NCBI GenBank assembly: GCA_038030265.1
Contig: CM075939.1
Span: 10,273,253-10,337,252 of the forward strand
Source: Corythucha ciliata
Taxonomy: Eukaryota; Arthropoda; Insecta; Hemiptera; Tingidae
DNA length: 64,000 nucleotides
Direction of reading: 5' to 3'
This document shows, piece after piece, positions 1 through 64,000 of the stretch (position 1 is the stretch's first letter; the number at the start of each line of letters is the position of its first letter). Position numbers and translations under genes: made by a program. Below the pieces are notes generated by a model that searched no databases, was not told the DNA's origin, and saw only the letters and a list, made by a program, of their open reading frames with translations.

Positions 1-608
1 CTAAGGCTAGCCTCTGAATACGCGCCCCAGTGTTGAAAAAAGGTAGTTTTTAAGCTTTGAAGTAGGTACTCGGACTTGATGGAAAAGTTTACGGCACACC
101 GAGTTTAAACATTGTTGAAAACGGCGCCGCGAAATGTTCCCCGGCTGAATTGAAATTGTTTTTATTCATCGGAAAGTGCGATGCGAGGAGAGGGGTGGGC
201 TATTACTTCAGTTACGTACCCGCATGAAACATCACCCCACTCAACCCCCCCCCCCCTAGAACAACGTCGTGATACTACGGGCCCGCAATCCATGACTGTA
301 CTTTTTTCCCCAGAGGGAGTGGGCACTTGCCTTCGAGTTTGAAGTCTCAAACTGTATTCACAGCGAATTTTAAATCGCTGCACTTGAAAGTTTTCAACCG
401 AAATTATTGGAGTGGGGGTGGGCACCATTTAGATTAGATCAACACTTTTACATTGGTGCCCGTTGCTTGGCTAGCTGTTGAATCTATCATGGTCAAGCAG
501 TGGAGAAAACAACACCGTTCAATGATACATTATTATGTATAGACAATATTCACAACCTCGCCTTTTTCAAAAAATGATGGCCTTTCTTTACGTTTTTCCC
601 ATACACAG
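1..608. other. Non-coding flank, probably intron of the Nup62-like gene
   Basis: I see no exon-like reading frame here on either strand. The stretch ends at a clear 3' splice site (T/C-rich tract then CAG at 606-608), so at least its right part should be intron of the gene whose last exon begins at 609. A C9 tract and short G/T-rich pieces are the only other visible structure. Confidence 0.5.
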
Positions 609-951
609 GCAGAATGAAATGGATGACCACGTTGAACGCATGTTCGAAAACGCAGCCCAGACCGTCAGAGAGGCCGAAGCCCAAATCAAAGACGTGTTGA
701 ACACAATTGAAAATGGAAGCGGTGGGTTAGAACCTATTGTGGAAGCAACCGCCCAATTACTGGACCCTTCGTTCTTGTCGATCCTTGACCAAGTACAGGC
801 CATAAACGCCGAGAACAACCGTGTCCTCGAGAAGTGTAATCACGAGTTTGAACGTCTCGTCGAAAGCGGTGCTCGACACCGCGAAGAAGTTAACTCCATT
901 TTGGCGAACACTCGCGCTCTCATGAAGGAGATCGAAGAAGACGATATTTAA
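609..951 (+). CDS. Last exon of a coiled-coil protein resembling nucleoporin Nup62 C-terminus (partial)
   Basis: The reading frame enters in phase 2 after a CAG acceptor and runs about 113 codons to TAA at 949-951. The product is almost entirely helical and acidic, with heptad-like spacing and no cysteine-rich or membrane segment. The order of features (MFENAAQTVREAEAQIKDVL, then a Gly-Ser-Gly break, then EPIVEATAQLLDPSFLSIL and a final helix) follows the last coiled coil of Nup62, which pairs with Nup54 and Nup58 in the central pore channel. That match is from memory and is modest, so the family is an inference. An internal ATG at 619 with good context could instead start a 110-residue protein if the upstream exon is untranslated. 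Upstream exons would lie left of the window. The stop is only 65 bp from the convergent stop of the next gene, so the 3' UTRs probably meet or overlap. Confidence 0.45.
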
Positions 952-1015
952 AGTTGTTTTTTTTTTTTTTTCATGGTAAGGCTAGTTTACAGTTCATTTG
1001 CTTTATTTTGTTATA

Positions 1016-4000
1016 TTAGAAAGGTTGTAGTCCTATTTCTTCGTCTGATTCTTTCACTACCGTCAAATTCGTAAAAATTTCAGCCGCAATCGGGTGCACA
1101 GCGATCATTTTGTCTAGATCCTCTTTCGTTAATGTCTCGCGTTGATATCCCACGACAAATCCCTGTATCATTTCACTCGCATTCGGGCACAACAGATGAA
1201 GACCGACTACCTGTTTAGGCGGCTCATTTAGGAACAATTTACCCCCACCCTACCGCCACAGATACTTACCTTGTGTCCAACGGCGGGTACTTTCGTACAG
1301 ATAACCTTAACGTAAGATCTGCAATCGAATCGATTCGAGAGACCGCTCTCTTCCGTCGTAAATATATTGTGAAACGTTTTAATTGCCCCGTACAGTTTTT
1401 TAGCCGCATCCTCAGTGACCCCGAGGAAGGCGTATTCAATTGGAGTAAGAACGCGAGTGGGAGCGCATCTATTGTGTTTGTTTGTTATTTTTTTAGTATT
1501 TCCGTCATAGGAGATTCATTTTTATTACTTGAAGGGCATCCGTGGTCCGGTTGAGAAACTGTAAAAGCGTTGCACTAGGGATTTCCCCGAGTGAGACGAC
1601 AATGAGGCTGAGGCGGGCCAACCGCGTCGATCGGCTACACTGCCGACGGCGAAAATATTTGGAACGGACGTTTGATACCGTTCGTTGACAGTGATTTTAC
1701 AGTTGGAACTCACCCTAAACTTGGGCAGGTTCAACAGGCCGAGGCCCTCTATGTTTGGCCATCGAGTTCCCACGTAAATCACCTGTGTCGAGGGTAGGCG
1801 TTGCGTGTATAGTGGTCGTGAGTGACTGTAACCCCCACACCCCATCCACGGCAGTTCTGGACTTCAACAATCACTGTACTCACCAAATCAAATTCCTCGA
1901 AGAAGTCGTCCGTCTCACAAAACGTTCTTTTACTTGTATCAGTAACCAGCACGTTTTCAGCGTTTGCATCACCTTGACCGGCATCATCCTTTCCCTCTTT
2001 GTCGGTAGTTGTCCCTTCAACTTTCTCCGTGTTATCCTTAGTCTCTTGGGTTTCATTTGTTTGTTCTTCTATTTTCTCATTAGTTTCTTCTTTGTTATTT
2101 CCTTCTGATACGTCTTTCCCCCCCGGGATTTCTTGCTTTTCCTTTGGTTTCTCTTGTTTTTCCTCAGATTTTTCTCGCTTTTTCTCTTGTTTTTCCTCGG
2201 ATTTTTCTCGTTTGTTTCCTGTTTTCTCTTCCTTTTCCTCAGGTTTGTCTCGCTTCCCTGGTTTCTCTTGCTTTTCCTCAGATTTTTCTCGCTTCCCCGG
2301 TTTCTCTTGCTTTTCCTCAGATTTTTCTCGCTTTCCTGGTTTCTCTTGCTTTTCCTCAGATTTTTCTCGCTTCCCCGGTTTCTCTTGCTTTTCCTTAGAT
2401 TTTTCCTGCGTTTCCTCAGGCTTCTCTTCATTTTCCTCGGTCGGTTTTTCGTCCTGCTTCTCTTCCCCTCCTTCACTGACCTCTCCGTCACCCTTCGTCT
2501 CCGGCTTAGCCCTTTTGTCTTCGGTGCTTTCTTTCGGTTGGACGTTAGTGATGACCCCTTCAACTTTTCTTACACCTCCTTCGGTGTTCTCGACTGGACA
2601 TAATTTTGTCAAGGCGATGTCATCCTCTAAGAAACGAATTCCTCGTGCTTCCATCACTGTTTTTATCTGTTTTTGTTTATGAATTTTAGTGTTTGCTAGC
2701 CCCCGCCCCCGTCATCACCACAGTTTATCAAACCTTTTCAGCGATGTCATTGTCTAGACCGTTTCCCAGCGGTTTATTTTTCGTTAGAATGGTCGTCTCA
2801 CTTCCAAGGCCATTCAAAGCTGTCGCAATCTCCAATGCGTCGTTTCCTTTGCCTATGACCAGCACTCTCTCGGGTTTACCTTCGACGTAGAAGAGCTCGT
2901 CCGGCGTTATTGACTCCTCAGCGCCTACAAATGTTCGAGTTGAGTGGGTTGATACACAGCTGAAGCTTTTTAAAGAGCTGCAACCAATTCAGAGGTCTCT
3001 CCATTATTGGGTGTGCTCGCCCCCTCACCTAAAACGTCCATAGTTATCGCCCTTGTCCCTGTTGCGATGACGAAAACTCGCCCGGTGATCCTATCCATTT
3101 TACCGTTGTCATGGTACAGCGTCATAGTGTTCTGGTCGACAAATTCTGGACGCCAATTTTCATACAGCGTCACTCCCATTTCTCGTTGTTCTTTCTTAAG
3201 TCGCCAACTGACTCTTTGAATGTAGTTCTTTATCGATCCCACTAGACCGTTCCATGTGTGCTCCATTTTGGGAGGTTTCTCAGTGTCAGCTGGGTCAGTG
3301 GTGGTTGTGTCATTTGATGGAGCCCAGCCGTAAAATTGGGCGTCCTTATTGATGGAAGGGAAGTAACAATTTTAAGGGATACTGTGTTGGTCAATTACTT
3401 TGAAATCGTCCTTGAACAGGGATGCTCTGTACAGCAATTTTCTTGGAAGTTCGCCTACATTAACGGCTCGCCCTCCCAAAACCCAACGGTTTCCATGTTG
3501 TGTAGGCTTGGAGTAGCTTATCAAAGCCACGTTTTTCCCTGTGAAATAATTTTTATTTAAATTGTTCTTGTTGAATTAAAAATCAAGAAGCATTCACCAA
3601 ATTTGGCTGCTTCCTTAGCAGCGGCAATCCCTGCACTCCCGCCTCCAATGACAATGAGGTCGAATTGCAGCTGTGACACTCCGATCCCTGCCCCACTTCC
3701 CTATTAAAACCGTCGTCAAGTTGGGTGAACTAAACCAACCGTTTAACAAATTGTTCAGCGTCCCCGTTGTAACGCTTTCCATTAATTCAGCCAACCCACC
3801 GACGTGGACACCGTTGATAAAAATATACGGCACTACTGTTGATGACGTCCTCGTAGTCAGCTCCTCCTGCATCACGTGACCCTCGTTTTCTCGATCCAGC
3901 ATTACCATGTGGTATTCGATCTAAGAAAACAAAAACTGTGACTGACACCAACACCGCCGTCCCCTAACCTTTAACGCGCAATCTTTACGTCATTATTGTC

Positions 4001-4198
4001 CAAAATTTTCTGAACTTCCATGCAGTACGGGCAGTAAGCTTTGCCAAAAACCACCACTTTGTTTTCCTTGATTAGCGTTTGCACTTTGTCTTTGTTTGTC
4101 TCGAACTCTGGAGATTTTTTTGTATTTGAACGTGATTTCGCGGTCTCGTCCGGTTTCCTGTTGGGACAGGTTGGGGGACAGAATTTTTTCGACTCCAT
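1016..4198 (-). CDS. Glutaredoxin-thioredoxin reductase fusion (TGR-like) lacking the reductase redox centres, copy A
   Basis: Ten exons: complement(join(1016..1210, 1270..1468, 1529..1782, 1884..2666, 2734..2924, 3029..3344, 3399..3538, 3598..3687, 3740..3920, 3989..4198)); all junctions are GT-AG and phases close to an 852-residue protein. Residues about 36-135 form a glutaredoxin with an intact dithiol site C56-P-Y-C59, cis-proline and VGG glutathione motif. Residues about 140-852 are a thioredoxin-reductase fold: FAD motif IGGGSAG, ATG motif, NADPH Rossmann motif VIGKGNDALE (about 335-344), and interface domain ending at HPIAAE (H827, E832). In active enzymes the isoalloxazine-facing motif is CVNVGC; here it is A185-V-N-V-G-E190, so both cysteines are gone. 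NIFAVGS (S685) replaces the usual Gly-Asp that holds FAD, and the chain stops at EIGLQPF without a Cys-Cys or Cys-Sec tail. Exon 7 carries a long Lys/Glu-rich insert (about 420-600). An AATAAA lies just after the stop (about 1001-1006). Cell compartment is unknown; no signal peptide is seen. Confidence 0.9.
2140..2420 (-). repeat. In-frame 39-bp tandem repeat encoding Lys/Glu-rich 13-mers
   Basis: Inside exon 7 of copy A, a 39-bp unit coding KSEEKQEKPGKRE is repeated about four times nearly perfectly and then decays on both sides (KPEEKEEKTGNKRE, KSEEKQEKKRE). It sits just after the beta strand read as GIRFLEDDIALTK in the NADPH domain, where the paralogue has only a short Gly/Ser loop. The opposite strand gives Ser/Phe-rich open frames that are shadows. 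Confidence 0.9.
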
Positions 4199-4347
4199 TT
4201 TTGGGTGCTTGAAATGTCTCTACGAACGAATTTTTAACTGAAAATTATGTCGTTGGCTAATTTACAAAGGCATGTGTTTACAATGTTGTTCATTTTTTTT
4301 CTAAATTAAATTTTGCACAAAATTTATCGTAAACAGAGACGTCGGAA
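4199..4347. promoter_or_regulatory. Short bidirectional promoter of the divergent TGR-like pair
   Basis: Only 149 bp separate the two start codons. The stretch is AT-rich and contains T-runs (about 4289-4297) but no clear TATA box placed for either gene. Both genes must use it as promoter plus 5' leader unless there are upstream non-coding exons, which I cannot see. Shared control of the two paralogues is an inference from the geometry. Confidence 0.55.
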
Positions 4348-6871
4348 ATGGAAGACTTAAATCAGGGTGTGTGGGAGCCCTCTCAGACGAGCGCTATACT
4401 TTCAGAGCAGGACGTCGATCCGCTTGAAGAGGCCTTGGCCTCTAATGACGTTGTTTTGTTTTGTAAGGGCGACTGTTCAGATACTTACGAAGCGCTTCAA
4501 AATTTGAACGTTCGCAAGGTGAGAGTCTCTTGCGTTCGAAGGCGTAGGGGATGTGTATATTAGTATTTTTAAGGGGATGACAAGTGATACGATGACAGGG
4601 TACTCAGAGTCTGAGTGTTGATGGGGAGGGGTGAGCTTGTAGACGTTCGTTGTGACCGATGTTAAATTGGTTGTGGGTGGAAGTCAAGGTGACGGGGAAG
4701 GTGCTGTGCGGAAGTCAAGGTGACGGGGAAGGTGCTGTGAAGTAATTTGTCGAGCGTCGTTGACTTGAAAAATCTAACCGTTAGATTTCATACCACCTGG
4801 TTGATTTGGACAAAGATCCCGATGGACCAAGAATTTCCAGCGCTCTTCGCCATAAATTGGGGCCCGGCGCCATGTCGCCTCACTGTTTTATCGGCCGTCT
4901 GTATGTCGGAGGAATAGAGACACTGATCGAAATGGTTTCTTCGGGACTTCTCGAGGATGCCATCAGAGGTTTTTCTCGAGCTATTTTTAGATTTTCACGA
5001 AATCGACCGTTAAAAAAACAAACAAACAGGAACCGATACGTCGAACTACGAATATGACGTGATCATCATCGGAGGAGGCTCCGCTGGGCTTAGCGCGGCT
5101 AAAGAAGCGTCGAAACACGGTACTGCGTCCATTTTAATTTTTTTTTTTTGTAGTTTGCGCTTTCACGTTGTGGGTGATATTCAGAAAAAAAAGTTGCTCT
5201 CGCGGATTTAACGCGACCCACTCTGCGTGGCAACACTTGGGGCCTGGGAGGTCGAGCCAACAACTCAGGGGCTCTCCCTAGGAAGTTTTTGTATAGAGCT
5301 GCACTACTCCGCGAGGACTGTTCGGTAATTTAAAAAACAAAAAAAAACTGACGATGCGACGGTGAGTTTTCACGTTATTACACCCTTTTCCATTCGTCAA
5401 ATTCCCAGGATGCTTCGTACTATGGTTGGGTCGTCGAACAGTCGTCCAATCGGACGAAAGAATCTCCGCACAATTGGGACTTGATGACGGCCGCCGTTCG
5501 TTCCTACGTTGAAACCATCAGTTGGCAACATAGAAAAGAGTTGCGCGACGCCAACGTCACCTTCTACGAGGGTTGGGCCACTCTGATCGACGCTCACACC
5601 GTTGACGTTGTCGATCGCGACGGTCACAAGTTGACGCTCACGGCAAAGTCGTTCGTCATCGCCGCTGGGAGCAAAACGACGCCTCTAAATATTCCAGGTG
5701 AGTTGAAACGCCAAAATTAAGCTTAACATTATTTTAAACGGAAGGATTTTAGGTGAAGAACTTATTTCAACTCCGGACGATATTTTCGCAGCTGAAGGTT
5801 ACCCCGAAAAAGTGTTGATCCTAGGGAGCGGCTTCGACAGTATTGAACTCGCTTCATGTTTTTCCGGTCTTGGCTACTCAACAAGTGTCGCTTTGAGCAA
5901 TTCACCCGAGGATTGTGACTTTGACAAGGATATGGTGGAGAAGATTTTTGAAGTTTTGCGCTCACGAGAAATACAATTTTTAAGCGGCGGGCTTAAATTG
6001 ACTCAAGCGTCAGGTGGTGGAGATGAGTCGTCGGGTGGTAAAGTGACGGTCGAAGGAGTCTACACCGACGAAGGTGACTCTTCAAAATTCACAGACACTT
6101 ATAATTTGGTGAGTTAACTTTGTTCGGTTTTTAAACGGCCGCTTATACCCCTCCTCCTGAAGGTTATTAACGCGATGGACAGTCGTGCAAACACAGATCA
6201 TCTCGGCTTGCACCGCGTCTCAGAGTTGAAGATTAATCCGAAAAACTGCAAGATCAAAGTCAATGAATGGGATCAGACGTCAGTACCAAATATTTTCGCT
6301 GTTGGAAGCGTTGCAGATCACGCGGGGTTTCACTCGTCGTCTGTTTCATCAGTTGCGGGCAAATTGCTCGCTAGACGGATGTTTGCTGAGATGCTCGACA
6401 GACTAAACTATTCGTCAGTAAATTTTTTAACAAATTGTTGACGAAAAAAACATAATTTGGGCGCGTGCATGCAGAATGGTTCCCATTAGGGTTCTCAGTC
6501 CGATTGAATACGCGTTTATTGGTCATTCTGAAGAGTCCGCGAATCGGGTTTACTGTCAATCCATAGAGGTGTTTCACGACGTTTTCACCACTGTCGAAGG
6601 TGCCCTCTCGAATCGTTTCGACTCCAAAGGATACGTCAAAGTGATTTGTTACAAGGAGCCCAAGGGTATTCTACCGGTCGTTGGCATTCACATACAGTGC
6701 CTCCACGCTTCTGAAGTCCTTCAAGGGTTCGTGTTCGAATTTCAAGCCGGTCGTTTGACGAAGCGACACCTCGACGAGCTCATCACTATCAAACCGTCCT
6801 CCGCCGAAATTTTTAACAAGCTCACCATCACCAAAGACTCCGGACTTGAAATCGGACTCGGAGCATTCTAA
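4348..6871 (+). CDS. Glutaredoxin-thioredoxin reductase fusion (TGR-like) lacking all redox centres, copy B
   Basis: Eight exons: join(4348..4518, 4785..4968, 5030..5119, 5185..5324, 5409..5697, 5753..6108, 6163..6413, 6475..6871), giving 625 residues. Exons 3 and 4 are exactly as long as in copy A (90 and 140 bp) and most introns sit at the same places; copy A has two extra. The glutaredoxin region (to about 118) has C43-S-D-T46 where CPYC belongs, so the resolving cysteine is lost. The FAD motif IIGGGSAG is good, but GGTCVNVGCIPKK of active enzymes reads GGR-A173-N-N-S-G-A178-LPRK: both redox cysteines are replaced. The NADPH motif is GSGFDSIELAS, the FAD motif GD is G458-S459, the proton-relay His of the HPxxxE motif is K600 (KPSSAE; E605 kept), and the end is EIGLGAF without a Cys/Sec tail. 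The exon 7 donor (GTCAGT) is weak but required by phase. Frames are fully open, so this is not a decayed pseudogene. The enzyme activity of the family is very unlikely; a binding or regulatory role is inferred. Confidence 0.9.
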
Positions 6872-6966
6872 CCCCACCCCAACCACCGCACCACCAAAGC
6901 CCTAATTGGTTTCTTTGTTTTATTTAAAATACAATCTAATCGAATTTCTCGTGTTTTTTGTTTTGT

Positions 6967-9774
6967 TTAAGACAACGTAGCCAAAAAAGCCGACGCCGAA
7001 GTCACTGACGGGAGACAAGGACCGAACGCCTCCAAAAACAGCGGTTCCTCTTCGACCGCCTCTTTGAAATCCTCAAAGGAGAGGCGGCCGTCTTTGTCGC
7101 GATCCAATTTTCGGAGAACGAGATCGACGAGTTCTTTGACGCCTTCTTCGGGGTCTTCGTCTCCCGGCTGTTTCACCAGACTGTTCCTGCGTTGGATCAA
7201 CAAATAAAAAACAGGTTAGTGCCCCTTTATCGTTGTTTCGTTTTTTTTTTTTTTTTTCAATTTTATGGATTTTATTTGGCTTTTGCCCCTCCTCTCACCC
7301 CTCTCTTTCCCAACTAATTGGAAAGCTCGCAACATCAGGTCGTAAACAAGTAGTGAAAAGCTATAGTTAACACGTGTAACGGATTCTCCTTAAGTAGCTA
7401 CGGGGATCGTCTCTATTTTTCAAAAAAACCGCGCAACCGTTAATTTTCCCAGTTAACTTTCTCCCTTGTCTAGCCTTCCGCAACTAGGGCATTTGCTGGT
7501 AAAACTTTCATTTGTTCTAGGAGATGAAGAGGGGAGGGGGTTGAGGGAGATCTCAGATTTTTCGACTATATTTACGTTCACTTCTGTGTTTGCATCATGC
7601 TTTCCAGTGCAGTGGCTCATTTATTAGGTCCATGAACTATAAAATTACGTGCTGCACGAAACTGCAATTTTTTGTGCAATTTGTCTATTTTATATTGTGC
7701 AACAGCATTATTAGTCCTCGGGATATGTAATTTTTGAAAGTTGTTCCGTCGGGGTTTTCTCCGTGTGTACGTCGAGGAGTAAGAAACCACCCATCAATAA
7801 ACAGAGTGGGGCGGGGTTATCTAAGGCGTTTTAATCGTCTTTAAAAACCTTTACATTCCCGTTCAAAAACAGTACTAATTATTGTGGTTCTCACCTATCA
7901 CTACCAATTACCCCCCCCCCCTCCGCTTTTCACCTGAGAAGCGTGAATATTTCGTCGCGAACGATAAAACCGTCGACGTTCAAATCGTAGACGGCAAAGG
8001 TGAAGGCTGTACGTTGAGCGAGACTGCCGCGTAGGAAAACGCTCAGTCCCTGTAGGAATTCGTCGAGTTTGACGAGGCCGTCACTGCCCGAATCGAACAC
8101 GCAGAAAATTCGGTCCATGAGCAGATCTTCAGCGCACACGCCGAACGTGTTGTGAAGTAGATCGCGGAAAACGGTGCGTTCGATGCCCTGTTTAGCCTGG
8201 AACAGATCTCGGAGGAATTATTATTATTATTTTTTTTTTTTTCGTTGTTGACGACCCTCTTTACGCTCCACTGTTGAACAGAAGACCGACCACCAGGGGG
8301 GCTCGAAGGGAGGGTCAAGGTCACTGAGGGGCGACGGGGTAACACACAATTTTTTCAACCCCAAACAAACAAAAGAACTGTTAAGAGTGTGCACAACGTC
8401 CCTGCACGCTTTTAAAGTGTCATTAGTCTTTGTGTTAAAGAAAAATGATCTCCTCCTTTTCGTCTCCCTGAATGACACTGCACACAAGATGCATTGGGGG
8501 GGATTATCACCTTGTAATTGTTCAAAGGCGCCGTTGTAACAGCCGGGTAATTGCCATTTTGTAGGGGAGTAGATTGTCCCACTCCGACCAGCTTTTCATA
8601 TATGAGTGTTAACGCTTCTGTTTCTTGCCTAAAATAAACAAAAACAGAAGGTTTAGAAGCGTCATTCTGGGTGCATAGATGGGACTTGTATAGTTAATCG
8701 GTGGATTTTTTTGTAAAGACCGTATAGACTTGTATACATAGATTCTAAGCCTGACATTCTGGGGTGGGTATCGGTTTTGTCTCTGACCCTTTGATGCTAT
8801 AACTTCAAGGACTTCATGTGGTTGAGGGTGTAAAAGGAGAGGAGAGGGCACGGAAAACTTTCAATTTCCCCTTGACTCGCGTTCACGTTCAGCTCGCATC
8901 ATTTCAGTATAAATAAACATAATAAAACTGCCTCTTGTCATCATCATTCGTGTACTGTTTGATGCCAAATTGTGCCACAAAATGATGTGAAAGTGGATAG
9001 GAAAACAACTCCTCTGGCGTGATTACAGTTAGCATGTTCCGCATCACGCAATTTGTGGCGGTGAGAAGTGGGCAGGGGAGTTGTCCACATTAATTTACGA
9101 AAATGAAAACTCACCCCCCCCTCTCATCTTGTAGTTTTCCTCATATTTTTCTATAAATACTTTCGGCATGAAAATGCAAAATGCTCTATTGAAGCGTGTG
9201 ACTTTTTGGATACTTCCACCTAAATTAAATTACATGGGAATGGGATAGCTAGCGATTTTTGCGATAATATCGCCCAGGTTGGTCAGCTTCTTCAAGGAGC
9301 GCATTGTGTTTTGATTTTGCAGTATGTAAGGGAATCGCGTGCAATAACTTGCATGATTGCTCCCAAGAGGATGGTTGGGGCGGGGGGGGGGGCAAAAGTT
9401 TTCTTTTCTCGGGGTTTTGTTTCTTAGGAATTTCCGCCCATGATCAGATATTTATTGAATTGTCTGGGAAGCTTTGTTTGTTGAATAATGCACGTTATTC
9501 TTCCAAACGAGTGCTAAATGATGGTGGGAGTGCTAAATAGAAAATTATTACTTTAATAGTGTTCGCGCTCACAGTGTGTTAATTGTGACTTAAGCTGCCA
9601 CATTGGCTGGCTTTACGTCCAGTTCTAACTAAGGGGCACTTCTGCAAAGGTATTGCGCTTTTTTTTGCATCATTGTACGGATTATGTGACTTTATCCCCT
9701 CCTCCTTCACCACCAAACTAAAATTTTGGCCATTTTTACCTGGAGAAGTGCGTCGGTTTTCTGACCGCCGCCAT
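6967..9774 (-). CDS. CLXN: Calaxin / EF-hand calcium-binding domain protein 1
   Basis: Exons complement(join(6967..7186, 7934..8196, 8511..8628, 9740..9774)) give 211 residues with the start at 9774 (good Kozak context, MAAVRKPTHFS). Calaxin is the neuronal-calcium-sensor-type protein of outer dynein arms that sets ciliary waveform. Three EF-hand loops are visible: D86-S-G-S-D-G (weak), Y121-D-L-N-V-D-G with E133, and D167-R-D-K-D-G with E177/D178. Family stretches such as DLLMDRIF, GLSVFLRGSL, LVKQPGDEDPEEG and LEAFGPCLP are unmistakable. The end of exon 2 is uncertain: the strong donor at 8511/8510 adds about 24 unconserved residues (VGQSTPLQNG...NNYK), while donors after KL or KLVG, also in phase, would give a protein closer to the family and about 187 residues long. 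The reading frame stays open and Gly-rich far upstream of the ATG. A poly(A) signal lies at about 6921-6926, and the stop is 95 bp from the stop of copy B. Confidence 0.88.
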
Positions 9775-10100
9775 TTCCGATTGTTGTAGCGCTGACTGAC
9801 CGCCCTTTCTTTTCGTGCCTCCGCCGCCCTCGGACAGCTGCCTCTGTTGTCCTCCTACCCCTCCTCCACGACCACTTCCGCTACCTCCGCCAGCGCCGCT
9901 ACTTCCGGAAGGACCACTCGCAGCAACCGCACCTCTGGGAGTGTTTCCAGTCGTCAAGGACGCTTTCTTAATGCGCGATCCTTTGGAAACGAATATGGTG
10001 ACGGTGCGAAACAGCGCAACTCCCGATCTGCGGTTGTAGCGTGATTCGGACCCGCCTCCTCCACCGCCGCCGCCGCCCCTTTGTTTAAACAGAAAATGTG
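9775..10100 (-). other. Gly/Ser-rich open frame upstream of the calaxin start
   Basis: The calaxin frame continues open for about 100 codons upstream of 9774, coding a low-complexity Gly/Ser/Arg-rich stretch (for example SGSSGAGGGSGSGRGGGVGG) but with no ATG that I can find. It may be a GC-rich 5' UTR, or an N-terminal extension begun in an upstream exon. Opposite-strand Pro-rich frames here are shadows. Confidence 0.4.
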
Positions 10101-10162
10101 CGAAAGAGGGAGGGGGATTACAACTTTGGTAGCAATAATTCGATGAATCTGTCTAGTAATGG

Positions 10163-10491
10163 TGCTCTTACACGTGAGTCTCGAGAGTTGAACTCTCTGA
10201 AGCTGCGTTTATATTTGAGAGTTTTTTGCTCTCGAGAGTACTCTCGAGTTTTTTACTTTCGAGAGTATCTCCGAGAGCTCAACTCGCCGGTCTAAACGGG
10301 CCAGAGAGTTCTCCCCCCCTTTCCAACCTGCCGTACCTGGCAGCTCAACTCTCGAGATTTACTCTCACGTGTAATAGCATCATGAGAGTGCCACGTGCTC
10401 TCCCGAGAACTCTCTGGCCCGATTAGACAGGCGAGTTGAGCTCTCGGAGATACTCTCGAAAGTAAAAAACTCTCGAATGTAAACGCAGCTT
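10163..10491. repeat. Two interlocked palindromic elements rich in CTCTCGAGAGT
   Basis: One inverted pair is 10163-10196 with 10342-10379 (TTACACGTGAG...TCTCGAGAGTTGA). A second is 10200-10313 with 10404-10491 (AAGCTGCGTTTA...CTCTCGAGAGT...GGGCCAGAGAGTTCT). The ends alternate left1-left2-right1-right2, so neither is simply nested in the other. The arms contain several CTCTCGAGAGT-like motifs. No coding potential. Confidence 0.8.
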
Positions 10492-10493
10492 AA

Positions 10494-10631
10494 GGGCCGT
10501 ATTCAGAAACCAACCTTAACCTTTACATCTCCTTTAAGCGCTTCAAAACAGATGACATATTTTTATAAACCATCACATTTTTCAACTCCTTTAGTTAAGG
10601 CTTTGTAAAGGAGGATTTCTGAATACGGCCC
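10494..10631. mobile_element. MITE, PIF/Harbinger-like (TAA duplication)
   Basis: A 138-bp element with inverted ends GGGCCGTATTCAGAAA / TTTCTGAATACGGCCC, flanked on both sides by TAA (10491-10493 and 10632-10634). A 3-bp TWA duplication is the mark of PIF/Harbinger-type transposons. It has no coding capacity. Confidence 0.75.
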
Positions 10632-12050
10632 TAAGACTTGAAAATGTACGTTCATATCAGATGCTCAACATTCAACTCCACTCCGAGGCTCATTTATCCT
10701 GGTGATGAACGCACTAGTAGCAAAAAATGGAGACTTTTTGGAAATCCTTGCCAAAGCACTCATAAATCCTCATTTTGAGCCTGCCAAAAACCTTACTTCC
10801 CTACTCCCAGAAACAGTAATTTTCGGGGCTACTAAAACCTCCGAAGGTGAGGTAAATGCCTTAAAACGGGGGTTCATATAGATGTCCCAATATTGATGTT
10901 TTCATTGTTTGGCATTGTAATGTAAGAGTTCCTTGCTTCCAGGAGGAGGAATTTTTAAGAGGGAGGGGTGTTCGAGAAGCCAGGAATTTCAGGATTTTCG
11001 AGTTTCCCAGGCGTCCCCGCCTTCAACTTCAATTTCCCGTGGGCCCCGTTTCCGGACTTTTAGTCCGTCCAGGTCAAAAAGAGTCACAGAGGAACCCAAC
11101 AAAATGGAAAGGGAAAGGAAAATAAGTGTCAGCCGAGGGATTGATTCAATTGACGTGATAAATCAGGGGAAAAACGCGAGAAGTCGTTGAAACTCCTCCT
11201 CCTCCAGCCCAATGTATGAAAGTTCCACGACTAGGCCCCCAGACAATTTCCTTCTCCCCCTCCTCCACATGAAACACTTCGAAAACTTTTGTGCAGTGAT
11301 GGGAGGGGGGGGGGTGACACGCCTCGCGCGAACCAACCCCGATCGTTTTTTTTTTTAAACGATCGATAAGCAATTACTTTATAGGGAAAAGCGTATTTGA
11401 AACGATATCTATAAGATTTTGTTGAAGGTTTCCGGGCGAAGACCGGAAACTCGTAAGTGTGATGATTGGGGGGGGGGGTGCTTTTATTGGTAATGGTCGT
11501 GTTCCTTGTAGTGGTGATAAAGGGGGTGTTGACTAAGTTTCTCACCTGGAACTTGTATATTCCATTGTTGTTCCCTTTTTTTTTCTTGTTACTTTGCTCT
11601 TGAAGACCCGTCGAAAGATAAAAGAACTCCGTCTTGCATTAATTTCCCTCAACTTTTTCTTGACTGATACTATCGACCTAACAACCTGTTTTATCCTTGG
11701 TTACTCCTCGTGCGATTGAAAGGCATTTACTTTTAAATTCTTTTCTTCAAAAGGTGCCCCCGCCCTCTCACCCGTGGGGTCAACCAATTCACCACAACCC
11801 AGCCGAAATTATAAAATCTCCACGTTTTCCGACTTTCAAATGTTGCATCTCATAACTTGAACGTCGTTTGTGCCCCCACCTATCCACCTTTAATATTTTA
11901 GAACCACTTAAAATAGGAATTGAGTGAAAAACGATTCTAAAACAAATGCCTCCTATCAAACAGCCATTTGTGACGGTTGTGGATACAAAAGGAACTCAAC
12001 AAGGTTCAACTTTGACAGTATAGAATAGACAGTGGCTTTGGGGTTGCGCC
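10632..12050. other. Intergenic, no gene recognised
   Basis: Both strands were read for exons and nothing with a recognisable product was found. Several C- or G-runs (about 11304-11313, 11468-11478) and low-complexity T tracts are present. Confidence 0.5.
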
Positions 12051-12058
12051 CACTCCAC

Positions 12059-13015
12059 CAGTGGCGTAGGAACATCCTAATTTCGGGGGGGTACAAGAAT
12101 TCAGTGACCCCCCCCCCCCGACCAATGGGTCCTAAATTGTACAACCCTGCATAGAAAGGCAAATACCCTCCCCCACCCATAAATTCCACATAGGAGCAGA
12201 CCCCTACAAACTTTACTCAGCCTACCCCTTCTTTCCCACTTTCAGCTCCTCCGTCTTGCGCGAACAATTCATTATGGTCCTTAAAGTTCAGCAAGGTATG
12301 CGAAATTGGCTGAACAATGGAATATTGAGAGCAAAGAGTACCCCGCATTAAGGGGGGTCAAAAGTCCCTTAACCGGGATTTTTTCGGAAGCAGGCGGTAA
12401 TCATTTGGGACCAAAAAAGAACATTTTTACCGAAGTGCGTTTGTCCAAAATGGGGTTTCTTACCGAATTATCGTCAGAAACGTCGTTTTTTGGCCATTAT
12501 TAATTATTTATTTTTCCCGAAAACAGATTCACACGAATCTTGTTCCTACACAACTATAACTGTCATACATAGTAAATAAATTTACAATTAATGAATCATT
12601 TTCCTCCTTGATCAACGTTTTCGGGAAAAATAAATAATAAATAATGGCCAAAAACGACGTTTTTGACGATAATTCGGTAAGAAAACCCATTTTGGACAAA
12701 CGCGCTTCGATAAAAAATTTTTTTTTTGTCCCAAATGATTATCGCCTGCTTCCGAAAAAATCCCGGTTAAGGGACTTTTGACCCCTTTTAATGCGGGGTA
12801 CCCTTTCTCGAATATGATAATTATAATGTAGGGAGGTACTGAAATGAAAAGGAAAACAATAATAATGTACGGTACTTCATTTGAAGGTATACAAAAAGAC
12901 CTGAAATCGGGGGGGGGGGGTACAAATACATAGGGTGTACCCTATGTACCCCCCCCCCAACAGAATTTGGGAGGGTTCATTTGGCCCCTGTACCCCCCCC
13001 GTTCCTACGCCACTG
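12059..13015. mobile_element. hAT-type non-autonomous element with 8-bp target duplication
   Basis: The ends are CAGTGGCGTAGGAAC at 12059 and its complement GTTCCTACGCCACTG ending at 13015, flanked by perfect direct copies of CACTCCAC (12051-12058 and 13016-13023). CAGNGGCG-type termini plus an 8-bp duplication define hAT elements. The 957-bp body has no transposase frame; long C/G tracts sit just inside both ends and a second palindrome lies in the middle. Confidence 0.88.
12330..12813. repeat. Foldback element nested in the hAT element
   Basis: Two arms of about 197 bp (12330-12526 and 12617-12813) are inverted copies with few mismatches, separated by a 90-bp AT-rich spacer. The outer ends read AAAGAGTACCCCGCATT and its complement. 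No coding capacity. Confidence 0.8.
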
Positions 13016-13089
13016 CACTCCACCTCCTATGAGTGAAAGTGCGACCAGCCTTAAAGCCATTCTGGAGACCAACGGGGTTGTGGGAGGTT

Positions 13090-13400
13090 GGTCATAGCAG
13101 GTACTGTTGGGCAGCCAGCACCCCTGCAAAATTTCGTTAATGAAGAAGCTGGACCCGCCGAATGGATTGTTGAGCGGGCCGAACGCACGAAAGAGATTTT
13201 TTTGGTGAGCCAATTCCGCAAAATTGGTTTTTACTTGGCCAACGCCGCAAAACAGTGTTTTTGAAGGAAGGAAATTTTTTTTTCGAAGGGTCAAGCCCGC
13301 AAAATTGAGTTTTTGAGTGAGCGAAAATCTGGGTTTTGAAAGGGTTAAACTTGCGAAATTAATTTATCGGAGATCAAAATCTGAAAAATTGGCATTTGGT
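13090..13400. repeat. Degenerate minisatellite, CGAAATT-core type
   Basis: Imperfect units of about 30-40 bp: a (C)GCGAAATTG-like or GCAAAATTG-like core, then a T-rich stretch with GAA, then GAGCCAA. Examples are near 13150-13390. It is of the same family as the arrays at 18 kb, 23.4 kb, 40 kb, 44 kb, 47 kb, 53 kb and 61 kb. Confidence 0.6.
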
Positions 13401-13819
13401 AGGGGCGACCGCCCCTACCGAATCATCAAGCTCTTCTCATTCATTAGGTACTAGTTACTTTATTAAATTATCAAATAATATTTTATATCTATTTCAATTG
13501 ACGAGGATCCCTTTGAGGGGGGGATCCTGAACATTTACGCAAAAACAACGTCTAATTCGCGGCTTATAGAAGGGGGAATAGAAGCCAATGTTCTGTTCTT
13601 GTGGCAAATCCGCGGCTAATTCGTGGCTAAAATTGAACAAAAGCTGTCATAAGCAGCGAAAATTGAGAAAATGCGTTTTTGCGTTGAAGGATATTGATGA
13701 TTTGGATTGTGAGGGCACCATTGGAAATCTCAGACACTGGGCAAGTTTTTGTGATACTTGGCCAGACGTTTCAGGTAACCTTCTGGAAATGGCATATGTT
13801 TTTCTAGCCCACAGAATTA

Positions 13820-14032
13820 GGGTATGTTTATATAGGAGCGGTGACCAAAGAGGTGAGCTGCGAGAAAAACAGAGCAGAGAAAATGTTCATATTTTTTTCC
13901 AATGGAAATGTTTATGTCGAAGCTGCGTGACCCAAAAGTAGAGTGGTGTAATTTCTAGGCTCACTTTATCAGCCTAGAGGGGCTCTCTTCTTAGCTCCTT
14001 TCTTTATTCACCGCTCCTATATAAACATGCCC
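13820..14032. mobile_element. MITE, PIF/Harbinger-like (TTA duplication)
   Basis: Inverted ends GGGTATGTTTATATAGGAGC and GCTCCTATATAAACATGCCC, flanked by TTA on both sides (13817-13819, 14033-14035). The 213-bp body is non-coding. A related left end is seen at about 36484. Confidence 0.8.
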
Positions 14033-14244
14033 TTAGAGATTTTTGGAATGTAATGGTAAAAACGCCAGATGGTTGTTTGTGATGCTTTTGAAGAATGTAA
14101 TGACAATCATTGCACATGAAATCTTCCGTAGCTTCCGAAACTGTGGTCACTTTTTGAGGAAATCGTAACAGAAATCGAGCAATTTACGTTTTTCTGTAGC
14201 AAATTCAGTAAGGAAATAAAAACCATAAGTCGCATTCTACTCCA

Positions 14245-14300
14245 CTTTTGACGTAGTTTTACCAACAATTTTTTGTCACACTTATCCCGAACCAACCCGA
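14245..14300. repeat. Solo end of a CAGGGTG-type element
   Basis: The stretch reading TCCACTTTTGACGTAGTTTT...TTTGTCACACTTATCC matches the right end of the element at 52163-53080, without a partner end nearby. It is a truncated copy. Confidence 0.5.
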
Positions 14301-14663
14301 TAAAACAATGGAAAATATAAGGCAAAAACAATAAAATGGCAAGGCTTCCGGAAGTCACATTTGTCCAAATGAGAGGACTATAAACGATAAATGGTGAATT
14401 TCACGTCTGTCTATAATACTGAAGCTGGACTCTGTCCTTTTCTCTTCTTTCTTTTATATTTTTTCACTTAGTACTTTCACTAAAAAATAAAATAAATAAA
14501 AAACGGTCAAGTTTGTTCGGCTGTACCACCCCCTACATTTCCGCCCGCTGGGTGTACTCGCGTCGTCAATGTAGTAAAAAATAATAAAATTGAGACCAAC
14601 ATAATTTACTTTTATTCACGTTAACTGAGAGAAGAAACAATAAAATAAACATACGGGTAAAAT

Positions 14664-16810
14664 TCATAACATTTTCCCCCTTTTAAATTTGGAACAACCG
14701 GTCAAAAATGTTTCTCGTTGTCTTTTAGGTATGTTCCTAGGATGTTTTGGTATCGTAGGATTCATCCCCTCAACGGAGGCTTCTGCGTCGATTGTGGTCG
14801 CTGGCTCCTCGTTCTCTACATCGGGCGTTTCTTCCTGATGCATATCCCTATCAGGACCCTGCCAAATCTGTTCTTCATAACTCGCACGGCTGTTTTGATG
14901 GGTTGTTTTCCTCTGGGTTAGGGCTTGAGAAGAGTTGATTTCTCTTGGCTGCCTACTCCAGCAGGGAAACAGAAGATTCAGTTCCATCTTTTCGTCTCAC
15001 GATGGCTTAATGAGGATTTGCCTTGATCCATTTTACAAACATCGGATCACGGTTGCTGACGTTACATCTGGACAAGCGTAGGCAAATGGGAACAGGGAAA
15101 ACTCGTCAATAACTGGTACCTACCTAAACATTCCTAGACCGAGACGGAAGAGGTACTTTGAAATCGAGGCTGAGTCTTTCAAAAGAAGCGGTTGTCTTAA
15201 TGAGAGTCCCGTGATCCTTGAAATATCTCGGCTTGACTTCAGCTCACACGGAACATCGCGACGTAACTTTTCGAACCTCTTCAATCTCAGCCAATGAAAC
15301 ATCCTTGTCTCACCTGGGTGGCAAAGAGCTTGATGGAATTCGAATAAATCAGTTGAGCTCATGGAGCTGCAAATCCGTGACAAGGTGTCAGCTCCAACGT
15401 TTTCAAAACCCGTCTGGTATATGATATCGAATGAGAACGGCGAGAAACGGCGATCTGTCACCAACTGGAAATGCTTTCCCAAAAGCAGAGCTCCCCACTT
15501 CTTCAAAGACTCTACGATCGCGGCGGTTTCTTTTTCGATAGATGAGTGCCCTTTTTCGGTTTTCAAAAGCGATTTTGAAAAGAAGGATATGGGGCATCCT
15601 TCTTGACTTAGGGTAGCTACTAGTGCCACATCCGACGCGTGGCACTCGTACGTGGCAACTCATCCTATCCTCTTCTGTTTCAACTACTAAGGGCGAGGCA
15701 TGACTTATATTTGTGACTACTGAGCCCGCAATCTCTTTTATTATCGCTTTGAAGCTAACAATAGCTTCATCGTTTAATGGAAACGAGTGGCTGTCCGAAA
15801 GTTTCTTAATTTTGTCGGAAAATCGGGGGATTAATTTTGAATAATGTGCGAAGAAACCAAGGGCTCGCTTCAAAGTCTTCGGAGAGTCGTGAGGTACTGG
15901 CATATTAACCACACACCGCTGTGGTCAATATGCACCGGTCTGGCCGCATTGAATTGTGAGACACCAAATGTCCTAAGAGAGTGACCGTTGTGAGGAGAAA
16001 TTTGCTTTTCTTTCTTTTTAATTCAATTGCCAATTTGTCTAGTTCCCACAACAGCTGGTTTATATTTTTATCGTGGTCAGATTTGCTACTTCCGCAGACT
16101 GTTAAATCGTCAAGATAGGCGAATACTCCGTCCAGTTGATTTTCTAAGTACGCTGGAAGCAAGCGACGCCATTGGTCACTCACATCGGAATTCAATTGGC
16201 TAATGGTCTACAATTAGGCGAGAGATTCGCGAATAGGCGAGGAAGATCTATTTTTTTCTTATTTCAGACGAAGATAAGCAGATAGAGAGGGCTGGCATTT
16301 TTCCTCCGAAAGTCATCTCTATTTTGCTGGGCTCTTTTAAAATGTCATGACCTAAGAGGACCTCAGAGCACAATTCCTCGTGGACAATGAGTTTGCAATT
16401 AGCGTAACGGTGTCCTCCCACGTCCAATTTGACTATTACGTAGCCCTGATCATCGGCCCACAAAGACGTCGACGCCATCGAAATTCGGCCATGTTGAGGT
16501 TTAATGACAATCCCAAGTTTTATGACAAATTCAAGGCTGGCAAAGCTGCCTGAATTCCCTGTATCAATCAAACACTTCGCTAGTTAACCGTTATAACAGT
16601 AAATTATAACGGTAACAGCTCGGAATAATTGATTTAGAAAATCGTTGTTCGTAGATGCCACGAGTGGCGATGCCGATAGACCTCTCGGCGATGTTCCAAA
16701 TTCTGCTTCCTACATTCTTTTGCGTAGTGCCCTTTGATTTTACACGAACGGCACTCGACATCTTTTGCGAGACAAACCGATCGTGGATGTAAATCGAAGC
16801 CACAAAAGTA
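14664..16810 (-). pseudogene. Ty3/gypsy-like retrotransposon pol remnant with internal deletions
   Basis: Read from 16810 downward there is, in order, a zinc knuckle (about 16700-16810, CRSCKIKGHYAKEC), a retropepsin (16248-16571; IDTGNSGSF and LLGHDIL), the C-terminal palm of reverse transcriptase (15905-16195; FAYLDDLT catalytic box), the connection region (about 15700-15912), RNase H (about 15400-15660), the HHCC zinc-binding part of integrase and the very start of its core (about 15060-15360), and then a C-terminal tail (14664-14987). Frames are broken by shifts and stops. Only about 50 bp separate protease from the middle of RT, and the rest of the integrase core is missing, so there are at least two internal deletions. 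Long terminal repeats were not recognised. This is an old, inactive copy. Confidence 0.85.
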
Positions 16811-17029
16811 ACAAATTTTTAGTGATTTAATTACTGCACAAACGTCCGTATTTTATGAGTGGCATGGGTGCGTGGGGGAGGTCAGTGGCTGAATATACCC
16901 TCCCCTTCACTTGAGTCCACCCTTCTCGGTCCTCGGGGTTGAAATACTTGGCTGACTTCTCTCCTTCCCTGCCTATTGGTACGAATCTGTTCAAGTTGAT
17001 AGTCCAATCAATCTAAGCTTTGGAGCGGA

Positions 17030-17212
17030 AATAAATATGGGATTTTGTTTTTTTGCCGGAATGTGAAGGAGGGGGTCCCCTGATCAATGTCTAAAAAAGT
17101 CCCGAGCTGAACGCCCTCCCCCGAATGAAGGGGGAGCGTTCAAAGCCACCTTTTCGAGGTTTTTCGCCTGTATCTCAAAACTGGTGTGTCTTAGACGATT
17201 CTTTCCGAGAAC
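17030..17212. repeat. Dispersed repeat, partner of 19190-19375 in inverse orientation
   Basis: This stretch (ATATGGGATTTTGTTTTTTT, then GGTCCCCTGATCAATGTCTA, then TTTTTCGCCTGTATCT) reappears as its reverse complement at 19190-19375 with moderate divergence. The family is unidentified; the two copies could be the ends of one 2.3-kb element. Confidence 0.65.
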
Positions 17213-17551
17213 AGAATGAAAGCATATCGAATTCCCTATAACTTTTATTCCATACATTTTTTAAAATTCTTCGGAGTTTTCGAGATTTACGCCTCTGGAA
17301 AGAGACCTTGCATACTTGGTTGGGAAACAGTCTTCCACCAAGGGAATGTGAGTGGAAGAGAGGGAAAGGGGGATAACTGGCTCCTGTGACCACCACGGCC
17401 CCCCCTCTGTACCAGATCACACGCTGAACTCCATATTCTGCCGCTGCACGGGGGTGAGTGAGAATCAAGATGTGGTTGCAGGAAGGCCGGGCCGGGGCCG
17501 GGCTATTCTGCTTTAAGGTCAGCAGCAACTCCCTGGGGGACTTCACCAATA

Positions 17552-17960
17552 CAGAGGCGTAGCAATAGCCCCCACAGCCCTCGGGGACGCTGAACTCAGG
17601 ATATTTTTCCCCTATCTACTTATCTATTTAACTGATATGAACTAAATCGTTCGTAATTTTAAAAAAATAAAAATTAACTTAGTCCTCAGCTAAACATTGG
17701 GGTACTTCGCAGTGCTGCTATTCTCTCAGTCCTCTGTCGTCAGACTAGGCGAAAAGTGCAATAAAAATGAATGTTTCAACTCAAAAAATAATTTAACCTA
17801 ATTTTAATTTTAACTTTCTCTAACTAATGAAAATTTCTGATGAGGACTTCCAGCAATAAACGTCAAAATATTCTCCTTATTCATTCCTAAGATTGTGAGA
17901 TGAAGGGGCGCCATGGCTAGTTTAACAGGGGGGAGGGGTTTCCTACAAGCCACGCCACTG
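17552..17960. mobile_element. hAT-type MITE with 8-bp target duplication
   Basis: The ends are CAGAGGCGTAGC and its near-complement CCACGCCACTG, flanked by CACCAATA (17544-17551) and CACCAATG (17961-17968), 7 of 8 matching. The 409-bp body is non-coding and AT-rich. Confidence 0.72.
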
Positions 17961-18484
17961 CACCAATGCCTTCCCGTTTGACGACGAGGAAGATGATGAG
18001 GGCGACTGTATGGCTGAGGATCCTTAACTTTTTTAAATACTCAAATATTATTGATTTTCAATTATCGTGTTCAGTAATCTTCCTTAGTTGGAGTTGTCAA
18101 TTGTAAATTGGGTTTTTGAAGGTGCAAATTCAACAAAATTTTGTTTTTGAACGAGTGAAGTTGGGATTTGAACGAATCCACAAAATTTAGTTTTTAATGG
18201 GCGAAAATTCACGAAATTGACGTTTGGAAGAGTAAAAATAACGAAATTCTGTTTTCGAAAGTGCCAAACGCTCATGACTGGTTTTAAATCAGACTTTTTT
18301 GTCGGGGGCGCCGGGCTCTGAACCCGGCAGGCGCCTAAGCCTCCCTTGGCTCCTACGCCACACCCAGATCTAACTGTGCACTTCACACCCGTACTACGCG
18401 GGCGTTTCGGTCGGTGCCCGGTTTGTTGAACACACATCGCCGGGAACGCCCACACGAAGCCGAGTGTACCGTGTCACAGCTCGC

Positions 18485-18565
18485 CGCAGCCTTATAGTGT
18501 AATGGGCAATGGCTGGATTCGAACCCAGGCCCGATGGGTTGCCAAGCGAGCATTGAGGCGCACTT
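18485..18565 (-). repeat. tRNA-derived SINE-like fragment
   Basis: On the minus strand the stretch contains GGGTTCGAATCCAGCC, a match to the RNA polymerase III B box, followed by no proper acceptor stem. A similar piece lies at about 54258-54290 (CTGGGTTCGAATCCG on the minus strand). I cannot fold a complete cloverleaf, so this is a SINE remnant rather than a tRNA gene. Confidence 0.4.
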
Positions 18566-19189
18566 TAAATCAGACTAACGTTAGTCATATTTTCCGTCGA
18601 TTCAATCTCATGGGTTTTGGGGTGAATTTTACAGTTTTGAGAGACATGGTGGCGGTGTGTGGAAGTGATGCAGTGGGCGAAATCACTGTATTTTTCTTTG
18701 AGTGGACTTTGCACTCAACGATCTTTCCGCCCCTGACGCTCGACCTGACGTGGTAAAATCGAGTTAGGGAGGAGACCAGGCTCACCAGGGCTGATGAGGG
18801 CCGCGATGGCGAAATGGCAACTGGTGACGTGGCGGCTAAGCGCCACAGCTTTGTTTGAGGATGAAAACTTGAAAGTTGTGAATCATTTTTGTAGACTTCC
18901 TTTTGAAACCACAAAATTCATAGCCGACGACCCCTTAAAGATAATTTGGCGTTTATTTGTATATTCTTGAAGCAAATTCAGTTCTCAACGATTTCTAAAT
19001 TTATGCTTTACGCTAAAAGTGAACAGGTAAGAAGGTAGGATGAAAAGTTTGACAAAAAACGTGAGGTTAAAGTAATGTTTTTGAAAAAGCTCACATTTCA
19101 GGGTCGTATACATATATCGAAAACTGTTTGGAATTTTTTAAAAAATACATGGAGTAAAAGTTGAAGATAATTTAAGGAGCTTACATTCT

Positions 19190-19375
19190 TTGTCTAAAAG
19201 TTTTTGTCTAAGACGCACCGTTTTTTAGATACAGGCGAAAAATCACGAAAAGGCACCTTTAAACGACCCCCCTCCCTCTGGGGCAGGTGTTCAGCTCGGA
19301 ACTTTATTAGACAATGATCAGGGGACCCTCCCGTACACATTCCCGCAAAAAAAACAAAATCCCATATTTGTTGCA
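19190..19375. repeat. Dispersed repeat, inverse copy of 17030-17212
   Basis: Reverse complement matches the 17030-17212 stretch, including GGTCCCCTGATCATTGTCTA and TTTTTCGCCTGTATCT on the complementary strand. Confidence 0.65.
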
Positions 19376-20348
19376 TTTTTATGCTTAGATTGACGGGACT
19401 ATGAATAGTCTCTAAATTACCATGACCTCTCAATTTTTCTAGTCACGAAATAGGCGATTAATAGAAAACTTGAAGTCGTAGCTCTTACATAGGTAACGGC
19501 TTTTTGCGTGGATTAGGCTTCTTGTGAAGAAGAGCAGGGTTGATAGTGTAGAGGTGGAAGGGAGGGGGCGTCATCCTCCTGGCGGAACGCGTAAACAGAG
19601 TTTCTTTTTACTTCGCCTATGACGGTACGGGTATTCCCCTCCTAGGTTCATGGTTGACTACAAGAATTCGGATTTACTCCGGCTATACACAGCACCCACT
19701 CAACGCGCGTGTTTATTTCCCTTGTGGAGAGTGCAACGTTAAATTACATCTTCGCGCTCGAATCTGCGAACATTTCCTTCTCTTCATCAGCCTTCCAGTA
19801 AGCTTTTCCATTTTGTTTTGTATTGCTTTGATGACGTATTTTATGTTTGCAAGGGTATTGTTTGCACGTATAATTGTAGTATTTTTTTCCAACCGGCTTC
19901 CACTGTGAGGGCGTTAAAAATGTTAATTTTTAAGCTTTCTTTACGGACGTTTTTTTTTTTGCTTTTAACCGTTTACGTTAGTACCAACCGATGGTTGACC
20001 CCCCCCCCCTCATTTAGTGCTCTGAACTGTTTTCCTCGTTCCCTCTACATTACTGGTTCTCTAGGATTTGCGGTAGGATAGCGCGTAAAAACAGCTTCAA
20101 CCTGATTCATATGCAAACTTCTTTGGTCCTATGATTTAGCGAACGGGAAACGTCGAGTGAGAGAACTTTCTCTCCCCCGAAGTAAAAAATAAAAATGCTT
20201 CGAATCCTGTTGCACCGAAGCACACGAGTGCATTTGACACTTATATATTGTCTTATTATTGGCTTTCCGTTGCGTAAAAGATTTATCAACGCCCCTCCTT
20301 CCCCATCTAGACTCTCACCTTCGTAACTTGGAAAGATTATTAATTACA

Positions 20349-20365
20349 CACACACACATACACAA
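20349..20365. repeat. (CA)n microsatellite
   Basis: A short CA run upstream of the SDR gene. No other function seen. Confidence 0.7.
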
Positions 20366-21012
20366 AACTTCGCGTTTTTATTGCAACAGTCATCATCAAA
20401 GTGTGTATGTCGTTGCCGCGGTCTAGGATGGCATCAATCACGTATTAACGTTGTATTCACCTGCCACCCCGTCTGTATTATGCAAACTTCCCGGAGGATT
20501 GCTTTTGAGTTTTGCTTCATTGTGGCGCTTCGGGCTCGTTGTGTGACTATGAGAGAAGCAAGTCGCACCGCTATGTACGCAATTGGAATGCGTAAACATT
20601 GTTTCCTAGACATGGACTTGTACAGAATGCCAGCCCCACAGTTACACAAGTGGAGCACACCTTAGAATAACATTCTGGCAATTTGAATAGGCGAAGAAAA
20701 ATGGTCAATCCATTTCTTCGGGAGGGGGGTTGTTCAAGCACGTGTAAATTACCGTGTTGGGGCATTAAAAATTGTGGATATTTCCCAAGAAAGGAGGTCG
20801 TTGTTTGCGACTAATAAAGTATTGCCTTTATAGACTAGTCGGCCGCACTTGTAAAGGTACGTTTTTTGTTGTTGTTTGATTATCTCATAGTCACTCATCG
20901 TGCGTTTTACCACCTTGTTCACGAATTAAGCGTCTCCTCTCATAATGCATTTTCGTCCCCCCTCCTCTCCCCCGCAGGTTTTGGCAAGCTTCGCCTCCCA
21001 ACCGATTACGCC

Positions 21013-22964
21013 ATGGGCATGAAAAAGCGATGGTCCCATGGAGAGGCCAAATCGTTCGTACTGCGGAAAGAAGGGTAAGGAAATATTGTTCAATGAGCGT
21101 CAACTTCACAAATTAATTAAAATACCTATCATCATTTTTGTAGGCTTAAATCGGCGACGCTTCAAGCTTTCCAATTGCTTGGTGAACTTCTCGTTTTGTA
21201 CGCCCGAATATTATTTTCCATCGTCGAAGCAACTGTTAAAATATTGTTTCCGGCCCGTGAGAAGAGCCTCAGCGGTGAGACTATTTTGGTGAGTGTTCAA
21301 AATAACTTTTTCTTTTTTTTCAAGTGTCAAAGACATGGGTCCTTTTTAACAAAGAGCTTCCTCCAAAATCGCCCATCATCGCTTTGTCCTAAAGTGTTAT
21401 TTGTGAAGATGAAAAGCTCCTCACCATTCGTATGGGCGAGCGGGCTGGGGAGGGTAGTAGAAATAATTTTAAAGATTGGAGGTGAACGTGGAAATTCGCG
21501 AGCTAAAGCTTTGTAAGGGTCCTTGGTTTATTTTGAAGAGTTGAGTGGAGGAGAGCGTTGAAATGGTAAAGAAGAAGACGGGAAAAAACCGTAAGGATGC
21601 TGGTGCCCCCTACGATTTTTATCTTTTTCTCTCTCTTTCTGTAACGGACATTTAACTGTGTACTAGGAACTTTCACCTTTTTTGCCTCTCTCTCCCATTG
21701 AAAAGTCCTTATCGCCCCAACTGCAAAAACAATAAAAATTGCTATCGTCACTTTTTCAAACTCGGAGTAGCGTAGGCACATAGTTCCTTATATTATTCAC
21801 GTCCATCTAACGCTTCTTCGTAATTTTTCTAGATCACCGGTACCGCCCATGGCATCGGTCGTGAGCTGGCCATTAAGATGGCCTCTGAGGGTGCCACTAT
21901 TGTTGGCTGGGACATTTCTGAGGAGGGCAACGCCGAAACCTATAAAATTCTTAAAGATCTCAATTTACACACGAAAACCACGTTTTACAAGTTCGTACCC
22001 CTCCCCCTCCCCATTTTTGCTCCCGACTTTAAAACCACCGCTGTTACAGATGAATTTGTTTTAATTATTAGGTGTGACGTCACAAATAGAGACGAAGTAT
22101 TCAGTCTGGCGGCCAGCATTGAAAAAGATGTGGGCTGGGTGTCCATTCTGGTCAACAACGCCGGTGTTATGACTTGTAAACTTTTGGAAGAGCACAGCTT
22201 CGAGGCGATTCAAAATATTTTTAGCGTCAACGTTTTGGCCAACTTTTGGGTACAAATAATGGTGGGGGGGGGGGGGGCTCGAAAAACTTTGAAAAACAAA
22301 AAAACTTTTTTAGACGGTGCAAGCGTTTTTGCCTAAAATGAAGGCCCGAAATAAGGGACACATCGTTTCAATGTCGTCAATGTGTGGCATTCGACCCTTA
22401 CAGTACTGCGTTCCGTACAGTAGTTCGAAATTCGCAGTTCGAGGTATCCACACTTTTTTTTTCCCCATCTTCAAACTTGTGGGTGAGTTTTTTTGTTCTC
22501 CCCAGGGCTAATGCAAGCACTTCACGAAGAACTGCGTGCGAATGAAAACACTCAAAATATAAAATTGACCACCGTTTTCCCGATTATGGTAGACACTGGT
22601 TTGGCGCCTAAGCTGAAAATAAGGTTAGCAAGTGCGTGACAATTGTCCACCCCCCTTCACCATACATTTTTCCTTTTTTTTCAAAGGTTCCCGTCGCTGA
22701 TAAAAGTGTTGGAGCCTGCCGATGTTGCGGCGGAGGTAACTAGGGCGATCAAGAGAGAAAACTTTGAGATTTCACTTCCGAAGGGATTACTAGTTACAGA
22801 CCAATTCTCTAGGTCAGTCAGCCTTTCTTTTCATCTTTTTTCCTTCCCCTCGTGCTCACTGTTTTTCTAGATTTTTTTTTTTTTTTTTTTTTTATAGATT
22901 ACTTCCTAGACGCTTCGTTCAAAGCGTTTTGGATTTCTTGGACACGGGAGTTTACCCGGAGTGA
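21013..22964 (+). CDS. Short-chain dehydrogenase/reductase, SDR16C (RDHE2/RDH10-like) family
   Basis: Eight coding exons: join(21013..21074, 21144..21288, 21833..21990, 22072..22249, 22314..22443, 22506..22623, 22687..22812, 22898..22964), all GT-AG and closing to 327 residues. The SDR16C enzymes oxidise retinol or related lipid alcohols with NAD(P) at ER or lipid-droplet membranes. Residues about 24-52 form a hydrophobic anchor, as in human RDHE2. The Rossmann motif T71-G-T-A-H-G-I-G78, N150-N-A-G153, the catalytic S203 and Y216-S-S-S-K220 are all present, so activity is expected. The linker AREKSLSGETIL just before the Rossmann strand and WDISEEGNAETYK after it are subfamily hallmarks. The start at 21013 has good context (GCCATGG) and follows a probable 5' UTR acceptor at about 20976-20978 (CCCCGCAG). 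Substrate cannot be told from the sequence; a generic 17-beta-HSD-like activity remains possible. Confidence 0.92.
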
Positions 22965-23400
22965 CACCCGCCCCCCGCCTCACTTATTCACCCAGCGGTG
23001 TACGGTTTTTTTTCTGATTCGCACATGAAAATAGTTCCTTTAATCGTAGAAGTATCGAAACAATTTCACTATTTAAGTAAACGACTCACTTTAGGATTAT
23101 TTAGGAGTCGTTTCCCCGTCTAATCAAACTCCCCTCCCTTCCTCAGCGCAACAACCTTGTTACCTAAAACACCGTTTATTACGTCACGTTCAATCGGAAA
23201 AATCGGAGTGTACAATGGCGACCAGTTCAGCGCCCCATGACTCTTTCTGCTCTCACTGTCTCTGAGCACTATGAAGAAATCGTCTTAAAACACGGTCCAT
23301 GTGAGTTGTAAATCTTGAATTTTTACTTTTCCATGTAATGTGTGTTTCAAGGTTTTTATGAGGCGGGGGGGGGGGGGTTAGACTGGAATGTACCCCCCCC
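22965..23400. other. 3' flank of the SDR gene, no further gene
   Basis: No coding signal. A G11 tract (about 23366-23376) and C9 tract (about 23394-23403) mark the transition into minisatellite DNA. Confidence 0.5.
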
Positions 23401-24060
23401 CCCTAAGACAAAACGCGTTACTTTAGCCACGGAAACCGTGAATTCGGCTGTGCAATGCAATTGAAGGTTTAGGCTTGACTGATTTCGTGGGTTTGGGTTA
23501 TCTTCTAAAAAAAAGAAAATAAAAACCAGCGATTTTGACTCTTTCAAAAACACAATTTCGTGGTTTTGGCTCCTTTAAAAGAAAAATTATTGGCTCTCGA
23601 GAGAACAGCTCTGTTGGGTGAGGGGGGGGGGTCAATTCCTTGGGTTTGGCTGTTATAAAAACCAAATTTACCGGATTTGTATATCAATTAACCAATTTGT
23701 TGGACTTGGCTTCTTCAAAAACCAAGTTTTGCAGTGCTTGACTAAATCAAAAAACAACGGTGGGGGGGGGGGCTGAATGAAGATCATCATATTATGGTCA
23801 GATTGTACTCGATGAACCTATCGGGAACCCCCCGATTTAAAGAGCTAAATTAGATATTCTGCACTAGCCAAAACCGCGGAAAGGGGTTCTGTAAAAGTGT
23901 CAAATCCGCAAAATTTGAACTTCGAAAAAAGCCAACCAACGGAAAATGACTTATTCGAAGGACCAAAACCCGTGAAATTACATTTTTGAACGAGTCAACT
24001 CTGCAAAAAGGCGTTTTTCGTAGTGCCGCCGCGTTGGATTTATGAACGTTTTCGGTCATG
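23400..24060. repeat. Degenerate minisatellite, two blocks in opposite orientation
   Basis: From about 23430 to 23760 units read in the minus sense (TTTCGTGGGTTTGG, TTTCGTGGTTTTGGCTCC); from about 23860 to 24060 they read in the plus sense (GCCAAAACCGCGGAAA, GTCAAATCCGCAAAATTTG). Units are about 35-45 bp and heavily diverged. G9 and G10 tracts sit between. Confidence 0.7.
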
Positions 24061-24120
24061 GGCGTTGGTTTAAGTGCCTGCGTACGATTTTTTATATTTT
24101 TTTAGCGTTTAAATAACCTC

Positions 24121-24239
24121 ATGGTTTGCTCTTGCTGCCGCAATGTCGACCGGTGCCGGCCGGAACGAGGCGGTTACAAAAGCGGTTTTATGACGATTAT
24201 GCAAACGATTCTGATCGCAGACGAAATGCAAATTGTTAG
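24121..24239 (+). CDS. Candidate short first exon, unknown protein
   Basis: A 119-bp ATG-initiated open stretch ends at a plausible donor (TTAG|GTAGCT). It is unusually GC- and CpG-rich for its surroundings and codes about 40 residues with a Cys-rich start (MVCSCCRNVDRCRPERGGYK) followed by a hydrophobic segment (FMTIMQTILI). I could not find a following exon and do not recognise the family. It might be the cytoplasmic tail and first membrane segment of a small membrane protein, or chance. Confidence 0.2.
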
Positions 24240-26550
24240 GTAGCTGGTTCGTGCGTCCGCGGCCCGAATGGACGCCGAACTCCTTGTCTTCTCAAAACTT
24301 TGCTCAAGGTTGCTGAATCGGCCCGTTTATATGGTTCTTCTTGGATGAACTCACCGTTGCCGCTTCTGATAAGCCTTCAGAAGATCGTAAAATCCCGTTT
24401 GTCTAAATGTATTATTGTTGTTTTCTTAAATCTAGGAAAACGCTTGAAAATTAATTTTCAAGTTTTTATATGCTGGCATACGATCCTAGATTTTTTACAA
24501 AGGAAAAAACTTAGCTGGCCCTTGAAATCGCCTTTTTAAAGTGAATTTTTGGCCCTAAATCAACGATAGGTCACTTCCTCAGATACAATTTTAGTTAGGG
24601 TGCTCAACTCAAATGAAGTTTCCTCTGTTTCTTCCCCTCTACCCAGTTACTCCCATCTAGTAGGCTCCGTAACCGTCAGAAAATTATAATTTCGTTTTAA
24701 CCACCACTCGCATACTTTATGGCAAAATTCCTTCGAGGTCGAGCTCCCAGCAGGTCCACAACTTGTCAAAAACGACGATTCAGCCGCTTTTTTACCGTGA
24801 CTTGAGTCAATTTCTGAACTTTTTTATTACGAGATTAGGGTGAGTTGGGAGCATTTGTCAGTGTCGTGGGTGAGTAGCCGGGCCCTCCCTGATTCGGGTT
24901 TCAGGGCAACCCAGAGTGCGTGGGTTTGAATCCCGCTCAGTATAGCATCCCGAGGCATCTGAGGGGCCTCCAATAAGCTTAAACATGGAAAAATGAGGAT
25001 TTTCAAGTTTCACGCTCATTGGATGTAGGACCGTGAAAAGGAGATTTGGTATCCGCTTGGACAACGGTTTGGCCCTATTTGACGATTTTCATTCCATCCG
25101 TCTATATGAGAATAGAACAAATCAGGTGCCCAGCATAGTCCAGTCAATTCGTATAAAAAAAATACTATGCGTGGACAAAAATCTCGTCTTTGATTTTGTC
25201 ACTTTATTCTATGTTTTTTAAGGTGAGAAACACGAATCTGAAGAGATATAACACAATTTCCTTGTGCGTTTTGAGAAAATCGCGAAAAACTGATGATTTT
25301 TGGCATTTTTTTTAGTTTTTCGCTTGCAACTCCTCAATGACGCCTTCTACGGAAAATTGTACACTGTTCTTTTTTCAAGAGCATCAAGTTCTGCGTCGAA
25401 TCACTTTTTCTTTTGTCACAATAGACCCAACCGTTTCGCCGGTAATGATTTTTTTTAAATGGTCATTTTTATTCGCTTTTGGCAAGTGTGTGAAAAAATA
25501 AAAGTAGTTCAACTCTCAGTTGAGTGACGCTACCTGTAAGACTGGTGATATGGTGAGTTTTAACATTTGTGGACAAAGTTAGTGGAGATAGCCACTTTTT
25601 TTAAAAAACAAAACCTATTTTCCTATTTTTATCGCCCTGAATATATTTTTCGGGTCTTGAAAAATTTGGCAAATATGGTTTCTGACTGTAAATTTTACCA
25701 GCTTTCATTGAAAAATAGTGCAATTTTCACCGGAGGCTTCGTTCGATAGTTATAGGCAAAAACGTTCGGCTGAAGAAAGGAGTTATTGGGAAATTACTCA
25801 TTTTGCAAATTTCCCACTGCGTTTTATTGCAACTTATCGGGTCTTTATAAAAACGACATATATGACTCCTTATAGGAAATTTAACGAGCTTTCAGATGAG
25901 TTTCTTTAAAGTTTAATCGGATTGATAGTTTTTGAGTTATAGGCCGAAATGTGACAAAAAAGGTTTTTTGCAGCAAATTTCAAATTGTTTGATGTTATGG
26001 CCCAGTCTTATATTAATCTTTAAATGAAATTTCATATAATAGGTCTGATAGAAAATTCAATCAGCTTTCAGATCGTTTTTCACAGGAAAAAATTGGACTA
26101 CTAGTTCTCGAGCTACTGGCAAAAATGTGCAGAAAAACGTGGTTTTTGGGCCGCCTTTTTTCACGTTTTTTGTCGCTAACTGATACCACTGATTTTTCGT
26201 GTAGGTTTCAAGGCTTCACACAAACAATTTTAGAGCTCCTTCAAATGCTTCACAAGTAAGTATTTACGTCATTTCCCCTCGCACCATCCATCCCCTTCTG
26301 AAGAACTTTGAACCTTTTTTAAAAATCTTAAAACGCACCAATCGGGTTGCAACTTCCGTTGTTATCGTTCAGTTCACGGGTCAAATCACCGGTATGCTTT
26401 TCTACCCAATCTGAGATTCATGCAAGTTCCCCATTTTATTCATTTTCTTACCTCTATTTTTCATTTTTTGTATTTCTTATTTTTCATTATTATTATTCTG
26501 ACCTTAAGGGGTGGTTTTGACCTCCCCCCCCCGTGGATCCGCCACTGATT
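24240..26550. other. Intergenic, dispersed repeats, no gene recognised
   Basis: T-rich non-coding DNA. A GGGTTTGAATCCCGC B-box-like sequence at about 24923-24937 suggests a tRNA-derived SINE (about 24865-24945). Between about 25555 and 26180 several passages containing AGGCxAAAA(T/C)GTG-like strings suggest a degenerate long-period repeat. Confidence 0.45.
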
Positions 26551-26554
26551 CGCG

Positions 26555-26745
26555 AATTAACGTTTTTTTCCAAACTTCATCCGCGAATTATCGATTTTTC
26601 TCCATTTCAGCTGTGAAATAGCGTTTTCTGCTAATTTCGCAGCGAATTAGCATCTATTACCTTTTTTATATGCGAATGTGCCATTTTTCGCAATTTCGGT
26701 TGTGAATTTGCTATTTTTGCCACAACTTGTTTTTGTCAATTGGCG
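26555..26745. repeat. Degenerate minisatellite, GCGAATTA-core type
   Basis: About six units of 25-35 bp with cores such as CCGCGAATTATCG, GCAGCGAATTAGC and TGTGAAATAGCG alternating with TTTTTCTCCA-type spacers. It resembles the large array at 62.8-64 kb. Confidence 0.65.
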
Positions 26746-27463
26746 AATGTAGCTAGGGGATACAATAAATCTGGCGGCGTTTCAGAGAAACATTGAGTCC
26801 GGTACTCCATTGTGATTTGTTGTTGTCGTTTGACAACAAACCACTACAGAGGTTTTCTACAATGAGGAAGTTCCATTGTATCAAAAACGTTGGTCAGTGA
26901 CTTTTTTACCGTGAACTACGGCTAAATAATCCGACGGTGACGAGGAGGCTTCGATATTGTACCTTTGACATCACCGAATCAAGAAAACAAGATGGTTATG
27001 CGGGTACACGGTACCTATACCCGTACAGAAACTTTCACTGTCGGCTATTTGTTGAGGCAAGAAAACTCGAGAACACCGATTCAAAAACGTTTTCGACCAT
27101 TTTGCTGAACCCGTGCCGTTCTCTGAGCACTAAAACGAAACGGTGAGCTGGCGAGTACCAATAAAGACATGATAAGGCGCTCGTGGGATGTATCTCAAGG
27201 GTGAATCCAGAGAAAACTGTTGAGTCTTCGGTTGCTCTTCCCGTCGTAACCGAGACACAACATTGTCATTTCATTGTTTCTCAAAAATTGAGGATTCAAC
27301 GGTGACAATTATCAATTAGCCCATTGTTGGGAGAAAGTCGACCGCCGAAAGGCTTGACATTTGACAACTTGCGTGACGTTTGAGTATAAATGTATCAGAA
27401 ACCATGTTCGTCTCTTCCCGGTATGTTACGGACGTTGACCACGAAAAAACACTTTGAAAACAA

Positions 27464-29698
27464 AATTTTTCGCTCCGGCAGCTGGCGGTCGGAAACAGTG
27501 CATTTCATTTTGTATATGGATACCCTAAGCCGTCCCAGAAGTAGTAATGTTGAGACCATGATTTGTTTCGTTAATGTTTGACCCTCCATCGTACTGTTTG
27601 CTGCCGGGTTTGTTTAAGCTGAACTTCATGGGAATCAAAGGCTACTTCAAAATGAAATCATCGTAATATAATGCTTCTGGAATCAACTGGTGATTTCTAG
27701 TGAATTTTTTACCAGTTCAAGCCATATTCCCCCCCCCCCCCACACCAAACCAAGACGACCGATTAGGCCCAATGCAATACCAAACGAGGTCGTATGACTA
27801 CTGATTTTTGTGCCAAAGCGCGTTCCGCTAAATTGATTTCTCCGAGAGTTATCGTGCTAACAAGACCACACGCTTACTTCCACTCCGGGGGCAACACCCC
27901 CTCCCCTTCGAATTTATAAGAAAAGTAAAATGGGAATCAAAGGCTAGTCTAACATGGAGTATACCTACGTACCGAATATGATGCTTCTATAATCAACTGG
28001 TGACTTATAGTGATTTTTTTACCATTTAACCCCTATTCCCTCCCCACCACCTTGACCGATTTGGCCCAAATGCAATACCGACCGGGGTCTTATGACTACT
28101 GATTTTTGTGCCAAAGCGCGTTCCGCTAAATTGATATCTTCGAGAGTTATCGTGCTAACAAGAAAACGGCCATAATATTATTTATATATATATTCGAATC
28201 CTGGAGACCACTGAATTCGTGTTCTAGAGGTTCTGAAACGTGAAAAAAACATGACATGACCCATGTTTGCCACCATCACGACGAGACCAATAGTGCATTT
28301 TCAGAATGAAATGCACTAAAACACAAAACTTGTTATCATCCTTATCATGTAACATATGTGGGGAGGTGTCGACTGGGGAGTACCAAGGTGGGGAGTACGG
28401 GTTTCATTCAGTGATTTTCATTATTCAACTCAATCAGTATTCAACTGTGACATTATTCAACTGTATTATATTCAACTGTGACATTATTCAACTCTTATCA
28501 TCAATTCAACTAATCAATCGGTGTGGCCTCTGCGGGCAGCAATAATGCTGCACCATAGGCTCGCGTGCTTGTGTCAAAAGGTGGTCCACCGGAACATACC
28601 TACAATTACAATTCTCGATGACTCATTTGTGTTGTCGGGTGTCTTTCTTATCTTCGTAACTATAGTATCTCGCCTTTTGCATTTAAAACTTATTTAAATT
28701 GTTCATGGATGTGAATTTCACGCATTTAGGCGTAGAAATAGTTGGAAATGAAGACCGCGGAGGTATAATTATATGTTTCATGGTAAAGACTAAAGACGAG
28801 GGTGGCAGAAGGTTGAAGAAGAGAGATGCGGATATCGGCTTAATTTCGCACGTTAAATTGTTAATAGGTGGACATACACGAGCAGATATCTGCGGCAGAT
28901 TATCACACGACACTAGCGCCGCTAGTGGTAGCTACATTCGCTAATATTAGCCGCGATTTTTTTAGTGCATTTCATTCTGAAAATGCACTAAAAAGCCGAT
29001 GGGGAGGGGGTGTTGCCCCCGGAGTGGAAGTAAGTGTGTGCTCTTGTTAGCACGATAACTCTCGAAGAAATCAATTTAGCGGAACGCGCTTTCGCACAAA
29101 AACCAGTAGTCATAACCGACCCCGGTCGGTATTGCATTTCGGTCAAATTGGTCGAGATGGAGGGCGGGAAAATAGGGGTTGAAATGGTCAAAAAATCACT
29201 ACAATTCACCAGTTGATTCTAGATGCATCATATTCAGTACGAATACTCCATGTTAGAGTAGCCTTTGATTCCCATTTTAATTTTTCGAAAACGTCAAGGT
29301 GGTGGGGGTGGTCCTTCCGGTGTGGAAGTGTAAAAATAGCGCTCTAAAATTCGACTCAATAATTTAATGCAACCTATAAGCCCTGGGTTCCATTGAGATT
29401 TATCGAAAACTTTGATGGGGGGGGTGGGGTGAAATAGGGGATGAAATTTCAAAAAAATCGCTTAAATTCACACGTTTAGGTATTATAAAATACGGCACAA
29501 TAATTTAATATAACAAAGCCCTTGGAAAACTAAAGACATTTTTGAAGAGAGGGGGGTGAAAATACAGGAAGAAGTTCGGCTTAATGAAACAAATTATGGT
29601 ATCAAAATTATTACTTCTGGGACGGCTTAGGGTATCCGTATACGGAATGAAATGCACTCCTTCCGACCGCCAGCTGCCGGAGCGAAATTTTTTTACTT
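27464..29698. mobile_element. Foldback DNA element, 2.2 kb, with ~110-bp inverted ends
   Basis: The ends (GCTCCGGCAGCTGGCGGTCG then TGCATTTCATT, then ACCCTAAGCCGTCCCAGAAG) occur at 27464-27575 and in inverse form at 29590-29698. Inside, a block near 27640-27915 is repeated directly at 27930-28165 and inversely at about 28985-29285. The palindrome AGTGCATTT...AAATGCACT occurs at about 28292-28320 and 28962-28992. No transposase is visible. Short relatives with the same ends are at 34889-35098 and about 54358-54405. Confidence 0.75.
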
Positions 29699-31090
29699 GT
29701 GCTCCCTTGTACAAGTAACAGTGAGAATGTACGGTGCATTCTCAATTTTAGCCTCCAAAAAACAACACTTTTGAGTTGATTTCTACATTTTAGACGTGGA
29801 ATGGCAGCCGTGCACCGTGAACTGACAGTTTATTCTCAATGTTCACCTGGAAGTTGCATCGTGAGACCACGATTCAGTGCCTTTTCACTGTTATAGCCAC
29901 GAATTTATCGCTTTTTTTTCAGGTTTTTGCCCCGTCGGCAAGTTGCAAATTGTCGTAGAAAGAGCCAAATCGCTGTCCTAATTTTTCCTTCATTCTTCAT
30001 TTTTCCGTATTTAAACTTTTCGGGGTCCCCTCGCCACTACCTCGGTCGTACGCTACTTGGAAGAACTTATTCATTGTAACTGGTCTCATTCGATATGTTT
30101 TATGGATCTGAATACGAATATGAGCATCTGCCTCGGGCATTTGCCTTCAGCGTGTTATTGGCGGGACCAGTCAATAACATTTTTTTCCAACTTAAATTTT
30201 ATTGGGCAGTCTCATGGCAACTGATGTGCTCCGAACACCTTGCTGGAAAAGACCTAATAATTGTTCGTTTGTATGAGACTGGCCACCCCCCTCCCCCAAG
30301 CGTCTTGGCAAGGAGGGAGGTGTACCGATTTCATCCCTCTGACTCAAGGCAACCCTAATCATTCGGAGCTAAAAAGCTGCGGAATTACCAGTTTCGGGCG
30401 CACTCGACTTCCTGAGGGCGTTCCCGCGGTGTGTGTGCACAATAGGATCAGGGTACGGCGTGTGGCGCCTGGCCCACTAATTATTATTATTATTATTACT
30501 AGCCAATTCATGTCCTAATTTGCACGAAATTTCAAGTTTTCAGTCTCAATGTCCGCGAAATTGACAATTTCGGATCTTAATTTAAGTGAAATTGTGAGGT
30601 TAGGGTCTTAATTTAAAAAACAAATTTGCAAACAATTTGAATATTTCGGAATCATTTTTGTGGCGGTCGAACCCCAGTGTAGCCGGCCCCAAAATCTCCC
30701 AAAGCCTTATAGGAATACCTTTGAAATTAGCAGAATAATCGCGGAATAAATTTTAGGTCCTAATTTCGGCGAAATTACAAGTTTTTGTTATTAATATTAT
30801 TATTTTTTAAGCCATACAACTTGATTAATATTTTATTTTTAATGTTTGGGCTTTTTTCTTCTACTTCTTCGTTTCCTGAGCTTTCGCCTTCTTGTGCTGA
30901 AGGCATCGTCAGAGAACTTTTTGAAGAGGAAAAGGAAAAAAAAAAAACGAAGAAGTAGAAGAAAAAAGCCAAAACCCTAAAAATAAAATATTGTACAAGT
31001 TTCTGGACTTTTTTTTAAGTGATCGCGGATCACGGTTCAGCTGGACGCAAGTGTGCCACGTGTGCCAAAAGCTACATGATGAATAGCCGC
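29699..31090. other. Intergenic, no gene recognised
   Basis: AT-rich with a (TTA)n microsatellite at about 30479-30500 and a patch of CGCGAAATTG-type minisatellite with a different linker at about 30530-30790 (CCGCGAAATTGACAATTT, GGCGAAATTACAAG). Confidence 0.5.
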
Positions 31091-31169
31091 CATGTTGAAT
31101 AGGAGAGTCTCGAGAGTGTAAGTCCGCCACGGTTTTGCGCATGCTCAAGGACTTGTTATTTTCCTCTTA

Positions 31170-31319
31170 AGGCCTCGCCACACCGAACGCGAACTGCCGC
31201 GCGGACTGGTCCGCACGCGGAAAAACTATGGTAACGGGGTATACCTCACCCACGTTGTCATGGTTTTCTAGCGAGCGGACCAGTCCGCGCGGCAGTTCGC
31301 GTTTGGTGTGGCGAGGCCT
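31170..31319. mobile_element. MITE, PIF/Harbinger-like (TTA duplication)
   Basis: A 150-bp GC-rich palindrome with about 40-bp inverted ends (AGGCCTCGCCACACCGAACG and complement), flanked by TTA on both sides (31167-31169, 31320-31322). Nested in the MULE. Confidence 0.82.
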
Positions 31320-31564
31320 TTATTCTTTTTTAGTTAGCATCCTGAGGTATTCTTAGATTGAGATTTAAATGAATTGATACCCCGCGAAAAATTTAGAAGT
31401 TATCGCTCGTAAATCGTTACTGCAAGCTTTGGCTTGAATTTTTGATTTTGTTGTTTCTTGTGAGTTTATAATAAAACGTGACTTTCGCTAGAAGGGATCA
31501 GTTGAAGTATGAACCATGCTGTCTTTCTTATTATTACGACTGATTTATTTTTCCCTTTAGAAAC

Positions 31565-34070
31565 ATGCAGAATTTTCCGATCAAACATTGCGACCAGTGC
31601 GAAAAAACGTTCTCCACGCAAAGCGGTCTTAAAGATCATCTACTGAAAGTGCACCCAAAAGAAAGATACTATTGTTTCCACTGTAAACACGTAACAAATA
31701 GGAAATTCGATTTGGCGAAGCACATGAAAGTTCATGATCAAGTCCAGCGAAACCGCTCAAAAGTTATGCCGTCGTGTGTGATGTGTTCAATGCGGGTTCA
31801 AGACCGCAAATCCATGCTGCGTCACTATGAGACTGGTCATGACGTTTGTCTGGCTCCAAAAAAAATGGAATTCGACAAATTTTGAAGAATTTTTGACGTG
31901 GAAATCAAACCTAGAAAAATCGGAGCAAATCAGATATGTAGCTAGAGCCGGGCCTCTTAAAACTGCGAACCAAAAAATTCGAACTTACAGATGTTTTCGA
32001 GACGGGTTTTACACCAGCGAAGGAAAAGGTAAGCGGAGTCTAAAAGTTCGAGGATCTTGTAAAATTAATGGGATCTGTCCGTTCTCAATAACACTGTCTG
32101 AGGACATTCACTCGGGTTTGGTAAAAGTTCGCTACATTGCTGCTCACGCTGCCCATGGGACAGATGTTGGTCGGTTAAATTTGACCAAGGACGAAAAAAA
32201 TTCAATAGCGCGAAAAATTGCTGCCAAAGTCCCCTTTGACGTTATTTTAGACGATTTCTGGGAATTGGGGTTAGGGAGTGAAGTGGAACGTTAAATTTGG
32301 TAACTCGAAAGGATTTATGGAACATTTAACGGGATTATAATCTAAACACTGATGGGACGATCCACGAAAATGATAGGGTAAGCGTTGAGTCTTGGGTCAA
32401 ACAAATGAACGGCGAATCCAACATCATCAGGTTTTTCAAACAACAAGGCAGCAGTTCAGCTCACTCACATAATCTGAAAGAAGAAGACTTCGTTTTAATT
32501 TTTTGTACTGACACACAACTTGAGATGTTAGCCAAACATGCGCATAAATGTATTTGCTTCGACTCAACTCACGGGACGAACCAGTACAACTTCGACCTCA
32601 CCACTCTACTTGTGCTAAATGATGATCATCAAGGATTTCCCGTTCCCTTCTTGATATCAAATCGCTCTGACCACGAAATAATATCTATTTTTGCCGAAAC
32701 CCTGAAAAAAATTGTAGGGGACGTTCAAACGAACGCCATGATGACAGATATGGCTGAAAATTTCTATAATGGCTGGTGTTCCGTTACGACCGAACCAAAA
32801 CACCGTCTACATTGCAGCTGGCATGTGGACAAGGCGTGGAGGAGCAATTTATCGAAAGTTTCGTCGTTAGAAAAATGACTTGTGTATAAGATGGTCAAAA
32901 CTTTGCAGTATGAGTTGGACGAAACCTCTTTCCATTCTCTGCTAGAAGCTGCTTTGGAGAATATGCTCAACGACCCCGATACCCAAAAATTTGGTTCGTA
33001 TTTCAAGGCCGAATTTGGGAAGCAACCCAAGTCATGGGCTTATTGCTTCAGAAATGGGTCGGCATTAATACAAACATGGCTCTCGAGTCCCTTCACAAAG
33101 TGATCAAACACATTTACTTCACGGGCTCGTACGCCTATCAAGAGTCAAGTTGTTCAACATTGTAATCGACAAATTGAGAGGGAAACTCACGCCGAAAATG
33201 GTGGCGACGAGGAAGAGGCACGGGCGTTGACGATGACATCCTCCGTCATAGAAACAGATGCAGGGTTCAGCGTTTCATCAGAGTCCGGCATCGACATTTA
33301 CGAAGTACGAAAAGAAAGTACAGACGAGAAAACTTGTGACTGTGGAATCAAATGCATTGACTGTGCGATCTGTATCCACCAATATTCTTGCACCTGCATA
33401 GATTCGGTTGTGAGCTACAACATTTGCAAACATATTCATAAAATAAGAATGTACCTCAAATCACAGTAGCCGAATTCTGAAGGATCCACTAATGGAATAA
33501 ATACAACCACCGAACCAATGGACCTCGTTGTGGACGAAGACACGCCACTCCTGCCGCTATCTTTATTCAAAGACCTGGGGGCCTATTCTCTAACTCCGAA
33601 GCAATAGCTTTTTCGCAGTCATATGTTTATTTCATTAAGTTTCTTCAAACAAATGAATGAAATAGACACATGGCTGGCGAAAAAAATATTGCTTGTTGTT
33701 AGAGAATAGGGCCCCTGAAAAATAACGAACGGCACGGCGTCATCATAAAGATTTTAATGAGCAAAAAGAAGAGTTGATAGACAATTTTAAAAAACTTGTG
33801 GAAGCCGCGACGAATGAGACTCATCTGAACATCCTGAAGAAAATGATACGTCCAGCCCGCTCAATGATGGAAGCTTCTTCCTCAGGCGTCAGATTCAACG
33901 TTCCAGATTCCGCCAAAAAGATAAATTCTTGTGCCAACGTTTCCCCTCAGAAAACATTCCATTCTACTAAAAAAGCAAGGGTTAACGAGAGAAATGAAAG
34001 AAAAAAACCAACGAAAGAAGAAGCAAATTTGATTGCTGCTCAGTTATTGTTAGAACATGAAAATGTGTAA
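31565..34070 (+). pseudogene. MULE transposase pseudogene: C2H2 fingers + DDE transposase + SWIM finger
   Basis: Read along the plus strand there are three C2H2-like fingers (31565-31860; CDQCEKTFSTQSGLKDHLLKVH is the clearest), a FLYWCH-like region (about 31960-32160), then the MULE DDE core: catalytic Asp in FDSTHGTN (about 32570), Asp in MTDMAEN (about 32745) and Glu in NTNMALESLHK (about 33070). A SWIM zinc finger follows (33350-33440; CICIHQYSCTC...ICKHIHK), then a basic tail (33774-34070). The gene is broken: a shift near 31880, a shift and stops at 32292-32320, an in-frame TGA at 32876-32878, another shift near 33055, and a MITE at 33577-33715 splits the tail. It cannot make a transposase now, but the catalytic triad is still readable, so the decay is recent compared with other elements here. 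Confidence 0.9.
33577..33715. mobile_element. MITE, GGGCCTATTCTCTAAC family, copy 1
   Basis: Inverted ends GGGGCCTATTCTCTAAC / GTTAGAGAATAGGGCCCC around a 139-bp body. A second copy, in opposite orientation, is at 45923-46054. Target duplication not clear. Confidence 0.75.
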
Positions 34071-34124
34071 ATTAAATTCGTTCCTGCTGCAGAAATTATA
34101 ATTATAATTACCTGTTCTAATTAT

Positions 34125-34200
34125 ACAGGGTGGAACAGGGTAAGTGTGACAAAAAAAAGTGGGTTAAAGTAGGCCTCATTTGTGATCGAAAACACCCTTT
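34125..34200. repeat. Solo CAGGGTG-type transposon end
   Basis: TACAGGGTGGAACAGGGTAA followed by GTGTGAC and TGGGTTAAAGTAGGCCTCAT resembles the left ends of the elements at 52163 and 54991. No matching right end was found. Confidence 0.45.
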
Positions 34201-34599
34201 GTACCATGGTCCGAAAATCAAAACCCTACGAGATATGATTTTTCTAACGTTTATTATGACTCACGTCACTTTTCTTAACTAAATGGGAATAACTCAGTTT
34301 CCAGCTGACATTTTGCAACTTTTGATGACAGATTCTGAAACAGCACATTTTTTTCTGTCAGGATTAGCCATTTCCGATAAAATTCAACCATTTTCTGGGG
34401 GCTCGTGAGCTGCTCAAAGTTTTGCAAATCGAGCATTTCTAATTTTTCAAAAAAGTCAACCCCCGCTTTTCTACTCGAAATTTGACCGCACCGACATCCC
34501 ATGGGTCGGAAAAACTTCCCCAATGTGTCGTTTTTAAAATTACTCATGAACGTATTTTTAGTTTATCAGTGATTTGTCGGCAGAAATGGCCATTTCTAA

Positions 34600-34729
34600 T
34601 AGCGATTTCCATTCAACACACTACTCAAGTGTAGTGCAGCGTCCTCTCAATAACATATGTTTCAATTCAGAGAGGACGGGTGGAAAAACTCACACCACAC
34701 GAGTGTATTACATTGAATGGAAAACGCCA
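34600..34729. mobile_element. MITE, TAGCGTTTTCCATTC family, copy 1
   Basis: Inverted ends TAGCGATTTCCATTCAA / TTGAATGGAAAACGCCA with TAA on the left and TTA on the right. A better-preserved copy is at 58034-58172. Confidence 0.7.
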
Positions 34730-34888
34730 TTAGAAAAAAGAATGGTTTTTCTCTTCAAAATCACTTGTTTCGACCTTCTACATTTGAACGAGCTTTGTGA
34801 TTTTTAGCATGATTGACGTGATTAAAGCATCATCCAAAGTTTTCCCTTGAACGGGACGCACTGTGTACGCCTGTCAAAGTCCAAAAAA

Positions 34889-35098
34889 ATGTCGCTCCCG
34901 CAGCTAGCTGTCGGATAGAGTGCATTTCTCTACTGCGAATTTCGAAGTTTTCAGTTAATTTGCAATTATTTAGCCGGAAATTGGTATCAACAAGTAGAGC
35001 CATAAAGTGCACTAATTTCGTCGAATAACAGCTAAACACTCCGAAATTCGTAGTAGTGAAATGCACCCTTGCCGACAGCCAGCTGCCGGAGCGACAGT
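34889..35098. mobile_element. Short foldback relative of the 27464-29698 element
   Basis: Ends TGTCGCTCCCGCAGCTAGCT...GTGCATTTC and GAAATGCAC...GCCAGCTGCCGGAGCGACA are inverted copies, and they match the ends of the 2.2-kb element. The body is non-coding. Confidence 0.7.
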
Positions 35099-35897
35099 TT
35101 TTGATATTTTGGAAGGAGTGCCGATCATGTAGAAAACTTTGGATAAGGGCAGGATGAATGCCCAGAGATTGCGGTTCTCTAATTGCTATTATTTTCGTCC
35201 TTATGTAGCACTGAGACTTCTTCAGTCATAGCTGACAGATCGGGACACATATTCGAACGAAGTCCGATTGATGTGGTTTATTGTATCCAAATAAATTCAT
35301 TATTGTTTATGGAAGTTTGTTCTTACAGAACACCAACACACGAAACGATCTCAACAATTCAACATGTAGAAAACGACAGTTGATAACAATTGATAACAAC
35401 ACCACAATCGACTGTCGCTATCAACTGTCGTTTTGACTGTTGCTAACTGTACAGAACAGGCCCCCTAACTCATGACGTATAACGACATTTCAAGTAGTGT
35501 TGTTTTCTTACAGAAGATCTCAAGGTGACGTCACTATCACTATTGAAGTGTTGTTTTCAACTGTTGTTAACTTTACAGAACAGGCCCCCAGAATACTTAC
35601 AATTGAACAGAGGCGCTTGAAGATGCAGTCGCCCAAGTCCTCGGAAAAACACGAAAATTTTGGAAATTTCATCAAAATACGAGACGAAATACATGAACCC
35701 GATCATAAGAATTGCAGTTGAGGAGAAGAAAGCGAATTTGTAGGTCTGTTCCAGCGAGGTGCAAACAACAAATTTCGTGCGAACAGACCTCATATTTCAT
35801 ATTGTGAAGGTTGAACTCGTACTCGAACAATTCCTAATTTAAAAATTTAAGTCGGGCTTAAAAGCTTTTTGATTTCCGAGTTGGGTTTTCTATTCTA

Positions 35898-37062
35898 CAG
35901 GGTGTCCAATAACGAGATGCTCAGAGAAAAACCTGAGTTTAAGGCCATCATTTGGGACCAAAATGCCTATGTGACATTTTTAAAAATTCCTTTTAGTTTT
36001 CTCAGAATCGTCCATTTTACGTTATTTTGGCTTGTTACTTCTTTTTTTAGAAATGTGCTTGTTGCAAGCCTCGTAATTCTTGCAAACCCAAAACTAAGGA
36101 GCTCGTTGGAAAGAGCACAAAATTTTCTTACAGAATAGTTCACTTAAATCATGATTAAACTACATTTATTTGGCATGACAGAAGCTCAAACGCAAACAAA
36201 CTCCATTTTTAAAAAACTTGGAAAATTCCGGACGTGATTTTCTAAACTTTCTTAAATTGTCGACTATTATTTTTACCGCTGGAAAAACTTCCTAATTTAG
36301 TGAGCTTTCGAATGATCTATTCACTTTTTGATATTCGTCCATTTTGGTAGGAGAAATTAGGCAAAATGTCTGAAAAACCTCAGGTGACACGAGCAAAATG
36401 GGTTTCATGAGACATATTTTTTTCGCATGTTTTTTCACTGAAATTGGTTTTCAACAGGAACAACGATCTGAAAACGACTAAGGGTATGTTTAAGTAGAAC
36501 CGGTGACCAGAGAGGAGAGCGCCTCTAGGCCACAAGCCCGGATAATATCGGCGAGCAACAAGCTGAGAAGAAACCCCGCGGAGCTCCAACGGGCTACGAA
36601 TGCAGTTGGAATTGTGTCTTCCGGACCATGGAGGACACTTCGAGCAGCTGCAGAGAGAAAGAGGGTTTCTTTCTTTTATCATTTTTAATATTATTATTAC
36701 CGTTGTCATATTTTGTGGTTAGTAGTCTCCAGATTTACTTTTTCTTTATTAATACACGAATTGATTTCTTTCTTTCTTTTAATTTGTTCTTCTTACATCT
36801 CTAAATTGCTAGTAGAAGCGCTTAAACTACGAGGGTTAGTGGATAAAGCATGCTTAAAGCTGTAGCCGTACGAGCCTACAAGAATTACGAGGCTTGCAAC
36901 ATGCACATTTCGAAAAAAAGAAGCAACAAGCCAAAATAACGTATAATGGACGATTCTGAGAAAACTAAAAGGAATTTTTAAAAATGTCACATAGGCATTT
37001 TGGTCCCAAATGACGGCCCCAAACTCAGGTTTTTCTCTGAGCATCTCGTTATTGGACACCCT
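35898..37062. mobile_element. Tc1/mariner-like non-autonomous foldback (TA duplication)
   Basis: CAGGGTGTCCAATAACGAGA starts at 35898 and its exact complement ends at 37062; both outer flanks are TA. The inverted arms run about 190 bp (35898-36090 and 36870-37062). TA duplication is the mark of Tc1/mariner-type transposons. No transposase frame. Confidence 0.75.
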
Positions 37063-37268
37063 GTATATTCTAGATAATTCAATTCAGATAAGACAAAGAT
37101 AAAAATAATTATCATAATATCGAACGTTGTGCGGGCAGCTGCCACTTTTAACGCTAACCATAGAGATATGAATATGACGCTAACAAATCAGTTGGAGAAA
37201 AACCAAGTCCTCGAGCATGCGCCCAATCGCTGCGGACTTACACTCTCGAGACTCTCCTCATGTTGAAT

Positions 37269-37560
37269 TATATCATTGCATTCGCCGCCAGTTTCAAGGC
37301 TGAATAATGAATAACCGCGACATTCAAGTTTGCAATTGTTTTTTCTGGGGGGAGGCTCGGATAGTTCATACATCTCGGCCCGTTGTAGTGGATTGGGAAG
37401 GGGTAGCTCGAGCCTCCGATATCATTGCCTCCCCCAGTGCCCTCAGAGTCCTGACCACCCCTTTCCCCATAACTCCTACTTCCTTGCCCCCTGCACAGAT
37501 GAGTGTATGGCGTAATTATTACAATCAAATTGTTTATTTATAATTATTACTACAGTATCG
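37269..37560. other. Flank between the MULE and the YAP 3' UTR
   Basis: No coding signal on either strand that I can support. Confidence 0.4.
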
Positions 37561-39042
37561 TTCTTCTTCTTTTTTGTTGTTTTTTTTTTTAAAATGGTCT
37601 TTAGCAAACAAAGAACAAGATTTTGACACCGTCATTACTGTTAACAATGTTTTTGGGCTTATAAAGTCTTAACGATCAAAAAAAAGTTACACATAAAACA
37701 AATTCGTTTACACCTAGGGATAAACTTTGTAGAAAATTAAGTAACTCAAAAAAAACCGAATACCACAATACGTGTACATATGTGTAACAATAATGAACGT
37801 ACAGGCACACAAACTGGAAGACCTAAATTTAATAAAAACTTAATATTGCAACGACCAAAAAAAAAACTCTTAAATGCGGCAAAAAAATATACACAATAGC
37901 ATTATTTACTCGCTGAAAGACACACGTTACAAAAATATCGAGAGAGAAAAAAAGTCTATGAAAAGGCACAGTTTCTTTCAAGTCGTGTACTATACTCACG
38001 CTTGTATATATATGTATAGGCACTTTTTAGAGCCTTTCGAAAGAGGCAAAGGCAAATTTTAACCAGTCGTTTTTGTGTTTTTTGGGGTTTTTAACTCTGA
38101 AAATGTATAAGAATACAATAAAAGTATTTACAATGATTTGTTTGAGGACACACAAATTAGGGCAGTAACACTTTTGTATGAAAGAAAAATAAAATTTTGG
38201 ATGGATTGAGACGGCAAGCACTTATCAAAATATTTATTGTTTTTATCACAGTCGATGAATAAACCAGTTTAATTATTAATTTTTGAATTAAGGCACACAT
38301 TTTTCTTTTTTTGTGGCACATTTTGCAGGAAGTGTTAAAGCCCAAATAAACGATACAACAGAAAGAACAAGGGGATATACGAATGATAATAAACAACAAA
38401 CATAAAACTATGTACAAATGAAATAATCCCCCCTCCCCTACTATGTTTTTTTTTTGGATTTCATTTATTTATTTAAATGGCACTTTATTTTTCATACTTA
38501 TTACACGTAACCCCTTCTTAAATTTTCGGAAAATGAGCGATATTCGCTTCACTCGCCATCCCTCGAATTGATGAAAAAAAAAGCGTCGAGGATTATTAAA
38601 TGGCTCAGAGCGAAATTATTTGGGTAGGGGCGAACGCCTCCACCCACCCGCCCTTTTTGAATTAAAAAAAAAAAAAAACAAGTGACGTTGAACCGTTCGA
38701 ATCATATTCTCTATGGAAAAAGAGAAATGGCAAAGGTCGTCTGTTGTTTGAATAACATAAAAAAAAATTAAAATACAAGAAAATTGCACTTTTTTTGTAG
38801 CTAAATAGAACGGACGGAGGTGTCGTTTTACCACCATGAATTTGTTTCTTACATATTATTCTTAAGTACGAGAATTAAAATGTATTTTACACAGTAAAAT
38901 TGAAATAACGCGAGAAAAAAAGTAACAGTTCTATAATGAATTCTGTCTAAAAAGTTATTTTGTGTAAGAAGCCTCTTTTATAGTAAGTAATGTACCGTTG
39001 AAAATTTTGTTTCTGGAGAAATCTACTTTGATTTCATGTCCC
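37560..39042 (-). other. Probable long 3' UTR of the YAP/Yorkie gene
   Basis: This AT-rich stretch directly follows the YAP stop codon in the sense of the gene, lacks minisatellite and foldback elements in contrast to everything around it, and contains several AATAAA signals on the minus strand (TTTATT on the plus strand at about 38464, 38234 and 37533). The 3' end cannot be fixed without transcripts. Confidence 0.45.
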
Positions 39043-48670
<9,628 letters not shown>

Positions 48671-51600
48671 CTGAAAAAAAAAATCACAGGGATTACCCAA
48701 AAAAATTAGTAACAAGTAAAAAAATGGCATGAAAGTATAGAAAATAAAAAAAAAATTCGTTGAAAAGGCGAAGCAAAAAAAAAAATCATTAAAGTATGCC
48801 GTTCAATGAAAGGGAAGTTATTTCTTGAGCTTTCATAACGCATCCTTTCTTTCCCAGCTCCTTCACGGTCTTCATAAGACCGAAGGGAGTGTTCTCTTGT
48901 GAAACTAATTTCCTGTGACCTTACAGTTACGTATAATGTACGGTTTGTCGGTCGAACGTAGGTGTACATAAATTCTGCCTATAAACGCTGGAAAAAGAGG
49001 CCTCCAATTTCCGTGTTTTTGGACCAATTCAGATTAGCAACGACAAATTATAAATCAGCGTCCCGCCCTCTCACACGTCTTTTTCTTTCACTAACTTACA
49101 GGTCAAACATTAAAAACAGCGAAGTTTTTATTAAAAAAAAAAAAAAAGATGCCACTTCGCCCCCCCCCCACCGTCACAACAAAACCCCGCAAGACCATCA
49201 TCATCATCACCATCATGAAGAAGAGAGGACGCTTGAGTTCGCCGACCTTCTCTGTGTCAGCCGCACCTTGCGCCCCTCTCGTTTTTTTTCTCTCTTCCTC
49301 TTTTCTTCAACTTCTTCATCACCATCATCTTTTCCACTTTTTCCCTTCCTTTTGAGATTTTGCCCCCCTCCCTATCACCACTACCATTTTAACAATATTT
49401 CTTGCCCACCACCGATTTTATACCACTACCGCAACACCAGCGATCATTTTCGAGCATTTTCTAACATACACGGGGCGAAATCAAATGGTTTACTCACTGC
49501 ATTCACAATATAGCGCGGTGCCTCCCACCACCACCATTGGAACTAAAAACGTATATGGGGGGGGGGGGTTACAAATGCGCGATTTTCAACAAGTGACGAT
49601 TTCGTAGCCAACTACCACTGACTGTAGCACTGTGACTATGGGTACCGAAGTTGTTTTTTTTTTTTGTCCCAATAAGCGTTGATTCACAGCCTATCGAGAA
49701 AATTCGGCCAAGAAAGATTGCTTGAAGAGGATCGAAATTTCTGGCTTAAAGCGACGTTGCGTCGTCTATAGTTGCGGCAGGATTCTTGGAGGGCTTGTGG
49801 ATTCGTGCACCACAGGGCCGGCGAGATTGGAATTGTTCGATACAAAAACTGTCAAAACCCTGCGAGGGGGGATAGGAAGGTGCCACTAGGAAGGTAGCAC
49901 TGCCAGGTGGTGATTTTTCATTATTTTAGCAGGACATTCGTCCCATATACCATGCTCGTGTGGGCTACTCATCAAAGCAACCCCCCCCCCATCCCCCACA
50001 GTTGGGTCCGACGATTTCGCAACGTACTGCAACAGGATTTTGAGATCAGCTTTCATTTCTCAGAGCTTGATGAATAATGTTCTCTCTCTCTCTCTCGCAT
50101 CGCCCTACAACGAATTAACACAACGTTGAACTTGATTCCCCCTCTCCCCCAAGTTACGTGCAATTTATGAAAATGATAGGAAACGACAGTCTCCCCCCTC
50201 CACCCAACGTGATATATTTACGCGATTGTTCAATAGAAAGACCTCTTGTGCAACCGTTTTGGCCTTTCATGGACATATACGAGATTACTATCATGGTTCA
50301 ACGGTAGACCCATAACCATAAGGCTGCTGCCTGGGATATCTCCTTCCACTTTTTTTTATTATTAATTTTATGTCACGTTCAAACGAGCTGCCTTTAATTA
50401 CGATTAGAAGAGTGTCAAAGTCATTATGACTTTTTGGGGGGCGATGATGAGTATGGGGGGGGGGGTAACTTAACAATTTTTTCAGGTTGATCTTTTGAAA
50501 AAAGGATGAGATTCCTTTTCTTGAGTTTATTGAAGCTTCTGATCAACTAAGAAATCTTTATTGTTGGTCTTTGGAGACCCGTAGTGTTGGTTGTGGGGGG
50601 GGGGGACCGTAAATGACGGTAGGGTTTTGGAGAGGGATGAAGGAAGAAAAAGAGTTATTGTCACCTTTCCAACGGTATTTTGTTCTTTTTCCTCTCTTTT
50701 CAATGCCGCGGGGGCCTCACACTTTAAAACGTGCCTCGAAAGCGTGGTAGTGAGGCGGGGGGGATTATCTTCCCGAAAGACGACTGTGGGTCCTCGTTTT
50801 GGTTAATTTTAACGATGTTGATATTGGTTTCGCGAAAAAACTGCAGACGCCTGTGAATCCACTACCCCACCCCTTCCAATGAATGAAAATCGCGGAAAAA
50901 AAGGCAATAATTTTCTCTCTTAGGTATTTTTCTTCGTCGTCACTCTGTTAAAGCAGCTTGTAACTTTCAAGGTTCTCCAGCTGCTTAAAAGAGTATAATT
51001 GTCTTTTATTGACTGAATAAACTCGTGGAGACAAATATGAATGAAGTAGCTGCCCCCTCCCCCTCGACACCCAGAGCATTCAAAGCACACGCACACGAAA
51101 AATGAGTTTCGAGGAGTCAAATCCGACTCTTTTTTTTGTCCTCTCCCTTTTCAATAGTTCTATGTCCTTGAATTGTTTAATCATTCTTGGCTGTTTAACT
51201 AAAAGAAAGTTTAATACGATGGCGCACCGTACGGAAACCGATTTGAGGAAAACGCTGGACATTTAAAGTTTATTTTCTGATGAAGGTCACGATGACATTG
51301 ACAGAAGGGATAAGGAAACTTTCCGAAGTTGTTTAACTTTGAATCTTAATGTCTTCCTTAATGGAAAAAATAAGCAATGGGGACCTAGGAAAAATTCGGA
51401 AGGAGAGGGGGGATGAATTGTGGGACACAATATATGAGGCTGCAGGGCGCAGCCGTTCGTTATTTGTTAGACGTTTAGAGCAGCCTATCTGCTTCATCTT
51501 AACCCCTTCTCCCCCCATCCATAGTAGAATCCAGAGATCAGGCGGCTGGCGCGGATCCAGTGAGGAGGGCACATCGGTAATGCCCCTCCCCCCACCATGT
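48671..51600. other. Probable YAP intron, no gene supported
   Basis: No exon of YAP or any other gene was identified. Contains a (CT)n run (about 50084-50096), several G/C homopolymers and T-rich tracts. A 183-codon open frame at 48962-49513 is low-complexity and unconvincing. Confidence 0.5.
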
Positions 51601-51820
51601 GAACGATAAATCAGTTTGCCTCAAATCATAGAGCCGCGAAATTTGGGGATTGAAGGAGCTAAGTACGTGAAATTGCTTTGCCGAGTCATCCCAGCTAAAC
51701 TGGATATTTCAATAAACAAATTCTCCATAAAATTTATTTTTAATTGGGTGAAAAGAGAGAATTTTGTCTTTTAACCCGGCAAAACCTGCGACATTATTTT
51801 TTGGTGAGCCAGACCCACAA
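51600..51820. repeat. Degenerate minisatellite patch
   Basis: Units GAGCCGCGAAATTTGGGGAT, ACGTGAAATTGCTTTGCCGA and AACCTGCGACATTATTTTTTG, ending in a long palindrome at 51822. Confidence 0.6.
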
Positions 51821-51821
51821 T

Positions 51822-52110
51822 ATAAATCAAGAAAAGAGATGTCTCTCCACTTTTTATGTGACTCGCAGCTTATACCGGTTTCAATGCCTCACCGCGTCAT
51901 CATCAGTAAGCCTTCAAAAACTAAAACACATTCACAAGGTCGTTACGTACGTCGTAAGAAACGTACGTTTCTTGACGACGAGGTGTAACGACCTTGTGAA
52001 TGTGTTTTAGTTTTTGAAGGCTTACTGATGATGATGCGGTGAGGCATTGAACCCGGTATAAGCTGCAAGTCAAACAGAAAGTGGAGAGACATCTCTTTTC
52101 TCGATTTATT
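51822..52110. repeat. Near-perfect palindrome, ~124-bp arms
   Basis: Arms 51822-51945 and about 51985-52110 are inverted copies (AAGAGATGTCTCTCCACTTT... and CGTTACGTACGTCGTAAGAA near the centre) with a 40-bp spacer. It would fold into a long hairpin. No coding capacity. Confidence 0.8.
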
Positions 52111-52162
52111 GATCTGAAACTCCACAATATCACCCAAATTACAAACATATTGACCCACAACA

Positions 52163-53080
52163 CAGGGTGGATCCGTATAAGTGTGATACAAATTGTTGGG
52201 TAATACTACGTTAAAACTGGAGTAAAATGGTACCATTTTACCATCGATTTGACCCCTTCCCCCATCAGTGATTCATTAAATTGCCGCCATTCAGGGGGGG
52301 GGGGGTTAAATTGAATGCTGTTTGCCAACAATATCTTCCCCTTCCTAAAATATTCTGCCCTTCCCTTTCTAAAACAGTAGTTTGACAGAAAAATATAGGC
52401 AGTTGCCTATGTGCCAGGTGTGAACAGTATTCGTGAAGGATGCTCAGAGATCGGCAGAAATGGATGGGGGGGGGGTATAATTGAATGTCTCTGGCCTGCA
52501 ATATCTTCTCCCATGTAAGATATCCTGTTCTCACTTATTGCCGATCTCCTTGCACCTTTCACGAATACCGTGGACAATGGCCCAAGTACCGTAAAAATAT
52601 GGTTTTTGTGCATTCTCGTGACGTTTTCGTGAGAAAAGTCAGTGGCAACATGAAATGTGAACACGCCAAAAGGAAGCTTAGAAGACGGGAATGTTTTTGT
52701 GGTACATCGAAAATCTGTTGAAAAAGCTGTTTGGGTACAGTGACTTTTCGTAAAACGGACAAATTTTGGAGGCCACGTAAATTTATATAAAAAATGCCAG
52801 ATTTATGGGTGTTGACGATTATTTCAAAGTATAAAATGGCCTCTATCCTAAAAGAAATGTTCCGTAGTTTCTGAAAATGGCATCACGTTTTGGATTAGGT
52901 GCGATATAAGCCGAGAAATTGCGGATTTTTTGAAGCAAGCATTGGTTACTTTTTTAAACACAAAAAAAATCATAACTCCAGGACGGATCTACGTAGGACA
53001 CATCCGAAGGTACCATTTTACTCCACTTTTAACGTAGTTTTACCCAAAAATTTTTGTCACACTTATACGGATCCACCCTG
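52163..53080. mobile_element. CAGGGTGGATCC-type DNA element, non-autonomous
   Basis: Inverted ends CAGGGTGGATCCGTATAAGT (52163) and complement ending at 53080, extending inward through an ACGTTAAAA / TTTTAACGT pair. The 918-bp body has no transposase. Relatives: solo ends at 14245-14300 and 34125-34200. Confidence 0.75.
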
Positions 53081-53099
53081 TATGTGTTATTATTGAGCA

Positions 53100-53640
53100 C
53101 ACAGACATTGCCTTCTGAATAGGTGAACGGAGATAAATTTGCCTTTTGATGCAGTGAAATCCGGAAAATTGCTTTTTTGCGGGAGCCGTAGCCCCGCGAA
53201 ATTGTTTTTTAATGAGCCTAGCCCGCGTAATTTCGTGTTTTTTTTCAAGTTATCCAGCCGCCACGACATTGCGTTTGAACGAGCCAACTCCGTGAAATTT
53301 AATTTTTGAATGAGTCAAACGCGAAATTGTTATTTTGGGTGTACCAATCCCGCTAGAATTTTTTGAATTGCCCAATCCTTGCGAAATTATGTTTTTTAAA
53401 AAAGGGTCAGACTGTGAAATTACTCTTTAAAATGACCTAACACCGCTAATTCGTTTTAAATTATTGGTCAACAGTGTAAAACTAAAGTTTTGTAGCAATG
53501 AAAGCCACGAAATTGCTGTATCGAGGCGAACCTGTGCTGCGAAACTTGTTTTTAATGAGCCGATTCCGCGTAATTACACTTTTGGTGGTGCACCAGACGT
53601 GCAAAATCTGTTTTTCGAGTGGCCCAAACTTTTCTTGTTT
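53100..53640. repeat. Degenerate minisatellite, plus orientation
   Basis: About 13 units, for example CCCCGCGAAATTGTTTTTTA then ATGAGCC, AACTCCGTGAAATTTAATTT then GAATGAGTC. The clearest view of the consensus: CCGCGAAATTG, T-run, GAATGAGCCAA. Confidence 0.78.
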
Positions 53641-53642
53641 TT

Positions 53643-54405
53643 TTAGTGCATTTCATTCAAAAAATGCACTATGCGTCTCGCCCTGATGGTCGCACATATG
53701 GGTTGTGATACTTTTTTTTCACGTTTCAGAACCCCTAGAACACGAATCCGAGGTCGGTTCGATTTGCTATATATATATATTAATTTATATATGACCCCTC
53801 GCTTGTTAGCACGATCACGGTCGCAATTTTTGACTTAGGGCAACCAAATTTGGTCTAAAAATCAATAGCGTGAATATCTCGGACGAGTTCGTGATCCAGA
53901 TGAATCGGTCCACGGGAACAGCGTGAAAGAGGGTTTGAATTAGTTGAAAATTCGCTACCGCACGGCTGTTGCTGCGATTGCCCCCAAAATTGACTCGAGT
54001 AATGAGAAATGAACGCGCTTTCGTATGAGACCCTAGTGAACCAAATCCGTTAATATGGCAGGGGTGTTCTCGGCGGAGGGGAGCTATTAAATTAACGCTA
54101 TGCCTTACTGGACCACCCAATTACCAAAAAAATTCATTGACATTGTATTTTGAGCCGTCTCTTTTATTTGATTTGCCTACAGCCTAATAAATCTTGAGTA
54201 AAAAATCCTGAGGTGGGCCAAAAAGGGAGGAACAAGAAAAATTTAAAAAAAAATGTTTCGGATTCGAACCCAGGCACTCCGCATTGCGCAATCGTGAAAT
54301 TGTGACATGCCATTTAACCTAATTTAACTGATCTGAAAATTAACGTAACCTGAAAAAAGTTTTGTTCCGACAGCAGCCTGTCGGGAAAAGTGCATTTCAT
54401 TCATG
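53643..54405. repeat. Fragment of the TGCATTTCATT foldback family
   Basis: AGTGCATTTCATTC occurs at 53645 and again near 54390, where it is preceded by GTTCCGACAGCAGCCTGTCG, like the ends of the 27464-29698 element. Termini are incomplete. A tRNA-like B box (minus strand) lies at about 54258-54290. Confidence 0.45.
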
Positions 54406-54599
54406 CGACAATCGAGTCAAACCTCATAAGTTTGAACGATATCAATCAATTATGAATGAAATTTAGGCCGGGATAAAGATTTTAATTGCAAATAACTCCT
54501 CTAAGAAGAGTCCACCTTCCCATATCGTATAGGCAACCAAACCGACTCTGTTTCATTTTCATCATTTTGTTCCCCCTCAGTTGGTGCCAAAAAAGGGGC

Positions 54600-54880
54600 C
54601 AAATTCTAATGGGCCAAATCAGCGAAATTGTGTTTTTTAAAAGAGCCAAAATCGTGAAATTGCTCCTCAAAATAAGCGTGGAACCGCGCGATGTATGTTT
54701 GAATGGGCCAACAGCGCGAACGACATAACGACATTTTTTTTTTTTTTTTTTTTTGTAGCTGCGAGCTGGAATTGCTCTTTTTGGAGACCGCGAAATTTGT
54801 TTTAAATGGGGCCCATGCGTGCGGGGTTGGCTCGTTTTAAAGAACCAATTTCACAGATCTGGATCTTTTGAAACACACAA
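54600..54880. repeat. Degenerate minisatellite patch
   Basis: Units AATCAGCGAAATTGTGTTTT, AAATCGTGAAATTGCTCCTC and ACCGCGAAATTTG, interrupted by a T21 tract at about 54735-54755. Confidence 0.65.
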
Positions 54881-55209
54881 TGGCGCTGAGAGTTGGCCCA
54901 TTGGATACCAATTTCGCGGGAACTGCGAAAGTGGTTGAAATCCACAGATTCAAGCCATCTAATCATTCAAGCCAAGATGAACTTATTATACAGGGTGTTC
55001 ATAAATTACCTCGACAGAGAAAGTATGGTGATAGTACACCTCATTTGTGATCGAAATCACTATTTGAGGTTTTTTGGAATTCCTCTTGGTTTTCGAGATA
55101 TCGTCAATTTCGTTTTTTTTTTTTCGTGACCCTCCGTTTTTTTACGATAAGTGACTAGTACTACCTCATCAACAGGTGCTAGACTAAAAGTAAGTAGCTC
55201 ATTGAAAAG

Positions 55210-56398
55210 AGCATACAATTTCCTTCAATATTGGTCCTCAACTCAATAAAATCATATCAAGGCCCTAGCCGTTAGGGCATTAGATATCGGAAAGAAACAC
55301 GTTTTTCGCATTTCTGCCCAATTTTCGTCACCGATTTACATCATTTCGTCAGAGCAAAATATTTTTTTGCATTCATAAGGAAAACTTCCTCATAATGCCA
55401 TTGTTACCAGTTTTCACCACCTATCGAAGAGTTATGAGTATTAAACGATACCAAAACTGAAAAATAACCCGCAAAGAGGACCTATTGAATGAGGTGAATC
55501 CACATTATAATTACCTGTTTCCAACGGGTTAGACAAACTTAATGCAGGCAGTTACTAAATCTAACGCTAATTTACATTTTTCTGTAGAAAAAGGGTGGGG
55601 GTGAAGTTTAAAATATCGTTAGTGCCTTCAAGTTCACGCTTTAATAACTAGAAAAGTTACATTTTCGAACGTTCTTGAAAATAATTTGGGACGAGAGATG
55701 AGCTGGACAATCGTATTCGATAATCACGCGAGGAAAACTGGGGATAGGATATAACGCAGTTAGGTGGAGGGCCCGCTTTGCATTCATCGACATGCAGGGA
55801 GGACACTTTCAACAATCCTAATTTTATTTTATTATGTATCAGCAATAATTTAAAAAATTATGGATTTAATTTTTTATTCCTTAAATTTTTATAATTTTAT
55901 TCCTTTAATTTTTTGTTATTTAATTATTTTCAAGAACGTTCGAAAATGTAACTTTTCTAGTTATTAAAGCGTGAACTTGAAGGCACTAACGATATTTTAA
56001 ACTTCACCCCCACCCTTTTTCTACAGAAAAATGTAAATTAGCGTTAGATTTAGTAACTGCCTGCATTAAGTTTGTCTAACCCGTTGGAAACAGGTAATTA
56101 TGATGTGGATTCACCTCATTCAATAGGCCCTCTTTGCGGGTTATTTTTCAGCTTTGGTATCGTTTAGTGCTCATAACTCTTCGATATGTGGTGAAAACTG
56201 GTAACAATGGCATTATGAGGAAGTTTTCCTTATGAATGCAAAAAAATATTTTGCTCTGACGAAATGATGTAAATCGGTGACGAAAATTGGGCAGAAATGC
56301 GAAAAACGTGTTTCTTTCCGATATCTAATGCCCTAACGGCTAGGGCCTTGATATTATTTTATTGAGTTGAGGACCAATATTGAAGGAAATTGTATGCT
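55210..56398. repeat. Large foldback element, ~475-bp arms
   Basis: Left arm 55210-55685 and right arm 55924-56398 are inverted copies at high identity (start AGCATACAATTTCCTTCAAT; inner end CGAACGTTCTTGAAAATAA), with a 238-bp AT-rich spacer. A CAGGGTG-type end at 54991 precedes the left arm but has no partner on the right, so the outer element looks truncated. Confidence 0.85.
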
Positions 56399-56401
56399 AA
56401 A

Positions 56402-56540
56402 AGGAGATTTTGCAATTAGTCCCGTAAACGCTAAAGCTAATTTTTGTGTACGCGTTGCTATAGGGTAGTAAAGATTTCGTTGGTTGAAATGCAAATATCG
56501 TTAACGTTAGCGTTAGCGGAGCTGTTTGCAAAATCTCTCT
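56402..56540. mobile_element. Small MITE next to the foldback
   Basis: Inverted ends GGAGATTTTGCAA / TTGCAAAATCTCT with inner CGCTAA / TTAGCG pairs; about 138 bp. Target duplication uncertain (CTAA on both sides). Confidence 0.5.
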
Positions 56541-56749
56541 AATTTGTATAGCAAAAAGTACAGCGCCAGACCGAAAATCAAATAATTTCCTAAAAAGTCT
56601 GTTTTCGGATTTTCGATCTCACGAGCCATCGAAGGCGTTCTCTTTTTGATTCCCCGTGTATTGCCTGTTTTCAGGGGCCGCACGACTTCGACAGCGCTGA
56701 AGTTCAGGGGGGGTAGTCAGTCTTAGATCCACGGGTGGGTGCATCTTCA

Positions 56750-57000
56750 CTTCTATACCCAGAATTGCAAAAATGGGTTTTAAGCGAGAAAAATACGCGA
56801 AAAAATTTTTGAAAGGGCAGAACCCGAGAATTAACCGTGAAATTATTTTTTTAGCGAGTCAGACCAGCGCAAAATGTGGGCTTACAGTGCAAAAGCTGCA
56901 AATTTTGTTTTTGAATAGGATAACCCCGAGATATTGACTGGGAAAATGGTAGTTTAGTCAGCTCACCCCCCCCCCCCATATTTCTGGTAGTGGAAGCTGC
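56750..57000. repeat. Degenerate minisatellite patch
   Basis: Diverged units around ATACGCGAAAAAATTTTTGA, ACCAGCGCAAAATGTGGG and TAACCCCGAGATATTG, followed by a C11 run. Confidence 0.5.
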
Positions 57001-58033
57001 GAAAGTGGCGTTTTTGTAGCCCAGACTACATGGTCAAAAGAGATCATCCGGTTTCCCGCTGAAATTAATAATTCCTAATTATTAATTTAGTTCCCGTAGG
57101 ACTAAATTCACGTTTATTTGACCTAAGAGTCATTTTCATAGGCTTCTCTTGGGCAAAATTTGCAGTTTTTTCACATGAGAAGATTACATCGACAGCTTAC
57201 ATAATTTTTTACCGAAAATCCCCATGATGAGAGGGGTGAAAGCTGCCCCCCCCCCCTACGGCTTCACTTTTTCGAGGCCTATAGGGGAGGGCAACTGCCC
57301 ACGAAGGGAATGGTGTACACGGCACGGGCGACTACACGGTGGGAATGCCCCCCCCCCCTCAAACCAACTAAATAATTTTATATTACTGGACAGGAACCGG
57401 TAACAATTGATCTTCTTTGGTGCAATGAAAACCATGAAGTTGGTCTTCACACAATTGGTTTGAATGAGAAAAAAAGAAATAAAAAGCGATTAAAGCGTTA
57501 TGTCATTTCTTTTCAGGACGACATATAAGAGAACAAGGAAAACCTTGAGTTTAACTCTTCGGGGATAATAATTTTCCTCGAAGAAGTAGGAAAAAAAAAA
57601 GAAAAGTTCAACGATTTTTCACCTCTCGCTCGACTATCCCTCCTACCCACCTCACCATCATACTACAATAACAATAAAAGACCTCGGGGGGAGGGGGGGT
57701 GCCACGAAGAGTTTCTGGTGAGAAACAACACTCGCCCCGCCTTTCCTCTCACCTGCCACCACAATTCTACCACCTCCAATATCCCCCCCCCCCCCACTCA
57801 TCATAATGACAAGAAGAGTTCTTCTTCGTTCAGTGCCAATGTCATTGTCTCCTCTTTCAACAAACCCGAGCAAACTCCTCCTGCGGGCTCCGCTTTCTAT
57901 TCACCGTCCCAAGGTCGTCCTTTTACCCTCAAACGCTCCTTGTTTTTATTTCTGATTTACCCCACCCCCACCACCATCTCGGGTTAACCGCGATATACAA
58001 CGTGCAGTGGCGTAGCGATACAGCACAGTTTAA

Positions 58034-58172
58034 TAGCGTTTTCCATTCATTGCAAATTTGCAGTATACTTGTGGGGTATAAGTTTTTCTACCCGTCCTAT
58101 CTGAATTGACACATATGTTAATGGAGAGGACGGTGCACTACCCTTGTGTGGTGTGTTGAATGGAAAACGCTA
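58034..58172. mobile_element. MITE, PIF/Harbinger-like, TAGCGTTTTCCATTC family, copy 2
   Basis: Inverted ends TAGCGTTTTCCATTCA and TGAATGGAAAACGCTA, 139 bp, flanked by TAA on both sides (58031-58033, 58173-58175). Same family as 34600-34729. Confidence 0.82.
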
Positions 58173-60228
58173 TAAGCCTCTTTTTTACTTTATGTTCCCA
58201 TACTCCTGATTCTCCTGCATAGTAGGATTATTCCATCCTCCGTACCTATGCAGCTTTATTTGAAACCGAAATAGAAGCTTGTGGGAGAGGTTGGAGGGGG
58301 AGTGGAAACATTTTTTTCTTATTAAAGAGCTTCCCCGCGGTTTTTAGCCGTACCCTCCCACCCACTACCCATCCACACACATACAGAGCAAATTACATCC
58401 TACGTGTTTTTTTTTTAAAGGATGTACGTAAATAAACAAAGGAAGTTGGCTGTTTATATATTTTTAATCCTAAAAAGCGAGAATTTTCTGGATTTCTCAC
58501 ACCCTAGCAGAGGTATTGGGTGCTCGAAAATATTCCTGACCTGAGTGTAACAAACAGTAACGACTGCGTTGAAATGTTCACAGTATAAATACCGGGCTAA
58601 GGCGAAGATTTATCCCTAAAAAATGGTTTGTTTCAATTGATAAACATCGCAATAAAGGTTAAAAGTGCGTTTTGTGGGTGTTATAAAGCATCTCTTCAAC
58701 CCTTCTCATTATCATAAATCACACCTCAAGGATTTAAAAATGAATAGTATAGGGATAATCTTAGAAGCCTATACACTTATAGAGAAGACTGGCGCCTGAA
58801 TGTTTCGTGTCTGATTCAGAGCTTGGGGAGGAGGGATTGAACGAATGTAAGAGAGAAAGAGAGTAATAGGGCGCGTGAGACTTAAAATCGGGGCGAATGT
58901 TTAAAAATATCGGTAAAAGTTGTATATTGGCAGGGGTGTTGGGTGGCGGGCTTTCAAAATATCGGACCGTATTTGAACAGTTAAATATCGGTGAAAACGC
59001 CTTACATTTTTCCTATCGTGCAGAAAGTAAAATTTGTAGGATTCAGTGGCCGTCGTATACAAGGGAGAGTAAATTTCTGCCGAAATAGGAGCTGGAGTCA
59101 CACAAAAACCGCAGCCGCTTCTACGGTATCGTACGAAAATAATCAGGCGTCCCACCGTCGCTAAAAATAAGCTGTTCGGCCGACTTAAAAGCGTGTTTCT
59201 TACAACGGAGTAGGGTGAATCAGGGTTTGGACGAGGATGAGTTGAGAGTTGTATGTATATACGGCGATTGAGTGAGCCCTGGGTCTAGTAGGACACATGG
59301 TTTTTAAAAAAAATGTTTGTTAAAGCATTTTTTATTATCCCCCCCCCCGCCAAGCGCAAAATTACTGAAACAAAGTTAGAAAGTACAAAAAGTACGTTTG
59401 CGCAATGCTAAAACACGACGGCTGCGCTTTTAAAGCCTGCGGTTTCCGAGACCCGGCGTCCTTGTTGAGAAACGGCCTCTTTTAAGTTTGTAAATCGTAA
59501 AGACACAGGCCGCAATACAATAACAAAAATTAATTAATATCAAATTAACTCCCCCCCCCCTACCCCGAATTTGACCGTTGAATTCGCGAGTGCACAGTTC
59601 AAAAGTCAAACTGGACCCCCCCTCTCTCTCTTACCCCACCTTTCACATCGTCCTCATTCATAGCGGCCACTTTCAAAGACCACCTCTCATACGGGCATAT
59701 TGCGCAACAAATTTGAACTTTTACGATGTTGAGAGTCGAAGAAGCTCTGGGATACTCTTTCAGAAATTGTGGTAAGGGGGGGGGGTTCTCGCAATATTTC
59801 GCACGATTATAAGATGTTAACTGCTTTGTAAAAACAGGAGTCAAACTTTCGCAATTTAGACAAAGAACGTACCCCTCCCCCCTCCTTCTAGCTAATCACC
59901 GTGACCAAGTGAAAGAGATTTCCTACACATTATTCACCACGGTCTAATTGTTTCCATAATTTTTACCCTTTCTAAAGGCGCCCTCGAAAAATAACTCGAA
60001 TATGAACGTTAATTAAATAGGAAGGAGCTAATTGGCTAGATGATCGATTAAGACCTCCCCCAACGGTAAAAATGCTCTCACTTTCCGGTGTCAAAAGGCT
60101 TTCAATTTTAGCCCTGAACCACCTAAATCGTATGCCTCCCCTCCCCTTACGACCACCTTCCACCTTTACCGACTACACAACTAATGCCACCGTAACCGCC
60201 CTGAGGGGTGAGGGCACAAAAGAAGAGG

Positions 60229-60502
60229 GTTTTTATAGAAGCTCAAGAAGACCCGCTTCCTCCAAAACCTTCGGCGAGACCAACTCAAGAAAAAAAAAGG
60301 CCTCCCGGGAAGTTTAAAAATGGGATTGAGGAGGGTAGGGCATTGGTCAGGCGGGGGAGGGGAGAAGAAAAAGACGAAGAAGACGACTCCGGTGTCGAAG
60401 AAGGTTGAAGAAACGAAGAAGAAGAAGAAAAAAAATGAACGAGAAGAGGAAAGCCTTTCCTCCAGTTCCAAGAAGTCTTCCATTAGCCTCGTCTGTCCTT
60501 GA
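60229..60502 (+). CDS. Possible charged-protein exon(s), unrecognised
   Basis: After an acceptor-like TTTTTATAG (ends about 60238) a frame reads EAQEDPLPPKPSARPTQEKK and on to a possible donor near 60334 (GAG|GTAGGG). A second frame further on (about 60367-60502) codes KKTKKTTPVSKKVEETKKKK and ends in a serine-rich tail at TGA. The purine-rich composition could equally be a GAA-type low-complexity tract. No family recognised. Confidence 0.18.
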
Positions 60503-61439
60503 AAGCCTTTCCCACGGGCTTTAGTACACTGTAGAGTTCGTGGTGATGATGGCAAGAGAGAAGAAAGGGTGGGGAAGGGAGGAAGAGGGTCTTCTTCCAG
60601 AACTTCTTTTACTCACTATAAAACTTCACCATCGTTGTACTAAACACTGGTCTGATGAGAATGAAAATTTTAAATCGAATTTAAATACCGCCCATCGTTT
60701 GCAATCACCACCATCCTGGCTATAATGAGAAAAAGTGTGAATTTCTCCAACTTTTTTTTTAAATTGATTCCATCGTATTTAAAAAACAATTTTACAATCG
60801 CGTTTTACCGAGACTTTCTCGGGCTCCTTAAAAAACACGAAAGGAGAGCCGCACAGACTTTTCTCCCTGGGTACTTGGCGGGGGGGTCATAAACTGGTAA
60901 AATTAAAAATGACGGCTATCTGCGTTTTAAAATTAATTCGTATTTTGAGGACGGTTCAGGTCAAAATGACGCAAATAATGCTGGGTGGACGCCTGTAGAG
61001 TGTGATGGGAAGAGAACGTCGAAAGGCAGAATTTTTCGGTGACTGGGTGTCGGGTTTAGAGACTAGACGGCAGACGTTCACGCCCTACGTATTTGTCCAT
61101 TGGATCTAGCGCGTTGAGCTATACGGGTGTGTGTAGTCCGTAGGATAAAGGCGCCGTTGAGAAGGGAGAGAGTTGGACCTGCGAGGCGTATTATAGGCTT
61201 CCGTGAGGCCTTCGCTTCAGATATGGTCCTCAGGCGTGTCGAGAGAGAGTGTGAGGGGGGCATTGGCTCCGTCATTCCCGGGCCCGGCGTTCCCTGAGAA
61301 CCCGGATTTTAGAAATCAAGAAAAGAAAGAAAAGGTGACCGGCGGGGGTGGGGGTTGTAATGAATGCCCTTCGTATTGATGGGATTTCGCAAAAACGTGG
61401 CTAAAAACGGCCTCCCAGAGGGGGCGATCCACCTATCGC

Positions 61440-61880
61440 CCGTGGAAGTTTTGTTTTTAAAATAAGCCGCAGATTCACCCCCAGAGTCAACGCCCTGAAA
61501 ATGATAAAATTTTTAACGTGTGATTCCCGTGAAGATATGACTTTTTAAGGGAGTCATTCCCGCGAAAATGCTTCATGACGTGCTAAACCCGCTAAATTTG
61601 ATTTTTGAAATAACCGAACCGGCGAAATTGTTTATTTATTGAGAAGCCAAAGGCAACATTGGTTCTTGAATCTGCCAAGGGGGTTCTGTAAGCGACAAAT
61701 CCGCAAAATTTGTACCGTTCGAAAGACCCCGCTCCTCACCAACCACCAGAATTGATTTTTTTGTTGAAGGACCCAAACCCTGATGTTTTTGTTTTTTTCA
61801 GTGAGTCAACCCTGTGAAATTGGTTTTCGGAAGTCCAATAAGGCTTGAAAAAATTGAAATTGATAGTTTCTGACGATGAG
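61440..61880. repeat. Degenerate minisatellite patch
   Basis: Units TTCCCGCGAAAATGCTTCAT, AACCGGCGAAATTGTTTATT, AATCCGCAAAATTTGTACCG and AACCCTGTGAAATTGG, 35-45 bp apart. Confidence 0.65.
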
Positions 61881-62760
61881 ACAAATTTTGCACATGACCA
61901 CCCAGTTTCCAAGGTTTTCGGACCATTGGTCAGGGCGCACTCCGGTGTGCGTTTGGACCGAATCGAGACCCCAAGTATGGGCTTCATTGTTCTGTAAATT
62001 TTCAATGCGTCGCTTGAGCGAATACAGTGAGAGGGCGTTCCCCTTTTGAAGCCCAACGACAATTTAACGTCAATTAATTTCCTTTGAATCGCCTAAAATT
62101 ATTCTTTTTGTTGAGAGAAGAGAGGAAAAAAAAAAAAAAATCTTCAGAGAAAGTTGTCCAACCACGGCACTACTCGCACTTGTCTTTTATGTCCTATTGG
62201 AAGAGTCCCATGGGGTTGGTGTACGTGATTGGTAGAAGGGCGAGAGGGAGGGATAAATGATTATCTCCGGGGTCATTTAATACGTAATACCGTGATTTCT
62301 AATATTGTGGAGTCTATATTTATAAAACATTTACTTTTTGATTTTTTTTATCAATAATAGTTTTTTTTCTCAAGAGGCGGGTTACAAAATGAACAAAAGA
62401 GTATTATAAAAATTATTGCGGAGGTTGTTGAATTTATCGGAAAGAGAATGAAAAAAAAAATTATTACCAAGGCGAGCAAGTTCTGCAATGTTTTGTTTTG
62501 TTCTTGTGTTAGTTGTTACTACAAGGAGAATTTTATGTTGCAAACCAAACTCTATCGCGCGCTGAGGATTTCGTCAAAATTTGATCGTTCTGTAGGGTCT
62601 AAACTAAGTTTTGTTGACGGTACTTACGACGGAACGATGAGGATAAGGGTTGGGGGGGGGGGCAGAAACTATCCCAGCATGGAAACTGTAGGTACTATTT
62701 CAAAGGTCCAAAATTTTGTAATAAACATGGAAGTGTAAGAAAAATCGGTCATTTATGGAG
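61880..62760. other. No gene recognised
   Basis: AT-rich, with an A15 run at about 62126-62140 and a G10 run at 62652. A 96-codon open frame at 62448 has no family signature. Confidence 0.45.
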
Positions 62761-63990
62761 GAAATATAACCCCGATTTTAAAAAAATTGCTAGTTCGCGG
62801 TCAAAGAGACAAACCGCTAATTCGCTGCTAAAATCGGGTAAAAGAGCTAATTCGCGGCTAAAATAGAGAAAAATCGCTAAGTCGCGGCTGAAATAGAGAA
62901 GAAAGCAAAATCGCGGCCAAAAATGATACAAAGCGCTAACTCGCGGCCAAAGTTGAGAAAATAATATCGCCAATTTTCAGTTTTACGGTTGAATTTTTAC
63001 TGAAAAATCTCTAATTAGCCTCTCAAATTAGGAAAAAACACTAATTAGCAACTAAAATAAAGAAAAGCGTTAGTTTACGGCTAAAATTGACCAAAAATTT
63101 CGAATTTAAAAAAAAATCGCAGTCAATGACATGAGAAAACCGCTAATTGGAAGAGAGCTAAATCTATGCTTAAATTGAGAAAACCCGCTAATTCATGACT
63201 AAAACTTATGAAAACGTTAATTCAAGCATACAATTAGAAAAATTGCGGGCTCAAATAGAGAAAACGCTAAATCGGCTCAAATTGATAAAGAAAAGCTAAC
63301 TCATGACCAAAATCGTGAAAAATCGCCGACTTGAAGTTCACAGAGGCACTTTTACTGATAAAGTGCTAATTCGCTGTATAAGTTGAGAAAACCCGCTAAG
63401 TTGACGACTAAAATAGAGAAAAGCGTTAATTCACGAATATAATTGAGGAAAATCGCGGATAAAATTGAGGAAAATGGTTAAATCACGGCTGGAATTATCG
63501 CCAATTGGCAGTTTTACGGTGGCATTTTCCACTGAAAAAAGAGCAAATGCGCTGCTGTGTGGGAAAATTTAATAAATCGCGGTTAAAACAGAAGTGTGAT
63601 TTTACACAATTTAGCCGCGAGTTAGCAATTATCCCCATTATATCTGAGAATGAGCGTTTTTCTCTCAGTTTTAACATGAAATCAGCTTTTTCTCAACTCT
63701 ATATCCGCGAATTAGCAGTTTTCTCTCCAATTTTATGCACGAAATAGCGTTTCACTCAATTTGAGCCGCGAAGCTGCCTCAAGAATCTACAAATTGGCGT
63801 TTTTTCAAATTCAGCTGCGACTGCTTCGTGAGGTTCAAGCTGCAAATTGTAGCACTCTTCGCTCTTATATCAATTTTAGACACGAACGAACGCATTGAGC
63901 ATTTTTACTCAATTTCTGGCGCGAATTAGCAGTTTTTCTCAATTCTCGAAGCGTGTTAACCAAATTTTCACAGCTTTAATAACCTAAAAA
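62760..63990. repeat. Long minisatellite, CGCTAATTCGCGGCTAAAAT type
   Basis: About 35-40 units of 27-32 bp, consensus CGCTAATTCGCGGCTAAAAT then TGAGAAAA, strongly diverged. From about 63590 the units appear in the opposite sense (GCCGCGAGTTAGCAATTATC, ATCCGCGAATTAGCAGTTTT), so the array contains an inversion. It reaches the end of the window. Confidence 0.82.
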
Positions 63991-64000
63991 GCCCTATTTC

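What the first reader, a model, noticed from the sequence alone, without database searches (positions are those of the whole stretch)
1016..6871. Head-to-head pair of glutaredoxin-thioredoxin reductase fusions without the CxxxxC redox centre
Both genes are full-length, intron-containing and open, yet the FAD-facing motif CVNVGC is AVNVGE in copy A (185-190) and ANNSGA in copy B (173-178). Every active thioredoxin, glutathione or TGR reductase needs that pair to pass electrons from FADH2. Two independent sets of replacements in a divergent duplicate with shared introns, rather than random stops, suggest the proteins were kept for another job (partner binding, NADPH or flavin sensing, dominant regulation of a true TGR). 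I know of no described family of paired TGR pseudoenzymes.
Basis: partly seen in the sequence, partly recalled or inferred. Interest (0 to 1): 0.88.

Follow-up and report, generated by a model that had tools for sequence, protein, structure and literature searches.

The report
Paired dead thioredoxin-glutathione reductase genes
Two neighbouring genes, probably of an arthropod, encode complete look-alikes of a key antioxidant enzyme that have lost its electron-carrying parts yet seem to have been kept by selection, most likely for a structural or binding job, while versions with the working parts sit elsewhere in the same genome.

Summary
Copy A (minus, 4198-1016, 10 exons, 852 aa) and copy B (plus, 4348-6871, 8 exons, 625 aa) are intact, head to head, 149 bp between ATGs. 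All 7 introns of B are shared with A. AVNVGE (185-190) and ANNSGA (173-178) replace CVNVGC. It is mostly one loss, not two: of 25 near-invariant positions lost by both, 16 carry the same replacement. Both copies then stayed constrained (pN/pS 0.49-0.61, no stops, silent change saturated), most in the dimer domain. The same genome has two TGRs with CVNVGC and GC-TGA-G ends (C4, C6) and an SCCS thioredoxin reductase (C2). Best reading: a non-catalytic dimeric scaffold pair, probably A:B, with a usable glutaredoxin head on A. Precedents exist (yeast Irc15p; LpdA; STH); the listings I saw show no TGR case. No transcript data.

The parts
1016..4198 (-). Copy A, pseudo-TGR gene: exons 4198-3989, 3920-3740, 3687-3598, 3538-3399, 3344-3029, 2924-2734, 2666-1884, 1782-1529, 1468-1270, 1210-1016; 852 aa
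   Evidence: splice model, no transcripts; Pfam Glutaredoxin 50.0 bits (cut-off 22.9), Pyr_redox_2 111 bits, Pyr_redox_dim 64 bits
4348..6871 (+). Copy B, pseudo-TGR gene: exons 4348-4518, 4785-4968, 5030-5119, 5185-5324, 5409-5697, 5753-6108, 6163-6413, 6475-6871; 625 aa
   Evidence: Pyr_redox_2 109 bits, Pyr_redox_dim 46.5 bits, Glutaredoxin 17.0 bits, below its cut-off 22.9
3450..3467 (-). AVNVGE in copy A (residues 185-190) where TGRs have CVNVGC
5256..5273 (+). ANNSGA in copy B (residues 173-178) where TGRs have CVNVGC
4022..4033 (-). CPYC, retained dithiol glutaredoxin centre of copy A (residues 56-59)
4474..4485 (+). CSDT, degenerate glutaredoxin centre of copy B (residues 43-46)
1968..2543 (-). 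192-residue K/E-rich insert in copy A (residues 418-609) in the NADPH domain; contains 39-bp (13-residue) tandem repeats at 2145-2438
   Evidence: period 39, 7.5 copies; 54 Glu, 44 Lys of 192
4199..4347 (.). 149-bp stretch between the two ATGs, a candidate shared bidirectional promoter
   Evidence: function inferred from distance only
1016..1039 (-). C-terminus of A, EIGLQPF-TAA, in place of GC(Sec)G; an AATAAA begins 8 nt after the stop
6848..6871 (+). C-terminus of B, EIGLGAF-TAA, in place of GC(Sec)G

Best explanation
A and B are a divergently transcribed, ancient paralogous pair of pseudo-TGRs. A single ancestor lost the TrxR chemistry (first CxxxxC cysteine, GD Asp, C-terminal Cys-Sec tail), then duplicated. 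Since then both have been kept by purifying selection as folded dimer-forming proteins (supported: intact frames, constraint strongest in the dimerisation domain, losses heaviest in the NADPH domain and at active-site positions). The job is most likely non-catalytic: a dimeric, probably A:B heterodimeric, binding scaffold made from a shared promoter, in which A offers an intact CPYC glutaredoxin head recharged by ordinary glutathione and a long charged K/E loop for partner binding, and B is a wholly dead partner (inferred: dimer formation, heterodimer, co-expression, Grx activity, partners).
For: Intact 10- and 8-exon models with 16 GT-AG introns. NG86 over 615 codons: pS 0.735 (dS 2.94, saturated), pN 0.404, bootstrap pN/pS 0.49-0.61; change at codon positions 1/2/3 is 0.45/0.35/0.65; identity 51% in the dimer domain, 29% in Grx. 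Of 65 columns invariant in 36 homologues, A keeps 41 and B 40; the same homologues scored leave-one-out keep at least 90% (lowest 65 of 72, Cimex P0002). Both copies keep 13 of 17 in the dimer domain but 3 of 14 in the NADPH domain (Fisher p 0.004, uncorrected). 16 of 25 shared losses identical (shuffle mean 3.0, maximum 9 in 10,000). Lost in both: C175, C180, R337, R342, D450, L458, P460, C613; E320 and K184 kept. A keeps CPYC and His588-Glu593. Searching the whole genome with B (22 of 22 candidates scored) finds A/B, the C4 and C6 TGRs, the C2 TrxR and two bacterial-type ORFs, no third pseudo-TGR. Precedent: Irc15p, an Lpd1 paralogue without the cysteine pair, microtubule-associated, dimeric.
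Against: No transcript or protein evidence. dS is saturated and only two sequences bear on selection, so the pN/pS ratio is rough and does not exclude recent relaxation in one copy. The FAD pyrophosphate loop GGGSAG and the glycines of the NAD domain survive in both (GKGNDA, GSGFDS), so a flavin or NADH function is not excluded. R342 is not kept by the C6 TGR or Cimex P0002 either. Nothing tests dimerisation; the contrast of the dimer domain with all the rest is weak (13 of 17 against 22 of 48, p 0.046), and in the first FAD part A is a little closer to the C4 TGR (0.43) than to B (0.40). Shared replacements could also come from gene conversion.
Confidence: 0.5

Rival explanations
1. Regulatory decoys: A and/or B dimerise with the TGRs on C4 and C6 and poison or tune them, because each active site of the family needs residues of both subunits (recalled).
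For: TGRs with CVNVGC and GC-TGA-G ends are present in the genome; the dimer domain is the best kept part; A still has the His-Glu pair that would complete a partner's site.
Against: In the dimer domain A and B are closer to each other (0.53) than to C4 (0.44, 0.44) or C6 (0.39, 0.40), with 13 residues there shared by A and B and absent from C4, C6, P0001, P0003 and P0005, which favours A:B over mixed dimers. Both lack the tail that would serve a partner.
Confidence: 0.2
2. A cysteine-free flavoenzyme of changed specificity (NAD(P)H oxidase, quinone reductase or transhydrogenase), as in Irc15p, LpdA or STH.
For: Rossmann motifs GGGSAG and GxGxx(A/S) and the Lys184-Glu320 pair persist in both; Irc15p without cysteines still holds FAD and is reduced by NADH or NADPH.
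Against: D450 of the FAD site, L458 and P460 are lost in both, the ribose acid D158 in A, R337 and R342 in both; only 3 of 14 invariant NADPH-domain positions are kept by both.
Confidence: 0.15
3. Duplicates in slow decay, no longer under selection.
For: Most catalytic residues are gone; no expression evidence here.
Against: Zero in-frame stops in 852 and 625 codons at saturated synonymous divergence, 16 of 16 GT-AG introns, pN/pS 0.49-0.61.
Confidence: 0.08
4. Only copy A matters: a glutathione-dependent glutaredoxin that keeps a dead TrxR body as a dimeriser; B is a hanger-on.
For: A's Grx passes the Pfam cut-off with CPYC; B's does not.
Against: The Grx domain is the least alike part between the copies (29%), and B keeps as many invariant TrxR positions as A (40 and 41 of 65).
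Confidence: 0.07

Closest known systems
Thioredoxin-glutathione reductase (TGR; TXNRD3; flatworm TGR)
   Same: Same domain order Grx + FAD + NADPH + dimerisation; best solved relatives are TGRs and TrxRs
   Different: No CxxxxC, no C-terminal Cys-Sec, R337 and R342 changed, GD changed to GS; B also without the Grx CxxC and the catalytic His
Irc15p of Saccharomyces cerevisiae (PMC6296175)
   Same: Paralogue of a flavoprotein disulfide reductase (Lpd1) that lost both redox cysteines and stays dimeric; described as neofunctionalised
   Different: From LPD, single gene, binds FAD and is reduced by NAD(P)H; A/B have also lost cofactor contacts and form a head-to-head pair
Soluble transhydrogenase SthA (CxxxxT) and M. 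tuberculosis LpdA
   Same: Disulfide-reductase relatives without the full cysteine pair
   Different: Bacterial, keep one cysteine and act as enzymes (PMC9460512 passages; PMC6296175 introduction)
Cimex lectularius TGR-like protein (P0002)
   Same: Groups with A/B in the tree (100/97); shares 24 rare residues with A, next best 10
   Different: Keeps CANVGC, GD, His-Glu and a terminal Cys; looks catalytic, though it keeps fewest invariants of the 36 (65 of 72)

Membership tests
TGR (as an enzyme) | Grx domain fused to a TrxR module | tested here: met
   A: Pfam Glutaredoxin, Pyr_redox_2 and Pyr_redox_dim over cut-off; B: Grx detectable but under cut-off, 17.0 against 22.9
TGR (as an enzyme) | CxxxxC next to FAD | tested here: not met
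   AVNVGE / ANNSGA
TGR (as an enzyme) | C-terminal GC(Sec)G or Cys equivalent | tested here: not met
   ...GLQPF-TAA and ...GLGAF-TAA; the C4 and C6 TGRs of the same genome end GC-TGA-G-stop
TGR (as an enzyme) | NADPH 2'-phosphate arginines (R337, R342 in mouse TXNRD3) | tested here: not met
   R337 is K in A and N in B; R342 is N in A and C in B; the role is recalled. Caution: R342 is G in the C6 TGR and K in P0002
TGR (as an enzyme) | Catalytic His-Glu pair | tested here: inconclusive
   A keeps both; B has Lys for His
Cysteine-free disulfide-reductase paralogue of the Irc15p kind | Paralogue of a family member with intact cysteines in the same genome, both redox cysteines lost, domains kept | tested here: met
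   Relatives with CVNVGC on C4, C6, C2; fold domains over cut-off
Cysteine-free disulfide-reductase paralogue of the Irc15p kind | Binds FAD and is reduced by NAD(P)H | not testable with these tools
   Needs purified protein; several contact residues lost
Soluble transhydrogenase (STH) | CxxxxT motif and Tyr in place of the catalytic His | tested here: not met
   AxxxxE / AxxxxA; His in A, Lys in B; the STH motifs

The most novel reading that the evidence does not exclude
A:B is an obligate heterodimer built wholly from a dead TGR, the first such pseudo-TGR complex: the shared ancestor shed FAD/NADPH/dithiol/selenium chemistry, and the two halves now act as a protein-binding or structural unit (for example in cilia or sperm, where mouse TGR and the neighbouring gene calaxin act) or as a dedicated inhibitor of the genome's own TGRs.
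Probability: 0.3. Interest if true: 0.72.

Novelty: new variant of a known kind. Interest (0 to 1): 0.5.

Why it matters
TGR is a central redox hub and a drug target in flatworms (PMC2873472, abstract passage). A pair that lost its electron-carrying parts yet stayed under selection would show that the TGR dimer has a use apart from redox transfer, and the presence of two intact-looking TGRs and a TrxR in the same genome makes the question directly testable (mixed dimers, activity, expression).

Tried and rejected
Sequencing or assembly error: rejected; each cysteine change needs two or three base changes and many other catalytic positions changed with it. Pseudogenes: unlikely. Independent loss in each copy: rejected for most positions. 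A/B as a recent copy of the C4 TGR: unlikely; 0 of 9 modelled C4 introns fall on an A/B column, though the last one of C4 lies three columns from A's last (811 and 814, both phase 0, an intron that B lacks). A/B as an intronless retrocopy that gained all its introns: weakened; the intron before DAQFYGW (column 414, phase 0) is shared with the C2 TrxR, and another phase-1 intron lies five columns off (337, 342); only these two C2 introns were compared. A third pseudo copy: none found in the window or genome (exon-wise search). SECIS: no Rfam hit in the window at gathering cut-offs, nor in L003 up to E 1 although L003 has an in-frame TGA before G-stop, so absence of a hit says little. Close homologues of A/B in 5.8 billion proteins: best identity 41%, over part of the query (each scored about 8000 candidates). 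Tree caveat: A, B and Cimex P0002 are long branches; holding A, B, C4 and C6 together is rejected only weakly (AU p 0.026). In the earlier 45-row tree the ciliate protein P0086 also joined A/B/P0002 (96/92); I left it out. Structure prediction was not tried: the spliced proteins are not given letter for letter by contiguous window DNA, which is the tool's stated condition.
Full report
What was checked. Splice models built from the window give copy A (minus strand, 4198 to 1016, ten exons, 852 aa) and copy B (plus strand, 4348 to 6871, eight exons, 625 aa); all 16 introns are GT-AG and each frame ends in TAA. All seven introns of B fall in the same alignment column and phase as introns of A; A has two more. 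The start codons are 149 bp apart. The closest named relatives are TGRs and TrxRs: Lygus hesperus, Cimex lectularius and mouse TXNRD3 among others, at 31-38% identity to B for the TGR/TrxR hits that head the list and up to 41% over part of A; the best solved relatives are TGRs and TrxRs.

How unusual the motif loss is. Of 194 homologous proteins retrieved by the three searches, 187 keep CxxxxC by pattern match, including all 120 listed. The seven exceptions came from the copy A search: two with CVNTGT or CINTGT, two with SIWTGT, three without such a motif. The searches scored about 8000 candidates each and searches list 120 of 465 and 120 of 459 hits, so rarer cases can be missed.

The loss goes beyond the two cysteines. 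I aligned A (without its insert) and B with 36 proteins that I picked from the 183 then retrieved (some of the 36 are near-duplicates, such as P0003 and P0004). Of 91 near-invariant columns A keeps 55 and B 56; both keep 45 and both lose 25. In mouse TXNRD3 numbering both lose T174, C175, C180, R337, R342, G408, D450, L458, P460 and C613. From recalled knowledge of the family these belong to the FAD-side Thr and dithiol, the NADPH 2'-phosphate site, the FAD ribityl Asp, the flavin-contacting segment and the C-terminal Cys beside Sec. R342 is a weak marker: it is Gly in the C6 TGR and Lys in Cimex P0002. K184, E320 and E593 are kept in both; H588 is kept in A and is Lys in B; the Grx centre is CPYC in A and CSDT in B. 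Restricting to 65 strictly invariant columns, A keeps 41 and B 40, while each homologue scored leave-one-out keeps at least 90%.

One loss or two. Of the 25 columns lost by both copies, 16 have the same replacement; shuffling gives a mean of 3.0 and a maximum of 9 in 10,000. So the common ancestor most likely already lacked the first cysteine, the GD aspartate and the C-terminal cysteine. Gene conversion could also make the copies alike and is not excluded.

Selection. Over 615 aligned codons pS is 0.735 (dS 2.94, saturated) and pN 0.404; the pN/pS bootstrap range is 0.49-0.61. Identity is 29% in Grx, 40% in the first FAD part, 37% in the NADPH part, 49% in the second FAD part and 51% in the dimer domain. 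Both copies keep 13 of 17 invariant dimer-domain columns but 3 of 14 in the NADPH domain (Fisher p 0.004, uncorrected); dimer domain against all the rest is 13 of 17 against 22 of 48, p 0.046. If the ancestor had already lost its chemistry, the A-B differences arose later and the constraint acted on the pseudoenzyme form. This rests on two sequences and saturated silent sites.

The genome. The window is part of C3 of a 401-Mb, 57-contig assembly. It holds an intronless TGR on C6, 602 aa, with CPFC, CVNVGC, GD, His-Glu and an end reading IEGC-TGA-G-stop; a multi-exon TGR on C4 with CVNVGC and GD, whose first Grx exon (CPFC) and last exon (GGC-TGA-G-stop) were found by pattern and not joined to the model; and on C2 a TrxR with CVNVGC ending SCCS, a tail that many insect TrxRs show. 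That these are active enzymes is inferred from sequence. A search with B (22 of 22 candidates scored) matched A/B, these three and two bacterial-type ORFs on C1, and no further pseudo-TGR. The PF07992 family search scored 10 of 59 candidates and did not list A/B, so that search alone is no census. The animal is probably an arthropod, perhaps a hexapod (inferred from the SCCS tail and from the tree, where the C2 TrxR groups with a thrips protein, 98/93); its name is not given.

Origin. In a 35-row tree A and B are sisters (100/100), join Cimex P0002 (100/97), and with Lygus P0001 and the C4 and C6 TGRs make a six-row set (99/98). Holding A, B, C4 and C6 as one clade is rejected only weakly (AU p 0.026) and long branches are involved; in a 45-row tree without C4 and C6 a ciliate protein, P0086, also joined. 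A alone and B alone each fall beside P0002 in quick trees, but B's most identical row there is P0007. A shares 24 rare residues with P0002 against 10 for the next protein; B shares 11, no more than with two others. None of the nine modelled C4 introns falls on an A/B column, while the A/B intron before DAQFYGW coincides with one in the C2 TrxR. So A/B look like an old intron-bearing TGR lineage, not a fresh copy of the TGRs on C4 or C6.

Mechanism. Supported: disulfide reduction by the known TGR route cannot work without the cysteine pair; frames and domains are kept; the dimer part is kept best. Inferred: dimers, most likely A:B, since the pair is divergent with a short shared upstream stretch and is closer to itself (0.53) than to the C4 and C6 TGRs (0.39-0.44) in the dimer domain; against this, in the first FAD part A is slightly closer to C4 (0.43) than to B (0.40), and in the dimer domain A is almost as close to P0002 (0.49). 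Also inferred: A's Grx head can work with glutathione, and the 192-residue K/E insert is a flexible binding loop. The convergent neighbour of B matches calaxin/EFCAB1, an axonemal protein, and mouse TXNRD3 is abundant in elongating spermatids (PMC9218152, abstract start in the listing): a hint towards cilia or sperm, no more.

Against what is known. The kind exists: Irc15p, an Lpd1 paralogue without both cysteines, dimeric, FAD-bearing and microtubule-associated (PMC6296175; I read part 1 of 7 and passages); LpdA and STH (same introduction; PMC9460512 passages). For TGR, my searches showed nothing that fits (listings only, with no hits, the others part of what matched), and a paper on flatworm TGR variants speaks of variants of single genes in the passages seen (PMC2873472). 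Hence a new variant of a known kind.

Noticed in passing
window 6973-8217, minus: Gene convergent with copy B looks like calaxin/EFCAB1, the axonemal calcium sensor: the piece 7930-8217 has Calaxin as best solved match (E 1.3e-24); the piece 6973-7179 by recalled likeness only.
   Followed up: partly
L003 (G000 C6:42194354-42198370): Intronless TGR with an in-frame TGA tail, apparently a retrogene, in a genome that also has a multi-exon one on C4.
   Followed up: partly
L001, L002, L004 (G000 C1 near 54.9 Mb, 732 kb and 84 kb): Intronless bacterial-looking lipoamide dehydrogenases and a low-Mr thioredoxin reductase inside a chromosome-sized contig (by eye): symbiont sequence, transfer or misassembly.
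   Followed up: no
window 1968-2543: 39-bp in-frame tandem repeats coding K/E-rich 13-mers inside an otherwise recognisable enzyme domain of copy A.
   Followed up: partly
window 526-951, plus: Open frame coding about 110 aa (MDDHVERMFENAAQ...), only a weak Pfam hit; its stop lies 64 bp from that of copy A.
   Followed up: no
window 41746-42018, minus: ORF resembling the C-terminal part of YAP/Yorkie (ADSGLGL ... PHTPDDFLS); resemblance recalled, not tested.
   Followed up: no
window 15120-16571 minus and 31782-32878 plus: Pieces resembling a Gypsy-type retroelement (recalled resemblance) and a MULE / ZSWIM-like transposase (one search tested 32330-32878 only).
   Followed up: no
P0148, P0155, P0156: Flavoproteins of 474 aa, known here only from metagenome or archive sources, that lack CxxxxC and also read GGR...LLYRA at that site; probably chance likeness to A.
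   Followed up: no
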